Below, piece after piece: positions 1 to 64,000 of a DNA stretch of 64,000 bases. The DNA is from Pseudomonas chlororaphis subsp. piscium. Lineage in GTDB: Bacteria > Pseudomonadota > Gammaproteobacteria > Pseudomonadales > Pseudomonadaceae. The stretch covers positions 2,604,001 through 2,668,000 of the forward strand of contig NZ_CP027707.1 in the NCBI RefSeq assembly GCF_003850345.1, in the 5' to 3' direction. The notes below the pieces were generated by a model. The model searched no databases. It saw nothing but the letters and a program-made list of their open reading frames with translations, and was not told the DNA's origin. How positions within the stretch are numbered: position 1 is the stretch's first letter; each line of letters begins with the position of its first letter. A program made the position numbers and the translations under genes.

Positions 1-174
1 CGGGTGATCAAGGGCTGGGACCAGGGCCTGATGGGTATGCAGGTCGGCGGCAAGCGCAAGCTCTTGGTACCGGCGCACCTGGGCTACGGCGAGCGCTCGA
101 TGGGTAAGATCCCGCCGAATTCCAACCTGGTGTTCGAGATCGAGTTGCTGGAAGTCCTGACTCGCGACGACTGA
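1..174 (+). CDS. FKBP-type peptidyl-prolyl cis-trans isomerase, 3' end
   Basis: The window opens inside this gene. The 57 visible residues, from RVIKGWDQGL to EVLTRDD, are the C-terminal half of a small single-domain FKBP. GWDQGL, LGYG and the closing FEIELLEV strand are typical of the fold, which catalyses proline cis-trans isomerisation in protein folding. The stop is TGA at 172-174 and a perfect hairpin follows at 185-216. The missing N-terminus lies left of the window. The unusual point is that 14-216 is repeated in the same orientation about 1800 bases downstream (see the entry at 1813), so this gene end borders an inserted toxin module. Only synonymous changes separate the coding parts of the two copies. 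Confidence 0.93.
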   Translation, partial: RVIKGWDQGLMGMQVGGKRKLLVPAHLGYGERSMGKIPPNSNLVFEIELLEVLTRDD

Positions 175-184
175 TTTCGCCCAT

Positions 185-216
185 CGCCCAGGCCGGGGCG
201 CTGCCTGGCCTGGGCG
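185..216 (+). terminator. Hairpin after the FKBP gene
   Basis: The arms CGCCCAGGCC (185-194) and GGCCTGGGCG (207-216) are perfect 10-base complements around a 12-base loop, ten bases after the FKBP stop. No strong T-run follows, so termination is inferred from the stem and its position. A diverged version of the same hairpin follows the second FKBP copy at about 1986-2016. Confidence 0.55.
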
Positions 217-316
217 CGTTATGCGGGCTCTATCTTTACTTTCTGGCCTGCAAACTCACGCTCTTGTAAACGTGTATCGATTCTCTGGGGCGCGGGTGGG
301 GCTAGAAAATATGTCC

Positions 317-556
317 CTATGCTTCAACGCCAATGTACAGTTTCAAATCAGTTGGGAGTGGTTGCCCTATGATTTCTGATATTGCTGCTATTTGTTCATT
401 GGTTAGCAGCCATTCGCCTTCCGCCATGGCGTTAAGGCTGGTATGGCCGAGAGTTTCTACAATTTGCTTGTTATAGGTGCTGTCTACATCAAGCTCATAC
501 TTGAGCGAGTCATCTTCTCTGCTATTGAGCAAAAAACCAGTAATACACAAGTACAT
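317..556 (-). CDS. Immunity protein of the pyocin S6 / colicin E3 rRNase type
   Basis: This 79-residue acidic protein begins MYLCITGF and ends LKLYIGVEA. It resembles the small immunity proteins paired with pyocin S6-like rRNase toxins, which bind and block the cognate nuclease domain and protect the producer. I place the start at ATG 556 rather than the in-frame GTG at 562, because GAGG at 565-562 then lies five bases upstream. That ribosome site overlaps the toxin stop codon, so toxin and immunity are translationally coupled, as usual for bacteriocin pairs. The AT content is higher than in the neighbouring chromosomal genes, which fits acquisition by transfer. Assignment rests on recalled family resemblance and on position directly after an E3-type toxin. 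Confidence 0.78.
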   Translation of the reverse strand: MYLCITGFLLNSREDDSLKYELDVDSTYNKQIVETLGHTSLNAMAEGEWLLTNEQIAAISEIIGQPLPTDLKLYIGVEA

Positions 557-564
557 AAACACCT

Positions 565-1701
565 CTATTTTTCTACTGTTCGACCGGGTTTGACGGGCTT
601 GGTCTGCTCACCCGTTTCAGGGTCGAATTCGCCAAGATGCTTCCCTTGTTTATCGTATATTTCGACCGCGCCATGCTGGCTGTCCCACTCGTAAATACGG
701 CCTTTACGATCCTTCCAGCGTTTACGCATTGCTCCTCCGCCTTGAACCCTGGTTTTAGAGTCTGCTCTTACCGCGTCAGGAAAAGCTGTCAGGCCTTTAG
801 GTGGTGGATAATAGCTATGGTCTCCCGGAACACTCAGCGAAATATAAATCGGCTGAATATCGGTGCTGGGAAACCAGATAATCGCGTCTTGGTAGTCGGG
901 CGGATGCACTGGGTTGACCAGTATCTTATCGGCCTGCTCAGTGGGAGGGTAAACCCACACAGGTGGTAGTTGCGGGGCACCTTCTAGAGCAGGAATACCT
1001 AGGGCACTGTCAGGGCTCGCCGCTGGCGTCCAAGTGAGTCCAATCCCGTTACCGATGTCTGCGACGTAGTTTTCGCCGTCCTTCTTAGCCTTGATGACTG
1101 GAGCATTCTCCCAGTCCGTTTTACCGCCTGTGTAGAACCCGTAAGCGTTAACGGAGCCGTCCGGCAAGGTCTTCACGTTGACTCGCACACGAGTGCGGCC
1201 AGCATCAAGCGTGGAGTACTGATCGTTTTTGTAAAATGCGCTATCGGGGGAAATGCTGGTGTTTGGTATTAACAGGGCAATTGTGCCCCCAACAGCGCAA
1301 GCCGCGACAGCTCCGGCACTTTCTAGCAGTGTGAGAAAAAGTGATCCGCCAAGACGTTTGGCAATGGCGCTGCCAGTGGCAGAGCCGCCCACCAATTGGA
1401 GAGAGGAACCTTCCGCTGTGATTGCCGTCCCGGTAGCTAATACAGCCCATAGCCCGTAATCAGCCAGCTTCTCAACAGGCACAAATCCGGCCGGATTCTT
1501 GTGATCGATCACACCGTCAGGCAGGTTGCAGCTTTTGGCAAAGACACAACCCATGGTGACGGGTTTGTCTTCTGCCTTTGGCGGCAGGTCTTTGTATTCG
1601 GCCCAGCGTTGGGCGCCCAGATCGACGGGCTCTACACCCTTGTTGCGATAGCCCTTCGGGGCGTTCGGTACGTAGCCACTCATCCGTGTTCGCGTCCACA
1701 T
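565..1701 (-). CDS. S-type pyocin-domain bacteriocin with colicin E3-like rRNase domain
   Basis: The protein has 378 residues. The N-terminal part has MGCVFAKSCNLPDGV and an Ala/Gly-rich hydrophobic stretch. The middle (about 140-280) resembles the pyocin S domain, and the last 60 residues match the colicin E3 16S-rRNA cytotoxic domain. The key E3 residues appear retained in WDSQHGAVE: Asp340, His343 and Glu347, with Arg374 near the end; the position of E3 Glu515 is Ala. It is short beside classical S pyocins (over 600 residues) and has no obvious TonB box, receptor-binding or translocation region. The start is uncertain: ATG 1701 and ATG 1683 (MSGYVPN) are in frame and neither has a good ribosome site. 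No LexA box was recognised upstream. The immunity gene follows directly. Confidence 0.85.
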   Translation of the reverse strand: MWTRTRMSGYVPNAPKGYRNKGVEPVDLGAQRWAEYKDLPPKAEDKPVTMGCVFAKSCNLPDGVIDHKNPAGFVPVEKLADYGLWAVLATGTAITAEGSSLQLVGGSATGSAIAKRLGGSLFLTLLESAGAVAACAVGGTIALLIPNTSISPDSAFYKNDQYSTLDAGRTRVRVNVKTLPDGSVNAYGFYTGGKTDWENAPVIKAKKDGENYVADIGNGIGLTWTPAASPDSALGIPALEGAPQLPPVWVYPPTEQADKILVNPVHPPDYQDAIIWFPSTDIQPIYISLSVPGDHSYYPPPKGLTAFPDAVRADSKTRVQGGGAMRKRWKDRKGRIYEWDSQHGAVEIYDKQGKHLGEFDPETGEQTKPVKPGRTVEK

Positions 1702-1812
1702 TGTCCATAAAGAAAGCCCCCGTCAGAGGGGAGCGAAGAGCATTTGCAGTTGGCTTAGGGACGCTAGTGGATTCGGCTATGGAGGGTCTGTAGGGACAAT
1801 CTGAAAAATGGT

Positions 1813-1974
1813 GGCTGGGACCAGGGCCTGATGGGCATGCAGGTCGGCGGCAAGCGCAAGCTTTTGGTGCCGGCGCACCTGGGCTACGGCGAGCGGTCGA
1901 TGGGCAAGATCCCGCCGAACTCCAACCTGGTGTTCGAGATCGAGCTGCTGGAAGTCCTGACCCGCGACGATTGA
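1813..1974 (+). pseudogene. Second, 5'-truncated copy of the FKBP gene end
   Basis: From GGCTGGGACC onward this stretch repeats 14-174 at a constant offset of 1800 bases, stop codon included, and homology continues through the downstream hairpin to about 2016. About ten differences separate the coding parts, all synonymous (for example GGT/GGC, TTG/CTG, GAC/GAT). There is no start codon or N-terminal half, and homology begins abruptly after AATGGT. It is therefore a remnant or a recombination arm, not an expressed gene. The synonymous-only divergence means both copies evolved as working gene ends, probably in different strains, before being brought together. Confidence 0.9.
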
Positions 1975-2173
1975 TTTCGTCCACCGGTCAGGTCAGGAGA
2001 TCTGCCTGATCTGGCCGCGATGCCTATGACCTTCCTCCGTAAACCCCTCCTTGAAATCGTGTCTCCGTGCTTCGTCAGGCGGGGCTGGGTCGTGGGTGAT
2101 CGACAGGCAGTGGTGGACGATCGGTGTCATCGAGCCCTTGCGCAGGCCAGCGGCATCGGCCAGGATGTGCGTC

Positions 2174-2198
2174 ATATAGGTATAGGGGGTATAGGTAT
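2174..2198 (+). promoter_or_regulatory. Putative DmeR/RcnR-type operator
   Basis: The sequence ATATAGG-TATAGGGGGTATA-GGTAT is a near-palindrome with a G5 core flanked by TATA. CsoR/RcnR-family metal sensors bind AT-rich inverted repeats around a G/C tract, and this closely resembles the DmeR box I recall from rhizobia. It runs up to and into the ATG at 2197, so repressor binding would also cover the likely ribosome site (GGGGG, 2185-2189). Confidence 0.7.
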
Positions 2199-2469
2199 GT
2201 CGCACACGCACGCACAGAAAGACGACTTGCTCAAACGGGTCCGGCGCATTCTTGGCCAGGTGCAGGCCGTGGAGCGGGCCCTGGAATCCGGCGCGGAGTG
2301 CGCCAAGACCCTGCACCTGGTGGCGGCCACCCGTGGCGCGATCAACGGGCTGATGGGGGAAATCATCGAGGCCCATGCCCTGGAGCATGTGGCTCACCCC
2401 GAACTCAGCGATGAAGAACGGGCCAAGGGCGTGAGCGAACTGCTCGAAGCCATTCGCCGATATTCCTGA
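2197..2469 (+). CDS. dmeR: Metal-sensing repressor of the RcnR/CsoR family (DmeR-like)
   Basis: This 90-residue protein begins MSHTHAQKDDLLKR and is all-helical in character. It has the family pattern of an N-terminal His, a Cys in GAECAK, and paired His in AHALEH, which together make up the Ni/Co-binding set of RcnR-type sensors. In this family metal binding releases the DNA. I use ATG 2197; a longer in-frame reading from 2020 has no family similarity before the Met. It is followed after 14 bases by a cobalt/nickel exporter of the cation diffusion type, so the pair is best read as dmeRF. The palindrome at 2174-2198 suggests autoregulation. Confidence 0.87.
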   Translation: MSHTHAQKDDLLKRVRRILGQVQAVERALESGAECAKTLHLVAATRGAINGLMGEIIEAHALEHVAHPELSDEERAKGVSELLEAIRRYS

Positions 2470-2483
2470 CCGGAGACCATCCC

Positions 2484-3440
2484 ATGAGCCCCACCTTGCC
2501 AGCCACAGGTTTGACCCACGACCACCACTTCCTCGGTGCCGCCCACGATGAAAACGCCCGGCGTACGCTGTGGGTGGTGGCGCTGACCTTCGTCATGATG
2601 ATCGGCGAGATCGCCGCCGGTTATCTCACCGGTTCCATGGCCTTGCTGGCCGACGGCTTCCATATGGCGACCCACGCCGGGGCCCTGGGCATCGCGGCGG
2701 CGGCCTACGGTTTCGCCCGGCGCAATGCCGACAATGCGCGCTTCAGCTTCGGCACCGGCAAGGTTGGCGATCTGGCGGGATTCGCCTCGGCGCTGATCCT
2801 CGGCCTGGTGGCCATCGGCATCGCCGGTGAATCTCTGCTGCGGCTGTTGCAGCCGACCCAGGTGGCCTTCACCGAGGCGACGGTGATCGCCGTGGTCGGG
2901 CTGCTGGTGAATATTGTCAGTGCTTTGCTGCTTTCCGGTGGCCATGCCCATCACGGCCACGATCACGGTCATCAGCATGCTCATGAGCATCCACACGAAC
3001 ATTCACAGGGGCATGGCCATCACCACGACAACAACCTGCGCTCGGCCTATGTCCATGTGCTGGCCGATGCCCTGACCTCGGTCCTGGCCATCGCCGCGTT
3101 GCTGGCGGGGCGTTATCTGGGTTGGGTCTGGCTCGACCCGGTGATGGGCATAGTCGGCGCCCTGGTCATCGGTCGCTGGGCCTATGGCTTGATGAAGTCC
3201 AGCGCGGCGGTGCTGCTCGATACCACGGACGAACACCTGGCCGGCGAGATTCGCCATTCGGTGGAAGCCGCCGGCGATGCGCGCATCACCGACCTGCATG
3301 TGTGGCAGGTGGGCCCGCAGGCGCGGGCAGCGATTGTCAGCGTGGTAGCGGCTGCCGGTGTCAGCGCCGAGACCATCCGCCAGCGTCTGGCGCCGGTCCA
3401 CGAGCTGTCGCACCTCACCCTCGAATATCGCAGCCTGTAA
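2484..3440 (+). CDS. dmeF: Cation diffusion facilitator, Co/Ni efflux (DmeF-like)
   Basis: This 318-residue inner-membrane protein exports divalent metal in exchange for protons. The six-helix CDF layout is visible, with a metal site in ALLADGFHMATHA (helix 2) and a matching ADALTSVLA in helix 5. A long His-rich cytoplasmic loop lies between them (about 153-180, many HGH/HEH motifs), and a C-terminal cytoplasmic domain carries ITDLHVWQVG. The His loop and the linked RcnR-type repressor favour cobalt and nickel over zinc. It starts 14 bases after dmeR and is probably co-transcribed with it. It ends two bases from the convergent hydrolase gene. Confidence 0.87.
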   Translation: MSPTLPATGLTHDHHFLGAAHDENARRTLWVVALTFVMMIGEIAAGYLTGSMALLADGFHMATHAGALGIAAAAYGFARRNADNARFSFGTGKVGDLAGFASALILGLVAIGIAGESLLRLLQPTQVAFTEATVIAVVGLLVNIVSALLLSGGHAHHGHDHGHQHAHEHPHEHSQGHGHHHDNNLRSAYVHVLADALTSVLAIAALLAGRYLGWVWLDPVMGIVGALVIGRWAYGLMKSSAAVLLDTTDEHLAGEIRHSVEAAGDARITDLHVWQVGPQARAAIVSVVAAAGVSAETIRQRLAPVHELSHLTLEYRSL

Positions 3441-3442
3441 TG

Positions 3443-4417
3443 CTAGGCCCCTGTCTGCACCGCAGGCGGGCAGGGGTAGTTTCTCCCAAGAAAATCCAGC
3501 AACCGCAGATTGACCTCTTCGGCCTGTTCGCTCTGGATCCAGTGCCCGCAATCCGCCAGCCGATGCTGTTCCAGGCGTGGCACCTTGCCGGGCATGCGCT
3601 CCAGTGTACGGGCTTCCAGCTGGCCCACCGGGTCGCGGTCGCCGATCATGAACAGGGTGGGTTGGCTCACCTGGCGTTCGCCCAGGTGTTCGGTCCGTTG
3701 CCAGTTGCGCTCGAAGTTGCGGTACCAGTTCAGGGCACCGCGAAAACCTCGCCCCGCGAAGGTGCGCCGGTACACCGCGAAGTCCTCCGGCGTGCACCAG
3801 GCGGGCGGTGCCAGGTGCGGCGGCATGCCCTCGAACAGCAGGGCCGACGGACCTTTTTCATCCAGCAGGTGTTCGCAGTCGTGCATGAAATGCAGCAGGC
3901 TGCGGTCGATGTCGGCGTCCAGTTCCCGCTCGGCGACGCCGGGTTTCTGGAAGTACAGGATGTAATTGAAACGCTCGGCGAACAGCTCGGCCATGATCTC
4001 CACGGCCGGGCGTTTGGGGCGGCCGGCGAAAGGCACCGAGAGGGCCACCAGGGCCTTGACCCGCTGCGGCTCCAGCAGCGCCAGGTGCCAGGCGACCACG
4101 GCGCCCCAGTCGTGACCGACGATGCAGGCCTGCTCCTGTCCCAGGGCATCCATCGCCTGCTGGATATCGGCGCACAGGGTCAGTACGTCATAGGCGGCTA
4201 CATCCTCTGGGGCGCTGCTGTCGCCGTAGCCGCGCATCTGCGGAATCAGCACCCGGTAGCCGGCGGCCACCAGCGGCGCCACCTGCCGGCGCCACGAATA
4301 CCAGCACTCGGGAAAACCGTGCAGCAGCCACACCGGCGGTCCATCCAGCGGTCCGGTGGCATGCAGGTGCAATTCGATGCCATTGAGCTTCAGGGCATGT
4401 TGGGTCATCTGACTCAT
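3443..4417 (-). CDS. Alpha/beta hydrolase, epoxide hydrolase-like
   Basis: The protein has 324 residues and the soluble epoxide-hydrolase pattern: HGFPE (33-37) for the oxyanion region, GHDWGA (101-106) with nucleophile Asp103, a cap region, GDRDPV for the charge-relay acid, and DCGHW with the catalytic His. An Asp nucleophile points to epoxide or haloalkane chemistry rather than esterase activity. It lies on the same strand as the monooxygenase and P450 genes, 91 bases further on, so it could act on a product of the P450, though co-transcription is only an inference. The substrate cannot be read from the sequence. Confidence 0.82.
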   Translation of the reverse strand: MSQMTQHALKLNGIELHLHATGPLDGPPVWLLHGFPECWYSWRRQVAPLVAAGYRVLIPQMRGYGDSSAPEDVAAYDVLTLCADIQQAMDALGQEQACIVGHDWGAVVAWHLALLEPQRVKALVALSVPFAGRPKRPAVEIMAELFAERFNYILYFQKPGVAERELDADIDRSLLHFMHDCEHLLDEKGPSALLFEGMPPHLAPPAWCTPEDFAVYRRTFAGRGFRGALNWYRNFERNWQRTEHLGERQVSQPTLFMIGDRDPVGQLEARTLERMPGKVPRLEQHRLADCGHWIQSEQAEEVNLRLLDFLGRNYPCPPAVQTGA

Positions 4418-4508
4418 GATGGTGTCCTCCCAAGTCCAGGCATGACCCTAGCAGAAGCCCGATGACCCTCTGACCACCATTCATTGGTCGAATAGGCGCC
4501 CAGCAGTT

Positions 4509-4856
4509 TTACCCGGCATGGGCCTGACGGCTGTCCGCCGGCGCCTGGTCGCGCTGGGTCAGCCCGTAGTCGCGCGCCACTTCGGCGACCCGCAGCCGGT
4601 AATCGGCGAACACCTGGGTCCGCCCCAGGGCCTGGGCCGTGCGATGGCGTTCCAGGGTGCGCCAGGCCTCGACCGCTTGTTCGTCGCGCCAGAACGACAG
4701 GGACAACAGCTTGTCCGGCTCGCTCAGGCTCTGGAAACGCTCGATGGAAATGAAGCCATCGATCTCCAGCAGCAGCGGTTTCAATGCAGCTGCGATGTCC
4801 AGATAACGCTGGCGATGTTCCGGGTGCGGCAGGGCTTCGAATATCACGGCGATCAT
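4509..4856 (-). CDS. Antibiotic biosynthesis monooxygenase-family protein
   Basis: This 115-residue protein begins MIAVIFEALPHPEHRQ. It is a single ferredoxin-like ABM domain, a dimeric alpha-beta barrel fold whose members include cofactor-free oxygenases and haem-degrading enzymes. LSFWRDEQAVEAWRT is a typical motif. The start is ATG 4856, which overlaps the P450 stop by one base (TGATG), so the two are translationally coupled. Longer in-frame readings continue inside the P450 coding sequence and are not credible. It probably works with the P450 under control of the divergent ArsR regulator. Confidence 0.82.
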   Translation of the reverse strand: MIAVIFEALPHPEHRQRYLDIAAALKPLLLEIDGFISIERFQSLSEPDKLLSLSFWRDEQAVEAWRTLERHRTAQALGRTQVFADYRLRVAEVARDYGLTQRDQAPADSRQAHAG

Positions 4857-5998
4857 CAGTGCGACTCCGGCAGGTGGGTGAACAGGGGGATGCGCCCGTT
4901 GAGCGAGGGTTTGTAGGTCCAGCCGATGGGCTGGTCGAGGGTCGATTGCCGCAGCAGCGCACCGACCACCGCGCTGGCGATGCTCAGGGCCAGGGCCTGG
5001 CCGGGGCACTGATGGCGGCCGCTGCCAAAGCTGAAACTGCGCCGGTCCCCGCGTTCGAGCAGCAGGCGGTCCGGCTCTGGGTTCAGTTGCGGGTCGCGGT
5101 TGGCCGAGGCCAGTAGCACCAGCACTACATCGCCTGGCTTGAGCGTCACTCCGGCGATGCTGCAAGGGGCGGCGACGAAGCGCCGGGTGTTCTGCACCGC
5201 CGGGTCGTGGCGCTGCACTTCCGCCAGCAGGTCGGCGACCCGGGTGGGCGCCGCCCGCAGGTCCGCGATCAAGCGGCGATCGCCCAGCAAGGCGCAGAGG
5301 CTGTTGCCGATCAGCCCGGCGCTGGCCTCGAAAGTCTGGGACAACAGGCCGATCAGGTTGGCGATCAGGCTGTCGTGATCCTGAGCACCGAAGCCGTTGA
5401 CGATCCGCTGCAACAACGGGCTGGCGGGCGCCTGATCGAGCAAAACTTCAAAGTGTCGGGTCAAGTGTTCGGCTGCCCGGTGGGCAGCATTCCGCTGCGC
5501 CTGATTGCTGGCCGGCGACAGGCCGGCGACAAAGTCCTGGGTCAGCCCGGCAATCTCTGGCAACTGGTGCGCGGCAAAGCCCAGCAGCCCGGCGACCACC
5601 GCCACCGGCAGGCGGAACTGGCCGTCATGCAGCCTGGCAGGGGTATCCCTCGGCAGGCCCAGCAGCAGGGCGGCGACCCGCTGCTGGATTTCCTCGGCAG
5701 GCACCAGTTGCAGGCCCGGCTCGATCGCGGCCCGCGGGCAACGCTGGCGCTCGCCGTCGTTCATTCGCATCAGCTGGCCGAACACTTTGCCGGCGGCGCC
5801 GTCGACTATGGCTTGGGGCACTGGCTCGTGCGCGGGACGTACCCGACACTCGGGATGGGCCAGCACCGCGGCCACCGCTGCGGCGCTGCTGGCCAGCCAC
5901 ATCCCCAGTCCGGGGTCGAAGGTCAGTCCACCCCGGGCTCGCAGGCTGGCGTAGTAAGGGTAGGGATCGGCCTGGGTGACGGCAGTAATCGGGTCCAT
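4856..5998 (-). CDS. Cytochrome P450
   Basis: This 380-residue soluble P450 carries the haem-ligand motif FSFGSGRHQCPG near the C-terminus (Cys is the axial ligand) and a K-helix ExxR in AEVQR. The usual I-helix AGxxT is not obvious: the equivalent stretch reads TFEASAGLIG, so proton delivery may be atypical. I use ATG 5998 (MDPITAV); the longer open frame upstream crosses the ArsR promoter and is not credible. It is coupled to the ABM gene by TGATG and is divergent from an ArsR-type regulator 81 bases away. The electron donor is not encoded nearby and the substrate is unknown. Confidence 0.88.
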   Translation of the reverse strand: MDPITAVTQADPYPYYASLRARGGLTFDPGLGMWLASSAAAVAAVLAHPECRVRPAHEPVPQAIVDGAAGKVFGQLMRMNDGERQRCPRAAIEPGLQLVPAEEIQQRVAALLLGLPRDTPARLHDGQFRLPVAVVAGLLGFAAHQLPEIAGLTQDFVAGLSPASNQAQRNAAHRAAEHLTRHFEVLLDQAPASPLLQRIVNGFGAQDHDSLIANLIGLLSQTFEASAGLIGNSLCALLGDRRLIADLRAAPTRVADLLAEVQRHDPAVQNTRRFVAAPCSIAGVTLKPGDVVLVLLASANRDPQLNPEPDRLLLERGDRRSFSFGSGRHQCPGQALALSIASAVVGALLRQSTLDQPIGWTYKPSLNGRIPLFTHLPESH

Positions 5999-6028
5999 GA
6001 TGGGTGGCCTTATTCGCGGAGGAGAAGT

Positions 6029-6046
6029 GTTGCTACTATCGGCAAC
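6029..6046. promoter_or_regulatory. Inverted repeat in the P450/ArsR divergent promoter
   Basis: GTTGC-TACTATCG-GCAAC has perfect 5-base arms and an 8-base spacer in the 81-base gap between the divergent P450 and arsR-type genes. TACTAT in its centre resembles a -10 element. It is a plausible operator for the ArsR protein, inferred from position and symmetry only. Confidence 0.45.
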
Positions 6047-6079
6047 CTGCGAGGGGCACGATTCGTTCGGGAGCGAAAT

Positions 6080-6853
6080 ATGAATGCACAGCAGCATGAC
6101 AACGCCGTATCCCAGGTCGCCGCGGCCATTGCCGAGCCGGCGCGGACGAAAATGCTCTGCGCGCTGATGGACGGCCACGCGCGCACCAGCACCGAGCTGG
6201 CGGCGATCGCCGATGTCAGCGCCTCCACCGCCAGCGCGCACCTGGGCAAACTCAAGGAACTGGCCCTGGTGCGCCTGCATGTGCAGGGCCGCCATCGTTA
6301 CTACAGCCTCGCCGACCAGCGCGTGGCCCAGGCCCTGGAAGCCCTGATGGTGATCGGCCGCAACGCCACGCCGGCGTTCAGCCCGCGCACCCCGGACCGC
6401 CTGCAGTTCGCCCGCACCTGCTACGACCATATGGCCGGCACCCTGGCGGTGCAGCTGCATGACCGCCTGCTCGACGCCGGTTGGTTGCAGCAACCGCAGG
6501 AGGGTGCCCAGGAGTACAGCCTGAGCCCGGCCGGCGCAGAGTTTTTCGCCGGATTGGGCATCGATGTACAGGCCCTGGCGACCTTGCGCCGACGCTTTGC
6601 CTGCCCCTGCCTGGACTGGAGCATGCGCCGCCCGCATCTGGGTGGTGCGTTGGGGGCCGCGTTGTTGCAGGAGGCGATCCGGCGCAAATGGCTGACCCAG
6701 GACCTGGACAGCAGGGCGCTGGGATTGACCGCCCTGGGGCGCAAGGAGCTTGCCAGTCGGTTCGCTGTCCAGATTGAAGAACCGGACAGCCCAGCCCGGC
6801 GTGTCGGGAGCTCTGCCAAACCGGGTCGCCCGGCTGTTACCCAGGCTTCATAG
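6080..6853 (+). CDS. ArsR-family winged-helix transcriptional regulator
   Basis: This 257-residue protein starts MNAQQHDNAV at ATG 6080. Its N-terminal 90 residues form an ArsR winged helix, with recognition region ELAAIADVSASTASAHLGKL and a wing at HRYYSLAD. The C-terminal half has CPCLDW and a second helical domain. That long form is typical of YdfF/YczG-like regulators rather than the roughly 100-residue arsenic sensors. Divergence from the P450/ABM pair implies it controls that operon. The Cys pair in CPC could bind a ligand, but this is not shown. Confidence 0.82.
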   Translation: MNAQQHDNAVSQVAAAIAEPARTKMLCALMDGHARTSTELAAIADVSASTASAHLGKLKELALVRLHVQGRHRYYSLADQRVAQALEALMVIGRNATPAFSPRTPDRLQFARTCYDHMAGTLAVQLHDRLLDAGWLQQPQEGAQEYSLSPAGAEFFAGLGIDVQALATLRRRFACPCLDWSMRRPHLGGALGAALLQEAIRRKWLTQDLDSRALGLTALGRKELASRFAVQIEEPDSPARRVGSSAKPGRPAVTQAS

Positions 6854-6923
6854 GCCGGTCCACAACCTCATGGCTGGCGTTGCCGTCAGCCTTCGAATGC
6901 AGTCCTGGTTTGGAGTTTTCAGC

Positions 6924-7421
6924 ATGCTCATCGTCTTCAGTGGCCTGCCCGGCAGCGGCAAGACCACCATCGCCCGGGCACTGGCCAGCCATCTGCGGGC
7001 CACCTATCTGCGCATCGACACTATCGAGCAGACGTTGCGTGACGGCGGGTTGGCGGAGGTCGGCAAGGCCGGGTACGAAGTCGCCATTGCCTTGGCCCGC
7101 AGCAACCTGGCCCTGGGCAACCGGGTGGTGGCCGATTGCGTCAATCCGGTCGCCGAGAGCCGCCAGGCCTGGCAGGGCATAGCCAAGGCCGAGCAGAGTC
7201 CCTTGCTCAATGTCGAAGTGGTGTGCACCGACATCGCCGAGCACCGGCGCCGGGTGGAAAGCCGCGGGGCGGATGTGCCCGGCCTGCGTCCACCGAGCTG
7301 GCAGTCGGTGCTCGATCACGATTACCAGGCCTGGAGCAGCGAGTGCTTGAGGCTGGACAGCTTCCTGCTGTCACCGGCCGAGGCGGTGCGGGTCATCCTC
7401 GAACACCTGGAAACCTTGTAG
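6924..7421 (+). CDS. P-loop kinase-like ATP-binding protein
   Basis: This 165-residue protein begins MLIVFSGLPGSGKTT, a perfect Walker A motif at its N-terminus. LRIDTIEQ and VVADCVNP occupy the positions used for substrate and Mg2+ in small AAA_33-type kinases (relatives of chloramphenicol phosphotransferase and adenylylsulfate kinase). I use ATG 6924, with GGAG nine bases upstream; ATG 6897 is an in-frame alternative. The substrate cannot be assigned. It follows the ArsR gene by 70 bases on the same strand. Confidence 0.75.
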   Translation: MLIVFSGLPGSGKTTIARALASHLRATYLRIDTIEQTLRDGGLAEVGKAGYEVAIALARSNLALGNRVVADCVNPVAESRQAWQGIAKAEQSPLLNVEVVCTDIAEHRRRVESRGADVPGLRPPSWQSVLDHDYQAWSSECLRLDSFLLSPAEAVRVILEHLETL

Positions 7422-8362
7422 TACCTGACCCACCGCGGCGCCTGCATCGCGAGCAAGCTGCGCTCCTACAGGTTCGGTGGTGGGGGTAGGGCGGCGATAA
7501 ATCCTGGCTGATTGCACTGAATCAATAAAAAGTGGAATGAAGAGTTCGGCGGATAACTTCGGCGAACGTTATTCCTTCGGGCGCGAACCGTGCACAGTCG
7601 GAAATGCCCGGTTCAATCCTGTCCGACACTTTTACAAACTAGCGCTGGCGAAAACCTGAAATTGCGCCAATAGTTGGCGCTATTGGGTGTTTCGTTCGCC
7701 GTTGGTGCGTTTTCCGGACCGCTAATGGTGCGCTGTTCTTTCTCTCGGCAGGCCGCGTCAAATCTTGCTTTGTGCAAAGCGATAACAACTGCTTTGCCAA
7801 AAATCCCCTTGTCAGGGCAAAAAAACCTTCCTCGACAGTTTCTGCACTTTTTTCGTTCGCGCCAGTGTTGTGCAAAGCCGTTCAGGCGGCCTTCCAGATA
7901 AAACGTTTCAGCGTCAACAGGGAGTGGAGCCCCCTGGCTGAATGAAAAGTGTCGCCGAAGTGTCATTTTTCCACCCTTGGGGACTTTATTCGCGGGGAGA
8001 CGGGATTTGGGCACAGCGATTGCTAAAGCAGATAGACAGCCTTTGAATTCCAACGAAGTGTGCTGTTGAAGTTTCGGAAAACTTTCAGTTTGAAAGTTCA
8101 CATTAAAACGAAAAAGGAGGTGACGAGTTCCACAACCAATGGACGTCATCGCGGGCGATCCATTGCTGAAAATCCATACGGGAAGTTTCGCCAAACGACT
8201 GGCGTCAATAAGTGGGGTATTTCCGCCGGCATCGAGTGGAATATTCAAGCCGCACAATGAGGTGCTCAACAGAACAGTTTCTATCGCTCAGCGTAAGGCC
8301 CGATTTATTGAAACAGAGAGTTTAAATAAAAAGCCGTTTAAACCACGGCGAGGAGTTGGGGT
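7422..8362. other. Long non-coding leader before the ATP-grasp operon
   Basis: About 940 bases, more AT-rich than the surroundings, hold no convincing gene. A single degenerate REP-like copy sits at 7445-7471. A perfect stem-loop GCGCCAA-TAG-TTGGCGC lies at 7664-7680, and an imperfect inverted repeat at 7551-7575. A textbook ribosome-binding sequence AAGGAGGTGA (8114-8123) has no suitably spaced start codon. Open frames on either strand (for example 7613-8269 minus) resemble no family. The stretch probably holds the promoter of the downstream operon and possibly a long 5' UTR or a small RNA. Confidence 0.5.
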
Positions 8363-9772
8363 ATGTCCCGTGCTTTTTTTAACGAAATGTATGATGCCAG
8401 TGGTGGCTGCCGCCCACATTACCAGGAGTTCGCCCGCTGGCTGGCGGACACCCCAGTGGAGCTGCTGGACCAGCGTCGGCGCGAAGCCGACCTGCTGTTC
8501 CACCGCGCTGGCATCACCTTCACGTTGTACGGTGACGAGCAAGGCACTGAACGGCTGATTCCCTTCGACATCATCCCGCGCAGCATCAAGGCCAGCGAAT
8601 GGCGGAACGTCGAGCGCGGCTGCATCCAGCGGGTCCAGGCACTGAACCTGTTCCTGGCCGATATCTACCACGGGCAACGCATTCTCAAGGAGGGCATCAT
8701 CCCGGCCGAGCAGGTGCTGGCCAACGAGGGTTACCAGGTGGCGATGCGCGGCCTGGACCTGCATCGCAATATCTATTCGCACATCTCCGGCGTCGACCTG
8801 GTGCGTGACGGCGACGGCAGCTACTACGTGCTGGAAGACAACCTGCGCACCCCCAGCGGCGTGAGCTACATGCTCGAAGACCGCAAGATGATGATGCGCC
8901 TGTTCCCCGAACTCTTCGCCGCGCAACGGGTGGCGCCCATCGACCACTACCCGAACCTGCTGCTCGATACCCTGAAAAGCTCCAGCCCGCTGGACAACCC
9001 GACGGTGGTGGTGCTGACCCCGGGGCGTTTCAACAGCGCCTATTTCGAGCATGCGTTCCTGGCCCGGGAGATGGGCGTGGAACTGGTGGAAGGCGCCGAC
9101 CTGTTCGTGCGCGACGACCGCGTGTTCATGCGCACCACCTCCGGCGCCCAGGCGGTGGATGTGATCTACCGTCGCCTCGACGACGCCTTCCTCGACCCCT
9201 TGTCGTTCAACCCCGATTCCATGCTCGGCGTGCCCGGGCTGATCGCCGCCTACCGTTCCGGCAACGTGGTGCTGGCCAACGCGGTGGGCACCGGGGTGGC
9301 GGACGACAAGTCGATCTACCCCTATGTCGACGAAATGATCCGCTTCTACCTGAGCGAGGAACCGATCCTGAAGAACGTGCCGACCTGGCAATGCCGCAAG
9401 CCTGAAGAGCTGTCCCATGTACTGGCCAACCTGCCGGACCTGGTGGTCAAGGAAACCCAGGGCTCCGGCGGCTACGGCATGCTGGTGGGCCCGGCCGCTA
9501 CCGCGGCGGAGATCGAAGACTTCCGCGCCCGGCTCAAGGCCCGCCCGGAAGCCTATATCGCCCAACCCACCCTGTGCCTGTCGACCTGCCCGACCTTTGT
9601 CGAGAACGGCATCGCGCCGCGGCATATCGACCTGCGCCCGTTCGTGCTGTCGGGCAGCGAAACCCGCCTGGTGCCGGGCGGCCTGACTCGCGTGGCGTTG
9701 CGCGAAGGCTCGCTGGTGGTGAACTCGTCGCAGGGCGGCGGCACCAAAGACACCTGGGTCGTGGAGGATTGA
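8363..9772 (+). CDS. Circularly permuted ATP-grasp protein
   Basis: This 469-residue protein belongs to the circularly permuted type 2 ATP-grasp family (DUF404/DUF407). Characteristic stretches are VLEDNLRTPSGVSYMLEDR, GTGVADDKSIYPY, VVKETQGSGGYGM (nucleotide binding) and NSSQGGGTKDTWV at the C-terminus. ATP-grasp enzymes of this class are predicted amide-bond ligases that may build or modify small peptides; the substrate is unknown. The start is ATG 8363 with AGGAG seven bases upstream. Three bases separate it from the alpha-E gene. Together with the transglutaminase it forms a conserved three-gene module found in many bacteria. Confidence 0.9.
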   Translation: MSRAFFNEMYDASGGCRPHYQEFARWLADTPVELLDQRRREADLLFHRAGITFTLYGDEQGTERLIPFDIIPRSIKASEWRNVERGCIQRVQALNLFLADIYHGQRILKEGIIPAEQVLANEGYQVAMRGLDLHRNIYSHISGVDLVRDGDGSYYVLEDNLRTPSGVSYMLEDRKMMMRLFPELFAAQRVAPIDHYPNLLLDTLKSSSPLDNPTVVVLTPGRFNSAYFEHAFLAREMGVELVEGADLFVRDDRVFMRTTSGAQAVDVIYRRLDDAFLDPLSFNPDSMLGVPGLIAAYRSGNVVLANAVGTGVADDKSIYPYVDEMIRFYLSEEPILKNVPTWQCRKPEELSHVLANLPDLVVKETQGSGGYGMLVGPAATAAEIEDFRARLKARPEAYIAQPTLCLSTCPTFVENGIAPRHIDLRPFVLSGSETRLVPGGLTRVALREGSLVVNSSQGGGTKDTWVVED

Positions 9773-9775
9773 CCG

Positions 9776-10726
9776 ATGCTTTCAAGAACCGCTGCAGACC
9801 TCTACTGGATGTCCCGTTACCTGGAGCGCGCCGAGAACCTGGCGCGCATGCTCGAAGTCAGTTACTCGCTGTCGCTGATGCCCCAGGCGGGGCGTAGCGA
9901 CGGCCATGCCGAGCTGGCGATGTCGCTGCTGGCCGCCGGCACCCTGGACGATTACAACCAGCGTTACGGCGAGCTGAATACCGAACGCATGCTGCACTTC
10001 TTCGCCCTCGACGAAACCAACCCCGGCAGCATCTATTGCTGCCTGCGGGCGGCGCGGACCAACGCCCACGCGGTGCGCGGGCGCATCACCGCCGACATGT
10101 GGGAAAACATCAACGCCACCTGGCTGGAGATGCGCAACATCGCCAAGAGCGGCCTGGGACGCTACGGCATCAGCCATTTCTGCGAATGGGTCAAGGAGCG
10201 TTCGCACCTGTTCCGTGGCGCGACCTCCGGCACCATCATGCGCAACGATGCCTATTGCTTCATTCGCCTGGGCACCTTTATCGAGCGGGCCGACAACACC
10301 CTGCGCCTGCTGGACGCGCGCTACGAAATGTTCGGCGAGGAATCGGAGGAGGTCAGCGACAACTCGGCCCGTGGCTACTACCAGTGGAGCGCCTTGCTCC
10401 GTGCCCTGTCCTCATTCGAGGCGTTCAACGAGATCTACCGCAACGCGCCGGGGGCCGAGCAGGTGTCCGAGATGCTGCTGTTGCGTGCCGATGTGCCGCG
10501 TTCGCTGCACGCCTGCGTCGAGGAGCTGGACCAGATCCTCGCCAGCCTGCCGGGCAACAACGGCCGTCCGGCCCAGCGCCTGGCCGCCGAGCTGAACGCG
10601 CGCCTGCGCTATACCGGGATCGACGAAATCCTCGCGTCGGGGCTGCACCTGTGGCTGAGCGATTTCATCGCGCAGATCCGTCACCTGGGGCAGACCGTCC
10701 ACGAATCCTATCTGGAGGTTGTATGA
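9776..10726 (+). CDS. Alpha-E domain-containing protein
   Basis: This 316-residue, largely helical protein begins MLSRTAADLYWMSRYLERAENLAR, the hallmark opening of the alpha-E domain (DUF403). Members always accompany circularly permuted ATP-grasp proteins and are thought to assist them; no catalytic activity is established. The gene starts three bases after the ATP-grasp stop and overlaps the transglutaminase start (ATGA, 10723-10726), so all three are translationally coupled. Confidence 0.9.
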   Translation: MLSRTAADLYWMSRYLERAENLARMLEVSYSLSLMPQAGRSDGHAELAMSLLAAGTLDDYNQRYGELNTERMLHFFALDETNPGSIYCCLRAARTNAHAVRGRITADMWENINATWLEMRNIAKSGLGRYGISHFCEWVKERSHLFRGATSGTIMRNDAYCFIRLGTFIERADNTLRLLDARYEMFGEESEEVSDNSARGYYQWSALLRALSSFEAFNEIYRNAPGAEQVSEMLLLRADVPRSLHACVEELDQILASLPGNNGRPAQRLAAELNARLRYTGIDEILASGLHLWLSDFIAQIRHLGQTVHESYLEVV

Positions 10727-11520
10727 AACTTTCCATACGCCACGACACCACCTACAGCTACGCCGACGAAGTTTGCACCAGCATCCAGTTCCTGCGCCTG
10801 ACACCGCAGAACAGCGAGCGCCAGCAGATCCTCGAATGGCATCTGGAACTGCCGCGCCTGGTGCGCAGCCAGCTCGACCCCTACGGCAATATCCTGCACG
10901 TGCTGACCATGGACGAGCCCCATGGCGCCCTGGTCCTGAGCGCCTATGGCCAGGTGGAAATCGACCAGGCCCGGGAGGTGGAACACGATAGCCAGTCGCC
11001 GCTGCCGTTCCTGCGCAGCAGCCCGCTGACCAAGGCCGACACCGCCCTCAGCGCCTTCGCCGCGCAGCACTGCGGCACCCGGCGTGACCGCGCGGCGCTG
11101 ATCGAGTTGATGCATGCCCTGGCCGCGCACATGGTCTACAGCCCGGGCGCGACCACGGTGGACACCACCGCGGCCGAGGCTTTTGCCGGCCGGGTCGGGG
11201 TCTGCCAGGACCACACCCATGCGTTCCTGGCCTGCGCCCGTGGCCTGGGGATTCCCGCGCGTTATGTCTCCGGCTACCTGTGCACCGAAGACGAAAGCCA
11301 CCTGGCCAGCCATGCCTGGGCGGAGGCCTGGATCGACGACGGCTGGTACAGCTTCGACGTGACCAACCGCCTGGCGCGGCCCGAGCGACACCTGAAGCTG
11401 GCGGTCGGCCTCGACTACCTCGACGCCTGCCCGGTGCGCGGCATGCGTCGCGGCGGTGGCGCCGAGCACATGCTGGCGCGGGTTCAGGTGAACTCGATGT
11501 TCCAGGTCCAGCACCAGTAG
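10723..11520 (+). CDS. Transglutaminase-like cysteine peptidase
   Basis: This 265-residue protein starts MKLSIRHDTTYSYADEV, the beta-sandwich N-terminal domain common to this bacterial family, followed by a papain-like core. The catalytic triad is visible: Cys in GRVGVCQDHTHAF, His in ASHAWAEAW and Asp in FDVTN. Family members are predicted peptidases or amidases acting on the product of the linked ATP-grasp enzyme, either as processing or as editing. It begins inside the alpha-E stop codon. No signal peptide is seen, so it should act in the cytoplasm. Confidence 0.9.
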   Translation: MKLSIRHDTTYSYADEVCTSIQFLRLTPQNSERQQILEWHLELPRLVRSQLDPYGNILHVLTMDEPHGALVLSAYGQVEIDQAREVEHDSQSPLPFLRSSPLTKADTALSAFAAQHCGTRRDRAALIELMHALAAHMVYSPGATTVDTTAAEAFAGRVGVCQDHTHAFLACARGLGIPARYVSGYLCTEDESHLASHAWAEAWIDDGWYSFDVTNRLARPERHLKLAVGLDYLDACPVRGMRRGGGAEHMLARVQVNSMFQVQHQ

Positions 11521-11546
11521 CCGCGGCCTTTCTCGCACGCACCATC

Positions 11547-11570
11547 GGGCATGCCGGCCCCGGCATGCCC
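11547..11570 (+). terminator. Perfect GC-rich hairpin after the operon
   Basis: GGGCATGCCGG-CC-CCGGCATGCCC gives 11-base perfect arms with a 2-base centre, 26 bases after the transglutaminase stop. There is no T-run after it, so it may terminate poorly, act in mRNA stability, or be a protein site. Confidence 0.5.
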
Positions 11571-11733
11571 ACCTCTTGAGCCAGGGAGCCGAGTGGCCCC
11601 TGCGCTTTTCTCAGTGTCTTTCAGACTTTTCCTAAAGACAGCCTTTTATCCCGGTCCCTAGCATTCGCCGTCCCACAGGCCCGCAAAGCAGCAGGCAGGC
11701 GCGGGAAAGGAAAGCAATGTTCAAGGGCAAGTC

Positions 11734-12618
11734 ATGAAGAAATACACCACGGTCTTAAGCCTTTTGCTGGCGATGACCGGTTGTACCAGCAGCAACCAAG
11801 ACACCTCCGAGGCAACACTCACAGAGAAAGAGGGCTACGTCCTTTCGAAAGGCGAAAGGGCGGTGGCGAAGAATCACCGGATCCGTTTCCTGGTCCTGCA
11901 CTACACCGCGCTCGATCAGGAGAAATCCTTCGAAACGCTGACGCGATCGGAGCTGGTCAGCGCCAACTACCTGATTCCCGACCGGCCGAAGACCCACAAG
12001 GGCCTGCTGGTGGCCGACCAGTTGGTCGACGACCACGACCGCTCCTGGCATGCGGGAGTGAGCCAGTGGAAGAACCGCAGCAACCTGAACGACACCTCGC
12101 TCGGGATCGAGATCGTCAACGCTGGCTGGGACCAGGACACCGGCCAGTTGCTGGGCGAGCCCTACAACGAGCAGCAGATAGAACTGCTGATCAGCCTGAC
12201 CCGGGACCTGGTCAGGAAGTACGACATACAGCCGACGGACATCGTCGGGCACTCGGATATCGCCCCCGGGCGCAAGATCGATCCGGGGCCGTTCTTTCCC
12301 TGGAAACGGCTTGCCGAAGCCGGCATTGGCGCCTGGCCCGACGAGCGCACCATCGACGACTACCTGGCTCGCTTCAGCGTGGCGCCGCCGAGCATGGTCC
12401 AGGTCGCGAAGGCGCTGCAAACCTATGGTTATGGCTACCTGGACCAACAACCGGAAAGGGTGGTGGAAGCCTTCCAGATGCGATTCAACCAGGGGAATAT
12501 CAGCGGGATCGTGGATATCCGCACGGCGGCCATCCTGTTTTCCCTGATCGACAAGTATCACGGCAAGGACAAGGCGAGCGCGATTTTGCTGCCGCCGGAA
12601 GTGGCGGCTCTCGGCTAG
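11734..12618 (+). CDS. amiD: N-acetylmuramoyl-L-alanine amidase lipoprotein (AmiD-like)
   Basis: This 294-residue enzyme cleaves the amide between N-acetylmuramic acid and the peptide stem in murein turnover. The N-terminus is a lipoprotein signal with lipobox AMTGC (Cys17), so the mature protein should sit on the outer membrane. The amidase_2 zinc site is visible: His in LVLHYTALDQ, His in RSWHAGVSQW, and His plus Asp in GHSDIAPGRKIDPG. The last 70 residues look like a peptidoglycan-binding domain. This layout matches E. coli AmiD and Pseudomonas AmpDh2 rather than cytoplasmic AmpD. It converges with ilvE on a shared terminator. Confidence 0.87.
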   Translation: MKKYTTVLSLLLAMTGCTSSNQDTSEATLTEKEGYVLSKGERAVAKNHRIRFLVLHYTALDQEKSFETLTRSELVSANYLIPDRPKTHKGLLVADQLVDDHDRSWHAGVSQWKNRSNLNDTSLGIEIVNAGWDQDTGQLLGEPYNEQQIELLISLTRDLVRKYDIQPTDIVGHSDIAPGRKIDPGPFFPWKRLAEAGIGAWPDERTIDDYLARFSVAPPSMVQVAKALQTYGYGYLDQQPERVVEAFQMRFNQGNISGIVDIRTAAILFSLIDKYHGKDKASAILLPPEVAALG

Positions 12619-12652
12619 GGGCACAGGTTTTCAGAGCCGTGTGGCCAGCATG

Positions 12653-12694
12653 AAAAAGCCCGCCGATCACCGAGGTGAAAGGCGGGCTTTTTTA
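12653..12694. terminator. Bidirectional intrinsic terminator between amiD and ilvE
   Basis: AAAAAGCCCGCC (12653-12664) pairs with GGCGGGCTTTTTTA (12681-12694), giving a GC stem bounded by A-run and T-run. It is a good intrinsic terminator for amiD rightward and ilvE leftward. Confidence 0.88.
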
Positions 12695-12711
12695 TAGGGG
12701 CGGGGGTCAGG

Positions 12712-13731
12712 TCAGACCTTGACGATCCAGCCCGCTGGCGCTTCGACGTCGCCGGTCTGTACGCCGGTCAGCTCTTTGTAGAGCTTCTGGGTGATCGGGC
12801 CGACTTCTTTTTCGCTGTAGAACACGTGCAGCTTGTCCTGGTACTCGATGCCGCCGATCGGCGTGATCACCGCGGCGGTACCGCAGGCGCCGGCTTCCTT
12901 GAAGTCCGACAGCTTGTCGATCAGCACGTCGCCTTCGATCACTTCCAGGCCCAGGCGGGTCTTGGCCAGTTCGATCAGCGACAGGCGGGTGATGCCTGGC
13001 AGCACCGATGGCGACTTCGGCGTGACGAATTTGTCGTCATGGGTGATGCCGAAGAAGTTGGCCGAACCGACTTCCTCGATCTTCGAGTGGGTCAAAGGGT
13101 CCAGGTAGATGCAGTCGGCGAAGTGCTTCTTCTTGGCTTCGGAACCTGGCATCAGGCTGGCGGCGTAGTTGCCACCGACCTTGGCCGCGCCGGTGCCTTG
13201 TGGCGCCGCGCGGTCGTAGCTGGAGATCAGGAAGTTGTGCGGGGTCAGGCCGCCCTTGAAGTAGGCGCCGACCGGAATGGCGAAGATCGAGAAGATGAAC
13301 TCGGGGGCGGTGCGTACGCCGATGTTGTCACCCACGCCGATCACGAATGGGCGCAGGTACAGCGCGCCGCCGGTGCCGTAAGGCGGGATGAAGCGCTCGT
13401 TGGCGCGAACCACTTCCTGACAGGCGGCAACAAATTGCTCGGTGGACACCTGCGGCATCAGCAGGCGCGCGCAGCTGCGCTGCATGCGGGCGGCGTTCTG
13501 GTCCGGGCGGAACAGGTTGATCGAACCGTCCTTGCAGCGGTAGGCCTTCAGGCCTTCGAAGCACTGCTGGCCATAGTGAAGGGCGGTGGAGCCTTCGCTG
13601 ATGTGCAGCACGTTATCTTCGGTCAGGGTGCCTTTGTCCCACTCGCCGTTACGCCAGTGCGACAGATAGCGCTTGTCTGTCTTGATGTAGTCAAAACCCA
13701 GCTTGTCCCAATTGATGCTTTCGTTACCCAT
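12712..13731 (-). CDS. ilvE: Branched-chain amino acid aminotransferase
   Basis: This 339-residue class IV PLP enzyme interconverts Leu, Ile and Val with their 2-keto acids. It starts MGNESINWDKLGFDYIKTDKR and has the long (eukaryote-like) BCAT form. Family stretches include LHYGQQCFEGLKAYR, GAAKVGGNYAASL (around the PLP lysine region), and EEVGSANFF and GACGTAAVITPIG near the C-terminus. A GAGGGTGTC ribosome region precedes ATG 13731. It sits beside the branched-chain keto-acid dehydrogenase operon, which uses its keto-acid products, although the repeat-filled gap from 13732 to 14032 argues for separate transcription. Confidence 0.93.
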   Translation of the reverse strand: MGNESINWDKLGFDYIKTDKRYLSHWRNGEWDKGTLTEDNVLHISEGSTALHYGQQCFEGLKAYRCKDGSINLFRPDQNAARMQRSCARLLMPQVSTEQFVAACQEVVRANERFIPPYGTGGALYLRPFVIGVGDNIGVRTAPEFIFSIFAIPVGAYFKGGLTPHNFLISSYDRAAPQGTGAAKVGGNYAASLMPGSEAKKKHFADCIYLDPLTHSKIEEVGSANFFGITHDDKFVTPKSPSVLPGITRLSLIELAKTRLGLEVIEGDVLIDKLSDFKEAGACGTAAVITPIGGIEYQDKLHVFYSEKEVGPITQKLYKELTGVQTGDVEAPAGWIVKV

Positions 13732-13925
13732 GACACCCTCTATCGCTTAACAACCGTCGCAACGGCTCAAGGCTTCTGACGTTTTTTGGATGGGCACAAC
13801 AATACTGCATTCCGGGGGGGCACCGCATCCCGGGCGATGGGAGGGGGAGCAAAAAAACTTAGCCTGCTCATGAACCCTCCTGTCGTCCTGTGGATCGAGC
13901 CCCAAAGGCTGCGGCGAGCTGTTTC

Positions 13926-14023
13926 TGTAGGAGCGAAGCTTGCTCGCGATGGCGCCGGCACAGACGGCTCGATATCCCTGCCGTGCTCACTGGCCCTATC
14001 GCGGGCAAGCCTCGCTCCTACAG
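13926..14023. repeat. Paired REP-like repeat between ilvE and lpdV
   Basis: A plus copy TGTAGGAGCGAAGCTTGCTC (from 13926) faces an inverted copy ending CTCGCTCCTACAG at 14023. The rest of the 13732-14032 gap shows only the ilvE leader. The unit recurs throughout this window in intergenic positions only. Confidence 0.85.
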
Positions 14024-14032
14024 ACCCGGTGT

Positions 14033-15424
<1,392 letters not shown>

Positions 15425-15442
15425 GCCTTGCTCCAGAAATGC

Positions 15443-16729
15443 CTATTCAACAAAGAGGCTGGCGGGTTGTTCGAGCAGGCCGCGAATGGCCTGGATGAAG
15501 AGCGCCGCGTCCATGCCGTCGACCACCCGGTGATCGAAGGAGCTGGAGAGGTTCATCATCTTGCGGACCACGATCTGGCCTTTGATCACCATCGGCCGTT
15601 CGACGATCTTGTTCACCCCGACGATCGCCACTTCCGGCAGGTTCAGCACCGGCGTGCTGACGATGCCGCCCAGGGCGCCGAGGCTGGTCAGGGTGATGGT
15701 CGAGCCGGACAGTTCGTCGCGGGCCGCCTTGCCCGTGCGCGCGGCTGTAGCCAGGCGCGAGATTTCCGCGGCGCTGTCCCACAGGCTGCGGGCTTCGGCG
15801 TGCTTGACCACCGGCACCATCAGGCCGACGTCGCTTTGCGTGGCCACCCCGACATGCACCGCGCCATGGCGGGTGATGACCTGGGCTTCGTCGTCGTAAC
15901 GCGCGTTGATCTGCGGGAAGTCGCGCAGGGCCACGACCAGGGCCCGCACCAGGAACGGCAGCAGGGTCAGCTTGCCGCGGGTGGCGCCGTGTTTTTCATT
16001 GAGGTGCGCGCGCAGTTCTTCCACGGCGGTGACGTCGATTTCCTCGACATAACTGAAGTGGGCGGCGCGCTGGGTGGCTTCCTGCATGCGCTGGGCGATC
16101 TTGCGGCGCATGCCGATCACCGGGATCTGCTCCTCGTCGTGACGCTGGGCATAACCGGACGGCGCCGAGCCGCTGCGTGCGTTCTGGGTGCCCTGGGCCA
16201 GGTAGGCGTCCAGGTCTTCGTGGAGGATGCGTCCGGCGGGGCCGCTGCCCTGCACCAGGCGCAGCTGGATGCCCAGGTCCAGCGCATGCTTGCGCACGGC
16301 CGGGGAGGCCAGCGGGCGCTCGTCGGCGTCGCGGGCTACCGGCGCTTGTGGCGCGGGGCGGCACGCGGCGACGGGTTTGCTTTCCACCACTGGCGCGGTT
16401 TCGACCTTGGGCGCCACCACCGGTGCTGCTTCTTTAATAGGGGCAGGTTCCTTGACCAACTGATCGGACGCCTTGAGGTTGCCGGCGCCTTCGACCTCGA
16501 TGCTGATCAATATACTGCCCACCGCCATCACTTCGCCGGGCTGGCCGCCCAGGGCGATGACCTTGCCGTGCACCGGGGAGGGGATATCCACCATGGCCTT
16601 GTCGGTCATGACGTCGGCCAGCACCTGGTCCTCGACCACCAGGTCGCCGACCTTGACGTGCCACTGCGCCAGTTCTACTTCCGCGATGCCTTCGCCGATG
16701 TCCGGCATCTTGATAACGTGCGTGCCCAT
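15443..16729 (-). CDS. bkdB: Lipoamide acyltransferase, E2 of branched-chain keto-acid dehydrogenase
   Basis: This 428-residue core subunit transfers branched acyl groups to CoA. In order: a single lipoyl domain with DVMTDKAMVDIPSP carrying the lipoyl lysine (about residue 44), a Pro/Ala/Val-rich linker, a peripheral subunit-binding domain (SPAVRKHALDLGIQL, about 140-175) and the catalytic domain ending with SFDHRVVDGMD, the HxxxDG active site. Its stop is immediately before the bkdB/bkdA2 junction: bkdA2 ends at 16730 and the bkdB ATG is at 16729. Confidence 0.94.
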   Translation of the reverse strand: MGTHVIKMPDIGEGIAEVELAQWHVKVGDLVVEDQVLADVMTDKAMVDIPSPVHGKVIALGGQPGEVMAVGSILISIEVEGAGNLKASDQLVKEPAPIKEAAPVVAPKVETAPVVESKPVAACRPAPQAPVARDADERPLASPAVRKHALDLGIQLRLVQGSGPAGRILHEDLDAYLAQGTQNARSGSAPSGYAQRHDEEQIPVIGMRRKIAQRMQEATQRAAHFSYVEEIDVTAVEELRAHLNEKHGATRGKLTLLPFLVRALVVALRDFPQINARYDDEAQVITRHGAVHVGVATQSDVGLMVPVVKHAEARSLWDSAAEISRLATAARTGKAARDELSGSTITLTSLGALGGIVSTPVLNLPEVAIVGVNKIVERPMVIKGQIVVRKMMNLSSSFDHRVVDGMDAALFIQAIRGLLEQPASLFVE

Positions 16730-17788
<1,059 letters not shown>

Positions 17789-17789
17789 G

Positions 17790-19070
<1,281 letters not shown>

Positions 19071-19222
19071 TTAGCTGACAGTCATTCTTTGGGTAAAAGA
19101 AATCTTGTCCTACAACAATCATAGGCCGGGCCAAGGAGAATATTTATCTCTGTTTCGTTGCGCTAAAGATGATTTGCAGATAAAAAAACTGCATAAACAT
19201 AAAAAACAGGTTGATTTGTCTC

Positions 19223-19711
19223 ATGCGCAAACTGGACCGTACCGACATCGGCATTCTCAACAGCCTCCAGGAGAATGCCCGCATCACCAACGCCGACCTC
19301 GCCCGTTCGGTGAATCTTTCGCCCACCCCGTGCTTCAACCGCGTGCGCGCCATGGAGGAGTTGGGGCTGATCCGCGAGCAGGTGACCCTGCTGGATGCCG
19401 ACCTGCTGGGGCTGCACGTCAACGTGTTCATTCACGTCAGCCTGGAGAAACAGGTGGAAGAGGCGCTGCAGCATTTCGAGGAGGCGATCGCCGACCGCCC
19501 GGAAGTCATGGAGTGCTACCTGATGGCCGGCGACCCGGACTACCTGATTCGCGTGCTGGTGCCGACCATCCAGGCCCTGGAGCGCTTCATGATGGACTTC
19601 CTGACCAAGGTGCCCGGCGTGGCCAATATCCGTTCCAGCTTCGCCCTCAAGCAGGTGCGCTACAAGACCGCGCTGCCGTTGCCGGCCAATGGGTTGACGC
19701 TGGGGAGTTGA
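19223..19711 (+). CDS. bkdR: Lrp/AsnC-family activator of the bkd operon
   Basis: This 162-residue protein begins [21 protein letters not shown]. It has an N-terminal helix-turn-helix ([20 protein letters not shown]) and a C-terminal ligand-binding domain of the Lrp type ([27 protein letters not shown]). The start is ATG 19223; an in-frame TTG at 19211 adds four residues and is less likely. In Pseudomonas putida BkdR activates the divergent bkd operon in response to branched-chain amino acids, and the gene arrangement here is the same. Confidence 0.93.
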
Positions 19712-19745
19712 GCTTCATTGAGGGCGTGCAGGGCAGGACCTGCCT

Positions 19746-19818
19746 CATCGCGGGCAAGCCTCGCTCCTACAGAAGAAGGTCGCACGCTTCTGTAGGAGCG
19801 AGGCTTGCCCGCGATAGG
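19746..19818. repeat. Inverted pair of REP-like repeats (REPIN)
   Basis: CATCGCGGGCAAGCCTCGCT and its reverse complement TGTAGGAGCGAGGCTTGCCC lie head to head around a short loop. The element occupies most of the gap between bkdR and the deacetylase gene. Confidence 0.9.
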
Positions 19819-19900
19819 GCCCTCCCAAACGCTGCCAATCTCAGACCGGCCCGCTGAACACCCGCTCCACGCGGTCGGCCTCTCACCCGGCGGCAAAGCC

Positions 19901-20842
19901 TCAGTCGTTGTACACCGCCTCGCTGTTATCGATCAGCGGGTTGTTCTCCGTCAGCACGATCTGCGCGATCCGGTCCTTGCGCATAAAGCTGACCTTCGGA
20001 TGGGACTGGGCGTAGCGGATAAAACGCTCCACCGCCTCGACCATCGCCGGCGTGCCGCCGATACGGTCGTGCAAGCTCACCGACATCATCCGCCGCCGGC
20101 TCGCGCCTTCGGCGTACAGGCGATCGAACTCCAGCACCAACTGCTGATAGAACTGCTCGGCGGAGAAGTGCCGGCCCTCGATCAGCACGATGTCGTTGTT
20201 GCGCAGGGTGTAGGGCACCACGGCGAATTTCTTGCCGCGCACCAGGGTGACAAAAGGTTCGTCACGGCTGACGTCATCGATGTGGTAGGTGAAATTCAGC
20301 TCCTGCAACACCTTCAGGGTGTTGGGGCTGCGCCGCAGCCAGTTGGCGTTGTAGCCGACCGAGCGCTGGCCGGTGAGCTTTTGCACCGCGTCCACGCCAT
20401 CGTCGATGAACTGTTTTTCCTGGGCGTAGCTCATGTTGTAAGAGTCGGCCCAACGCATGCCGTGGGCTGCCACCTCGTGGCCGCGCTCGGCGATGGCCTT
20501 GACCAGCTCCGGGTGTTTCAGCGCGGCTTCACCGACCACATGGGAAGTGACCTTGATGCCGGTGCGGTCCCAGAGGTCGAGCAGGCGCCACAGGCCTTCC
20601 TTGTGGCCGTAGTCGAACCAGGTGTTGGCCGGCAGGTCGGGGTAGCCCTTGGGCAGCGGGCTTGCGGAAAACGGGCTTTCGGCGCCCTCCGGCTGGCCAC
20701 CGGTCTCGAACTGCATGGAAAACGACAGCACCAATTGCGAGCCGTCCGGCCAAGGGCGCTCCTGGGCGAATGCCAGGGCCGGCGCCAGCAGGCTGAGGGC
20801 GAGCAGGCGCTTGAGCCAGCGCGAGTTTTTGTGGGGGGACAT
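19901..20842 (-). CDS. Secreted polysaccharide deacetylase-family protein
   Basis: This 313-residue protein starts at ATG 20842 (MSPHKNSRWLKRLLA), with GAGGAG seven bases upstream; the longer frame from 20872 lacks one. The signal peptide ends near ALAFA-QERP, so it is exported. The fold is the carbohydrate esterase 4 / NodB type in its PuuE-like branch: HVVGEAALKHPELVKAIAERGHEVAAHG holds the two-His metal region (given as HE-AAHG), and later SLHDRIGG. The substrate may be an N-acyl or ureide compound rather than a glycan, as PuuE-like members act on allantoin. The function is therefore open. Confidence 0.75.
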   Translation of the reverse strand: MSPHKNSRWLKRLLALSLLAPALAFAQERPWPDGSQLVLSFSMQFETGGQPEGAESPFSASPLPKGYPDLPANTWFDYGHKEGLWRLLDLWDRTGIKVTSHVVGEAALKHPELVKAIAERGHEVAAHGMRWADSYNMSYAQEKQFIDDGVDAVQKLTGQRSVGYNANWLRRSPNTLKVLQELNFTYHIDDVSRDEPFVTLVRGKKFAVVPYTLRNNDIVLIEGRHFSAEQFYQQLVLEFDRLYAEGASRRRMMSVSLHDRIGGTPAMVEAVERFIRYAQSHPKVSFMRKDRIAQIVLTENNPLIDNSEAVYND

Positions 20843-20968
20843 GGTGGCACTCCTCGAGGAAAAAGTGCCCATAGGCTGGCATCAGGTTTTTTCCTGAAAC
20901 ATCCCCTCGAAACCAGTTCACCTTTAAAGAAAATTTACCAATCGAGCATGAGGTTGCCCGGACTCACG

Positions 20969-21040
20969 CTATCGCGGGCAAGCCTCGCTCCTACAGAAGA
21001 TATGCGTGCTTCTGTAGGAGCGAGGCTTGCCCGCGATAGG
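20969..21040. repeat. Inverted pair of REP-like repeats (REPIN)
   Basis: A leftward and a rightward unit (CTATCGCGGGCAAGCCTCGC and TGTAGGAGCGAGGCTTGCCC) flank a 15-base loop between the deacetylase gene and the DapF paralogue. Confidence 0.9.
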
Positions 21041-21052
21041 GCCCTCCCAGAC

Positions 21053-21847
21053 TCAGAACGTCCCGCTGAACACCCGCTCCACTCCACCGGCCAGCCGCAC
21101 CTTGCCCTGACCGTCCCAGCTGACGGTGACCGGCCCGCCGTCGCACAGCACCTTGACCGGGCTGTCCAGCAGGCCGCGGCGTATGCCGTTGACTGCCGCG
21201 CCGCAGGAGCACGAGCCGGACCCCAGAGGAATGGCGCCGTTGCGTTCCCAGATGCGCAGGCGAATGGTCTGGCGGTCGATGACCTGGACAAAATGCACAT
21301 TGGTCTTCTGTGGGAACAGCGGATGCGCCTCGATCTGCGGGCCCAGTGTCGCCACATCGATGGCTTGCAGGTCCTCGACAAAAAAGGTGCAGTGCGGGTT
21401 GCCCATGCTGCACGCCGCCGGCTCGCCGGGCAGGGGCAGGGCCAGGCTGTCGAGCGCCGTCGCCAGCGGAATCTCCTGCCAGGCAAATTGCGGCACACCC
21501 ATCTCCACCGACACCGACTGATCGTCCAGGCGAATGCAGTGCTGGATGCCGCGGACGGTTTTCACCCGCACCGAGTCTTCGCCGCTTTCGCGCATCAGCA
21601 GGTCGGCCGCGCCCCGGGTGGCGCTGCCGCAGGTGCTCAGGCTGGAACCATCGGCATTCCAGAAGGTCAGTTGCGCCGCCGTCTCGGGGCAATGGCTGAG
21701 CACCACCAGTTGATTGAACCCAACGCCGCGATGGCGGTCGCCCAGGGTCCTGGCCAGCTCGCTGGTGATCGGGTTGTCGCGCCCACGGGCATCGACCAGC
21801 ATGAAGTCGTCGCCGTTGGCATGCAGCTTCTGAAAGGACAGGGGCAT
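21053..21847 (-). CDS. Diaminopimelate epimerase-family protein (divergent DapF)
   Basis: This 264-residue protein has the two-domain cofactor-free epimerase fold. Both catalytic Cys positions are present: STCGSATRG, where canonical DapF has NCGNGARC, and GSGSCSCGAAV, where DapF has GTGACA. The N-terminus reads FQKLHANGDDFML in place of the KMHGLGNDF of true DapF. These changes surround the substrate site, so it may racemise another amino acid. No lysine-pathway genes are nearby. It lies next to, and diverges from, an efflux operon. Confidence 0.78.
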   Translation of the reverse strand: MPLSFQKLHANGDDFMLVDARGRDNPITSELARTLGDRHRGVGFNQLVVLSHCPETAAQLTFWNADGSSLSTCGSATRGAADLLMRESGEDSVRVKTVRGIQHCIRLDDQSVSVEMGVPQFAWQEIPLATALDSLALPLPGEPAACSMGNPHCTFFVEDLQAIDVATLGPQIEAHPLFPQKTNVHFVQVIDRQTIRLRIWERNGAIPLGSGSCSCGAAVNGIRRGLLDSPVKVLCDGGPVTVSWDGQGKVRLAGGVERVFSGTF

Positions 21848-22025
21848 TGCAGGGCTCCGCGGGAGGCACAGGTGACGGCCGATTTTAGGGGGCGGGCAGC
21901 GGCAATGATAGGCAGGGCCTGTGGCGGATTTGCGTCAGCGCCACGGGTATTTCGTCCGGCGGCCGGCAGTGGGGTGAAAAAATCCTCCGCGGCGTGATTG
22001 GCTTTGCATAAAGTTCGTCAATCGA

Positions 22026-22073
22026 GCCCGGCAGTTTGCCTGGATCCCAAGGTTTTCCGGCACACTGCCGGGC
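22026..22073. promoter_or_regulatory. Inverted repeat upstream of the MFS operon
   Basis: GCCCGGCAGT (22026-22035) and ACTGCCGGGC (22064-22073) are perfect 10-base arms 28 bases apart. A smaller stem GTCCGCC/GGCGGAC follows at 22095-22113. Both lie in the divergent gap (21848-22147) and could be operator sites or 5'-UTR structure for the efflux operon; nothing else was recognised there. Confidence 0.45.
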
Positions 22074-22147
22074 ACCCCGGAACAACTCTGGATCGTCCGC
22101 CACTCGGGCGGACATGGAACAAGGTCAGCGAATGGCAAGGTCACTGA

Positions 22148-23821
22148 ATGGATAGCTACGCCCCGCGCAACTGGCAACCCCACGAAAAGCCCAGCTTGCC
22201 CGGCTCCCCCTCGACGCCGCTGCACCCCAGCCACAAGCGCCTGGCCTATGCCCTGGTCGGTTTGCTGGTGGCGATCACCGGCGGCCTCGGCAACTCCCTG
22301 GTGGTCGCCAACCTGCAGTATCTGCAAGGGGCGCTGGGCGCGACCACGGCGGAAATGGCCTGGCTGCCGGCGGCCTATGTGATGACCAACGTGTCGATGA
22401 ACCTGCTGCTGGTGAAGTTTCGCCAGCAGTTCGGCCTGCGTGCCTTTACCGAGGTGTTCCTGGTGCTCTATGCGCTGGTGACCTTCGGCCACCTGTTCGT
22501 CAACGACCTGAGTTCGGCCATCGCCGTGCGCGCGGCCCACGGCATGGTCGGCGCGGCCCTGAGTTCCCTGGGCCTGTACTACATGGTCCAGGCCTTCCCG
22601 GCCAAGTGGCGGATGAAGGCCCTGGTGCTGGGGTTGGGCGCCTCGCAACTGGCCTTGCCCCTGGCCCGGCTGTTTTCCGAAGACCTGTTGCAGATCGCCG
22701 AATGGCGCGGCCTGTACCTGTTCGAGCTGGGGCTGGCGCTGGCCTCCCTGGGCTGCGTGTTCCTGCTCAAGCTGCCGCCCGGCGACCGTTTCCGCACCTT
22801 CGAGAAACTCGACTTCCTGACCTTCGCCATCCTCGCCAGCGGCGTCGCGCTGCTGTGCGCGGTGCTGTCCCTGGGGCGCATCGACTGGTGGCTGGAGGCG
22901 CCGTGGATCGGCTACGCCAGCGCCGGCTCCATCGTGCTGATCCTCGCCGGCCTGGCCATCGAACATAACCGCAGCAACCCGATGTTGATGACCCGCTGGC
23001 TGGGCAGCGGGGCGGCGATCCGCCTGGCCCTGGCGGTGATCCTGATCCGCATGGTGCTGTCCGAGCAGTCCACCGGCGCCGTGGGTTTTCTCCAGGCGCT
23101 GAACATGAGCAGCCAGCAGATGCGCCTGCTGTATGGGGTGATGCTGCTGGGCAGCATCGCGGGTCTGGCCACCAGCGCCCTGACCATCAACCCGGCGCAC
23201 CTGCTGATGCCGCTGGTCATCTCCCTGGCGTTGATGGCCGTGGGTTCGGTGATGGACAGCTTCTCCAGTAACCTCACGCGCCCGGCCAACATGTATTTCA
23301 GCCAGTTCCTGCTGGCCTTCGGCGGGACATTCTTTCTCGGCCCGACCATGGTCCTGGGCACGCGCAACGTGCTGACCAACCCACGCAACCTGGTGAGCTT
23401 CTCGGTGCTGTTCGGCATCTGCCAGAACCTCGGCGGGCTGATCGGTTCGGCTCTGTTGGGGACCTTCCAGATCGTCCGCGAGAAATACCATTCCAGCCAT
23501 ATCGTCGAGCAACTGGTGATGATGGACCCGCGAGTGCTGGGCCGGGTGCAGAGCGGCGGGGCGGCGGTCGGCAGGATGATCGCCGACCCGCAGGCACGCG
23601 AGCTGCAAGGCATCCGCAGCCTGGCCAGCGCCGCCACCCGCGAAGCCAACGTGCTGGCCTACAACGATGTGTTCATGCTGATCGCGGTGATCGCCGTGCT
23701 GACCATGATCTGGATCTTCATTCGCAGCCTGTGGCTGATGAGCACGACCAAGGCGGTCACGCCCGCCACCTCGACTTCTGCCCCGACTCCCGTCCAACCC
23801 AGCGGTGCCATTTCTTCATGA
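22148..23821 (+). CDS. MFS drug-efflux transporter, DHA2/EmrB type
   Basis: This 557-residue integral membrane protein has the 14-helix DHA2 layout. After a 30-residue cytoplasmic tail come helices beginning LAYALVGLLVAITGGL and a loop with VRAAHGMVGAALSS (motif C-like region). The long periplasmic stretch before the last helix (about 450-505) is usual for EmrB relatives. It overlaps the adaptor gene by four bases (ATGA at 23818-23821), so the two form an EmrAB-like pump expelling hydrophobic compounds or aromatic acids across both membranes with an outer-membrane channel encoded elsewhere. Confidence 0.88.
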   Translation: MDSYAPRNWQPHEKPSLPGSPSTPLHPSHKRLAYALVGLLVAITGGLGNSLVVANLQYLQGALGATTAEMAWLPAAYVMTNVSMNLLLVKFRQQFGLRAFTEVFLVLYALVTFGHLFVNDLSSAIAVRAAHGMVGAALSSLGLYYMVQAFPAKWRMKALVLGLGASQLALPLARLFSEDLLQIAEWRGLYLFELGLALASLGCVFLLKLPPGDRFRTFEKLDFLTFAILASGVALLCAVLSLGRIDWWLEAPWIGYASAGSIVLILAGLAIEHNRSNPMLMTRWLGSGAAIRLALAVILIRMVLSEQSTGAVGFLQALNMSSQQMRLLYGVMLLGSIAGLATSALTINPAHLLMPLVISLALMAVGSVMDSFSSNLTRPANMYFSQFLLAFGGTFFLGPTMVLGTRNVLTNPRNLVSFSVLFGICQNLGGLIGSALLGTFQIVREKYHSSHIVEQLVMMDPRVLGRVQSGGAAVGRMIADPQARELQGIRSLASAATREANVLAYNDVFMLIAVIAVLTMIWIFIRSLWLMSTTKAVTPATSTSAPTPVQPSGAISS

Positions 23822-24963
23822 CCGAACCGACCATCACCACGACCAACGCCATTGCCTCGACGCCGGAAGGCAGCGCGCCGCCCTCGATGCCGATCACCGA
23901 GCCGCGTTCGCTGCGGGTGCGGATCATCTCGTCCCTGGGGTTCGCCGCGATCGCCATCAGCGGCGTGCTGGTCGTGCTTTATGCCTGGCAGCTGCCGCCG
24001 TTCAGCAGCGCCATCGAAAGCACCGAGAACGCCCTGATGCGGGGCCAGGTGACGATCATCGGGCCGCAGCTCAGCGGTTATGTGTTCGAGGTGCCGGTGC
24101 AGGACTTCCAGTTCGTCAAGGCCGGCGACCTGCTGGTGCGCCTCGACGACCGCATCTACCAGCAGCGCCTGGACCAGTCCCTGGCCCAGTTGGCGTCGCA
24201 GAAGGCGGCCCTGGCCAACGTGGTGCAGCAACGCAACAGCGCCGAAGCCACCATCAAGCTGCGCCAGGCGGCGCTGGCCGACAGCCAGGCCCAGGCGCGC
24301 AAGAGCGCCGCCGACCTGCGGCGCAACCAGGAACTGATCGCCGACGGCTCGGTGTCCCAGCGTGACCTGGACGTGACCCGCGCCGCCAACGCCCAGACCA
24401 TCGCCGCGGTGGCCCAGGCCCAGGCGCAGCTGGACATCGCCCGCCAGGACCTGCAGACGGTGATCGTCAATCGCGGTTCGCTGGAGGCTGCGGTGGCCAA
24501 TGCCGAGGCGGCTGTGCAACTGGCGCGGATCGACCTGTCCAACACCCGGGTCACCGCGCCGCGGGATGGCCAGCTGGGGCAGATCGGCGTACGCCTGGGG
24601 GCTTACGTCAACTCCGGTGCGCAGCTGATGTCGCTGGTGCCGAACCAGCTCTGGGTGATCGCCAACATGAAGGAAACCCAGATGGACAACATCCGCGTCG
24701 GCCAGCCCGCGAGCTTCACCGTCGACGCGCTCAACCACCGCAAATTCCACGGCCATGTGCAGCGCATCTCGCCGGCCACCGGTTCGGAGTTCGCCTTGTT
24801 ACAGGCCGATAACGCCACCGGCAACTTCGTCAAGATCGCCCAGCGGATCCCGGTGCGCATCACCGTCGACCCCGACCAGGCAGAAAGCGAGCGCCTGCGC
24901 CCGGGGATGTCGGTGGTGGTGAGTATCGATACGGCTGGCGAGGGGGATGAGCACATCGAGTGA
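23818..24963 (+). CDS. HlyD/EmrA-type membrane fusion protein
   Basis: This 381-residue adaptor has one N-terminal transmembrane helix (about 35-58), a split biotinyl-lipoyl domain (GPQLSGYVFEVPVQDFQFV ... TRVTAPRDGQLGQIGV) and a central alpha-helical coiled-coil hairpin (about 115-215). The C-terminal beta-barrel ends at RPGMSVVVSIDT. It bridges the MFS pump to an outer-membrane factor. The start is ATG 23818, overlapping the pump stop. No outer-membrane component follows; a REP pair does. Confidence 0.9.
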   Translation: MTEPTITTTNAIASTPEGSAPPSMPITEPRSLRVRIISSLGFAAIAISGVLVVLYAWQLPPFSSAIESTENALMRGQVTIIGPQLSGYVFEVPVQDFQFVKAGDLLVRLDDRIYQQRLDQSLAQLASQKAALANVVQQRNSAEATIKLRQAALADSQAQARKSAADLRRNQELIADGSVSQRDLDVTRAANAQTIAAVAQAQAQLDIARQDLQTVIVNRGSLEAAVANAEAAVQLARIDLSNTRVTAPRDGQLGQIGVRLGAYVNSGAQLMSLVPNQLWVIANMKETQMDNIRVGQPASFTVDALNHRKFHGHVQRISPATGSEFALLQADNATGNFVKIAQRIPVRITVDPDQAESERLRPGMSVVVSIDTAGEGDEHIE

Positions 24964-24974
24964 TGTGCTCCCCT

Positions 24975-25077
24975 TGTAGGAGCGAGGCTTGCCCGCGATG
25001 AGGCCCGCCCGGCCAATACAGATCCGGAGCTGGCGTCAGATTCAAGATCCTATCGCGGGCAAGCCTCGCTCCTACAG
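24975..25077. repeat. Divergent pair of REP-like repeats
   Basis: TGTAGGAGCGAGGCTTGCCC at 24975 and its inverse ending at 25077 flank about 50 bases, in the convergent gap between the HlyD gene and copD. Here the plus copy comes first, the reverse of most pairs in this window. Confidence 0.88.
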
Positions 25078-25083
25078 ATGCGC

Positions 25084-25947
25084 TCAGGCGGCGGTGAGGG
25101 GCGGCAGGGTGCCGAGCAGGGACACGGCCGCCACCGCGGCGATCCCCAGCAGCCATTCCAGCAGCACGCTGCGGCGCAGGGTGCCCAAGCGTTGCTGGCA
25201 GTCCTCGATCCGCAGGCGGTTGAACAGGGCCAGGGCGAACATGCCGCATACCAGCAGCACCTTGATCAGCAGGATCAGGGCGAAGCCGGACAGCAGCGGT
25301 GTCGGCCACAGCTGGCCGGTCAGGACCCGCACATTGATCAGCCCACTGAGGGTCAACCCGGCCACCAGCCCATAACCGACCCCACTGAAGCGCCGCAACA
25401 GCTGGCCCAGCGGCAGGCCGTCCGGCTGCCACAGAAGCATCAGCAGCACCAGCAAACCGCCGAGCCACAGGCTGACGCAGCTCAGGTGGACGATCTGGTT
25501 GAGAATCAGCAACTGGCCGCCGAGGCCGTCGAGCATGGCGCCGTGACCCACCGGGGCGAGGGTGGCCAGTAGCAGGGCGGCGAGAATTAGCCGTGGCGCC
25601 AGCCGCTCACCCAGGCGAGTCAGCAGCAAAACCACCAGCGCGCCATTGAGCAGCAGATGCCAGCTCCATACCTGGCCAAAAAAGGTGTTGCCCAGCACCA
25701 GTCGCAAGGTCGCCGGGTCGAGGGCCGCGGCGCCGCTGCCGGCCATGCTGGCGGTGATCAACAGCAACCAGCAGATGCCCGTGGCCAGGGCGATCCCGGT
25801 CAGCCAGCGACCGAGTCGGGTCAGGTTGCGATCCAGTGCGGCACAGGGTTCGCGCCCCAACAACAGGGGCCTGAACACCCAGGCCCCGAACAGCAGCAGG
25901 ACTGCCGCGAAATGCACGAAGCGGCAGAGCACCAACAGGGTCGACAT
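25084..25947 (-). CDS. copD: Copper resistance membrane protein CopD
   Basis: This 287-residue inner-membrane protein has about eight helices and begins MSTLLVLCRFVHFAAVLLLF. Conserved His residues (RFVHFAA, SWHLLLNGA, VGHGAML, IVHLSCVSLWLGG) fit the CopD/PcoD family, thought to carry copper across the inner membrane together with CopC. Three bases separate it from the copC stop. The pair without copAB is common in pseudomonads as a copper-uptake or handling module. Confidence 0.88.
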   Translation of the reverse strand: MSTLLVLCRFVHFAAVLLLFGAWVFRPLLLGREPCAALDRNLTRLGRWLTGIALATGICWLLLITASMAGSGAAALDPATLRLVLGNTFFGQVWSWHLLLNGALVVLLLTRLGERLAPRLILAALLLATLAPVGHGAMLDGLGGQLLILNQIVHLSCVSLWLGGLLVLLMLLWQPDGLPLGQLLRRFSGVGYGLVAGLTLSGLINVRVLTGQLWPTPLLSGFALILLIKVLLVCGMFALALFNRLRIEDCQQRLGTLRRSVLLEWLLGIAAVAAVSLLGTLPPLTAA

Positions 25948-25950
25948 CGG

Positions 25951-26313
25951 TTACTGGCCGACCTTGAAGCTGTAGCTGCCTTCGCTCGTGTGGGTATCGA
26001 CCGACACCGCGTGCCACTCGACCTTGTAGGCGCCCGCCGTCAGTGGCGCCGCCGGGGTCACGATCAGGGTCTTCTTGTCCGCGCCTTCGGTGGCCAGGGC
26101 TTTGACGGCGACCGCCGCGCCATCCTTGCTCAGGCTGACTTTGGTGAAGGTCGCCTCGACGCCTTCGGAGAACACCAGGCGCAGTTCGCTCGGCGCGCTC
26201 ACCGTGCTGTCGGCCGCCGGGACCTGGCTTTGCAGGTGGGCGTGGGCGAAGGCCGAGGAAGCGGCGACGAGAGAGGCCAGCAGGGCGCTGGTGGTCAGGA
26301 GTTTTTTCAGCAT
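25951..26313 (-). CDS. copC: Periplasmic copper-binding protein CopC
   Basis: This 120-residue protein has a signal peptide cut after AFA (residue 23), so the mature protein starts His24-Ala-His. That places a His at the N-terminus, as required for the Cu(II) site of CopC. The Ig-like fold ends with VDTHTSEGSYSFKVG, which supplies further His/Asp ligands. The Met-rich Cu(I) loop of some CopC proteins is absent, so this is a Cu(II)-only type. It is the first gene of copCD. Confidence 0.92.
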   Translation of the reverse strand: MLKKLLTTSALLASLVAASSAFAHAHLQSQVPAADSTVSAPSELRLVFSEGVEATFTKVSLSKDGAAVAVKALATEGADKKTLIVTPAAPLTAGAYKVEWHAVSVDTHTSEGSYSFKVGQ

Positions 26314-26406
26314 GGGAAATACCTGTTCAATGAGTGTCGGGTAGTCGCTGCGCCTATGAGTATAAGGACCGCGGCAGGGTCGCTGGATGAAACATCGACG
26401 TGGCGT

Positions 26407-26853
26407 TCAAGGGGTTTTCAGGCGCATATGGATGATCGGGAACGGCCGGCCCTGGCCGTCGGTTTCCGAGCGGCCGATGTCTTCGAAACCGTAGTGCCGA
26501 TAAAAACCATGGGCCTGGGGGTTCTGTTCGTTGACGTCGACACTGAGCCGAGGATGGCGGCTGCGCACGTGGTCCAGCAGTTGTCGGCCGACTCCCTGGC
26601 CACGGCGGACCGGTTCGATAAACAGCATTTCCACCTTTTCGCCGGCGCTGGCGATAAAGCCGGCCGGGGTGCCGTCGTCATCCACCAGCAACCAGACCTC
26701 GAGGGCCGGCAGGTAGGTGTCGCGCACCAGGGGGTAGAGCAGTTGGATATCGTCTTCGCTAATGAAGTCGTGGGTGGCCCGCACCGAGCGGTCCCACAGG
26801 GCGGCGAGCTGCGGATCGTCCGCGGGCCAGCGTTTTCGAATGTGCATGAGCAT
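26407..26853 (-). CDS. GNAT-family N-acetyltransferase (YjaB-like)
   Basis: This protein of about 148 residues has the acetyl-CoA binding pattern EPVRRGQGVGRQLLDHV and then VDVNEQNPQAHGFYRHYGF, as in E. coli YjaB. The start is uncertain: ATG 26853 and ATG 26847 begin at the family N-terminus (MHIRKRWPADD), while the open frame runs back to 26937. No clear ribosome site marks either. The substrate is unknown. It stands alone, divergent from the TetR gene. Confidence 0.78.
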   Translation of the reverse strand: MLMHIRKRWPADDPQLAALWDRSVRATHDFISEDDIQLLYPLVRDTYLPALEVWLLVDDDGTPAGFIASAGEKVEMLFIEPVRRGQGVGRQLLDHVRSRHPRLSVDVNEQNPQAHGFYRHYGFEDIGRSETDGQGRPFPIIHMRLKTP

Positions 26854-27086
26854 GATCCATGGCGGCGTTGCAGGATGGCCGAAACCCTCAGGGTTCGGCG
26901 GCGAAAGTCCTGCCTGCATGTCCGTGTCGCGAATCAACGCCTGGACGGAACACTTCAGGTGCCTGGGAATAAGGCGGGAAGGATCCTAACCAATCGTTTT
27001 GGCCGGGGAAAGCCAGGTACAGGAAGTTTCGTTTTTGTACGAGGGCCAATGCTAGTCTTGCAGCAGACTGTTTTCAGGGAGCCCCT

Positions 27087-27707
27087 ATGGGCAATCACAA
27101 GATCGAGATCCGTCGCAGCAACGTCGAGAAGATCCTCCTGGCGGCGGAAAAGGTATTCGCCGAAAAAGGTTTCAGCGGCACCGCCATGGCCGATATCGCC
27201 GCCGAGGTGCAATTGCCGCGCTCCAACCTGCATTACTACTTCAGCACCAAGAGCGAGCTGTACAGCGCGGTGCTGTTGGAGCTGCTGGAACTGTGGAAGC
27301 AGGACGCCCTGTGCTTCGAGATGTTCGACGACCCGCGGGTGGTGCTCAGCAGCTACATCCGCGCCAAGATGAACCATTCCCGCAGCCGGCCTTATGGCTC
27401 GAAAGTCTGGGCCAACGAAATCATCCACGGCGCGCCGACCCTGGGTGAGGCCCTGGACGCCAGCCTGTACGACTGGGCGAAGATGAAGGAAGCGAAGATC
27501 CGCCAGTGGGTCGAAGACCAACGCATCCTGCCGGTGGAGCCGTCGAGCCTGCTGTACATGATCTGGGCCTCGACCCAGCACTACGCCGACTTCGACCACC
27601 AGATCATGATCATCAACGAGCACCAGCCGCTGTCGGACATGCAGTTCGAAAAGGCGGTGCAGACGGTGACCAGCGTGATTTTGCGGGGGATTGGGTTGGA
27701 GCCGTAG
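27087..27707 (+). CDS. TetR-family regulator of the RutR type
   Basis: This 206-residue protein has a TetR helix-turn-helix (GFSGTAMADIAAEVQLPRSNLHYYF given as TAMADIAAEV and LHYYFSTKSEL) and a C-terminal domain matching the RutR branch (WASTQHYADFDHQI). RutR senses uracil in E. coli. Here the gene sits next to a reductive pyrimidine pathway, so it probably represses that locus in response to a pyrimidine or a ureide. It is transcribed away from the preA-preT operon. Confidence 0.85.
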   Translation: MGNHKIEIRRSNVEKILLAAEKVFAEKGFSGTAMADIAAEVQLPRSNLHYYFSTKSELYSAVLLELLELWKQDALCFEMFDDPRVVLSSYIRAKMNHSRSRPYGSKVWANEIIHGAPTLGEALDASLYDWAKMKEAKIRQWVEDQRILPVEPSSLLYMIWASTQHYADFDHQIMIINEHQPLSDMQFEKAVQTVTSVILRGIGLEP

Positions 27708-27770
27708 GCGTCCCTGAGATTGCTATCGATATCGCTGGAGCACCAGACAGTATGCGTTATCGTTCACCTC

Positions 27771-27841
27771 CATCGCGGGCAAGCCTCGCTCCTACAGAAG
27801 CGCACGGTCTTCTTCTGTAGGAGCGAGGCTTGCCCGCGATG
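27771..27841. repeat. Inverted pair of REP-like repeats (REPIN)
   Basis: Leftward then rightward unit around a short loop, in the convergent gap between the TetR gene and preA. It may double as a transcription end structure. Confidence 0.9.
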
Positions 27842-27891
27842 ACGTCAGTCCAGTCAATGAGCGTTATCCGGCGAATCCTCTAACCATCCAG

Positions 27892-29166
27892 TCACACCGC
27901 CTCGCGATACGGATTGCGCGGATCATGCTGCCAGTCGAGGAACGGCTTGCCGGTGTCCTGGGGCACCATCTCGATGCAGTCCTGCACCGGGCAGGTGATC
28001 TGGCACAGGTTGCAGCCCACGCATTCGGCGTCGATCACCTCGTACTTATGCGTGCCGTCGGCCTGCCTGAGGCTGGCGATGGCCTGGTGCGAGGTGTCTT
28101 CGCAGGCGATATGGCAGCGACCGCAGCCGATGCAGGCGTCCTGGTCGATCTTGGCGATCACCTGGTAATTGATATCCAGGTACTTCCAGTCGGTGGTGTT
28201 GCCCACGGCCTTGCCGGAAAACTGCTGCAGGCTGCTGTAGCCCTGGCTGTCCATCCACCGCGACAGGCCGTCCTTCATCTCCTCGACGATGCGGAAACCA
28301 TGGAGCATCGCCGCCGTGCACACCTGTACCGCGCCGCAGCCCAGGGCGACGAATTCCGCCGCGTCGCGCCAGGTGCCGATGCCGCCGATACCGCAGATCG
28401 GCAGGCCCTGGGTCTGCGGGTCGCGGGCGATCTCCGCCACCATGTTCAGCGCGATCGGCTTGACCGCCGAGCCGCAGTAGCCGCCGTGGGTGCTCTGGCT
28501 GCCGACCATGGGGTTGGCCACCATGCGCTCCAGATCGACGCTGGTGATGGAGTTGATGGTGTTGATCAGCGACACCGCGTCGGCGCCGCCGCGATGGGCC
28601 GCGCGGGCGGCCATGCGGATGTCGGTGATGTTCGGCGTCAGCTTGACGATCACCGGCAGCGAGCAATAGGTCTTGCACCAGCGGGTGACCTGTTCCACGT
28701 ACTCCGGCACCTGGCCGACCGCCGCGCCCATGCCGCGTTCCGGCATGCCGTGGGGGCAGCCGAAGTTCAGCTCGATGCCGTCGGCGCCGGTGGCTTCCAC
28801 CAGGGGCAGGATGTTTTTCCACGACTCTTCGACGCAGGGCACCATCAGCGACACGATCAGCGCGCGGTCCGGCCAGTCCTTCTTGACCTGGGTGATTTCC
28901 TTGAGGTTGATCTCCAGGGAGCGGTCGGTGATCAGTTCGATATTGTTGATGCCCAGCACTTCGCGGTTGGCGCCGAAGTGCGCCGAGTAGCGTGACGACA
29001 CGTTGACCGCCGCCGGGTCCTCGCCCAGGGTTTTCCAGACCACGCCGCCCCAGCCGGCCTCGAAGGCGCGGACCACGTTGTAGGCCTTGTCGGTCGGCGG
29101 CGCGGAGGCCAGCCAGAATGGGTTGGGGGCCTTGATACCGGCGAACACAATCGAGAGATCGGCCAT
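27892..29166 (-). CDS. preA: NAD-dependent dihydropyrimidine dehydrogenase, subunit PreA
   Basis: This 424-residue subunit reduces uracil and thymine to their 5,6-dihydro forms. The first 340 residues form an FMN-binding TIM barrel of the dihydroorotate dehydrogenase type (NPFWLASAPPT at the start, GGIGTWRDAAEF and CTAAMLHGF in the phosphate site). The C-terminus has two 4Fe-4S motifs, CIGCGRCHIAC and CVGCNLCQITCP. It is adjacent to preT (29167), with which it forms the enzyme, and is the distal gene of the operon. Confidence 0.93.
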   Translation of the reverse strand: MADLSIVFAGIKAPNPFWLASAPPTDKAYNVVRAFEAGWGGVVWKTLGEDPAAVNVSSRYSAHFGANREVLGINNIELITDRSLEINLKEITQVKKDWPDRALIVSLMVPCVEESWKNILPLVEATGADGIELNFGCPHGMPERGMGAAVGQVPEYVEQVTRWCKTYCSLPVIVKLTPNITDIRMAARAAHRGGADAVSLINTINSITSVDLERMVANPMVGSQSTHGGYCGSAVKPIALNMVAEIARDPQTQGLPICGIGGIGTWRDAAEFVALGCGAVQVCTAAMLHGFRIVEEMKDGLSRWMDSQGYSSLQQFSGKAVGNTTDWKYLDINYQVIAKIDQDACIGCGRCHIACEDTSHQAIASLRQADGTHKYEVIDAECVGCNLCQITCPVQDCIEMVPQDTGKPFLDWQHDPRNPYREAV

Positions 29167-30534
29167 TTACGCAGCCTCCACATTGAGCATGAGTTGGGCA
29201 TGCATGGCTTCGGCGGCCCGCTTGCCGTGTTGCACCGCCTGCACGGTGAGGTCCTGGCCGAGGCTGACGCAGTCGCCGCCGGCATACACCCCGGGGATGC
29301 TGGTGCGCAGCTGCTCGTCGACCTCGATGCGTTCGCCGGCGCGCTTGAGTTCGCGGGCCAGCGGGTCGCCCAGGGCGGCGCCGTCGAACGCCTGGCCGAT
29401 GGCCTTGAAGATCGCGTCGGCGGCCAGCTCGAAGGTTTCCCCGGTGGTCTGCAGCCGGCCCTCCACCAGGCGGGTACGGGCGAAGCGCATGCCGCGCACC
29501 CGACCCTGGGCGTCGAGCAGCACTTCCTCGGGGGCGGCCCAGGTCAGCAGGCGCACCTGATTGGCCTTGGCGATGTCCTGTTCATGTTGGGTGGCGCCCA
29601 TGTCCTCGACGCCGCGGCGGTACACCAGGTTCACGTCGTGGGCACCGAGGCGGGCCATCTGCACCGCCATGTCGATCGCCGTGTTGCCGGCGCCGAGGAC
29701 GATGCAGTGGTCGGCCAGGGGCAGTTGAGTGAGGTCGTCGGCCTGGCGCAATTCACGGATGTAGTCGGTGGCGGCCAGCAGGCCGGGGGCGTCTTCATGG
29801 GGCAGGCCCAGCTGTTTGCTGGCGGCCAGGCCGAGGCCGAGGAACACCGCGTCGAACTGCTGGTGCAGTTCGGTGAGGCTCAGGTTGTCGCCGAGCTTGT
29901 GCCCGTGGCGGATCTCGATGCCGCCGATCTGCAACAGGAAATCCAGCTCCTTCTGGGCGAAGTCGTCCACCAGTTTGTACTTGGCGATTCCGTATTCGTT
30001 GAGGCCGCCGGCTTTTTCCCGGGCCTCGAAAATCACCACCTCATGGCCGTGCATGGCGCAGCGGTGGGCGCACGATAGCCCCGCCGGCCCGGCGCCGACC
30101 ACGGCGATGCGCTTGCCGGTGGCGGCGGCGCGCTGGAACGGGTGCTGGCTGAAGTGCGCGTTGTCCACCGCGTAGCGCTGCAGCAGGCCGATCAGCACTG
30201 GCGCGCATTCCTGGGCGTTGTTGCGCACGCAGGCCTGCTGGCACAGGATCTCCGTCGGGCACACCCGGGCACAGCTGCCGCCGAGGATATTGGCCGAGAG
30301 AATCTTCTGCGCCGCGCCCTGCACGTTGTCGGTGTGGATATGGCGGATGAACGAGGGAATGTCGATCTCGCTGGGGCAGGCGTTGACGCACGGCGCGTCG
30401 TAGCAATACAGGCAGCGCGAGGCTTCCAGATGCGCCTGGCGGTCGTTGAGCGGTGGCGCCAGGTCGCTGAAATGGCCGGCGAGGGTGGCACCATCCTCCT
30501 GGGGATGGGGCAAGTGGTTCAGGGTCTTGATCAC
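29167..30534 (-). CDS. preT: NAD-dependent dihydropyrimidine dehydrogenase, subunit PreT
   Basis: This 455-residue flavoprotein delivers electrons from NAD(P)H to PreA. An N-terminal Fe-S region has CLYCYDAPCVNACP and further Cys around GGSCARVCPTEILC. The FAD site is VVGAGPAGLSCAHRC and the nucleotide site GAGNTAIDMAVQMARLG. The arrangement is that of glutamate-synthase small-subunit relatives. preA begins directly after its stop. Confidence 0.93.
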   Translation of the reverse strand: MIKTLNHLPHPQEDGATLAGHFSDLAPPLNDRQAHLEASRCLYCYDAPCVNACPSEIDIPSFIRHIHTDNVQGAAQKILSANILGGSCARVCPTEILCQQACVRNNAQECAPVLIGLLQRYAVDNAHFSQHPFQRAAATGKRIAVVGAGPAGLSCAHRCAMHGHEVVIFEAREKAGGLNEYGIAKYKLVDDFAQKELDFLLQIGGIEIRHGHKLGDNLSLTELHQQFDAVFLGLGLAASKQLGLPHEDAPGLLAATDYIRELRQADDLTQLPLADHCIVLGAGNTAIDMAVQMARLGAHDVNLVYRRGVEDMGATQHEQDIAKANQVRLLTWAAPEEVLLDAQGRVRGMRFARTRLVEGRLQTTGETFELAADAIFKAIGQAFDGAALGDPLARELKRAGERIEVDEQLRTSIPGVYAGGDCVSLGQDLTVQAVQHGKRAAEAMHAQLMLNVEAA

Positions 30535-30627
30535 GGTTTTGACCTCAGTTTTTTTGTCGATTGCCTCTGACGGGCATTGTTTTCACGAACGGGGCGGACA
30601 CCCCGCTGGATTCGCTGCAACGCGTCC

Positions 30628-30760
30628 TGTAGCCGCTGCCGCAGGCTGCGATCGGCTGCGAAGCGGCCGCAAGGGCGGATACCGCGTTCTGTCTGGAGAA
30701 CCGCGAGCGCTGGTTTGGCGACAACTGCGTTGTCGATCGCAGCCTGCGGCAGCGGCTACA
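30628..30760. repeat. Inverted repeat pair, 'TGTAGCCGCTGCCGCAGGCT' family
   Basis: TGTAGCCGCTGCCGCAGGCT starts at 30628, and its reverse complement ends in CAGCGGCTACA at 30760, flanking about 75 bases. This second repeat family is distinct from the REP-like one and also occurs at 35935-36067 and 41364-41494. It fills the gap between preT and the hydantoinase gene. Confidence 0.87.
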
Positions 30761-30783
30761 GGTATTCGGTTTAGGTGCTTGGC

Positions 30784-32262
<1,479 letters not shown>

Positions 32263-32304
32263 TTATGCCGGTTCTAGTGTTCTGGTAATAAGCATGCTGC
32301 GGAA

Positions 32305-32338
32305 TTTTTATTCCTGTCAGCGGTGTCAGGAATAAAAA
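32305..32338. promoter_or_regulatory. 12-base inverted repeat upstream of hydA
   Basis: TTTTTATTCCTG and CAGGAATAAAAA are perfect 12-base arms with a 10-base spacer, 70 bases from the hydA start. T-run first and A-run last is the wrong order for an intrinsic terminator, so an operator is more likely. It lies in the 623-base divergent gap (32236-32858), which holds no gene. Confidence 0.55.
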
Positions 32339-32431
32339 CTAGCTGGTGTTCAATCAATCGGCAAGATTATTTTTTATAAGCATATATCGATATTAAGTTA
32401 TTGAAATATAAAGTTTTAATTCGTAAATCCG

Positions 32432-32459
32432 CAAAATGGTGCAGCCTTTCACCATTTTG
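32432..32459. promoter_or_regulatory. 10-base inverted repeat in the hydA/NCS1 divergent region
   Basis: CAAAATGGTG and CACCATTTTG are perfect arms with an 8-base spacer, in the middle of the AT-rich gap. The size and symmetry fit a dimeric regulator such as the nearby TetR-type protein. No family consensus could be matched with certainty. Confidence 0.55.
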
Positions 32460-32589
32460 ACGCACTTGACAGGATCGAAATATGAGCAAGATTTTCTATG
32501 TGAAATCAGCCGCTTGAAGGAGGCCTGTGGCCCATACGAAAGTTTGAAAAAAGTTTGCGTGCACCAGATTGAGTCCTGACCCGATGGAC

Positions 32590-32627
32590 AACTTGCCCGG
32601 CATTCGGCCTGAGTGAACCGGCAAGTT
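32590..32627. promoter_or_regulatory. Third inverted repeat in the divergent region
   Basis: AACTTGCC (32590-32597) and GGCAAGTT (32620-32627) form 8-base arms 22 bases apart, closer to the permease gene. It could be an operator or a 5'-UTR stem. Confidence 0.35.
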
Positions 32628-32858
32628 ATCTTGGGCAGGAAGTTGTTCAGAATAAAACTGAAGAAACATCAGTTGTTTACATGGATTTTACCGACTGTGA
32701 AGCCGCCTCGACGGGCAAGCCGGCACGCTTATTGAGTGCCGCCGTCGACAGGATGGCCGGTCGGTAAAAGTCGTCAGTTCTCCGGCCATCGCCGGGCTGG
32801 CAGCACGTCTGCCGGCCCGCCCGATGAGCAAAAATAATCAGAAAAAAGTGGAGCGGCC

Positions 32859-34346
32859 ATGCAACAGAACAGATCTCAAGTGACCGAGCGTGCCGGCCTG
32901 TACGAGCTGGACGCCGGCAGCGACGTGCTCGACAGCCCCCGTTACAACCACGATATCGCGCCGACCAAGGTCCACGAGCGCACCTGGAACAAATGGCACA
33001 TCACTGCGTTGTGGGTCGGCATGTCGATCTGCGTGCCGACCTACACCCTGGGCGGCGTGCTCACCGCCTATTTCGGCCTGACGGTGGGTGAGGCGCTGCT
33101 GGCGATCCTGCTGGCCAATATCGTGGTACTGATCCCCCTGACCCTCAACGCCTTCGCCGGCACCAAGTACGGCATTCCGTTCCCGGTGCTGCTGCGTGCG
33201 TCGTTCGGCGTCATCGGCTCCAACGTGCCATGCCTGATCCGCGCTCTGGTGGCCTGCGGCTGGTTCGGCATCCAGACCATGTTCGGCGGCCTGGCGATCC
33301 ACCTGTTCCTCGGCTCGATCTTCGAGGGCTGGAAAGCCTTGGGCGGCACCGGCGAGGTGATCGGCTTCATGATTTTCTGGACCCTCAACCTGTGGGTGGT
33401 GCTGCGTGGCGCCGAGTCGATCAAGTGGCTGGAAACCCTGTCGGCGCCGCTGCTGGTGGCGGTGGGCATCGGGCTGCTGGTATGGGCCTTGCCCAATGTG
33501 TCCCTGAGCGAGCTGCTGGCGATCCCGCCCAAGCGTCCGGAAGGCGCCAGCGTCTACAGCTACTTCTTCGCCGGGCTTACGGCGATGGTCGGTTTCTGGG
33601 CCACCCTGTCGCTGAATATCCCGGACTTCAGCCGCTACGCGAAAAGCCAGAAGGACCAGATCCTCGGGCAGATCTTCGGCCTGCCGCTGACCATGTTCCT
33701 GTTCGCCGCCCTGGGGGTGGTGATGACCGCCGCCTCGGTGAAACTGGTGGGCGTCACCGTCTCCGACCCGGTGAGCCTGATCGGCCATATCCAGAGCCCC
33801 GGCTGGGTGGCACTGGCCATGGCGCTGATCATCATCGCCACGCTGTCGACCAACACCGCGGCGAACATCGTCTCGCCGACCAACGACTTCCAGAACATCG
33901 CGCCCAAGCTGATCGGCCGTACCAAGGCGGTGATCCTCACCGGGCTCGTCGGCTTGGCGCTGATGGCCCATGAGCTGCTGAAAAAGCTCGGCCTGCTGGT
34001 CTCGGACGTCAGCCTGGAGACCGTGTATTCCAACTGGCTGCTGGGTTACTCCAGTCTGCTGGGGCCCATCGCCGGGATCATGGTGGTGGACTATTTCATC
34101 ATCCGCAAACAGCAGCTGGACCTGGCCGGGCTGTACCGCGATGACGTCTACCCGACGTGGAACGGGTACGGCTTTATCGCCTTTGGCGTGCCAGTGGCGC
34201 TGACCCTGCTGTCCCTGGGCAGCGATGCGTTCAGCTGGTTCTACAGCTACGGCTGGTTCACCGGCTCGGCGCTGGGCGGGATCATTTACTACGGGCTGTG
34301 CAGCCTGGGCAGCCCGCAAACCGCGACCGCCAAGACGCCGGTGTAA
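32859..34346 (+). CDS. NCS1-family permease for pyrimidines, hydantoin or allantoin
   Basis: This 495-residue membrane protein has twelve predicted helices. NCS1 family stretches are RTWNKWHITALWVGM in helix 1, GIPFPVLLRASFGV in helix 3, LNIPDFSRYAKSQ (a strong NCS1 signature) and SPTNDFQN. Members import nucleobases, hydantoins, allantoin or thiamine precursors with Na+ or H+. Placed between the dihydropyrimidinase and carbamoylase genes, it most likely imports uracil, thymine or a hydantoin for this pathway. Confidence 0.88.
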   Translation: MQQNRSQVTERAGLYELDAGSDVLDSPRYNHDIAPTKVHERTWNKWHITALWVGMSICVPTYTLGGVLTAYFGLTVGEALLAILLANIVVLIPLTLNAFAGTKYGIPFPVLLRASFGVIGSNVPCLIRALVACGWFGIQTMFGGLAIHLFLGSIFEGWKALGGTGEVIGFMIFWTLNLWVVLRGAESIKWLETLSAPLLVAVGIGLLVWALPNVSLSELLAIPPKRPEGASVYSYFFAGLTAMVGFWATLSLNIPDFSRYAKSQKDQILGQIFGLPLTMFLFAALGVVMTAASVKLVGVTVSDPVSLIGHIQSPGWVALAMALIIIATLSTNTAANIVSPTNDFQNIAPKLIGRTKAVILTGLVGLALMAHELLKKLGLLVSDVSLETVYSNWLLGYSSLLGPIAGIMVVDYFIIRKQQLDLAGLYRDDVYPTWNGYGFIAFGVPVALTLLSLGSDAFSWFYSYGWFTGSALGGIIYYGLCSLGSPQTATAKTPV

Positions 34347-34356
34347 AACGTAAAAG

Positions 34357-34428
34357 CATCGCGGGCAAGCCTCGCTCCTACAGAAGAAAATCGCATGCTT
34401 CTGTAGGAGCGAGGCTTGCCCGCGATGG
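34357..34428. repeat. Inverted pair of REP-like repeats (REPIN)
   Basis: CATCGCGGGCAAGCCTCGCT and the reverse unit flank a short loop between the permease and the carbamoylase gene, interrupting what would otherwise be a continuous operon. Confidence 0.9.
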
Positions 34429-34516
34429 GATCTATCGAACACTGCATCGCTCCAGACGAGTGCACCCTCAAAGGACCCCTCGTCAACCACAACCAGAAAA
34501 GCCTGAGGAGATCACC

Positions 34517-35800
34517 ATGAACGCTGCCGTCGACGTTCTGCAATCCAGCCACCGGCACATCAACCGCGACCGCCTGTGGCAGTCGCTCATGGAACTGGCG
34601 AGGCTCGGGGCCACGGTCAAGGGCGGGGTCTGTCGCCTGGCCCTGACCGACCTCGACCGCCAGGCCCGTGACCTGTTTGTCCAATGGTGCGAGGCCGCGG
34701 GGTGCACGGTCACGGTGGATGGCATCGGCAATATCTTCGCCCGCCGCCCCGGGCGTAACCCGCAGCTGCCGCCGGTGATGACCGGCAGCCATATCGACAC
34801 CCAACCCACCGGCGGCAAGTTCGATGGCTGCTTCGGCGTGCTGGCCGGGCTCGAAGTGCTGCGCACCCTCAACGACCTCGGGGTGGAAACCGAGGCGCCG
34901 CTGGAAGTGGTGGTGTGGACCAACGAAGAAGGTTCGCGCTTCCCGCCGTGCATGATGGGCTCCGGGGTGTTCGCCGAGAAATTCACCCTCGAAGAAACCC
35001 TGGCCAAGACCGATGCCGAGGGCGTGAGCGTCGGCGATGCGCTGAACGCCATCGGCTATGCCGGCAGCCGCAAGGTCAGCGGGCACAAGGTGGGGGCCTA
35101 CTTCGAAGCCCATATCGAGCAGGGGCCGATCCTCGAGGACGAAAAGAAAACCATAGGCGTCGTACTCGGCGCCCTTGGCCAGAAATGGTTCGACCTGAAG
35201 TTGCGCGGCGTCGAGGCCCACGCCGGCCCGACCCCGATGCACCTGCGCAAGGACGCCCTGGTCGGCGCGGCGGCGGTGGTGGCCGCGGTCAACCGCGCCG
35301 CCCTCGGCCATCAACCCCATGCCTGTGGCACTGTGGGCTGCCTGCAGGCCTATCCCGGTTCGCGCAATGTGATCCCCGGGGAAGTACGCATGACCCTGGA
35401 CTTCCGGCACCTGGAACCGGCGCGCCTGGACTCGATGATCGCCGAGGTGCGCCAGGTGATCGACAGCACCTGCGAAGAACATGGCCTGACCTTTGAAATG
35501 CAACCGACCGCGGACTTTCCGCCGCTGTATTTCGACAAGATCTGTGTCGATGCGGTGCGCGAGGCGGCGCAGGGGCTGGGCCTGAGCCATATGGATATCG
35601 TCAGCGGCGCCGGGCACGACGCGATCTTCGTCGCTGAGCTGGGCCCGGCGGGGATGATCTTCGTGCCTTGCGAAGGCGGCATCAGTCACAACGAAATCGA
35701 AAACGCCGACCCCGACGACCTCGCCGCCGGTTGCGCGGTGTTGCTGCGGGCAATGCTGGCGGCGTCCCAGGCGGTTGCCAAGGGGCAGCGCGTGGCCTGA
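34517..35800 (+). CDS. N-carbamoyl-amino acid amidohydrolase / beta-ureidopropionase (M20 type)
   Basis: This 427-residue Zn-dependent hydrolase removes the carbamoyl group, releasing beta-alanine or an amino acid with ammonia and CO2. Metal ligands are visible in GSHIDTQPTGGKFDG, WTNEEGSRF, HIEQGPILE and the late GAGHDA plus GISHNEIE. These are typical of the HyuC/AllC/AmaB branch. The start is ATG 34517 with GAGGAG six bases upstream; the longer open frame upstream runs through repeats. It completes the path PreAT, dihydropyrimidinase, carbamoylase. Confidence 0.9.
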   Translation: MNAAVDVLQSSHRHINRDRLWQSLMELARLGATVKGGVCRLALTDLDRQARDLFVQWCEAAGCTVTVDGIGNIFARRPGRNPQLPPVMTGSHIDTQPTGGKFDGCFGVLAGLEVLRTLNDLGVETEAPLEVVVWTNEEGSRFPPCMMGSGVFAEKFTLEETLAKTDAEGVSVGDALNAIGYAGSRKVSGHKVGAYFEAHIEQGPILEDEKKTIGVVLGALGQKWFDLKLRGVEAHAGPTPMHLRKDALVGAAAVVAAVNRAALGHQPHACGTVGCLQAYPGSRNVIPGEVRMTLDFRHLEPARLDSMIAEVRQVIDSTCEEHGLTFEMQPTADFPPLYFDKICVDAVREAAQGLGLSHMDIVSGAGHDAIFVAELGPAGMIFVPCEGGISHNEIENADPDDLAAGCAVLLRAMLAASQAVAKGQRVA

Positions 35801-35828
35801 GCCTGAATTGAGGGTGTTTGCACTGACG

Positions 35829-35898
35829 CCATCGCGGGCAAGCCTCGCTCCTACTGGAACGCGGATTGCTTCTGTAGGAGCGAGGCTTGCCCGCGATA
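35829..35898. repeat. Inverted pair of REP-like repeats (REPIN)
   Basis: Leftward and rightward units in head-to-head array after the carbamoylase gene. The 408-base gap 35801-36208 consists of this, the next repeat and the promoter region of the solute-binding protein gene. Confidence 0.88.
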
Positions 35899-35934
35899 AT
35901 CGTAAGAGCAGCGCTGAAATCGCTGACAGACACC

Positions 35935-36067
35935 TGTAGCCGCTGCCGCAGGCTGCGATCGCCCGGCACGGGCGCGGCGATCTCAAGACCGATAGAGGCC
36001 CGTCGGGATATCGAGAACCGAGGCCCTGCGGGCCTATCGCAGCCTCGCGGGCTCGGCAGCGGCTACA
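35935..36067. repeat. Second 'TGTAGCCGCTGCCGCAGGCT' inverted repeat pair
   Basis: TGTAGCCGCTGCCGCAGGCT begins at 35935. A diverged inverse ending GGCAGCGGCTACA lies at about 36055-36067. Beyond it, AAGCTAAT (36122-36129) and ATTAGCTT (36165-36172) form AT-rich arms around TA-rich sequence in the promoter region of the next gene. Confidence 0.82.
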
Positions 36068-36208
36068 GGGTGATGTTGTGATCGGCCATCGCATGCAGCT
36101 TGGGATCGTCCACCCGAACCTAAGCTAATTCCTAAAAAGTATTTATATCTTAATTCTTAGATCGATTAGCTTTTAGCGACTTTCCTGTCTCCCAGAAGGT
36201 CCGCCCCC

Positions 36209-37177
36209 ATGCGCCTGCCCTTTGCTTTGCGTCGTAGCTTGTCGATCTCCGCCCTGGCCGGTCTGGCGCTGGGCATGGCCCTCGATGCCCAGGCCGATAC
36301 CGACCTGCGTATCGGCTACCAGAAATCCTCGACCCTGCTGGCGGTGCTCAAGGCCCAGGGCACCCTGGAAAAACAACTGGCGGGGCAGGGCGTGAAGATC
36401 TCCTGGCATGAATTCACCAGCGGCCTGCCCCTGGCGGAATCGTTGAACGTGGGCAACGTCGACATCAGCGCCGACGTCGCCGACACCGTGCCGGTGTTCG
36501 CCCAGGCTGCCGGGGCCAAGCTGACCTATTTCGCCACGGAGACCCCGTCGCCCGCCGCCCAGTCCATAGTCATTCCCAAGGACTCTAGCCTCAAATCCCT
36601 GGCCGATCTCAAGGGCAAGCGCATCGCCGTGACCAAGGCCGCTGGCAGCCATTACCTGCTGATCGCCGCGCTGCGCGAGGCCGGCCTGAGCTTCGCCGAT
36701 ATCCAGCCGGTGTACCTGACCCCGGCCGACGGCCGCGCCGCCCTGGAAACCGCCAAGGTCGATGCCTGGGTCACCTGGGAACCCTTCGTCGCCAGCGCCG
36801 AACGCCAGCAGGGCGCGCGGGTGCTGCACGACGGCCAGGGCCTGGCCAGCTACCGGCGTTATTACCTGGCCTCCAACGATTACGCCAAGGCTCACCCGGA
36901 AGTACTGAAGCAGGTGTTCGCCGAGTTGCAGAAGACCGGCACCTGGGTCAAGGCGCACCCGACGGAGGCGGCGAAATTGCTCGGCCCGCTGTGGGGCAAC
37001 CTGGATGTGACCACGGTGGAGCTGGCCAACAGTCGCCGCACCTACAAGGTGGAGGCAGTGCAGCCGGACGCCCTGGGCGAGCAACAGAAAATCGCCGATG
37101 CCTTCTACCAGGAAAAACTCTTGCCCAAGCCGGTGGATGCCCGCGCGGTGCAGCTGTGGAGCCCCACGCATTTGTGA
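36209..37177 (+). CDS. Periplasmic substrate-binding protein, aliphatic sulfonate/taurine type
   Basis: This 322-residue protein has a signal peptide ending near DAQA-DTDLRIG. RIGYQKSSTLLAVLKAQGTLE is the SsuA/TauA-type opening (given in part), and GNVDISADVADTVPVFAQAAG and the WVTWEPFVA segment are typical of sulfonate or nitrate-type binding proteins. It precedes a fused ATPase-permease of the quaternary-amine type and a second binding protein. An AT-rich promoter with TTAATTCTTAG lies upstream, compatible with sulfur-starvation control, though this is inference. Confidence 0.83.
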   Translation: MRLPFALRRSLSISALAGLALGMALDAQADTDLRIGYQKSSTLLAVLKAQGTLEKQLAGQGVKISWHEFTSGLPLAESLNVGNVDISADVADTVPVFAQAAGAKLTYFATETPSPAAQSIVIPKDSSLKSLADLKGKRIAVTKAAGSHYLLIAALREAGLSFADIQPVYLTPADGRAALETAKVDAWVTWEPFVASAERQQGARVLHDGQGLASYRRYYLASNDYAKAHPEVLKQVFAELQKTGTWVKAHPTEAAKLLGPLWGNLDVTTVELANSRRTYKVEAVQPDALGEQQKIADAFYQEKLLPKPVDARAVQLWSPTHL

Positions 37178-37194
37178 TTGAGCGTTAGTCCGCA

Positions 37195-37251
37195 TTCGCC
37201 GGCAATGCCGGCTCCTGCAGGGATTTGTGTAGGAGCCGGCTGGCCGGCGAA
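37195..37251. repeat. Inverted repeat of a third family (TTCGCCGGC type)
   Basis: TTCGCCGGCAATGCCGGCTC faces GAGCCGGCTGGCCGGCGAA around a short loop, between the binding-protein and ATPase genes. It resembles REP hairpins of another class. Confidence 0.75.
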
Positions 37252-37314
37252 AAGACCTCCCCCTTTTTATTTTCATCACCGCCGTTGGCTGCACGCCCGG
37301 CGTCAGGAGTTCCC

Positions 37315-39381
37315 GTGTCTGCCGTTCACCCCCAAGCGGCCTTTGCCGTCCCAGCCTCGTCCGCCCCGCAACCGGCCAGCGCCGAGGTGGTGCTGGAGCT
37401 GCGCAACCTGACCAAAAGCTACGGCCGCGGCTCGTCCGCGCCGGCGGTGGAGCAGGTCAGCCTCAGCGTGCGCCGTGGCGAAGTGCTGTGCCTGATGGGC
37501 ACCTCCGGCAGTGGCAAGTCCACCTTGCTCCGGCATATCAACCGGCTGATCGAACCCAGCAGCGGCGAAGCGCTGATCGACGGCGCGGCGATCAGCCAGC
37601 TCTCGGCCAAGGACCTGCGCACCCTGCGTTCGCGGCGCATTGGCATGGTCTTCCAGCACTTCGGCCTGCTGCCCCATCGCAGCGTGCGCGACAACGTCGC
37701 CTTGCCCCTGGAGTTGCGCGGCGAACCCGAGGCGCTGCGCCAGGCCGCCGCCGATGTGCAGCTGCGGGCCATGGGCCTGGAGGGCTGGGGCGAGCACTAT
37801 CCCCATGAGCTGTCCGGCGGCATGCAGCAGCGGGTCGGCCTGGCCCGGGCGCTGGTCAGCGAGCCGGACATCCTGCTGATGGACGAACCCTTCAGCGCCC
37901 TGGACCCGACCATCCGCCGCGACCTGCAAAGCCACTTCCTGCGCCTGGTGCGCGAGCGCGGCATCACCACCTTGCTGGTGACCCATGACCCGGCCGAGGC
38001 CCTGCGCCTGGCCGACCGCATCGCGGTGCTGCGCCAGGGCCATCTGATCCAGCTCGGCAGCCCCGACGAGTTGCTGCAGCACCCGGCGGACGCCGAGGTG
38101 GCGGATTTCTTTCAGGAGCACGGCGCGTGCAGCAACACAGTCGCCGCGGCGCCTGTTGCTTCGGCTAAAACAGCGGCCGCTCCGGCGCCCGTGGCCCCGG
38201 GGTTTTCCTTCCAACAGGCGCTGTTGCTGGGGCCGGCGGCCTTGGCCGCCAGCGGGCATGGCGCCTTGTATTGGCTGGGCTTCGCCCTGGAATTGGCGGC
38301 GGCCAGTGCCCTGGGCCAGTGGCTGGCCAGCGCCAGCCTGGGTTGGGCCGGGTTGGCGATTCTTGGCCTGTTGCTCAGCCGCCTGCTCAGCGTGACCCTG
38401 GCCCGCCGCCCGAGCCGCCAGGGCCGTTCCGACTGGCGCCTGCCGTGGCTGGTGCTGCTGTTGTGCCAGGGCCTGGTGCTGTGGCGGGTGGTGGCCGTGG
38501 ATGCCAGCGGCCCCTGGCTGCAATTTCCCGCCGACCGCCAGGCGCTGCTGAGCACCGCGGCCGCCATCGATCAATTGATCGGTTGGTCCCAGGCCACCTT
38601 CGAAAGCACCTTCGTCGGCGTGATAGTCGCCGTGCGCACGGTGATCGAGAGCATCGAAAGCCTGCTGGGCTGGCTGCCCTGGCCGGTGCCGGCGCTGGCC
38701 CTGGTGCTGCTGGCCTGGCGCTCGGCCGGCGCGGCCCTGGCCCTGACCAGCGCGGCGGCCTTGCTCTATATCGGCCTGTTCGGTTTCTGGGAGCGGACCA
38801 TCGCCACCCTGGCCCTGGTGGGTTCCTCGGTGCTGCTGTCGCTGCTGATCGGCGTGCCCGCCGGCATCCTCCTGGCCAAGCGCGCCCTGGCCCGGCGCCT
38901 GATCACGCCCTTGCTGGACGTGATGCAGACCCTGCCGACCTTCGTGTACCTGATCCCGGCGGTCGCATTCTTCTCGGTGGGCAAGACCCCGGCGGTGATC
39001 GCCACGCTGATCTTCGCCCTGGCGCCGATGATCCGCCTCACCGCCCTGGGGATCCAGGAAGTGCCCAGGACCGCCGTTGAAGCGGCCCTGGCCCACGGCG
39101 CCACGCCGTGGCAGATCCTGACCAAGGTCGAGCTGCCCCTGGCCGCCGGCTCGCTGCTGCTGGGGATCAACCAGACCCTGGTGATGAGCCTGTCGATGGT
39201 GGTGGTCGCGGCGCTGATCGGCGCCGGCGGCCTGGGCTACGACGTGATGACCGCGCTGCGCAATATCAAGGGCGGCGAGGGCATGTTGGCCGGCGCGGCG
39301 ATCGTGTTCTGCGCGCTGATTCCCGACCGCATCATTCAAGCGACCCTGCGCCAGCGGGATCGCGCTTTCCATCAGCCATGA
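37315..39381 (+). CDS. Fused ABC transporter ATPase-permease, quaternary-amine (ProV-ProW) type
   Basis: The protein has 688 residues from GTG 37315, chosen because AGGAG lies five bases upstream; a TTG at 37225 opens the frame but sits inside a repeat. Residues 22-260 form an ATPase with Walker A GTSGSGKST (62-70), signature LSGGM (166-170) and Walker B ILLMDEP (186-192). Residues from about 285 carry hydrophobic helices and the ProW-type permease core with EVPRTAVEAALAHGA, the EAA loop. ATPase and permease are normally separate chains. The osmolarity-sensing CBS domains of ProV are absent. It overlaps the next binding-protein gene by ATGA. Confidence 0.87.
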   Translation: MSAVHPQAAFAVPASSAPQPASAEVVLELRNLTKSYGRGSSAPAVEQVSLSVRRGEVLCLMGTSGSGKSTLLRHINRLIEPSSGEALIDGAAISQLSAKDLRTLRSRRIGMVFQHFGLLPHRSVRDNVALPLELRGEPEALRQAAADVQLRAMGLEGWGEHYPHELSGGMQQRVGLARALVSEPDILLMDEPFSALDPTIRRDLQSHFLRLVRERGITTLLVTHDPAEALRLADRIAVLRQGHLIQLGSPDELLQHPADAEVADFFQEHGACSNTVAAAPVASAKTAAAPAPVAPGFSFQQALLLGPAALAASGHGALYWLGFALELAAASALGQWLASASLGWAGLAILGLLLSRLLSVTLARRPSRQGRSDWRLPWLVLLLCQGLVLWRVVAVDASGPWLQFPADRQALLSTAAAIDQLIGWSQATFESTFVGVIVAVRTVIESIESLLGWLPWPVPALALVLLAWRSAGAALALTSAAALLYIGLFGFWERTIATLALVGSSVLLSLLIGVPAGILLAKRALARRLITPLLDVMQTLPTFVYLIPAVAFFSVGKTPAVIATLIFALAPMIRLTALGIQEVPRTAVEAALAHGATPWQILTKVELPLAAGSLLLGINQTLVMSLSMVVVAALIGAGGLGYDVMTALRNIKGGEGMLAGAAIVFCALIPDRIIQATLRQRDRAFHQP

Positions 39382-40433
39382 GGTGTCTCTTGAACAAGTC
39401 GTTTTCCCGTACCCTGGGCGCCGCCGCGCTGCTGTTGGGGTTGTCCCTACCGGTGCTGGCCAAGGACAAGATCGTCATCGGCGAACAGAACTGGACCGGC
39501 GCCATCGCCATCCAGAACATTCTCGGCGAGGTGATCAAAAGCCGCCTCGACGGCGACGTGTCGTACCTGGCCGGTGACATACCGGTACTGTTCGCCGCCG
39601 CGGCCAAGGGCGACGGTTCGGTGGATGTGCTGACCGATATCTGGCTGCCTAATCAATCCGCCGCCTGGGCCAAGTACGTCACCGGCGGCACTCGCTCCCT
39701 GGTGCCGAACAAGCAACCCTACCTCGGGGTCCAGGGCTTCTATATCCCCGGCTACCTGCAAGACAAATACGGCGTGAAATCGGTCTACGACCTGCAGAAA
39801 ACCGAAGTGGCGAAACTCTTCGAACCCCTGGGCGGCGGCAAGGCGCAATTGCTGGTGGGCCCGGCGGGCTGGGAGTCGACCTATATAGGCCAGATCAAGG
39901 CCAAGGATTTCGGCTTTGCCGACCAGTTCGAGTCGGTGTCCACCGAAGCCTCGGTGACCTACGCCAAACTCGCGGCGGCCTACAAGGCCCAGCGCGGCGT
40001 GGTGTTCTACGCCTACACCCCGGACTGGATCTTCTCCGCCTTCGACCTGCGCCGCCTGGACGAGCCGGCGTTCGACGGCTACGCCCAGGACAACAAGAAG
40101 GGCGACCCGCTGTACAAGGCCGACGGCTGCTGGAAATTCGTCAGCCCGACGGTGGATGCCGACTGGCTGAACAAGAGCAAGATCACCTGCGCCTACCCGG
40201 ACGCCCGGGTCTATGTCCTGGCCTCCACCTCGCTACAGAAACGCGCGCCACGGATCGCCGCCTTCCTGGAAAACTTCAGCATCGACCCGCAGGTGTTGAA
40301 TGACCTGATCCTCAGGATCGAGAAGGAACAACAACCGGCGGCGGAAGCGGCCAAGGCCTGGGTCCAGGCCAACCCGGCGATCGTCGATCAGTGGCTGGGC
40401 GCCAGCGGCGAGAAAGTCGGATCGGTGCAGTGA
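39378..40433 (+). CDS. Glycine betaine/choline-type ABC substrate-binding protein
   Basis: This protein of about 351 residues has a signal peptide ending LPVLA-KDKIVIG. The ProX/OpuAC-like core includes GEQNWTGAIAIQNILGEVI, DVLTDIWLPNQ and GWESTYIGQIKAKDF. ATG 39378 overlaps the transporter stop (ATGA). TTG 39390 with GAGG six bases upstream is an equally good start (MNKSFSRTL). It is the natural partner of the fused ATPase-permease and likely binds betaine, choline or a related amine. Confidence 0.86.
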   Translation: MRCLLNKSFSRTLGAAALLLGLSLPVLAKDKIVIGEQNWTGAIAIQNILGEVIKSRLDGDVSYLAGDIPVLFAAAAKGDGSVDVLTDIWLPNQSAAWAKYVTGGTRSLVPNKQPYLGVQGFYIPGYLQDKYGVKSVYDLQKTEVAKLFEPLGGGKAQLLVGPAGWESTYIGQIKAKDFGFADQFESVSTEASVTYAKLAAAYKAQRGVVFYAYTPDWIFSAFDLRRLDEPAFDGYAQDNKKGDPLYKADGCWKFVSPTVDADWLNKSKITCAYPDARVYVLASTSLQKRAPRIAAFLENFSIDPQVLNDLILRIEKEQQPAAEAAKAWVQANPAIVDQWLGASGEKVGSVQ

Positions 40434-40450
40434 GCGAGGAGTATCGGAAC

Positions 40451-40900
40451 ATGAGCGGGATCAAGCAGGCGACCTTCGGCGCGGGCTGTTTCTGGGGCGC
40501 GGAAGCCGCGTTCCGGGCGCTGCCGGGGGTGGTGGAGACACGGGTGGGCTACGCCGTGGAGGCGGCGGACGAAGCCTTGCAGATTGAAGTGGTGCAGGTG
40601 GATTTCGACCCACAGGTGCTGGCGTATACCCGCCTGATCGAACACTTCTGGGGGCTGCACGATCCCACCTCGGTGGATCGGCAGGGGGAGCATGGTGGGG
40701 GGAAATATCGTTCGGCGATTTTTTATCATGATGGTGGGCAGGCTGGGGAGGCGCGGGTGGCCAAGGTGGCTTTGCAGGACTCGGGACGTCTGAGTAAACC
40801 TGTGGCTACGGTGGTTGTGCCGTTGGGGCGGTTTGAGTTGGCGGATGAAGGGCATCAGCGGTATCTGGAGAAGAATGGGTTGAGTAGTTGCCATATCTGA
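40451..40900 (+). CDS. msrA: Peptide methionine sulfoxide reductase A
   Basis: This 149-residue enzyme reduces Met-S-sulfoxide. The active-site motif GCFWGAE is at residues 12-18, and YRSAIFYHD and the C-terminal SSCHI Cys are present. It is a short MsrA form. GAGGAG precedes ATG 40451. It follows the binding protein by 17 bases and may be co-transcribed, although the pathway link is unclear. The last 150 bases are unusually G/T-rich, as in other gene ends of this window. Confidence 0.92.
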   Translation: MSGIKQATFGAGCFWGAEAAFRALPGVVETRVGYAVEAADEALQIEVVQVDFDPQVLAYTRLIEHFWGLHDPTSVDRQGEHGGGKYRSAIFYHDGGQAGEARVAKVALQDSGRLSKPVATVVVPLGRFELADEGHQRYLEKNGLSSCHI

Positions 40901-41042
40901 GGAGCTGGATGCTGGCGGTTTCGTTCTCGCGGCAGGTCACGTTTTTTGGCATCTGTAGGAGCGAAGCTTGCTCGCGATGGCGTCGGTTCCGGCACTGCAT
41001 TTTTTGGATGGTGTACATATCCATTCCTGCGGTCACGGCGGC

Positions 41043-41790
41043 TTATGGTTTCGCCCTTACGGCGAGTCCCTTTTTACAAACGCCTAAAAAGGAACCAAAA
41101 ACGTTTCGCCCCACCACTCGGTGCCTCGCCTAGGCTCGGCATGCCCTCACTCCGGCATTGATCCGTGGGCCGCCGCCACAGGCCATCCATGGCCTGGGGC
41201 GGCTAACCCGGCATCCCTGCCGGGTTACCCACGGCTCAATACCTGCGTTCGGCCATCGTGGTTAACGGGGCCTTCAGATCAAAAGCCAAAGCCAAAGCCA
41301 AAGCCAAAGCCAAAGCCAAAGCAAGACGGCGGCCTGCCGGCCGGCCTGGGGGAGTGCGCTCCCTGTAGCCGCTGCCGCAGGCTGCGCACGGGCGCGAAGC
41401 GCCCGTAAAACCAGGCGCTGAGGTACATCAGGCAAACCGCGGATACAGGCTTGGCGTCCCTTCGGGCCGATCGCAGCCTGCGGCAGCGGCTACAGGGTTA
41501 CACGGCTACAGAACGCACGCTTTCAAACACAGGCCGGCCGGTAGGCCGCCTCGCGTTGCTTTTGATTGTTTGCCCCATCGGGAGGCCGAGTGGAGGTTCT
41601 GCGCAGTGGGCAACTCGGCAGGGATGCCGAGTTAGCCGCCCCAGGCCATGGATGGCCTGTGGCGGCGGCCCACGGAGCAGGACCGGAGCGAGGGAATCCG
41701 AGCCTTAGCGAGGACCGGACGCCAGGGGCAAAGCGTTTTGGTTACTTTGGCGCTCTTCCAAAGTGACCCGCCGTAAGGGCGGAACCCTAA
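41043..41790. repeat. Nested compound inverted repeat, about 750 bases
   Basis: The outer arms of roughly 185 bases (about 41043-41230 and 41607-41790) are inverted copies: GCCGCCGCCACAGGCCATCC and TCGGCATCCCTGCCGAG-like stretches occur in both, and the ends carry CGCCCTTACGGCG. Inside lies a 'TGTAGCCGCTGCCGCAGGCT' inverted pair (41364-41494). A lone REP-like copy sits outside at 40954-40980. No protein-coding gene is seen from 40901 to 41858. No transposase or target duplication was found. Confidence 0.8.
41282..41322. repeat. AAAGCC hexamer tandem repeat
   Basis: Nearly seven perfect tandem copies of AAAGCC lie within the left half of the compound repeat. The locus may vary in copy number between strains; it is not within a credible gene. 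Confidence 0.9.
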
Positions 41791-41858
41791 GTCGCCGTTA
41801 CCGCAGAAACGGATATGTACGCAGGAGGATCGAGCTTTCTATAGCCCTGCCTCCGGCT

Positions 41859-43277
41859 TCAGGCTCCAGCTTTCCACCCCCCACCCAACGCCGTAACCAA
41901 CCCCACACTCGCCAACAACTCCCGCGTCTGCAGCGCTTGCAACCCCCGCTGCGCCTGCAACGCTACGGTCTGCGCCGTCACCACCTCCAGATAACTCACC
42001 GCCCCCGCCCGATAGCTGTTCATGGCCAAAGTCTGCGTGTGCTGCGCGGCATTCACCGCCGCCTGCTGATCCAGCGCCTCCTGGCGCAAATCCCGCAGTT
42101 GTCCCAGGTTGTCCTCCACCTCGCGCACCGCCCGCAGCACCTGGCTGCGGTAATGGGCGGCGGCTTCCTCGAATTCGGCGTGGGCCTGGCGTTCGTTGGC
42201 GCTCAGGCGGCCGCCGTCGAAGATCGGCAGGTTGACCAGGGGCCCCAGCGCCCAATAGCGATTGCCCGCCGCCAGAAGGTTTCCGCTGCCCTGGGTCTGC
42301 CCGCCGAGCAGGCCGGTGAGGCTGAAGTCCGGGTACCAGGCGGCCCGGGCCACGCCTATGTTGGCGTTGGCGGCGAACACCCGGCGTTCGGCGGCGGCGA
42401 TGTCCGGGCGGCGTTGCAGCAGGGCGCTGGGCAGCTGTTGTGGCACGCCGGGCAGGGTCAGTGCCTGAGTGGCCGCGGGCAGTTGGAACTGGCTGGCCGG
42501 CTCGCCCACCAGTTCGCCGATCGCGTGTTCGGTGAGGTTGCGTTGTCCGCGCACTTCGTCCAGCTCGGCCTCGGCGCTGGCCAGTTGGCTTTGCGCGCGG
42601 GTCAGGTCCAGCTCCGAGGCGATCTGCCCCTGGTAGCGGCTGCGGGTCAGTTGCAGGGCCTGGGCGTAATCGTCCAGGGACTGGCTGAGGATCGCGCGCT
42701 GTGCATCCAGGCCATTGAGCTGCACATAAAGCGCCGCCAACTGCTGTTGCAGGCTCAGGCGCACCACCGCCAGATCGTCGGCCGACGCCTCGGCCTGGGC
42801 ATCGCCGGCGGCCACCTGGTTGCGAATCCGCCCCCACAGGTCCGGGTCGAAGCTCAGGGCAAAACCCGCGGTGTTGCTGTTGTACACCGAAGGCTGGCTG
42901 CTGCCGCGCAACGGCCGATTGTCCGACTGTCGTTGGCGCAGTGACTGGCCGCTGGCGCTGATCTGCGGGAACAGCCCGGCATGCAGCTGGCTGGCATAGA
43001 CCTGAGCCGCGTCGAAGTGTGCCAGCGCCGCCGCCAGGTCCGGGTTGGCCTTGAGCAGGCGCTGTTGCAGGTCATCCAGGCGCGGGTCCTGGTACAGCAG
43101 CCACCACTGGCTGGCCAGTTGATCTGCTGGTTGCGCCGGATGCCAGGGCCCGTCGCTGGTCTGTTCGCGGTAGTGGGCCGGCAGCTCCACGGTTGGCACC
43201 TGGTAGCCGGGCGCCAGGGAGCAGCCTTGCAGGGCCAGCAACAGCAAGACAGCAAGCGGTTCAAGCCTTGGGCGCAT
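41859..43277 (-). CDS. Outer-membrane efflux lipoprotein, OprM/NodT family
   Basis: This 472-residue protein starts at ATG 43277 (MRPRLEPLAVL), with GGAGG five bases upstream; the GTG at 43283 adjoins that site and is rejected. Lipobox LALQGC gives Cys19 as the lipid anchor. The core has two repeated coiled-coil halves of the TolC type (for example ALYVQLNGLDAQRAIL and VREVEDNLGQLRDL). It forms the outer-membrane channel of the RND pump. The gene overlaps the adaptor end by 17 bases. Confidence 0.9.
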   Translation of the reverse strand: MRPRLEPLAVLLLLALQGCSLAPGYQVPTVELPAHYREQTSDGPWHPAQPADQLASQWWLLYQDPRLDDLQQRLLKANPDLAAALAHFDAAQVYASQLHAGLFPQISASGQSLRQRQSDNRPLRGSSQPSVYNSNTAGFALSFDPDLWGRIRNQVAAGDAQAEASADDLAVVRLSLQQQLAALYVQLNGLDAQRAILSQSLDDYAQALQLTRSRYQGQIASELDLTRAQSQLASAEAELDEVRGQRNLTEHAIGELVGEPASQFQLPAATQALTLPGVPQQLPSALLQRRPDIAAAERRVFAANANIGVARAAWYPDFSLTGLLGGQTQGSGNLLAAGNRYWALGPLVNLPIFDGGRLSANERQAHAEFEEAAAHYRSQVLRAVREVEDNLGQLRDLRQEALDQQAAVNAAQHTQTLAMNSYRAGAVSYLEVVTAQTVALQAQRGLQALQTRELLASVGLVTALGGGWKAGA

Positions 43278-44427
43278 GCTCACCTCCGGCGTCGGCCAGT
43301 TGCACCAGGTCGCCTTCGCGCAGGGCGTCGGGCGGGTTGTCGATCACCCGGTCGGCGGCTTGCAGGCCCTGGTCGATCACCAGCCGTGCGCCGAGGTCGA
43401 GGCCGATATGGATGTCCCGCAGGTGCACGTGATTGTGCTCGTCGAGCAGCGCCACCTGGGTGCCCTGGGCGCGGAAGATCAGCGCGCTGGCCGGGATGCT
43501 CAGGCCCCGGGTGTCGGCGGGCAGGGCCAGGGCGGCTTCGGCATAGTCGCCGGGCAGCAGCGCGCCGTCGGGGTTGTCGGCGACGAACTGGGCGAGCAGG
43601 GTGCCGGAGCGCTGGTCGATGGCGGTGGAGTCGCCGAGCAGCCGCGCGCTGAAGTGCTGGCCGGGGTGTTCCGGCACTGTCAGCTCGGCGCTGAGGCCGG
43701 GGCGGATCACGCTGGCGTAGTTCTGCGGCACCGGCACGTAGAGCCGCAGCTTGTGGGTGTCGGCCAGGTCGAACAGCTGCGGATCGCTGTCGTTGTCGGC
43801 CTTGATTAACTGGCCGATATCGGTGTGGCGCGCGGTGATGGTGCCGGCGAAGGGCGCACGGATGGTCTTGTAGTCCTCCAGGGCCGAGAGCCGCGCGTAA
43901 TCGGCGGCGGCCGCTTCGGCATTGGCCTTGGCGGCCGCGGCGTTGGAGGTTTTTTCATCGGCCTCCTGGCGCGACACCGAGTGGCTGGCCACGAGGTTCT
44001 GCCAGCGCACGGCGGTGGTCTGCGCCAGGCGCGCATTGGCCTGTTCCTGCACCAGCCGGGCGTGGGCCTGGGCCATCTGCTGGTCGAGGTCGGGGCTGTC
44101 GATTTCGGCGAGAACTTGCCCGGCCTCGACCTTGGTGCCTATGTCGCTGTTCCAGCTTTTCAGGTAGCCGCTGACCCGGGCGTGGATCGGTGCCTTGCTC
44201 CAGGCTTCCAGGTGCGCTGGCAGGCGCAGGGTGTCGCCCTGGCGGTTCTGCTGTGGCTGCAACACCAGCACCTGGGGCACGGCGGCGGTTTCGGTCCAGG
44301 CGGCCACCGCGCGTTCATGGCGGCTGCGCGCGGCCAGACCGTTGGCCACCAGCAGGGCGGCCAGGGTCAGGCCGCCGATGCCCAGCCACAGCAGGCGTTT
44401 GCGCGAGGGGGTGTGTTCAGGCGACAT
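43261..44427 (-). CDS. RND efflux periplasmic adaptor (membrane fusion protein)
   Basis: This 388-residue adaptor has an N-terminal helix (LWLGIGGLTLAALLVANGL), a lipoyl domain split around a short coiled coil (ARVSGYLKSWNSDIGTKVE ... RAPFAGTITARHTDIG) and beta-barrel plus membrane-proximal domains. It begins 11 bases inside the end of the permease gene and ends inside the start of the channel gene, so the three are tightly coupled. The order permease, adaptor, channel differs from the mex operons, where the adaptor is first. Confidence 0.91.
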   Translation of the reverse strand: MSPEHTPSRKRLLWLGIGGLTLAALLVANGLAARSRHERAVAAWTETAAVPQVLVLQPQQNRQGDTLRLPAHLEAWSKAPIHARVSGYLKSWNSDIGTKVEAGQVLAEIDSPDLDQQMAQAHARLVQEQANARLAQTTAVRWQNLVASHSVSRQEADEKTSNAAAAKANAEAAAADYARLSALEDYKTIRAPFAGTITARHTDIGQLIKADNDSDPQLFDLADTHKLRLYVPVPQNYASVIRPGLSAELTVPEHPGQHFSARLLGDSTAIDQRSGTLLAQFVADNPDGALLPGDYAEAALALPADTRGLSIPASALIFRAQGTQVALLDEHNHVHLRDIHIGLDLGARLVIDQGLQAADRVIDNPPDALREGDLVQLADAGGEHAPKA

Positions 44428-47400
44428 GGGTACTTTCTCCAGCGACAGCGCGAGTGGGGTGACGCCCGTGGACCAGGCTGAACACCACGGGAACGAAGAG
44501 CAGGGTGGCAGTGGTGGCGAGGATCAGGCCGCCGATCACGGCGCGGCCCAGGGGCGCGTTCTGCTCCTCCGACAGGGCCAGCGGCAGCATGCCGATAATC
44601 ATCGCCAGGGCGGTCATGCACACTGGGCGAAAGCGCGTGTAACCGGCTTCCAGCGCGGCCTTCAGGGCATCGCCGTGTTCGGCCAGGCGTTCGCGGCAGA
44701 AACTCACCACCAGGATCGAGTTGGCCGTGGCCACGCCCATGCAGAGGATGGCCCCGGTCAGCGCCGGCACCGACAGCGAGGTGCCGCTGAGGAACAGCAT
44801 CCACACGATCCCGGCCAGGGCCGCCGGTAGCGCGGTGATGATCACGAACGGATCGAGCCAGGACTGGAAGTTGACCACGATCAGCAGGTAGATCAGCACC
44901 ACCGCGCCCAGCAGGCCCAGGCTCAGGCCGCTGAAGGCTTCATGCAGGGCGTCGATCTGCCCGTGCAGGCTGATGGTCGCGCCCTTGGGCCGCAGCGCCT
45001 GGCTGTCGTCGAGGACTTTTTGGATATCCTGGGCCACGCCGCCCAGGTCGCGGCCCTGGACGTTGGCGTAGAGGTCCAGGGTCGGCTGGATGTTGTAGTG
45101 GGTGACCACCGCCGGGCTGTCCACCCGCGAGATGCTGGCCAGGCCGCCGAGGATCTGCGATTGGCCGTTGCTGCCGGTCACCGGCAGCGCCTCTAGGGAC
45201 GGCAGGCTGTCCAGGCGGTATTGCGGAGTGGCGGCGACGATCGAGTAGGACACGCCGTTCTGCGGGTTGAGCCAGAAGGTCGGCGCCACCTGGGAGCTGC
45301 CGGCCAGCGACGCCACCATGCTGTTGGTCACGTCGCGCTCGGTAATCCCCAGGCCGTTGGCCCGCAAGCGGTCGACCTTGACCGCCAGCGAGGGGTAGCC
45401 GGTGGACTGCTGGATACGCAGGTCGGCGATGCCCGGCACATGTTGCAGGCGCCGTTGCAGCGCCAGGGCATAGGCGCGGTTGGCGGCGCCGTTAGGGCCG
45501 GAGATTTTCACGTCCAGCGGCGCCGGCGCGCCGAAGTTGAGGATCTGGCTGCTGATGTCCGCCGGCAGGAAGGCGAACTGGCTGCCGGGGAAACTTTCCG
45601 GCAGGGCTTCGCGCAATTGCTTCACGTAGTCGGCGGTCGGCGCGTGGCCGGGCTTGAGGGTGACCTGGATGTCGCCGTCCTGCGGGCCGATGGTGCCGCT
45701 GCTGCTGTAGGCCATGTCGATGCCGCTCAGGGGGATGCCGATATTGTCGATCACGCTGTCCAGCTGCTCCGGCGGAATCACCTCGCGAATCCGCGCCTCG
45801 ATGCGGTCGAAGGCCGCCGCGCTTTCCTCGATCCGCGTGCCCAGGGGCAGGCGTACATGCAGGGCCAGGGCGCCGGCGTCGGTGGCCGGGAAGAAGTCCT
45901 GGCCGAGGCTCGGCAGTAGGGCGAAGGAGGCCAGCACGCAGGCGAGGAAACCCAGCAGGAAGCGCTTGCGGTGGGCCAGGGCCAGGGTCAGCAGGCCGTG
46001 GTAGGTGTCGCGGACAGTGGAGAAGCGCCGCTCGAAAGCCTGCTGGAACCCCAGCAGCCCACGCACCAGGGCATGCCGCGGCGGGGCGTGCTGCTCGCCC
46101 TCGTGGTGGTTGATGAATTCGTCTTCCGGGTGATGCCCCGGGCCTGCTTCCGGCACATGGGGCTTGAGCAGGTACATGGCCAGGGTCGGCACCAGGGTCC
46201 GCGAGAGGATGAACGAGCTGGCCATGGCGAAGATCACCGCCAGGGCCATGGGTCGGAACAGGTAACCGGCGATGCCCTGCAACAGGAACATCGGCACGAA
46301 GACGATGCAGATGCACAACAGCGAGACGAAGGCCGGGCCGACGATCTGTTTCGCACCATCGAGGATCGCGGCCTTCACCGCCTTGCCCTGTTCCAGGTGC
46401 CAGTTGATGTTCTCGATGGTCACCGTGGCGTCGTCCACCAGAATCCCCACCGCCAGCGCCAGTCCACCCAGGGTCATGACATTCAGGGTCTGGCCGCTGG
46501 CGGCGAGCAGGGCGATGGCCGCGAGCACCGCCAGGGGGATCGAGGCGGCGATGATTAGTGTGGAGCGCCAGCTGCCGAGGAACAGCAGGATCATCGCGCT
46601 GGTCAGCAGCGCGGCGATGATGCCTTCCCGGGCCACGCTGCCCACCGACTGTTTGACGAACACCGAGGCGTCGCCCAGCAGCGAAGTCTTCAGCGCCGGC
46701 GGCAGGGTTTCGTCGATGCGCGGCAGCATCTGGCGGATGCCATCGACGATCGACAGGGTGGAGATATTGCCGTTCTTCAGCGCCGGCATCAGCACCGCGC
46801 GATGGCCGTCGACCCGCACGATATTGCTCTGCGGCGGCGAGCCGTCGCGCACATGGGCCACCTGGCCGATGGTGATCAGCGCGCCGTCCACGGTCTTGAT
46901 CGGCAGGTCGTTGAGCTCGTCGATGGCGGTCGGGCTGTTATTCAGCAGCACCGTGTATTCGTCGCCGCCGAGCTTGGCGGTGCCTACCGGGATGATCTGG
47001 TTCTGCGCCGCCAGGGCATTGCCCACGTCCTGTGCCGACAGGCCCTTGGCCGCCAGCGCCTGCGGGTCCAGATCCAGGGTGATCTGCCGCTGCTTGCCGC
47101 CCATGGGCGTCGGCATCGCCAGCCCCGGCACGGAGCTCAGGGGCAGGCGGATATTGTTCTGCACCAGGTCGCGGATTTTTGCTTCCGACAGGGTCGGGCT
47201 GGAGAAGGCCATCTGCAGGATCGGCACCGTCGAGGCGCTGTAGTTGAGGATCAGCGGCGGGGTGATGCCCGGCGGCATCTGCTTGAGCACGGTTTGCGAC
47301 ACCGCCGTGACCTGGGCGTTGGCGGTGCGGATATCCACCCCCGGCTGGAAGAAGATCTTGACGATGCCCATGCCCGGCAGCGACTGCGACTCGATGTGCT

Positions 47401-47638
47401 CGATGTCGTTGACCGTGGTGCTCAGGGAGCGCTCGTAGGTGTAGATCACCCGCCCGGCCATGGCGTCCGGCGACAGGCCGGTGTACTGCCAGACCACCGC
47501 CACCACCGGAATGCCGATATCGGGGAACACATCGGTGGGCGTACGCAGCGCCGCCAGCGGCCCGATGATGCAGATAAAAATCGCCAGCACGATAAACGTG
47601 TAGGGCTTGAGCAGAGCGGTCTTGACCAGCCCGAGCAT
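44417..47638 (-). CDS. RND multidrug efflux permease, HAE1 type
   Basis: This 1073-residue inner-membrane proton antiporter starts at ATG 47638 (MLGLVKTALLKPYTF), with GGAGG eight bases upstream. Features are the first helix TFIVLAIFICIIGPLAAL, the proton-relay Asp pair in GILVDDATVTIENI (helix 4) and two large periplasmic loops. A His-rich segment HHPEDEFINHHEGEQH after helix 6 is unusual for HAE1 pumps. Substrates cannot be assigned; the MMPL-like metal-pump signature is absent. The operon's local regulator is not adjacent. Confidence 0.92.
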   Translation of the reverse strand: MLGLVKTALLKPYTFIVLAIFICIIGPLAALRTPTDVFPDIGIPVVAVVWQYTGLSPDAMAGRVIYTYERSLSTTVNDIEHIESQSLPGMGIVKIFFQPGVDIRTANAQVTAVSQTVLKQMPPGITPPLILNYSASTVPILQMAFSSPTLSEAKIRDLVQNNIRLPLSSVPGLAMPTPMGGKQRQITLDLDPQALAAKGLSAQDVGNALAAQNQIIPVGTAKLGGDEYTVLLNNSPTAIDELNDLPIKTVDGALITIGQVAHVRDGSPPQSNIVRVDGHRAVLMPALKNGNISTLSIVDGIRQMLPRIDETLPPALKTSLLGDASVFVKQSVGSVAREGIIAALLTSAMILLFLGSWRSTLIIAASIPLAVLAAIALLAASGQTLNVMTLGGLALAVGILVDDATVTIENINWHLEQGKAVKAAILDGAKQIVGPAFVSLLCICIVFVPMFLLQGIAGYLFRPMALAVIFAMASSFILSRTLVPTLAMYLLKPHVPEAGPGHHPEDEFINHHEGEQHAPPRHALVRGLLGFQQAFERRFSTVRDTYHGLLTLALAHRKRFLLGFLACVLASFALLPSLGQDFFPATDAGALALHVRLPLGTRIEESAAAFDRIEARIREVIPPEQLDSVIDNIGIPLSGIDMAYSSSGTIGPQDGDIQVTLKPGHAPTADYVKQLREALPESFPGSQFAFLPADISSQILNFGAPAPLDVKISGPNGAANRAYALALQRRLQHVPGIADLRIQQSTGYPSLAVKVDRLRANGLGITERDVTNSMVASLAGSSQVAPTFWLNPQNGVSYSIVAATPQYRLDSLPSLEALPVTGSNGQSQILGGLASISRVDSPAVVTHYNIQPTLDLYANVQGRDLGGVAQDIQKVLDDSQALRPKGATISLHGQIDALHEAFSGLSLGLLGAVVLIYLLIVVNFQSWLDPFVIITALPAALAGIVWMLFLSGTSLSVPALTGAILCMGVATANSILVVSFCRERLAEHGDALKAALEAGYTRFRPVCMTALAMIIGMLPLALSEEQNAPLGRAVIGGLILATTATLLFVPVVFSLVHGRHPTRAVAGESTHVA

Positions 47639-47859
47639 GGGGTGGACCTCCGAGGCGGAAACAAAGCTCGGCAGTCTCCGGCGACCCACCTAACACGCGG
47701 CTTTCAGCCAGGTGAAGGAAGTTTTAGGTAAGGCCTGAATTTCCTTTCACGGGGATTCATTTGTCCTCTGAACAGGGCCTCGACAAGCTGCATGGCAATC
47801 CGGCGCGACTGCTTTTTTCGCTTCGCCCTGTGTCGATATTTACTGCCGAGGTACCTGCC

Positions 47860-48270
47860 ATGAATGCCAAACCCCTGCTGCTGATTCCCGCCCTGAGCCT
47901 GGTGCTGCTGTTGTCCGCCTGCGCCGGCCCGATGCCCCAGCCCGACCCCAGGGAAGCCTGGATCAGCCTCGAAGAAGAGGGCCCCAGCGACCTGATGGCC
48001 GAGCGGGTCGACGGCAAGAACGTCGACGACGGCCGCTACTTCGAAGTCCAACCCGGCGCCCACCGCCTGGACGTGACCCTGTTCGAGGAGGTCGGCGGCG
48101 ACTCCAACCAGGTCGATTGCCGCGGGCATGTGAGCTACCCGAACTTCCAGGCGGGGGAGCATTACAAGCTGGTGGAGTCGACCCTGGGCACCGAGGTGCG
48201 GGCGCGGTTGTTTGATGCCCAGGGGAAGCAGGTGGCGAGTGCGCATGGGTTTGAGTGCATGCCGGGGTGA
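47860..48270 (+). CDS. Small lipoprotein of unknown function
   Basis: This 136-residue protein begins MNAKPLLLIPALSLVLL and has lipobox LSAC (Cys21), followed by a Pro/Asp-rich stretch. The mature part reads as a beta-rich domain (YFEVQPGAHRLDVTLFEE resembles a PEGA-like strand pair) with two Cys (QVDCRGH, FECMPG) that may form a disulfide. The ATG is at 47860. No function could be recognised. It diverges from the RND operon. Confidence 0.75.
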   Translation: MNAKPLLLIPALSLVLLLSACAGPMPQPDPREAWISLEEEGPSDLMAERVDGKNVDDGRYFEVQPGAHRLDVTLFEEVGGDSNQVDCRGHVSYPNFQAGEHYKLVESTLGTEVRARLFDAQGKQVASAHGFECMPG

Positions 48271-48393
48271 CAGAGCTGCCGGCGTTGCTCAATCCAGGAA
48301 ATTTCGCTCAATAGAAAGAGACGCGGCTGACTGCACGTTGATTGAGGGCCGCCTGATGATGGTGGACTACATCCTTCAGGCAGGACCTTTTTT

Positions 48394-49221
48394 ATGAATC
48401 AAGCACTGCCATCCACCGATGCGGCCTTCAACGAAGTGGCGCACATGATCGCCGCCGCGCGCCAACGGGCGGTGCGGGCGGTGAATACCGAACTGGTGGA
48501 GCTGTATTGGCAGGTCGGCGCCTATATCAGTCGCAAGATCCAGGCGGCGGAGTGGGGCGATGGAGTGGTCGAGCAACTGGCGGATTATCTTGCGCGGCAG
48601 CAGCCGGGGTTGCGGGGTTTTACCCGAGCCAATCTGTTTCGTATGCGCCAGTTTTATGAGGTCTATCGGGGTGAAAAGAAAGTCGCACCACTGGTGCGAC
48701 AATTGTCTTGGAGCCATAACCTGGTCGTTCTTGGGCAGAGCAAACAGCCTAAGGAGCGTGAGTTCTACCTGCGCATGGCGGTTCAGGAGCAGTGGTCGCG
48801 TCGGGAGCTGGAGCGCCAGATCAAATCGGCCCTTTTCGAGCGCTCATTGACCCAACCGGCAAAAGTCTCGACAGCGTTGAGACAATTGCATCCCGAGGCG
48901 TTGAGGGTGTTCAAGGATGCCTATGTGGTGGAGTTTCTTGACCTGGCCCAGGGGCATAGCGAAGCCGATCTGCACAGTGGGTTAGTGCAGCAACTGAAAG
49001 ACTTTCTGATCGAAATGGGGCGGGACTTCTGTTTTGTCGCTTCACGCTACCCATTGCAGGTCGGCGGGCGCGATTTTGTGCTGGATCTGCTGCTGTTTCA
49101 TCGCGGGTTGAATTGCCTGGTGGCCATTGAACTCAAGGTCGGGCGCTTCGAGCCGGAACACCTGGGCAAGCTGGATTTCTACCTGGAGGCGCTCCCCGTT
49201 GTCTCTGCTCTCACTCGCTAG
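48394..49221 (+). pseudogene. DUF1016 (YhcG-type) nuclease gene, 3' truncated
   Basis: The frame encodes 275 residues: an N-terminal DUF1016 helical domain (VELYWQVGAYISRKIQ, GFTRANLFRMRQFYE, LSWSHNLVVL) and a PD-(D/E)XK-type nuclease domain (GGRDFVLDLLLFHRGLNCLVAIELKVG, given as DFVLDLLLF and IELKVG). Active-site Asp and ExK are intact. Full-length relatives continue for about 65 more residues after HLGKLDFYLEAL. Here that point is followed by PVVSALTR and a stop, so the C-terminus is replaced by foreign sequence. The break lies at the left edge of the type VI island. Confidence 0.82.
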
Positions 49222-49711
49222 CCCAATTCTGAGCTATTGCAAAAAAGGATGAGTTTTAGGACGTTTCCTAAAGCAATTTTTTCGCAGCCTTGTTAGCGTA
49301 CTCAAAAAGCGAGCTTGTGATGGCTCGGTGTGACTTGTTCAGTGTGTCTTTGGCACCACCATGGTCGTGACAAACCCCGTGCATCACCACGGTGAAAAGG
49401 AACAATGGATGTTCAATGTTTTTCCGCAAGCGCTATTCAGTTTGGCCCTTAACGGTCTCAAACATGCCTTTCAAGTCCTTGTCGTCATCGGCAATGAGCC
49501 CTTCGGTAAACCTGCGTATTCGACATTGACCTGGCCAGCAGGCGGTCAGGCCATATCCGAAGTATTGCTCCGAATGCTCAACGATGGTGCCTGTGACGCT
49601 CACGAGTCGGTTGCTGTATCTCGTTAGGTGCTCGCTAAGTATCGGCTCCGCTAAGCGGTTGAGGTTCGCTTCCCCGCGCAGCATCCATTATTTTGACTAG
49701 GGATTAGTTAT
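49222..49711. other. Gap between DUF1016 and vgrG
   Basis: About 490 bases of lower GC content precede vgrG. The longest frame is 83 codons on the minus strand (49433-49684, containing TGTIVEHSEQYFGYG), with no recognised family, and it overlaps a plus-strand frame of 88 codons (49361-49627). Neither has convincing support. The stretch may hold the vgrG promoter and the remains of older sequence. Confidence 0.35.
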
Positions 49712-52219
49712 ATGCGCCAAAGGGATTTGAGATTCACCTTCTCCGTGCTGTCCGGCCGGATGGAGTTCGAGGTCGTAGAGTTCACCCTGGAAGAAGCCAT
49801 TTGCGAGCCTTATCGGTTGACGCTCGAACTGGCCAGTGACAACCCAACCATCGATTTTGCCCAGGCCCTCGATCAGCCGGCGTTGCTGACGATCTGGCAA
49901 GGCACCACGGCTGTCCGCCATGTCCACGGTCTGGTCTCCAGCTTCACCCAGGGCAAAACCGGCTTTCGTCGCACCCGCTACCGCGTGGTGGTCGAGCCGC
50001 AGCTTGCCCGGCTTGGCCTGAGTTCCGACTGGCGGATCTTCCAGCAGAAAAGCGTGCCCGAAATACTCAAGTCGGTGTTGGCTGAGCATGGCATCCTGGA
50101 CTATCAGCAGAACACCTATACCGAGCACCTGTCCCGCGAATACTGTACCCAGGCGGGGGACACCGACCTGTATTGGTTCGATCGGCTTTCCACAGAGGAG
50201 GGCCTGTTCTATTACTTCAAATCCGATGCGACCTCTCACACGCTGATCCAGAGTGACAAGCTCTACGTTCAGGAACGCATCCAGGGCGATCCGGTGCTGT
50301 ACAGCACGCAGCCGGCGGGGGACGCTGAACGGCCCGTGCTGTACGCGTTCAGCTACACGGAAAACGTCCGCACGGCCGAACAGACTCAGCGCGACTACAC
50401 CTTCAAGCGTCCCGCGTTCAACCAGCAACAGCGTCTGGTCGGCGAGGACCTGGAACACCAGGCGCCGCACTATGAGCGCTATGACTATCCAGGACGCTAC
50501 AAGGCCAGCGCAGCCGGCAAACCCTTCACCGAAAACCGCTTGCGGGGCCACCGACAGGACACGCAGGTCGTCCAGGTCGAAGGTGACGATCCGCGCTTGA
50601 TTCCGGGCCTTTCCTTCCAGTTGACGGGCCACCCCCGGCAAGACTTCAACTGCTGGTGGCGATCGGTGCGAATCACCCACCGAGGGGTGCAGCACGCCAG
50701 CCAGCAAGAAGAGTCCGCCGACGCCGAAATGGGCGTGAGCTACGACTTCACCGCCGAGATCATTCCCGAACAGATGGAGTGGCGCCCGGTGCCTCTGCCC
50801 AGACCTCGTATCGACGGGCCGCAGATCGCCAGCGTGGTGGGCCCGGAAGGAGAGGAGATCCACACCGACGAGTTCGGCCGGGTAAAGGTTCAGTTCCCCT
50901 GGGACCGGGAGGGCAAGGACAACGAGTTCAGCTCCTGCTGGATCCGGGTATCACAAAACTGGGCCGGTGCAGACTGGGGCCATATGGCGATCCCGCGAAT
51001 TGGCCAGGAAGTCATAGTCGACTACCTCGATGGCGACTGTGACCAACCGATCATCACGGGCCGCACTTACCGTGCGAGCAACATGCCACCGTACCAACTG
51101 CCGAATCACAAGATCCTCAGCACCATCAAGAGCAAGGAATACAAAGGCAGCCGTGCCAACGAACTGCGCATCGACGACACCACCAAAGAGATCAGTGCCG
51201 CGCTGATGAGCGACCACGGCAGCACCGCGCTGCACCTGGGGTACCTGACTCACCCGCGTCCTAGCGGCGGCGCGCCACGGGGTGAAGGTTTCGAACTGCG
51301 TACCGACGAACATGGTGCAATGCGAGCAGCCAAGGGCCTGCTGCTCAGCACCGAAGAACAGTTGAATGCCAGCGGTGGTCACCTTGACCGTGGCACGGTC
51401 ATTCAAGTGCTGGAGGCTGCCCTGCAATTGGCCAAGGGCCTGGGTGACTATGCCGCCGATAACCAAGGCATCGATCACGATAAAGACCCTCAGAAAACAC
51501 TCAGCGAAGCAGTTCGCGATCTGGGGCATGGAGCCAATGATGAGTCAGGCAAAACCAACGGTGGTAAACCTGCTATCGCCCTGAGCGGTCAGGCCGGTGT
51601 TGCGGTGGCGTCGCCTAACAGCGTCATTCTGGCGGCTGGCGAGCATATCGACAGCGTGGCCCAGCAGAACCAGCAACTGACCTCGGGGTAGAGGTTCGTG
51701 GTCAATGCCGGCACCGACCTGGGGTTGTTCGCGCAAAGCGGTGAGATGCGCCACATCGCCCATCAGGGGCTGATGTTACTGCAGGCGCAGAAGAACAATA
51801 TCCGCCTGGAGGCGGATCAGAGTGTGGAGGTCAGTGCGAGCAACAACCATGTACTGGTCTCCGCGAAGGAACACATCACGCTGATGTGCGGTGGCGCTTA
51901 CCTCACCCTTAAGGGTGGCAACATCGAGCTGGGCATGCCGGGCAACTTTACCGTCAAAGCTGCCAAACACAGCATGCTGGGGGGCGCGAGTCTCGATACC
52001 GAGCTGCCGAAGTTCAAGGTGGGGGATACCCAACGACGTTTCATGCTCAAGCAGATCGATGGCCAATCGGCGATGCCCAATGTGCCCTACAAAATCACCA
52101 TGGCCAATGGTGAGGTTGTCGAAGGCACTACCGATGCAACGGGAGCTACCCAGTTATTGCAGAAAGATGCGATGAACATCGCCAGTGTGCGCATGTTGCT
52201 TTCAAAAGCTGGGGCATAA
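49712..52219 (+). pseudogene. vgrG: Type VI secretion spike protein VgrG, interrupted by an amber codon
   Basis: The reading frame spans 835 codons but contains TAG at 51689-51691 (codon 660). The flanking residues LTSG and RFVVNAGTDLG continue the VgrG sequence in the same frame, where relatives have Gln, so a CAG-to-TAG change explains it. The first part has the gp27/gp44-like base (LRFTFSVLSG...) and the gp5 OB-fold (EIHTDEFGRVKVQFPWD), then the DUF2345 region. The part after the stop has AQSGEMRHIAHQG, KEHITLMCGG and a C-terminal extension resembling a transthyretin-like cargo adaptor. It is an orphan vgrG without core secretion genes. Confidence 0.9.
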
Positions 52220-52273
52220 AGATCCAGAGCGGGTGGGCCCAGCGGATTCGTAGCGGCCCCCAAATTCAGACAG

Positions 52274-52301
52274 CTGCCTGGTCAGAAGGATTACCAGGCA
52301 G
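52274..52301 (+). promoter_or_regulatory. Stem-loop between vgrG and tle3
   Basis: CTGCCTGGT (52274-52282) and ACCAGGCAG (52293-52301) are perfect 9-base arms with a 10-base loop, ending six bases before the AAGGAG ribosome site of the lipase gene. No T-run follows. It could tune translation or mRNA processing between spike and effector. Confidence 0.5.
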
Positions 52302-52318
52302 AAGCAAGGAGAGCAGCA

Positions 52319-54496
52319 ATGAATGATGCGGTTCGGATGAGAACAATCAGTTCAGGTAAGGCCATCACCCTGCCTGGCGGTGGTGACGTGCATCTGATTG
52401 CAACTCCGCCAAAACCTTGCGTGACCATCATTGTGCATGGGGTCAACGATCTTGCCGGTTGCTATGAGCGTATCGAGCGTGGTCTATGCCAGGGGCTGAA
52501 CGAACGCCTGGATATGCCGCAGACCCTGCCCAACGGCGCCAGTAACCCGGGTTACCTGATATCGGCTGGATACAGCCTACCCTCTGATGATGACGGTAAG
52601 GCGAGCAACCCCGATGCCGTGTACTACCGGCGCAAGTTCAGCGCGTCCAGCGATGGTGGGACTATCCGCAGCGTGGTCATTCCGTTCTATTGGGGCTTTC
52701 GCGAGGAAGAAAAATACATTAACAAGACCGAGCCCCACGGTGAGTGGCTGGACCGCAACAACAACCGCCTGGATAAGACCGGCACTAAGGAGGGGGGGCA
52801 GTTCGCTAACGCTACCACCAATTTGCCCGACATGTGGGGGGAGGGTTTCAACGGTTATCCGTTCGGTATCCTTCCCCTCAATTTTGTTGGTGGCACCCTA
52901 ACCCACCCGCTGTTTTCAGCCGCAGGCCGTCGTTACATGGTGCTGGCTTCCATGCGCTTGGCCATGTTGATCAAGATCATCCGCAAGCGTTATCCCAATG
53001 ACACCATCAACATAGTCGGACATAGCCAGGGCACGATGCTCACCCTATTGGCCCATGCATTTCTCAAGGATGAAACGATAAAACCGGCCGATGGCGTGAT
53101 CATGCTCAACTCGCCCTATAGCCTGTTCCAACCCTTCAACGAAAAGACCCAGAAATGGCTAGAGCAGCAAACAACAGCTGCCCGTATCGCTACCCTCAAC
53201 GGCATCCTTCAGTTCATTGCGGGTACCCCGAACCCGGTTCCAGCACTGTCGAGTGTTGCGCTGAAAAACTGCCAGGGTTACGGCGCTATTGGCGGGCCTG
53301 GATGGACCGGCAGCACAGCATCTCAAGCCAATATCCGTGGAGAGTCCGTTTCATTTGACGAACGGGATAACCGAGGATGCACCTACCTTTACTTCACACC
53401 TCAAGATCAGACTGTGGGTCTTGGCAACGTACAGGGAATTGGTTGGCAGGGTATCGGGGATGTCGTTGATGGGCAGCCTGCACGTACCGTGTTGCCGCAG
53501 CGCTTCTACCAGCGCATCTTTACCTTGCGCAAGCGCAATGGGCAGAAGGAAGAAATCGGCAAGCACGTGCCTCCCTATTCTTACTCTCTGCTGCTTGAAG
53601 GGGAAAAAACCTGGGAAGACACCGGTTTAGGAGGATTGGACCGGAGTGGGCGTGCCAGTTTCAAGCCGGGCACCAGTGTGATGTTGACTGCTCCTCTATT
53701 GCCTGTGCCGGCAAAGGCAGATTTCTCGGCCGACGGAACCATGACCGCGCCAGGGGAAGACTCAAGCAGTGGTGTTTATCAGATCATGGACAAGCTGGAC
53801 CCCATCGATGCGGCTATTGGTCTGAGTAATGACAAGTCCCTCCGTATCAAGTCTGCCTGGCGTCCCAAGGATCCGAAGTACGCCCGTCAGGAGACGCTAG
53901 ATGAACAAGTAGCTTTTAAACGTGGCCGTGATACTGCCAGCGTGCAGCAGGCTCGTGACGACATCAATGAGCCCGCTCAGCGCGCTCATGTTTTTTCCGC
54001 ACGGTCGTTGGGCAATGGTCAGGTACTGATCACCCGCGGAGAGACGCCTTACGAAGCCCGGTTGCGCCTGCAAAGCGAGGAGTATCAAGAGGCCCAGTCC
54101 TTTCACTCGGGCATTCCGAACAACCCGGAGCACAGTCGGCAGGTACTGGCCTATGACGTGGCCATCGGCGCAGGGGAGAGTGTCGATGACATGACGTTCT
54201 ATGCGTATCTCTGTCGCGTGGCGGATTGGCGGTTGGATTGGAAGAGCAAGCGAGCGAAAGGAAGGGCACAGGCTGATGCAGATCTAGATAATGATCTTCC
54301 TGACGAATCTGTGCAGAGCTTTTATCGGATAGAAGACGATAAGAATCGCGATCTGATCGACTCCACAGTGACCTACCGCCAAAATGGCACATTGCCAGAT
54401 ACTGTAGGTAAGGCTGAGATGCCCTCCTTAGTGGCCACGCAGACCTGGGGTGGGAAAAGGCTGGGTAAATCCATCAGTTTTGGGGGGAAAGTCTGA
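52319..54496 (+). CDS. tle3: Type VI lipase effector of the Tle3 family
   Basis: This 725-residue protein has an alpha/beta-hydrolase core with the nucleophile motif GHSQGT (Ser236), the form typical of Tle3, preceded by the strand KPCVTIIVHGVND. A DUF3274-like C-terminal half follows. Tle3 of P. aeruginosa (PA0260) is a phospholipase toxin delivered to the periplasm of rival bacteria on VgrG2b. There is no signal peptide. AAGGAG lies six bases before ATG 52319. The gene overlaps the adaptor by TGATG. The neighbouring spike gene is broken, so delivery may depend on another VgrG. Confidence 0.88.
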   Translation: MNDAVRMRTISSGKAITLPGGGDVHLIATPPKPCVTIIVHGVNDLAGCYERIERGLCQGLNERLDMPQTLPNGASNPGYLISAGYSLPSDDDGKASNPDAVYYRRKFSASSDGGTIRSVVIPFYWGFREEEKYINKTEPHGEWLDRNNNRLDKTGTKEGGQFANATTNLPDMWGEGFNGYPFGILPLNFVGGTLTHPLFSAAGRRYMVLASMRLAMLIKIIRKRYPNDTINIVGHSQGTMLTLLAHAFLKDETIKPADGVIMLNSPYSLFQPFNEKTQKWLEQQTTAARIATLNGILQFIAGTPNPVPALSSVALKNCQGYGAIGGPGWTGSTASQANIRGESVSFDERDNRGCTYLYFTPQDQTVGLGNVQGIGWQGIGDVVDGQPARTVLPQRFYQRIFTLRKRNGQKEEIGKHVPPYSYSLLLEGEKTWEDTGLGGLDRSGRASFKPGTSVMLTAPLLPVPAKADFSADGTMTAPGEDSSSGVYQIMDKLDPIDAAIGLSNDKSLRIKSAWRPKDPKYARQETLDEQVAFKRGRDTASVQQARDDINEPAQRAHVFSARSLGNGQVLITRGETPYEARLRLQSEEYQEAQSFHSGIPNNPEHSRQVLAYDVAIGAGESVDDMTFYAYLCRVADWRLDWKSKRAKGRAQADADLDNDLPDESVQSFYRIEDDKNRDLIDSTVTYRQNGTLPDTVGKAEMPSLVATQTWGGKRLGKSISFGGKV

Positions 54497-56094
54497 TGCA
54501 CCGCATTCTCCCGTATCTATCTATCCCTGGTTTGCTGCTGACCAGCCATCTGGTTCTGGCGGCTACCCCCTCTCTGACGTCTACCCGCTGTTTTGCCAGC
54601 CCGGCCGCGGCCGTGACTGCCTATACCTCGGCCAAGGAGGCTACCACTGTGTCCACTGATACTCGTTACCGCGCCCCAACTACCTCACCACGTTTGGAAA
54701 CTCTTGATGTACTCAGTATCGGCATGAGTCTGGATGTGTTTCGCCAGGGGCAGGCTTGGCAGACGTTACAAGAGCAGAATGCAAAACAGCCAGAGGCTCT
54801 GCATGTTGGCAGCATCCTGCCTATGGATCCGAAGAAGTATCCAGTGACTGCCGATGATAAGGATATGGCTTCTGAAAAGCGGGAAGCAGATGCGCTGGAG
54901 TTGGGGTTGCGAGACTTCCTGGAAAAGTGGCCGATTCCTACCATTACTGTGGTTCGTGGTTGGAATCCCCAAACCCCCAATTTACGTTTTACGCCTGAAG
55001 AGACCCAAGAAAGTCTGTCGGTCATGGTCAACGATATGCGGAATCCAGCGGGATTACATTGGCACCGCATTCGTAACTTACAGGACGGCATAGTCTGCAA
55101 TGACACCCCCGAAGGGGTGGTGGAATCTCTGTTCCAGTTATTCGAGCGTAATCCTGATCTTCCTGCGTTGCTGGTATACGTTAACGAGGGGTTCAACATG
55201 GCCTTGTCATTGACGACCAAGGGCAATAAACCCATAGGGCTTGGGACCGGGCCTCGGCAACCAGGCGAGCTCACTGATTCAATGGTCGCTCTGGTCGTCG
55301 GTCGTCCCGAACGGGTCGAATGGCTGCGCTATTACGCCCAGTTTGCGAAGACGAACAAGAATCCCATTGATCCCGAGTTCACTGGTTGGGGCTGGCGCAA
55401 ACCCGCCGTGGAATTCCAGCCATCGGAATTCATTCCACAGCCCTGGACCCAACGTGCTTTTGAGCAATGGGATGCTCTCCCTGTGTTGGCCAAAATTCAC
55501 CGGCCTGTCACCGTGTCGTTGCAACGCCCTGATACTGGCGAGCGTCTGAAGCGCGAGGCCTTGACCGCCCAGTTAGCTGCTGGCTGGCAAAAAGCTATGG
55601 ATGGGCTCACTCCGAAGCCAGCTCGGCTGTTCTACGATGGCGGTTTGAACACGGCCCCTCTGGCTGAACTGCTGCCTGCCCTGAAGGCCGCTCATAGCTC
55701 GCTTGACCTGCTTGAGTCACGGGAGAGCTACGATCTCACCCAACGGCTGGGTGACACAGGGGCGGCTTCGCCTTTTGTAGGCATCGCGCTGGCCACCATG
55801 GCCAGCTATCTGAATGCCGATACCAGCATCGTCATGCCCATGCGCCGGCAGGATCGGGCGACGATCATTTCCATCACCTCGGCCACACCAGGCAAGAAAC
55901 CAGTCAGCAATCCTTTTGGGGTCAACCTGATGCCGCAGACTGCCAGCAGCGATGACCCTGCTCCCCAAACGCAGCCAGTAGGTAACCCTGTCGTGTCACC
56001 GACTCCGAAGCCGCCCGTTGTGCAAACGGACTACGCCTTGGAGGAGTTTTTGGCTGACCTGAAGCCGAACAGCAACTGGATGGACGAACTGTAA
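54496..56094 (+). CDS. tla3: Tle3-associated adaptor, DUF2875 family
   Basis: This 532-residue protein has the DUF2875 pattern (VLSIGMSLDVFRQGQAW, HWHRIRNLQDG and GWGWRKPAVEF). In P. aeruginosa the DUF2875 protein Tla3 binds Tle3 and loads it onto VgrG2b. The N-terminus has a hydrophobic stretch (YLSIPGLLLTSHLVLA) and reads as a signal sequence or membrane anchor. The C-terminus is Pro-rich. The start codon overlaps the tle3 stop. A separate Tli3 immunity gene, expected here by analogy with P. aeruginosa, is not apparent. Confidence 0.82.
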   Translation: MHRILPYLSIPGLLLTSHLVLAATPSLTSTRCFASPAAAVTAYTSAKEATTVSTDTRYRAPTTSPRLETLDVLSIGMSLDVFRQGQAWQTLQEQNAKQPEALHVGSILPMDPKKYPVTADDKDMASEKREADALELGLRDFLEKWPIPTITVVRGWNPQTPNLRFTPEETQESLSVMVNDMRNPAGLHWHRIRNLQDGIVCNDTPEGVVESLFQLFERNPDLPALLVYVNEGFNMALSLTTKGNKPIGLGTGPRQPGELTDSMVALVVGRPERVEWLRYYAQFAKTNKNPIDPEFTGWGWRKPAVEFQPSEFIPQPWTQRAFEQWDALPVLAKIHRPVTVSLQRPDTGERLKREALTAQLAAGWQKAMDGLTPKPARLFYDGGLNTAPLAELLPALKAAHSSLDLLESRESYDLTQRLGDTGAASPFVGIALATMASYLNADTSIVMPMRRQDRATIISITSATPGKKPVSNPFGVNLMPQTASSDDPAPQTQPVGNPVVSPTPKPPVVQTDYALEEFLADLKPNSNWMDEL

Positions 56095-56238
56095 AACTCA
56101 GTAGAGATCAGTTCGTGTTGTGACGGAGGCTGTTTCCTCTCTGGACCATCACCTTCCACACCTGAACACTCATCCTTCGGTGGGCACAATGCCCGCTGAG
56201 GGAGAAGTGTTTGGTCATACAACGGAAAAGGAGCAGAT

Positions 56239-56499
56239 GTGGACATCATCCGACTCGGCGACTCCACCAGTCACGGCGGCACTGTGATTGAAGCATTCAA
56301 CCAAACCGACTTGAACAGCAAACCCATGGCCGGTGTAGGCCACAAGGTTGTGTGCCCATTATGCAAAGGGGTGTTTCCGATTTCCGAGGGCAGTGCCCTG
56401 CTGGATGTTGGCGGTATCCCCGTGGCGCTCGACGGAATGAAAACAGCCTGTGGTGCCAGCCTGATCGCCAGCAATCCGAAAGGAAATGCCGAGAGTTAG
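56239..56499 (+). CDS. PAAR-domain tip protein
   Basis: This 86-residue protein from GTG 56239 (GGAG six bases upstream) starts MDIIRLGDSTSHGGTV and has CPLCKGVFPI and ALDGMKTACGASL, the PAAR pattern that forms a zinc-bound cone on the VgrG spike. There is no effector extension. It belongs to the island of vgrG, tle3 and tla3 and was probably loaded with them. Confidence 0.9.
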   Translation: MDIIRLGDSTSHGGTVIEAFNQTDLNSKPMAGVGHKVVCPLCKGVFPISEGSALLDVGGIPVALDGMKTACGASLIASNPKGNAES

Positions 56500-56588
56500 T
56501 CAGCGTAGGACGTATCGACGATCACGTACGGGCAGCTTGTCGATACCGGTTGGAAACTGATTTGCTCTACCGGTTACCGATTTAGTCA

Positions 56589-57647
56589 ATGAGCAGCGCG
56601 AGTCGATACTGCGCTGAACCTGAGCAACCAAATCTAAATCCTCGTCCATCAGGACCACCGATACCCAGCATGACCACTCCCTCTCTTAAAACCATTGAAG
56701 GTATGCAGCAACTGGCCCAATCGCGAGGAGGGCGGTGCCTATCCGACTCTTATCGCAATCTGGCTACTCGACTGTCTTGGCGCTGTGAGCATGGTCATGA
56801 GTGGCTGGCGGACCCTTACCGCGTCATTCGGGGGAGTTGGTGCCCGGTGTGTGCTCGTGTGCGACGACGCAGTACCCTGGAGACGGCGCAGCGTATTGCA
56901 TTCGAACGGGGTGGTCGCTGCCTGTCGGCTCATTGTGAGTCAGGGCGTATGCCTCTGGAGTGGCAGTGCGCCCAGGAGCATCGCTGGCAGGCAACACTGG
57001 CAAGTATCAAACAAGACCGTTGGTGTCCGACCTGCTGCCGCTTAGGCCGGCGCGATACGCTGGAGGCGATGCAGCAAATTGCGACCCAGCGGGGAGGTCG
57101 CTGTTTGTCCGAGAGCTATATCGACAGTGCAAGCGCCCTGCTCTGGGAGTGTGGCCAAGGTCATCGTTGGGAGGCAGTGCCCGCTAGTGTGAAACACCAT
57201 AGCTGGTGCCCTGTATGTGCTGTGGAGGCGCGTTGCAACACCTTAGAGCAGGTTCAGGCCGTTGCCCGAAAGCGCGGTGGCGAGTGTTTGTCTTCACGCT
57301 ATGTCAATGGCATCACGCCACTCACTTGGCGCTGTGCTGAAGGTCATGTCTGGGACGCTGGACCCGCAAGAGTCTTGCAAGGTACTTGGTGTCGGCAGTG
57401 TTATTACGACAGCATGCGCAGTGACATCAAAACCATGCACACTTTGGCTCAGGCACATGGTGGTCGGTGCCTTTCAGCACACTATGTCGATTCGCAAACC
57501 AAACTGCGTTGGATATGCAGCATCGGACACACCTGGGAAGCGATTCCTCACTCCATTACGCAGGGGACCTGGTGTCCGCTCTGTGCTTTTATGGCCAAAT
57601 GCCGCAATGCTCATAAACGGCGAAAGTACTTGGGCGTTGGAGGTTGA
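56589..57647 (+). CDS. Five-repeat zinc-ribbon (treble-clef) protein of unknown function
   Basis: The protein (352 residues from ATG 56589; ATG 56670 is an alternative start) is made of five tandem units of about 60 residues. Each follows a pattern of RGGRCLS..Y, then L.W.C..GH.W, then WCPVC, so each has a possible Cys-His-Cys-Cys zinc site. Examples are WRCEHGHEW with WCPVCA in unit 1 and WICSIGHTW with WCPLCA in unit 5. Unit 2 has CAQEHRW. Similar modules occur in phage, giant virus and endonuclease-associated proteins and may bind nucleic acid. It has no signal peptide. It directly follows PAAR, so it might be an immunity or effector gene, but this is inference. Confidence 0.75.
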   Translation: MSSASRYCAEPEQPNLNPRPSGPPIPSMTTPSLKTIEGMQQLAQSRGGRCLSDSYRNLATRLSWRCEHGHEWLADPYRVIRGSWCPVCARVRRRSTLETAQRIAFERGGRCLSAHCESGRMPLEWQCAQEHRWQATLASIKQDRWCPTCCRLGRRDTLEAMQQIATQRGGRCLSESYIDSASALLWECGQGHRWEAVPASVKHHSWCPVCAVEARCNTLEQVQAVARKRGGECLSSRYVNGITPLTWRCAEGHVWDAGPARVLQGTWCRQCYYDSMRSDIKTMHTLAQAHGGRCLSAHYVDSQTKLRWICSIGHTWEAIPHSITQGTWCPLCAFMAKCRNAHKRRKYLGVGG

Positions 57648-57953
57648 CTCTTGGGTGTTGTTGCCGGGGTGCCTGCCGGAGCGATTGCTTGATATTGCTG
57701 TTTATCCTGGTGTGAGGCGCAGTCTGTTACCCAGGGTTCTGACGAAAAACCGCGAGCCCGGTATCATGCTGCTCATCTTGGGCCGCATCTTCGTGATCGG
57801 TTTTTCATTTTCCATTGCGCAATTCATCTGCGTCGACAGCAGGAGTCAGTCCATGACGGGCCAAAAGGCTGCCAGCACTCTTGCCGACGGCCAGAAAGTG
57901 GGAGATTTGCGCTCGCACCGGCGCACGCCATTCACAGCGCAGCAGATAACCCC
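57648..57953. other. Gap between zinc-ribbon gene and fic
   Basis: This 306-base gap has no credible gene. Frames such as one ending in AQQITP at 57957 run into the fic start and have no family features. It probably holds the fic promoter. Confidence 0.4.
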
Positions 57954-58967
57954 ATGAGCCGCTACCAGCCGCCATTGACCCTGACCCCATCCATGCTCGC
58001 CTTGGTCGCCGAGATCAGCGAGCAAGTCGGGCGACTGTCGGCGCGGCATGAGTCGACCCTGACGCCACAGCTGCGGCGGGGTAATCGTATTCGCACCATC
58101 CAGGCCTCGCTGGCCATCGAGAACAACACGCTGAGTATCGAACAGGTCACGGCCGTGCTGGATGGTCGACGGGTGTTAGGCCTGCCCCGTGAGATCCAGG
58201 AGGTGCGCAATGCCTTTGCCGCCTATGAGGCCATGTCCGGTTGGCAGCCATCCTCTCGTGCGCACTTGCTGGGGGCTCATGGTTTGCTAATGCACGGGCT
58301 TATCGACGATGCCGGGCAGTTGCGTCGTGCCGGGGTCGGCATCTACCGAGAGGAAAGGTTGGTGCATATGGCCCCGCCGCCCAGCCGCGTGCCTACGCTG
58401 GTGGACGACCTGCTCAACTGGTTGTCCAGCACTGATCTGCACCCACTGCTTGCCAGCTGTGTATTTCACTACGAATTCGAATTCATCCACCCGTTCGCCG
58501 ACGGCAACGGGCGGATGGGGCGCTTGTGGCAAACGCTGATATTGAGCCTATGGCGTCCCGTTCTGGCCTGGCTGCCGGTGGAGACGGTGATTCGCGAGCA
58601 ACAGGACGCTTATTACGCTGCCCTGAGTGCTGCGGATCAACAAACCGAGGCCACACCTTTTGTCGAGTTCATGTTGCAAGCGTTGCAGCAGGCTCTGCTT
58701 GATAGCAGACAAAGCGACCAAGTAACCGATCAAGTAAGCGACCAAGTAGCTCGACTGCTGCACGTCTTGGACGGCAGCGTTGCCCTCAAAGCGGGAGAGC
58801 TGATGCAGCACTTGCAATTGGTGCACCGCCCCACCTTCCGTAACAACTACTTGGCCCCGGCATTAGCCGCCGGACTGATCGAAATGACTGATCCCGATTC
58901 GCCACGCAGCCCGGTACAGAAGTACCGGTTGACTGCGCAAGGGGCGAGGTGGGTGGCCAGTAAGTAG
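57954..58967 (+). CDS. Fic-family AMP-transferase with N-terminal inhibitory motif
   Basis: This 337-residue protein has the Fic core HPFADGNGRMGR (His179 is the catalytic base), which transfers AMP from ATP to a protein hydroxyl. The inhibitory helix motif SLAIEN (Ser52 to Asn57, glutamate at 56) lies N-terminal in the same chain, so it is a class II self-inhibited Fic protein needing no separate antitoxin. A linker with the repeats SDQV, TDQV, SDQV precedes a C-terminal winged-helix-like domain (LQLVHRPTFRNNYL). The target is unknown. A decayed copy of its 3' end is at 60943-61265. Confidence 0.9.
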   Translation: MSRYQPPLTLTPSMLALVAEISEQVGRLSARHESTLTPQLRRGNRIRTIQASLAIENNTLSIEQVTAVLDGRRVLGLPREIQEVRNAFAAYEAMSGWQPSSRAHLLGAHGLLMHGLIDDAGQLRRAGVGIYREERLVHMAPPPSRVPTLVDDLLNWLSSTDLHPLLASCVFHYEFEFIHPFADGNGRMGRLWQTLILSLWRPVLAWLPVETVIREQQDAYYAALSAADQQTEATPFVEFMLQALQQALLDSRQSDQVTDQVSDQVARLLHVLDGSVALKAGELMQHLQLVHRPTFRNNYLAPALAAGLIEMTDPDSPRSPVQKYRLTAQGARWVASK

Positions 58968-58972
58968 ATGAC

Positions 58973-59430
58973 CTAGCCAGTGAGGTTGGGTGAAGCAGCA
59001 GTTTCCGACCTTTGATGACCGGTACCGAACTGGTGGACCTGTATTGGCAGGTCGGCGCCTATATCAGTCGCAAGATCGAGGCTGCGGAGTGGGGCGATGG
59101 GGTGGCCCGGCAGTTGGCGGATTATCTTGCGCGACAACCGCCGGGCTTGTGGGGTTTTACTCGAGCGAATCTGTTCCGCATGCAGCAGTTTTATGAGCTT
59201 TATCGGGTTGAAAAGAAAGTCGCACCACTGGTGCGACAATTGTCCTGGAGCCACAACCTGGTTGTTCTCGGGCAGAGCACGTGAGTTCTACCTGCGCATG
59301 GCGATTCAGGAACATTGGTCGTGCCAAGAGCCGGAGTGCCAGATCAAATCCTCTTTGTTCGAGCGCTCACTGACCCACCCAGTAAAAGTCTCGACAGCGT
59401 TGAGACCATTTCATCGAGTTATGCCCTTGA
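58973..59430 (+). pseudogene. Second DUF1016 gene copy, decayed
   Basis: The sequence closely repeats part of 48480-48900 in the same orientation: TELVDLYWQVGAYISRKIEA, then VRQLSWSHNLVVLGQS. It lacks the N-terminal coding part, and a 14-base deletion relative to the first copy (after CAGAGCA at about 59278) shifts the frame, producing TGA. Recognisable coding resumes in another frame (REFYLRMAIQE... to STALRPFHRV) and then fades. It cannot make the nuclease domain. Together with 48394-49221 it frames the type VI island. Confidence 0.88.
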
Positions 59431-59532
59431 CCCTAAGGCGGTGTGAGTGTCGTTGCAGACATAGGGCTTGTGCGCGGTTTCGGCTTTGGACGGGGCGGGG
59501 AGAGGACGCCCTAAATTTATTTTCACCACCCC

Positions 59533-59558
59533 GTCACAAACCACCAGGCTGGCCCGTC
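59533..59558 (+). promoter_or_regulatory. Putative ECF41 sigma-factor promoter
   Basis: GTCACA (59533-59538) and CGTC (59555-59558) are 16 bases apart. This matches the target motif I recall for ECF41 sigma factors, TGTCACA then CGTC, upstream of the partner gene. It lies just before the CMD-family gene and its own ECF41 sigma gene. Confidence 0.68.
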
Positions 59559-59594
59559 ATGTCGGTGTATCCCTCAAATAACGGAGCCACCCCC

Positions 59595-60035
59595 ATGTCA
59601 TCCAGCCACCCGACCCAAGCCGTCAACCTGCTGCAAACCATCCCCGAGATCTTCGAAAGCCTGGGCCAGGTCCACGGCCTGATCGACGCCCACGGCCTGG
59701 AACGCAAGCTGCACCATCTGGTGGTGTTGCGCGCCTCGCAGATCAACCAGTGCGGTTTCTGCGTGAAGATGCACACCCGCGAAGCCCGCGAAGACGGCGA
59801 AAGCAACGAGCGCCTGGACCGCCTGGTGGTCTGGCGCCATGTCAGCGACTTCAACGCCGCCGAACGCGCCGCCCTGGCCTGGACCGAAGCCCTCACCGTG
59901 CTGCGCGAAGACACCGACTTCGGCCCGTTGCGCGCCGCCCTGCGTGAACATTTCAGCGAAGCGCAGATCGCCGCCTTGACGGCCGATATCGGCATGATCA
60001 ACCTGTGGAATCGCTTGCAGGTGTCGAGGCACTGA
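59595..60035 (+). CDS. Carboxymuconolactone decarboxylase / AhpD-like protein, ECF41 partner
   Basis: This 146-residue protein has the redox motif CGFCVKMHTREAR (CxxC with His) of AhpD-like CMD proteins. ATG 59595 with GGAG eight bases upstream is preferred to ATG 59559, which would lie at or before the start of transcription from the ECF41 promoter. CMD-family proteins are among the conserved partners of ECF41 sigma factors; the physiological substrate is unknown. The sigma gene starts two bases after its stop. Confidence 0.9.
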   Translation: MSSSHPTQAVNLLQTIPEIFESLGQVHGLIDAHGLERKLHHLVVLRASQINQCGFCVKMHTREAREDGESNERLDRLVVWRHVSDFNAAERAALAWTEALTVLREDTDFGPLRAALREHFSEAQIAALTADIGMINLWNRLQVSRH

Positions 60036-60037
60036 GG

Positions 60038-60925
60038 ATGGATCGAATCGATGACACGACGGTATTCGAAAGCCGTCGCAGCTTCCTGCTGGGCCTGGCC
60101 TACCGCCTCCTCGGCTCCCGCGCCGAGGCCGAGGACGTGGTGCAGGACCTGTTCATCAAATGGCTGGAGGCCGACAAGGCCTCCATCGCCACCCCGGCCG
60201 CCTGGCTGACCACCGCCTGCACCCGGCACTGCATCGACCTGCTGCGCTCGGCCCAGCGCTCGCGCCTGGACTACGTCGGCACCTGGCTGCCGGAACCGAT
60301 CCATACCCTGCATCACGACTCCCCCGAACAGAGCCACGAACTGGCCTCGTCGCTGTCCACCGCCTTCCTGCTCCTGCTCGAACGCCTGACCCCCAAGGAA
60401 CGCGCCGCCTACCTGCTGTACGATATCTTCGACCTGGGCTACCCCCAAGTCGCGCAAACCCTCGGCGTCCAGGAAGCCACCTGCCGCAAACTGGTCTCCC
60501 GCGCCAAAGCCAGCCTGGGCAACACCCAGGCGCGCTACCAGCCGGACCCGTCGCGCCAGGAACAACTGCTGAGCGCCTTCCACAGCGCCATCACCAGCGG
60601 CTCGACCCAAGGCCTGGCCGCGATGCTCTCCGAAGACGTCGAGCTGTGCGCCGATGGCGGCGGCAAAGCCAGCGCGATTCGCGAGACCTTGTATGGGCTG
60701 GAAGCGGTGCTGGCGTTTGTGGGCGAGTCGTTGAGCAGGTACTGGCGGGAGTATCAGTGGCAGGAGGTGGAGATCAATGGTGGGCGTGGGGTGGTGTTGC
60801 GGGGGGAGGGGGAGGTGGTTGCGGTGGTGAGTTTTGGGTATGACGTAGGGGGGCGGGTGAACCGTGTCTTTATCATGCGGAATCCGGATAAGTTGGTGGG
60901 GGTGGGGAGTGGGGTGTTGGTGTGA
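60038..60925 (+). CDS. ECF41-family RNA polymerase sigma factor with C-terminal SnoaL-like domain
   Basis: This 295-residue sigma factor has region 2 (YRLLGSRAEAEDVVQDLF), the ECF41 linker motif YVGTWLPEP, region 4 (LTPKERAAYLLYDIFDLGYPQVA, given in part) and a C-terminal SnoaL-like extension with DGGGK and, near the end, NPDKL. These are the hallmark motifs of ECF41. In that group the extension both assists and inhibits the sigma, in place of an anti-sigma factor. It is coupled to the CMD gene. The last 150 bases are G/T-rich. Confidence 0.92.
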   Translation: MDRIDDTTVFESRRSFLLGLAYRLLGSRAEAEDVVQDLFIKWLEADKASIATPAAWLTTACTRHCIDLLRSAQRSRLDYVGTWLPEPIHTLHHDSPEQSHELASSLSTAFLLLLERLTPKERAAYLLYDIFDLGYPQVAQTLGVQEATCRKLVSRAKASLGNTQARYQPDPSRQEQLLSAFHSAITSGSTQGLAAMLSEDVELCADGGGKASAIRETLYGLEAVLAFVGESLSRYWREYQWQEVEINGGRGVVLRGEGEVVAVVSFGYDVGGRVNRVFIMRNPDKLVGVGSGVLV

Positions 60926-60942
60926 TGTTTGTATCACGCCGT

Positions 60943-61265
60943 TCCGAGTGCTGCGGATTAGCAAACCTAGGTGATTAATGCCGATCAGTTAGGCGACGGC
61001 GATCCATTGTAGGAGCAGCCGGTCGACGCTCGATTGCTCGCGATGGTCGTTAACGATAACTATGTATTGATTGGATACACGCAACGTTTTCAAGACCATC
61101 TCGGGCAATCGAGCCTCGGCCGATCTCAGCCAAAGCGACCAAGTAGGCGATCAAGTAAGCGACCAAGTAGCCCGCTGCACAAGAGGCAACGTGAGTGGCC
61201 AATAGTTAGATGACCCAACCTGTGAGGTTGGGTGACTCAGTGGTTTCCATATTTTGATAATGGTG
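60943..61265 (+). pseudogene. Decayed relic of the fic 3' end and DUF1016 5' region
   Basis: Three stretches match the fic locus in the same order. 60945-60975 (GAGTGCTGCGGATTAGCAAA) matches fic at about 58622. 61126-61180 (AAAGCGACCAAGTAGGCGAT) matches the DQV linker region near 58709. 61180-61265 (GTGAGTGGCCAATAGTTAGA) matches the fic stop and the following start of DUF1016 near 58939-59025. Large internal parts are missing, and an unrelated insert with a degenerate REP-like unit (near 61008) lies between. Coding potential is lost. The 352-base gap 60926-61277 holds only this relic. Confidence 0.82.
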
Positions 61266-61277
61266 CGGTTGCTGAGG

Positions 61278-62039
61278 TTACAAGCGATTAGTTTGATAGC
61301 GCGCTTTCACCTCCGCCACGCTCAGCCACTTACGTCGTGAATGCACCACACGATGACAATTAGCACATAGCAACGCCAGGTCAGTGAGCTTGGTTTTGTC
61401 GCCGGGTTGGAGTGTGTGCAGTGGCTTGGTGTGGTGAATGTCGATGATGCCTTCGATGTCCGCACCATAGGTTTTGCTGAAGTTGAAGCCGCAGGCTTCG
61501 CACTTGAGTTCACCGTGTTTCTTGAGGGCTTCGTCCTTTTTGTGTTTGACGAGCTTTTTGTCCCTTTCCCGTACCCGGTGTACTCGGGTGAGCACTTTGC
61601 CTTCCTCAGCTTCGAAGAAACCTGGCTCTTCCTCTTCATTTAAATTTATAGGGGTAGTCGTGCCGGACTCGACGTTGGCGTTGATGGCGGCCACTACTTC
61701 GGCGAGTCGTTTGGGGTTGTTAGCGAACTCCTGCCATACCAACTCTTCATCCTTGTTGCCTTTCGCAAGACCAGTCCGGCCGGAGTCGGTGTAGCTCGGG
61801 TCCCAGCGACGGAAATTGTTGAGCTTCATGCAGACACCATTGGTGTTGCGAAAGCTCTGGTTCTTACTCACGCCAGTGGCGTTGCCAATGAGATTGAGGC
61901 TCTGTGATAAGGCTTCCACTTCCGGGTGGTTCTTCCCGGGCAACCCACCGCGATGGCGGAGGTAAAGGTCCAGGGCCAGGACAAGTTCGTCGCGACTCCA
62001 AGCGGGATTGGATTGATTACTGGTGGGTGAGGAGGGCAT
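61278..62039 (-). CDS. HNH endonuclease with N-terminal targeting domain
   Basis: This 253-residue protein has a C-terminal HNH nuclease domain: CEACGF, then IIDIHHTKPLHTL, then LLCANCHRVVH. These give a ββα-metal active site with a zinc-binding Cys set. The first 100 residues (WSRDELVLALDLYLRHRG and FRRWDPSYTDSGRTGL) resemble the domain found in McrA-like restriction endonucleases that cut modified DNA. It follows the DUF2075 gene on the same strand after 186 bases. Target modification and defence role are inferred. Confidence 0.87.
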   Translation of the reverse strand: MPSSPTSNQSNPAWSRDELVLALDLYLRHRGGLPGKNHPEVEALSQSLNLIGNATGVSKNQSFRNTNGVCMKLNNFRRWDPSYTDSGRTGLAKGNKDEELVWQEFANNPKRLAEVVAAINANVESGTTTPINLNEEEEPGFFEAEEGKVLTRVHRVRERDKKLVKHKKDEALKKHGELKCEACGFNFSKTYGADIEGIIDIHHTKPLHTLQPGDKTKLTDLALLCANCHRVVHSRRKWLSVAEVKARYQTNRL

Positions 62040-62058
62040 GGGCTATCCGTAGGTTTCC

Positions 62059-62100
62059 CGTTTCTTTGTAGGAAGAAACGCAATATTCAATAAGAATATT
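62059..62100. promoter_or_regulatory. Two inverted repeats upstream of the HNH gene
   Basis: CGTTTCTT and AAGAAACG form perfect 8-base arms at 62059-62080. AATATTC and GAATATT form 7-base arms at 62082-62100. They lie 20 to 61 bases upstream of the HNH start (reading leftward), so one or both could be operators or leader structure. Confidence 0.5.
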
Positions 62101-62175
62101 CTCGCCTGATAGCGTTTGGGAATCATCCGGTGTGCGAATGATGTTCGCTGGAGAGGCTCACCCTGATTGGAGCTT

Positions 62176-62212
62176 CCCGAACACAGCCGCTTCCTTGAGT
62201 GCTGTGCTCGGG
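62176..62212 (-). terminator. Stem-loop after the DUF2075 gene
   Basis: CCCGAACACAGC (62176-62187) and GCTGTGCTCGGG (62201-62212) pair with one mismatch over 12 bases around a 13-base loop, 14 bases after the leftward DUF2075 stop. No T-run follows in that direction, so termination would be partial. Confidence 0.5.
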
Positions 62213-62225
62213 TTAGTGCCACTGA

Positions 62226-64000
62226 TCAGTCGTTGCTTTGCTCGGCTAGCCGGTTTGCAAAATATTGCGCGGTTTCTGGATCGGTACAGTACAGATAGCA
62301 ACCTTTCATCCCACGGGTCATCAAGGTTCGATAGGTGTTTTTGATGATTAGGTCCGTCTCTTGCTGCGCCAGAACTGGCTGCTCTTTCATCAACTTTTTC
62401 CAGCCGCGAATCGACTTGTCGTACTTGTCTCGCTCATGGGGCGAAGTCACTACCTGGCCATTACGCACGATCAAATCCGGCCCGATGATCACGCCGATGT
62501 AATCCACTTCCAGCCCTTGGCAGGTATGAATGCAGCCGACCTGTTCCACGGAGTTCTCCGCGATGATCCACAAGCTGCCGTCCTGATCCAGGTTCCATTG
62601 GCGAGCGTAGTGGTCACCGATCTCGATATCCTTGGCCTTGGAGTCTTTCTTGCTACGCCATGGCCAGCAGTAACCGGCGACAACCCGCGCTTTGTTTCCA
62701 TGATTCTTTTGCTCGATGGCCTCGTGCATCGCTTGCGGGGAGTCGAACACCTTGAACTCGTACTCGCTGGCATCGAGCAACGGGTTGGCGGTCTGGCGAA
62801 TACCCAGTACGTCATCCAGCCACGCCAAGTAGCCATCGGAACCACTGCAACGGAACTGGGAAGATAGGGTGTATTCCTCCACCGTTGCCCCTCTGGCCTC
62901 GGCAAACGCGCGGATCGCTTGTTTGCTGCCGATATCCTTTAAGGTCACGCGCTGATCTTCGTCGATAAAGAACACTGTGCATTTAGCGGACCCGATCAAT
63001 TCCTTGATCTGGTTGTCGCCCTCATTGCCATAAAAACCACTTTTTTCATTGAGCCTGTGGGCTTCATCAACGATCAGCGCGTCATAAAAGTCGGGCTTAA
63101 TCTCCATATAGGCGCCCGAACCGGAAAACAGGCTGGAGAACTTGGTGGGCTTGATGGTGCCGATCAGTTTCTTCTCGTACACGGCACGTGGCGCGGCGTT
63201 TTTCGAGACATACCTGCTCATCAACCGTAAGGCGGTGAGCGTTACTAACAGATTGATAGCCACGACCGTTTTTCCGGTACCTGGACCGCCTTCAATAATC
63301 ACGACCTTTGGAGCCTCGGCAGAGGCTTCTTTGACCGCAGCCAGTACCGACTCAAAAACTTCCTTCTGATCATCAATCAGTACGAACTCAGGCTTGCCCT
63401 CCATCAGCCCGCTAAGTGCCTCAGCCAAGGCTTTGGACGGGCGGATCTTGCCGCTGGAAAGCTCGTAAAGCACCTCTTTGTTGTCGCCGTAATAGATGTG
63501 CTGCTTGAGGAAACTTCTCAGCTTCGTCAGCTCGTCTGGGCCCTTGAGGAACAACGGTGCCTTGCTGGTATAGGCGTCGTAGTGAGCTGAGTCGATAACG
63601 CCATCGCTGACGTAGTTATGCAGATAGGCGCAGGGGCGGACTTGGATGCCTTTGTCATAGACGGCTTCATTGAAACCCTCTAACAAAGTGGCGTACGACC
63701 ACACCTGATAGGACGGGTGGATGGTTTCCACATGACTGCCACCTAGCGCCGTCTTCACGATCGCGTCCTTATTGGTGGCGCTGGCTTTGCTCCACTGTTT
63801 CAGTTCAACCAGCACTGCATTTTTGGTCTGATGTTGATCGTGGCCTGTCAGCAAGAAGTCGATGCGTTTCATGGACTGCGGAATGTGCAGCTCAATGGCC
63901 ACGCCAGCGTCATCCGGCAGATCCTTATCGCGTAGGGCCTTGGCCATATAAGTCAGCGAACCCTGCCAAGATCTGATCTCCGAAGCCGCCACTTTCTTGC
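62226..64000 (-). CDS. DUF2075 nuclease-helicase (Schlafen group 3-like), 5' end outside the window
   Basis: At least 590 codons are open and the frame continues past the right edge; the GTG at 63992 is a track artefact of the window end rather than a credible start. Visible near the N-terminus is a PD-(D/E)XK-like motif (RIDFLL, then VLVELKQW). An SF1 helicase-type ATPase follows, with Walker A GGPGTGKTVVAI, Walker B LIVDEAHRL, and motifs SSQFRCSGSDGYL and EVDYIGVIIGPDL. The C-terminus has RTLMTRGMKGCYLY. DUF2075 proteins occur in defence islands. With the HNH gene downstream it may form a two-gene restriction system. Confidence 0.85.
   Translation of the reverse strand, partial: KKVAASEIRSWQGSLTYMAKALRDKDLPDDAGVAIELHIPQSMKRIDFLLTGHDQHQTKNAVLVELKQWSKASATNKDAIVKTALGGSHVETIHPSYQVWSYATLLEGFNEAVYDKGIQVRPCAYLHNYVSDGVIDSAHYDAYTSKAPLFLKGPDELTKLRSFLKQHIYYGDNKEVLYELSSGKIRPSKALAEALSGLMEGKPEFVLIDDQKEVFESVLAAVKEASAEAPKVVIIEGGPGTGKTVVAINLLVTLTALRLMSRYVSKNAAPRAVYEKKLIGTIKPTKFSSLFSGSGAYMEIKPDFYDALIVDEAHRLNEKSGFYGNEGDNQIKELIGSAKCTVFFIDEDQRVTLKDIGSKQAIRAFAEARGATVEEYTLSSQFRCSGSDGYLAWLDDVLGIRQTANPLLDASEYEFKVFDSPQAMHEAIEQKNHGNKARVVAGYCWPWRSKKDSKAKDIEIGDHYARQWNLDQDGSLWIIAENSVEQVGCIHTCQGLEVDYIGVIIGPDLIVRNGQVVTSPHERDKYDKSIRGWKKLMKEQPVLAQQETDLIIKNTYRTLMTRGMKGCYLYCTDPETAQYFANRLAEQSND

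Follow-up and report, generated by a model that had tools for sequence, protein, structure and literature searches.

Prophages and genomic islands integrate in the 3′ ends of genes and restore the gene end as they do so, and the phages found in icd are integrase-bearing elements that carry a replacement gene end of this kind. The locus described here, beside the fkbp gene of Pseudomonas chlororaphis subsp. piscium, resembles such insertions in having a duplicated, diverged gene end while the gene itself is intact. Unlike them, it has no integrase nearby and no short identical core, and the second ends found in other species are of unequal length. In the T6SS of Vibrio cholerae, effector-immunity modules are displaced sequentially, and displaced 3′ ends and orphan immunity genes stay behind (Kirchberger, 2017; PMC5361080). 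As far as the available text of that paper goes, homology-facilitated illegitimate recombination is proposed for this displacement too; the process has been reported from three competent species, P. stutzeri among them, in most cases with a microhomology of 3-10 bp (PMC3240628, available part). Our locus shares with the Vibrio arrays, as described in the accessible text (PMC5361080), a fixed anchor, the lack of an integrase, left-behind gene ends and orphan immunity genes, but the displaced end there belongs to an effector gene in a T6SS cluster, whereas here it belongs to the housekeeping gene fkbp. Effector-immunity displacement arrays (Vibrio T6SS, Rhs) are the closest known process, the new element being a housekeeping gene as anchor. 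How bacteriocin and effector genes spread between strains without mobile-element machinery is an open question. Among the matches listed in a literature search (titles and beginnings of abstracts, with subscription journals thinly covered), none described a toxin slot at fkbp.

The toxin itself also has described relatives. The N1 pyocin-like bacteriocins of the P. fluorescens group combine PF06958 with a variable nuclease, including the colicin E3-type PF09000 (Loper, 2012; PMC3390384). The toxin of our locus likewise joins PF06958 to PF09000, an assignment to this group that is made by domain content and not by placement in the published tree. The bacteriocin section of that paper, the part available, makes no mention of an fkbp slot. 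Our toxin has the E3 domain in common with colicin E3 (aligned over residues 294-378), and its immunity protein falls in NF040643, the family of pyocin S6 immunity; unlike colicin E3, the toxin is 378 aa long as compared with a chain of 551 aa and has no recognised receptor-binding domain. The Pyocin_S domain is required for passage of pyocin G through the inner membrane and is common to bacteriocins and T6SS effectors, according to the accessible part of that report (PMC9040868).

A toxin module between two fkbp ends

The window, by which we mean the whole stretch of DNA analysed, comprises 64,000 nucleotides (positions 2604001-2668000 of the 7.07-Mb chromosome), and the features discussed here lie at its beginning (Table 1). 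The intact fkbp gene starts 165 bases ahead of the window and encodes 112 aa (5836-6174 of L007, the extended sequence of this locus). An earlier note, made from the letters of the window alone, had reported a direct repeat of about 200 bases with an offset of 1800. An independent repeat search recovered it at 13-197 and 1813-1997, 92% identical and with the same spacing, and in a BLAST alignment 186 of 207 positions are identical, with one gap reaching into the terminators (E 1e-77). Over the coding part of the two ends (13-174, end A; 1813-1974, end B), 153 of 162 bases are the same, stop codon included. The ends differ in nine codons, all nine synonymously and none nonsynonymously, which bears out both the synonymous character of the coding differences and the proposal that each end evolved as a functional gene end. 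Runs of identity between them do not exceed 26 bases and are scattered over the end, and the 44 bases past the stop agree at 22 positions in an ungapped comparison. That end B is a piece of some conserved gene is ruled out, as the toxin leader runs directly into it mid-gene.

Table 1. Coordinates of features around the two fkbp ends (window positions).
Feature	Position	Strand	Basis
3′ part of intact fkbp, including end A (13-174)	1..174	+	Pfam FKBP_C; 112-aa ORF in L007
Terminator-like flank of end A, diverged from end B flank	175..218	+	22/44 ungapped; BLAST reaches +44 with a gap
Immunity gene, 81 aa, pyocin S6 / E3 type	317..562	-	NCBIfam NF040643
Toxin, 378 aa, short N-terminus; Pyocin_S 169-287 and E3 Cytotoxic RNase 299-377	565..1701	-	PF06958, PF09000
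Toxin leader; hairpin and T-run at 1734-1716 (-) just ahead of toxin start	1702..1812	-	Sequence alignment
Junction GGCTGGGACCAGG; leader flank and fkbp have GGCTGGG in common	1813..1825	+	7-mer comparison
Second fkbp end (end B), 53 codons and stop, 5′-truncated	1813..1974	+	Repeat and codon comparison
Terminator-like flank of end B, continuous with downstream genes	1975..2018	+	1813-4000 aligns unbroken with NFIX28
FrmR/RcnR-type metal-responsive repressor, native downstream neighbour	2197..2469	+	Pfam PF02583
Histidine-rich cation efflux protein, native downstream neighbour	2484..3440	+	ORF; tblastn to relatives

The gene pair between the repeats is of the E3 type that the earlier note had recognised. 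The nuclease domain of the toxin matches PF09000 at 2.1e-34 in Pfam, and the inner membrane translocation domain PF06958 is matched at 1.3e-21. All five solved structures matched by residues 294-378 are of colicin E3 (best E 4e-16), and the immunity protein scores 118.8 bits against the NF040643 model for pyocin S6 family toxin immunity proteins, for which the cut-off is 30. A C-terminal nuclease, a Pyocin_S domain and an adjoining immunity gene are three features that the locus shares with nuclease bacteriocins, and from the domain matches we predict an RNase of the E3 kind that cuts ribosomes and carries an inner-membrane translocation domain. The E3 domain family cleaves 16S rRNA. Residues 1-74 match no Pfam or NCBIfam family, although absence of a profile match does not equal absence of a domain, and the true start may be the methionine six codons in (MSGYVP...). 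PAAR, VgrG and Hcp parts were not found in the toxin with either profile set, and the VPA1263 effector model covers residues 75-287 only, at 63.7 bits against a cut-off of 900. Matches to the toxin at E <=0.001 occur in 148 of 298 genomes of the genus. The efflux gene downstream of the repressor is one that we take to be dmeF.

Toxin modules and second ends across Pseudomonas fkbp loci

To place the locus among its relatives, we surveyed 221 fkbp loci, reduced to 197 distinct ones by merging those identical in fkbp and 600 further bases. They comprise our own locus, those of 140 of the 292 other genomes with an fkbp match, taken from the most fkbp-similar ones, and 80 named loci ranked by FKBP identity, and are therefore a non-random sample. 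Downstream sequence had a median length of 7.0 kb and was shorter than 3 kb in four loci; ORFs were picked automatically, so that truncated toxins can be missed. A toxin of the same family lies within 3 kb downstream of fkbp in 27 of the 197 loci, convergent with fkbp in all 27. Genes of immunity type within the same distance fall into a 111-aa family (42 loci) and a 79-aa family (23 loci). The latter matches pyocin S6 immunity; the former has no profile match, and its position beside toxins suggests that it too encodes an immunity protein. Together such genes mark 48 loci, 25 with a toxin and 23 without a toxin cluster, and the latter number agrees with what displacement predicts.

Second fkbp ends, counted at E <1e-10 (a threshold that leaves aside L093 with 30 bases, L020 and L259 with 21 bases, and weaker matches), occur in seven of the 197 loci: our own, L031, L045, L049, L087, L227 and L242. 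They are concentrated in toxin loci (5 of 27, as compared with 2 among the remaining 170 loci; Fisher p=0.0006, an optimistic value because related species are not independent), and 22 of the 27 toxin-occupied slots have none at that threshold. The number of repeats is in itself unremarkable, since 13 of 765 random 168-base control windows also have a downstream repeat (one-sided p=0.09 against 7 of 197 fkbp ends); what stands out is their position, the identity of the gene and the association with toxins. S-pyocin toxins lie between the two ends in L049, L087, L227 and L242 and the tip of an Rhs core in L045, which are the other modules between two ends that the earlier note had thought worth looking for. 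In P. chlororaphis PCL1601 (L185), a PAAR-Ntox44 toxin and a neighbour gene lie upstream of fkbp. Elsewhere the repressor follows fkbp directly (L016, L023, L048), or the downstream interval holds ordinary-looking genes (L012, L013, L015; PAS-GGDEF by eye).

As in displacement arrays, varied modules thus sit at one anchor (E3 RNase, other S-pyocins and an Rhs tip downstream, PAAR-Ntox44 upstream), and the surveyed loci include both displaced ends and immunity-type genes that have no toxin. These observations support the view that fluorescent pseudomonads repeatedly accommodate antibacterial toxin-immunity modules in the flanks of fkbp, and the exchangeable slot suggested by the earlier note is supported by these modules and by the empty site described below. 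They also suggest that a housekeeping gene is able to act as an anchor. A slot that can be found empty, occupied, with two copies or with a relic in many Pseudomonas species should allow the successive steps of module exchange to be traced. It also offers a mining rule, namely to search the neighbourhood of fkbp for new pairs of toxin and immunity genes and for orphan immunity genes.

The second ends are not all of one kind. Six of the seven are 5′-truncated, the exception being L031, where a complete second fkbp with its promoter is found (426 bases, 98.6%; none of three changed codons nonsynonymous). Six of the seven keep the stop codon, L049 being the exception. Nonsynonymous changes are present in five of the six other loci (8 of 23 changed codons in L087, 3 of 6 in L049, 2 of 7 in L227, 4 of 8 in L242 and 2 of 4 in L045), and because of these changes their second ends look like relics. 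Judged by its codons, our own second end may be read as young.

Origin of the second fkbp end

In the nearest relative compared, Pseudomonas sp. NFIX28 (L184; FKBP 98%), an immunity gene is followed by an intact toxin gene (419 aa), the leader, fkbp and the metal repressor. There is one fkbp end, and no module stands between fkbp and the repressor. An empty site with one FKBP end, as the earlier note had envisaged, therefore exists. Our sequence from -403 to 197 and from 1813 to 4000 aligns to NFIX28 in one unbroken alignment each, and the toxin N-terminus and leader (1507-1816) align to the upstream toxin N-terminus and leader of NFIX28. Of the sister toxin that is intact there, only the tail is left upstream of our fkbp. 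Because of these piecewise alignments, our locus looks like that of NFIX28 plus one unit, with the upstream toxin deleted and the second fkbp lacking its 5′ part.

The toxin leader is duplicated as well. A second copy lies upstream of the intact fkbp (L007:5593-5707), window positions 1709-1825 being repeated there at 95%, so that the tandem duplication covers both the leader and the fkbp end. In the 6 kb read upstream, this copy adjoins the toxin tail and a minus-strand gene for a 118-aa DUF6572 protein, which we take as the immunity gene of the deleted sister toxin. At the junction, end B begins exactly at GGCTGGG, a 7-mer that also comes after the upstream leader (in the context GGCTGGGCCAGG, as compared with GGCTGGGACCAGG in fkbp). 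No other 7-mer is common to fkbp and the 145 bases beyond the upstream leader; since 665 of 20000 trials of a loose shuffle test give such a match, this microhomology is suggestive and not proof. A promoter scan gave 0 sites where 1.2 were expected. The leader as a widespread mobile edge was considered and set aside: at E 1e-3 it is matched in three of 298 genomes of the genus, our own among them, in a search that scored at most two candidates per genome and missed a weaker leader copy in L008 of the same genome.

The reading that we prefer, with a probability of about 0.62, is that a whole [immunity-toxin-leader-fkbp] unit was added in tandem by recombination and that the two units then decayed reciprocally. 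In the order and by the route that we infer, a second unit, differing from the resident in toxin and immunity, would have joined in tandem, recombining on its right side through homology in fkbp and the neighbouring gene and on its left through an ill-matched join behind the fkbp terminator, for which an integrase would be unnecessary. The upstream unit would then have retained fkbp, while most of its toxin disappeared. In the downstream unit the toxin would have stayed, and a deletion between the GGCTGGG repeats would have removed the promoter and 5′ part of fkbp. What remains would be a single functional fkbp, an intact pair of toxin and immunity genes, and an fkbp relic of 162 bases. Besides the duplicated leader and the comparison with NFIX28, the complete second fkbp of L031, the concentration of second ends in toxin loci and the toxin-less immunity-type genes speak for this reading. 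A fresh copy of the strain's own DNA does not fit, because the two units match each other unevenly (at about 95% in the leader and 94% in the fkbp end, and at 22/44 ungapped positions in the terminator). A related donor is needed instead, and none was found among the genomes compared. It counts against the tandem-unit reading that the microhomology is just seven exact bases, and random deletion does not explain why three other loci share the same left edge to within three bases. The lack of a significant excess of direct repeats over control windows (p=0.09) counts against it as well.

The earlier note had instead proposed a cassette that enters beside fkbp and restores the gene end it displaces. 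Entry of a module at this place is supported by the slot, but restoration of the end is the less likely part: given the duplicated leader and the deleted sister toxin upstream, the second end is better taken as the remnant of a second fkbp copy, and the second leader copy weakens the case for one clean cassette that brought a replacement end with it. The phylogeny suggested at the time does not name the native end. End A, end B and the NFIX28 end are 9 to 11 differences apart, nearly equidistant, with 5, 3 and 5 unique sites respectively; the tree joins A and B as sisters (support 0.79), but the clade with NFIX28 has a support of just 0.22.

If instead the module had arrived in one step, a donor fragment of fkbp end and toxin would have recombined by homology in fkbp on the left and illegitimately at GGCTGGG within the recipient's fkbp on the right (homology-facilitated illegitimate recombination), leaving end B as the displaced native end. 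Such an event would account for the continuity of end B with the native downstream genes and for the prevalence of second ends that are 5′-truncated (6/7) and keep their stop (6/7), and seven bases of microhomology are within the 3-10 reported for most such events in the available part of PMC3240628. We nevertheless regard it as unlikely, as it would require a donor in which the toxin already lay downstream of fkbp, and by itself it accounts neither for the duplicate leader nor for the deleted sister toxin in front of fkbp. Far less probable still is a decayed integrative element, for which codon 61 of fkbp would once have been the attachment site and of which, after a replacement gene end was carried in, the cargo alone would be left. 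Retention of a gene end with synonymous differences only would suit such an element, as would the left edges of the second ends in our locus, L049, L087 and L227, which lie within three bases of one fkbp position; the edges of L242 and L045 differ, and there is no short identical core. The nearest Phage_integrase (PF00589) match in our genome is 331 kb from fkbp, and therefore none lies in the window. It is at least 286 kb from fkbp in three other genomes with second ends (G183, G252, G262), and in a fourth (G178) no match was found on the fkbp contig. Serine recombinase or resolvase (PF00239) matches are likewise not near fkbp in these five genomes, but farther away or on other contigs, with one sub-threshold resolvase match at 3127805 in our own. 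These distances cover our genome and the four named. A plain regular expression for a recombinase motif, run with no positive control, found nothing in the window or in the fetched stretches of the 197 loci. These distances support the statement of the earlier note that no integrase is in view.

A further possibility is that a second end makes the module portable, allowing it to enter empty fkbp sites by homologous recombination and to leave host-like ends behind. This would be a follow-on of the other readings, with odds that overlap with theirs, and we consider it rather doubtful, if slightly less so than arrival in one step. It draws on L049 and L227, in which an adjoining ORF and the junction share 67% DNA identity over 345 bases, the junction being common to the two by descent. 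Over columns 46-86, however, each second end follows its host fkbp (38 of 41 in L049, 41 of 41 in L227) more closely than the two follow each other (33 of 41). Transfer with a crossover inside the fkbp end would be expected to give this pattern, but the same would follow from gene conversion between the two ends within a genome. L087 is a misfit, its second end being 83% identical to its own end and grouping with other species (support 0.74). The wider proposal that duplicated fkbp ends are working homology arms, with which integrase-free toxin-immunity cassettes hop among Pseudomonas species and rebuild fkbp at each hop, is speculative and on balance improbable.

The ORF beside the L049/L227 junction has matches in five of 298 genomes. 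It was considered as a mobility gene and set aside, as its best non-self match (G088) is off the fkbp contig and it belongs to no Pfam family. Most second ends are closer to the fkbp of their own host, or of a near relative, than to one another; that of L227 has L216 and L220 as its neighbours in the tree, and not its own end A. L049 and L227, perhaps with L087, go back to one inherited event, and our own locus seems to be a separate case.

Toxin genes elsewhere in the same genome

The same genome carries three further toxin genes (table), one of which, at L008, resembles the window toxin in both its N-terminus (73% identical) and its leader, the 5' flank of the gene (77% identical), so that the two parts are found together at another place too. 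A resolvase match lies ~2 kb from the L008 toxin and is sub-threshold.

Toxin leader hairpin and further toxins of the same genome (L008-L010, other places in that genome)
Feature	Position	Strand	Remarks
Hairpin, then T-run	window 1716-1734	(-)	immediately 5' of toxin start, same direction as toxin
Additional toxin	L008:3352-4818 (chromosome ~3.13 Mb)		neighbour a DedA-like gene (label by eye)
E3-type toxin	L009:3346-4748		N-terminus differs; own immunity gene present
E3-type toxin	L010:2911-4116		N-terminus differs

The leader hairpin

The hairpin and T-run are also retained in the second leader copy, upstream of the intact fkbp, and it is possible that they act as an attenuator of toxin expression.

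Variation downstream of fkbp

At the fkbp locus of genome G183 (L031), fkbp is present twice as a complete gene with its promoter, the copies being 98.6% identical across 426 bases and separated by 1374 bases with few recognisable features. This two-copy arrangement is possibly an intermediate state.

Among the 197 fkbp loci surveyed, the most frequent gene within 3 kb behind fkbp encodes a 111-aa immunity-like protein (cluster 0; 42 loci), which frequently occurs without the toxin of this family and had no match in Pfam or NCBIfam. A 128-aa family on the minus strand (cluster 1) follows fkbp in 33 of the 197. Rarer neighbours, both labelled by eye, are a helix-turn-helix protein (cluster 10, 14 loci) and a small RelE-like protein (cluster 33, 6 loci), which together look like a toxin-antitoxin pair in the same fkbp neighbourhood.
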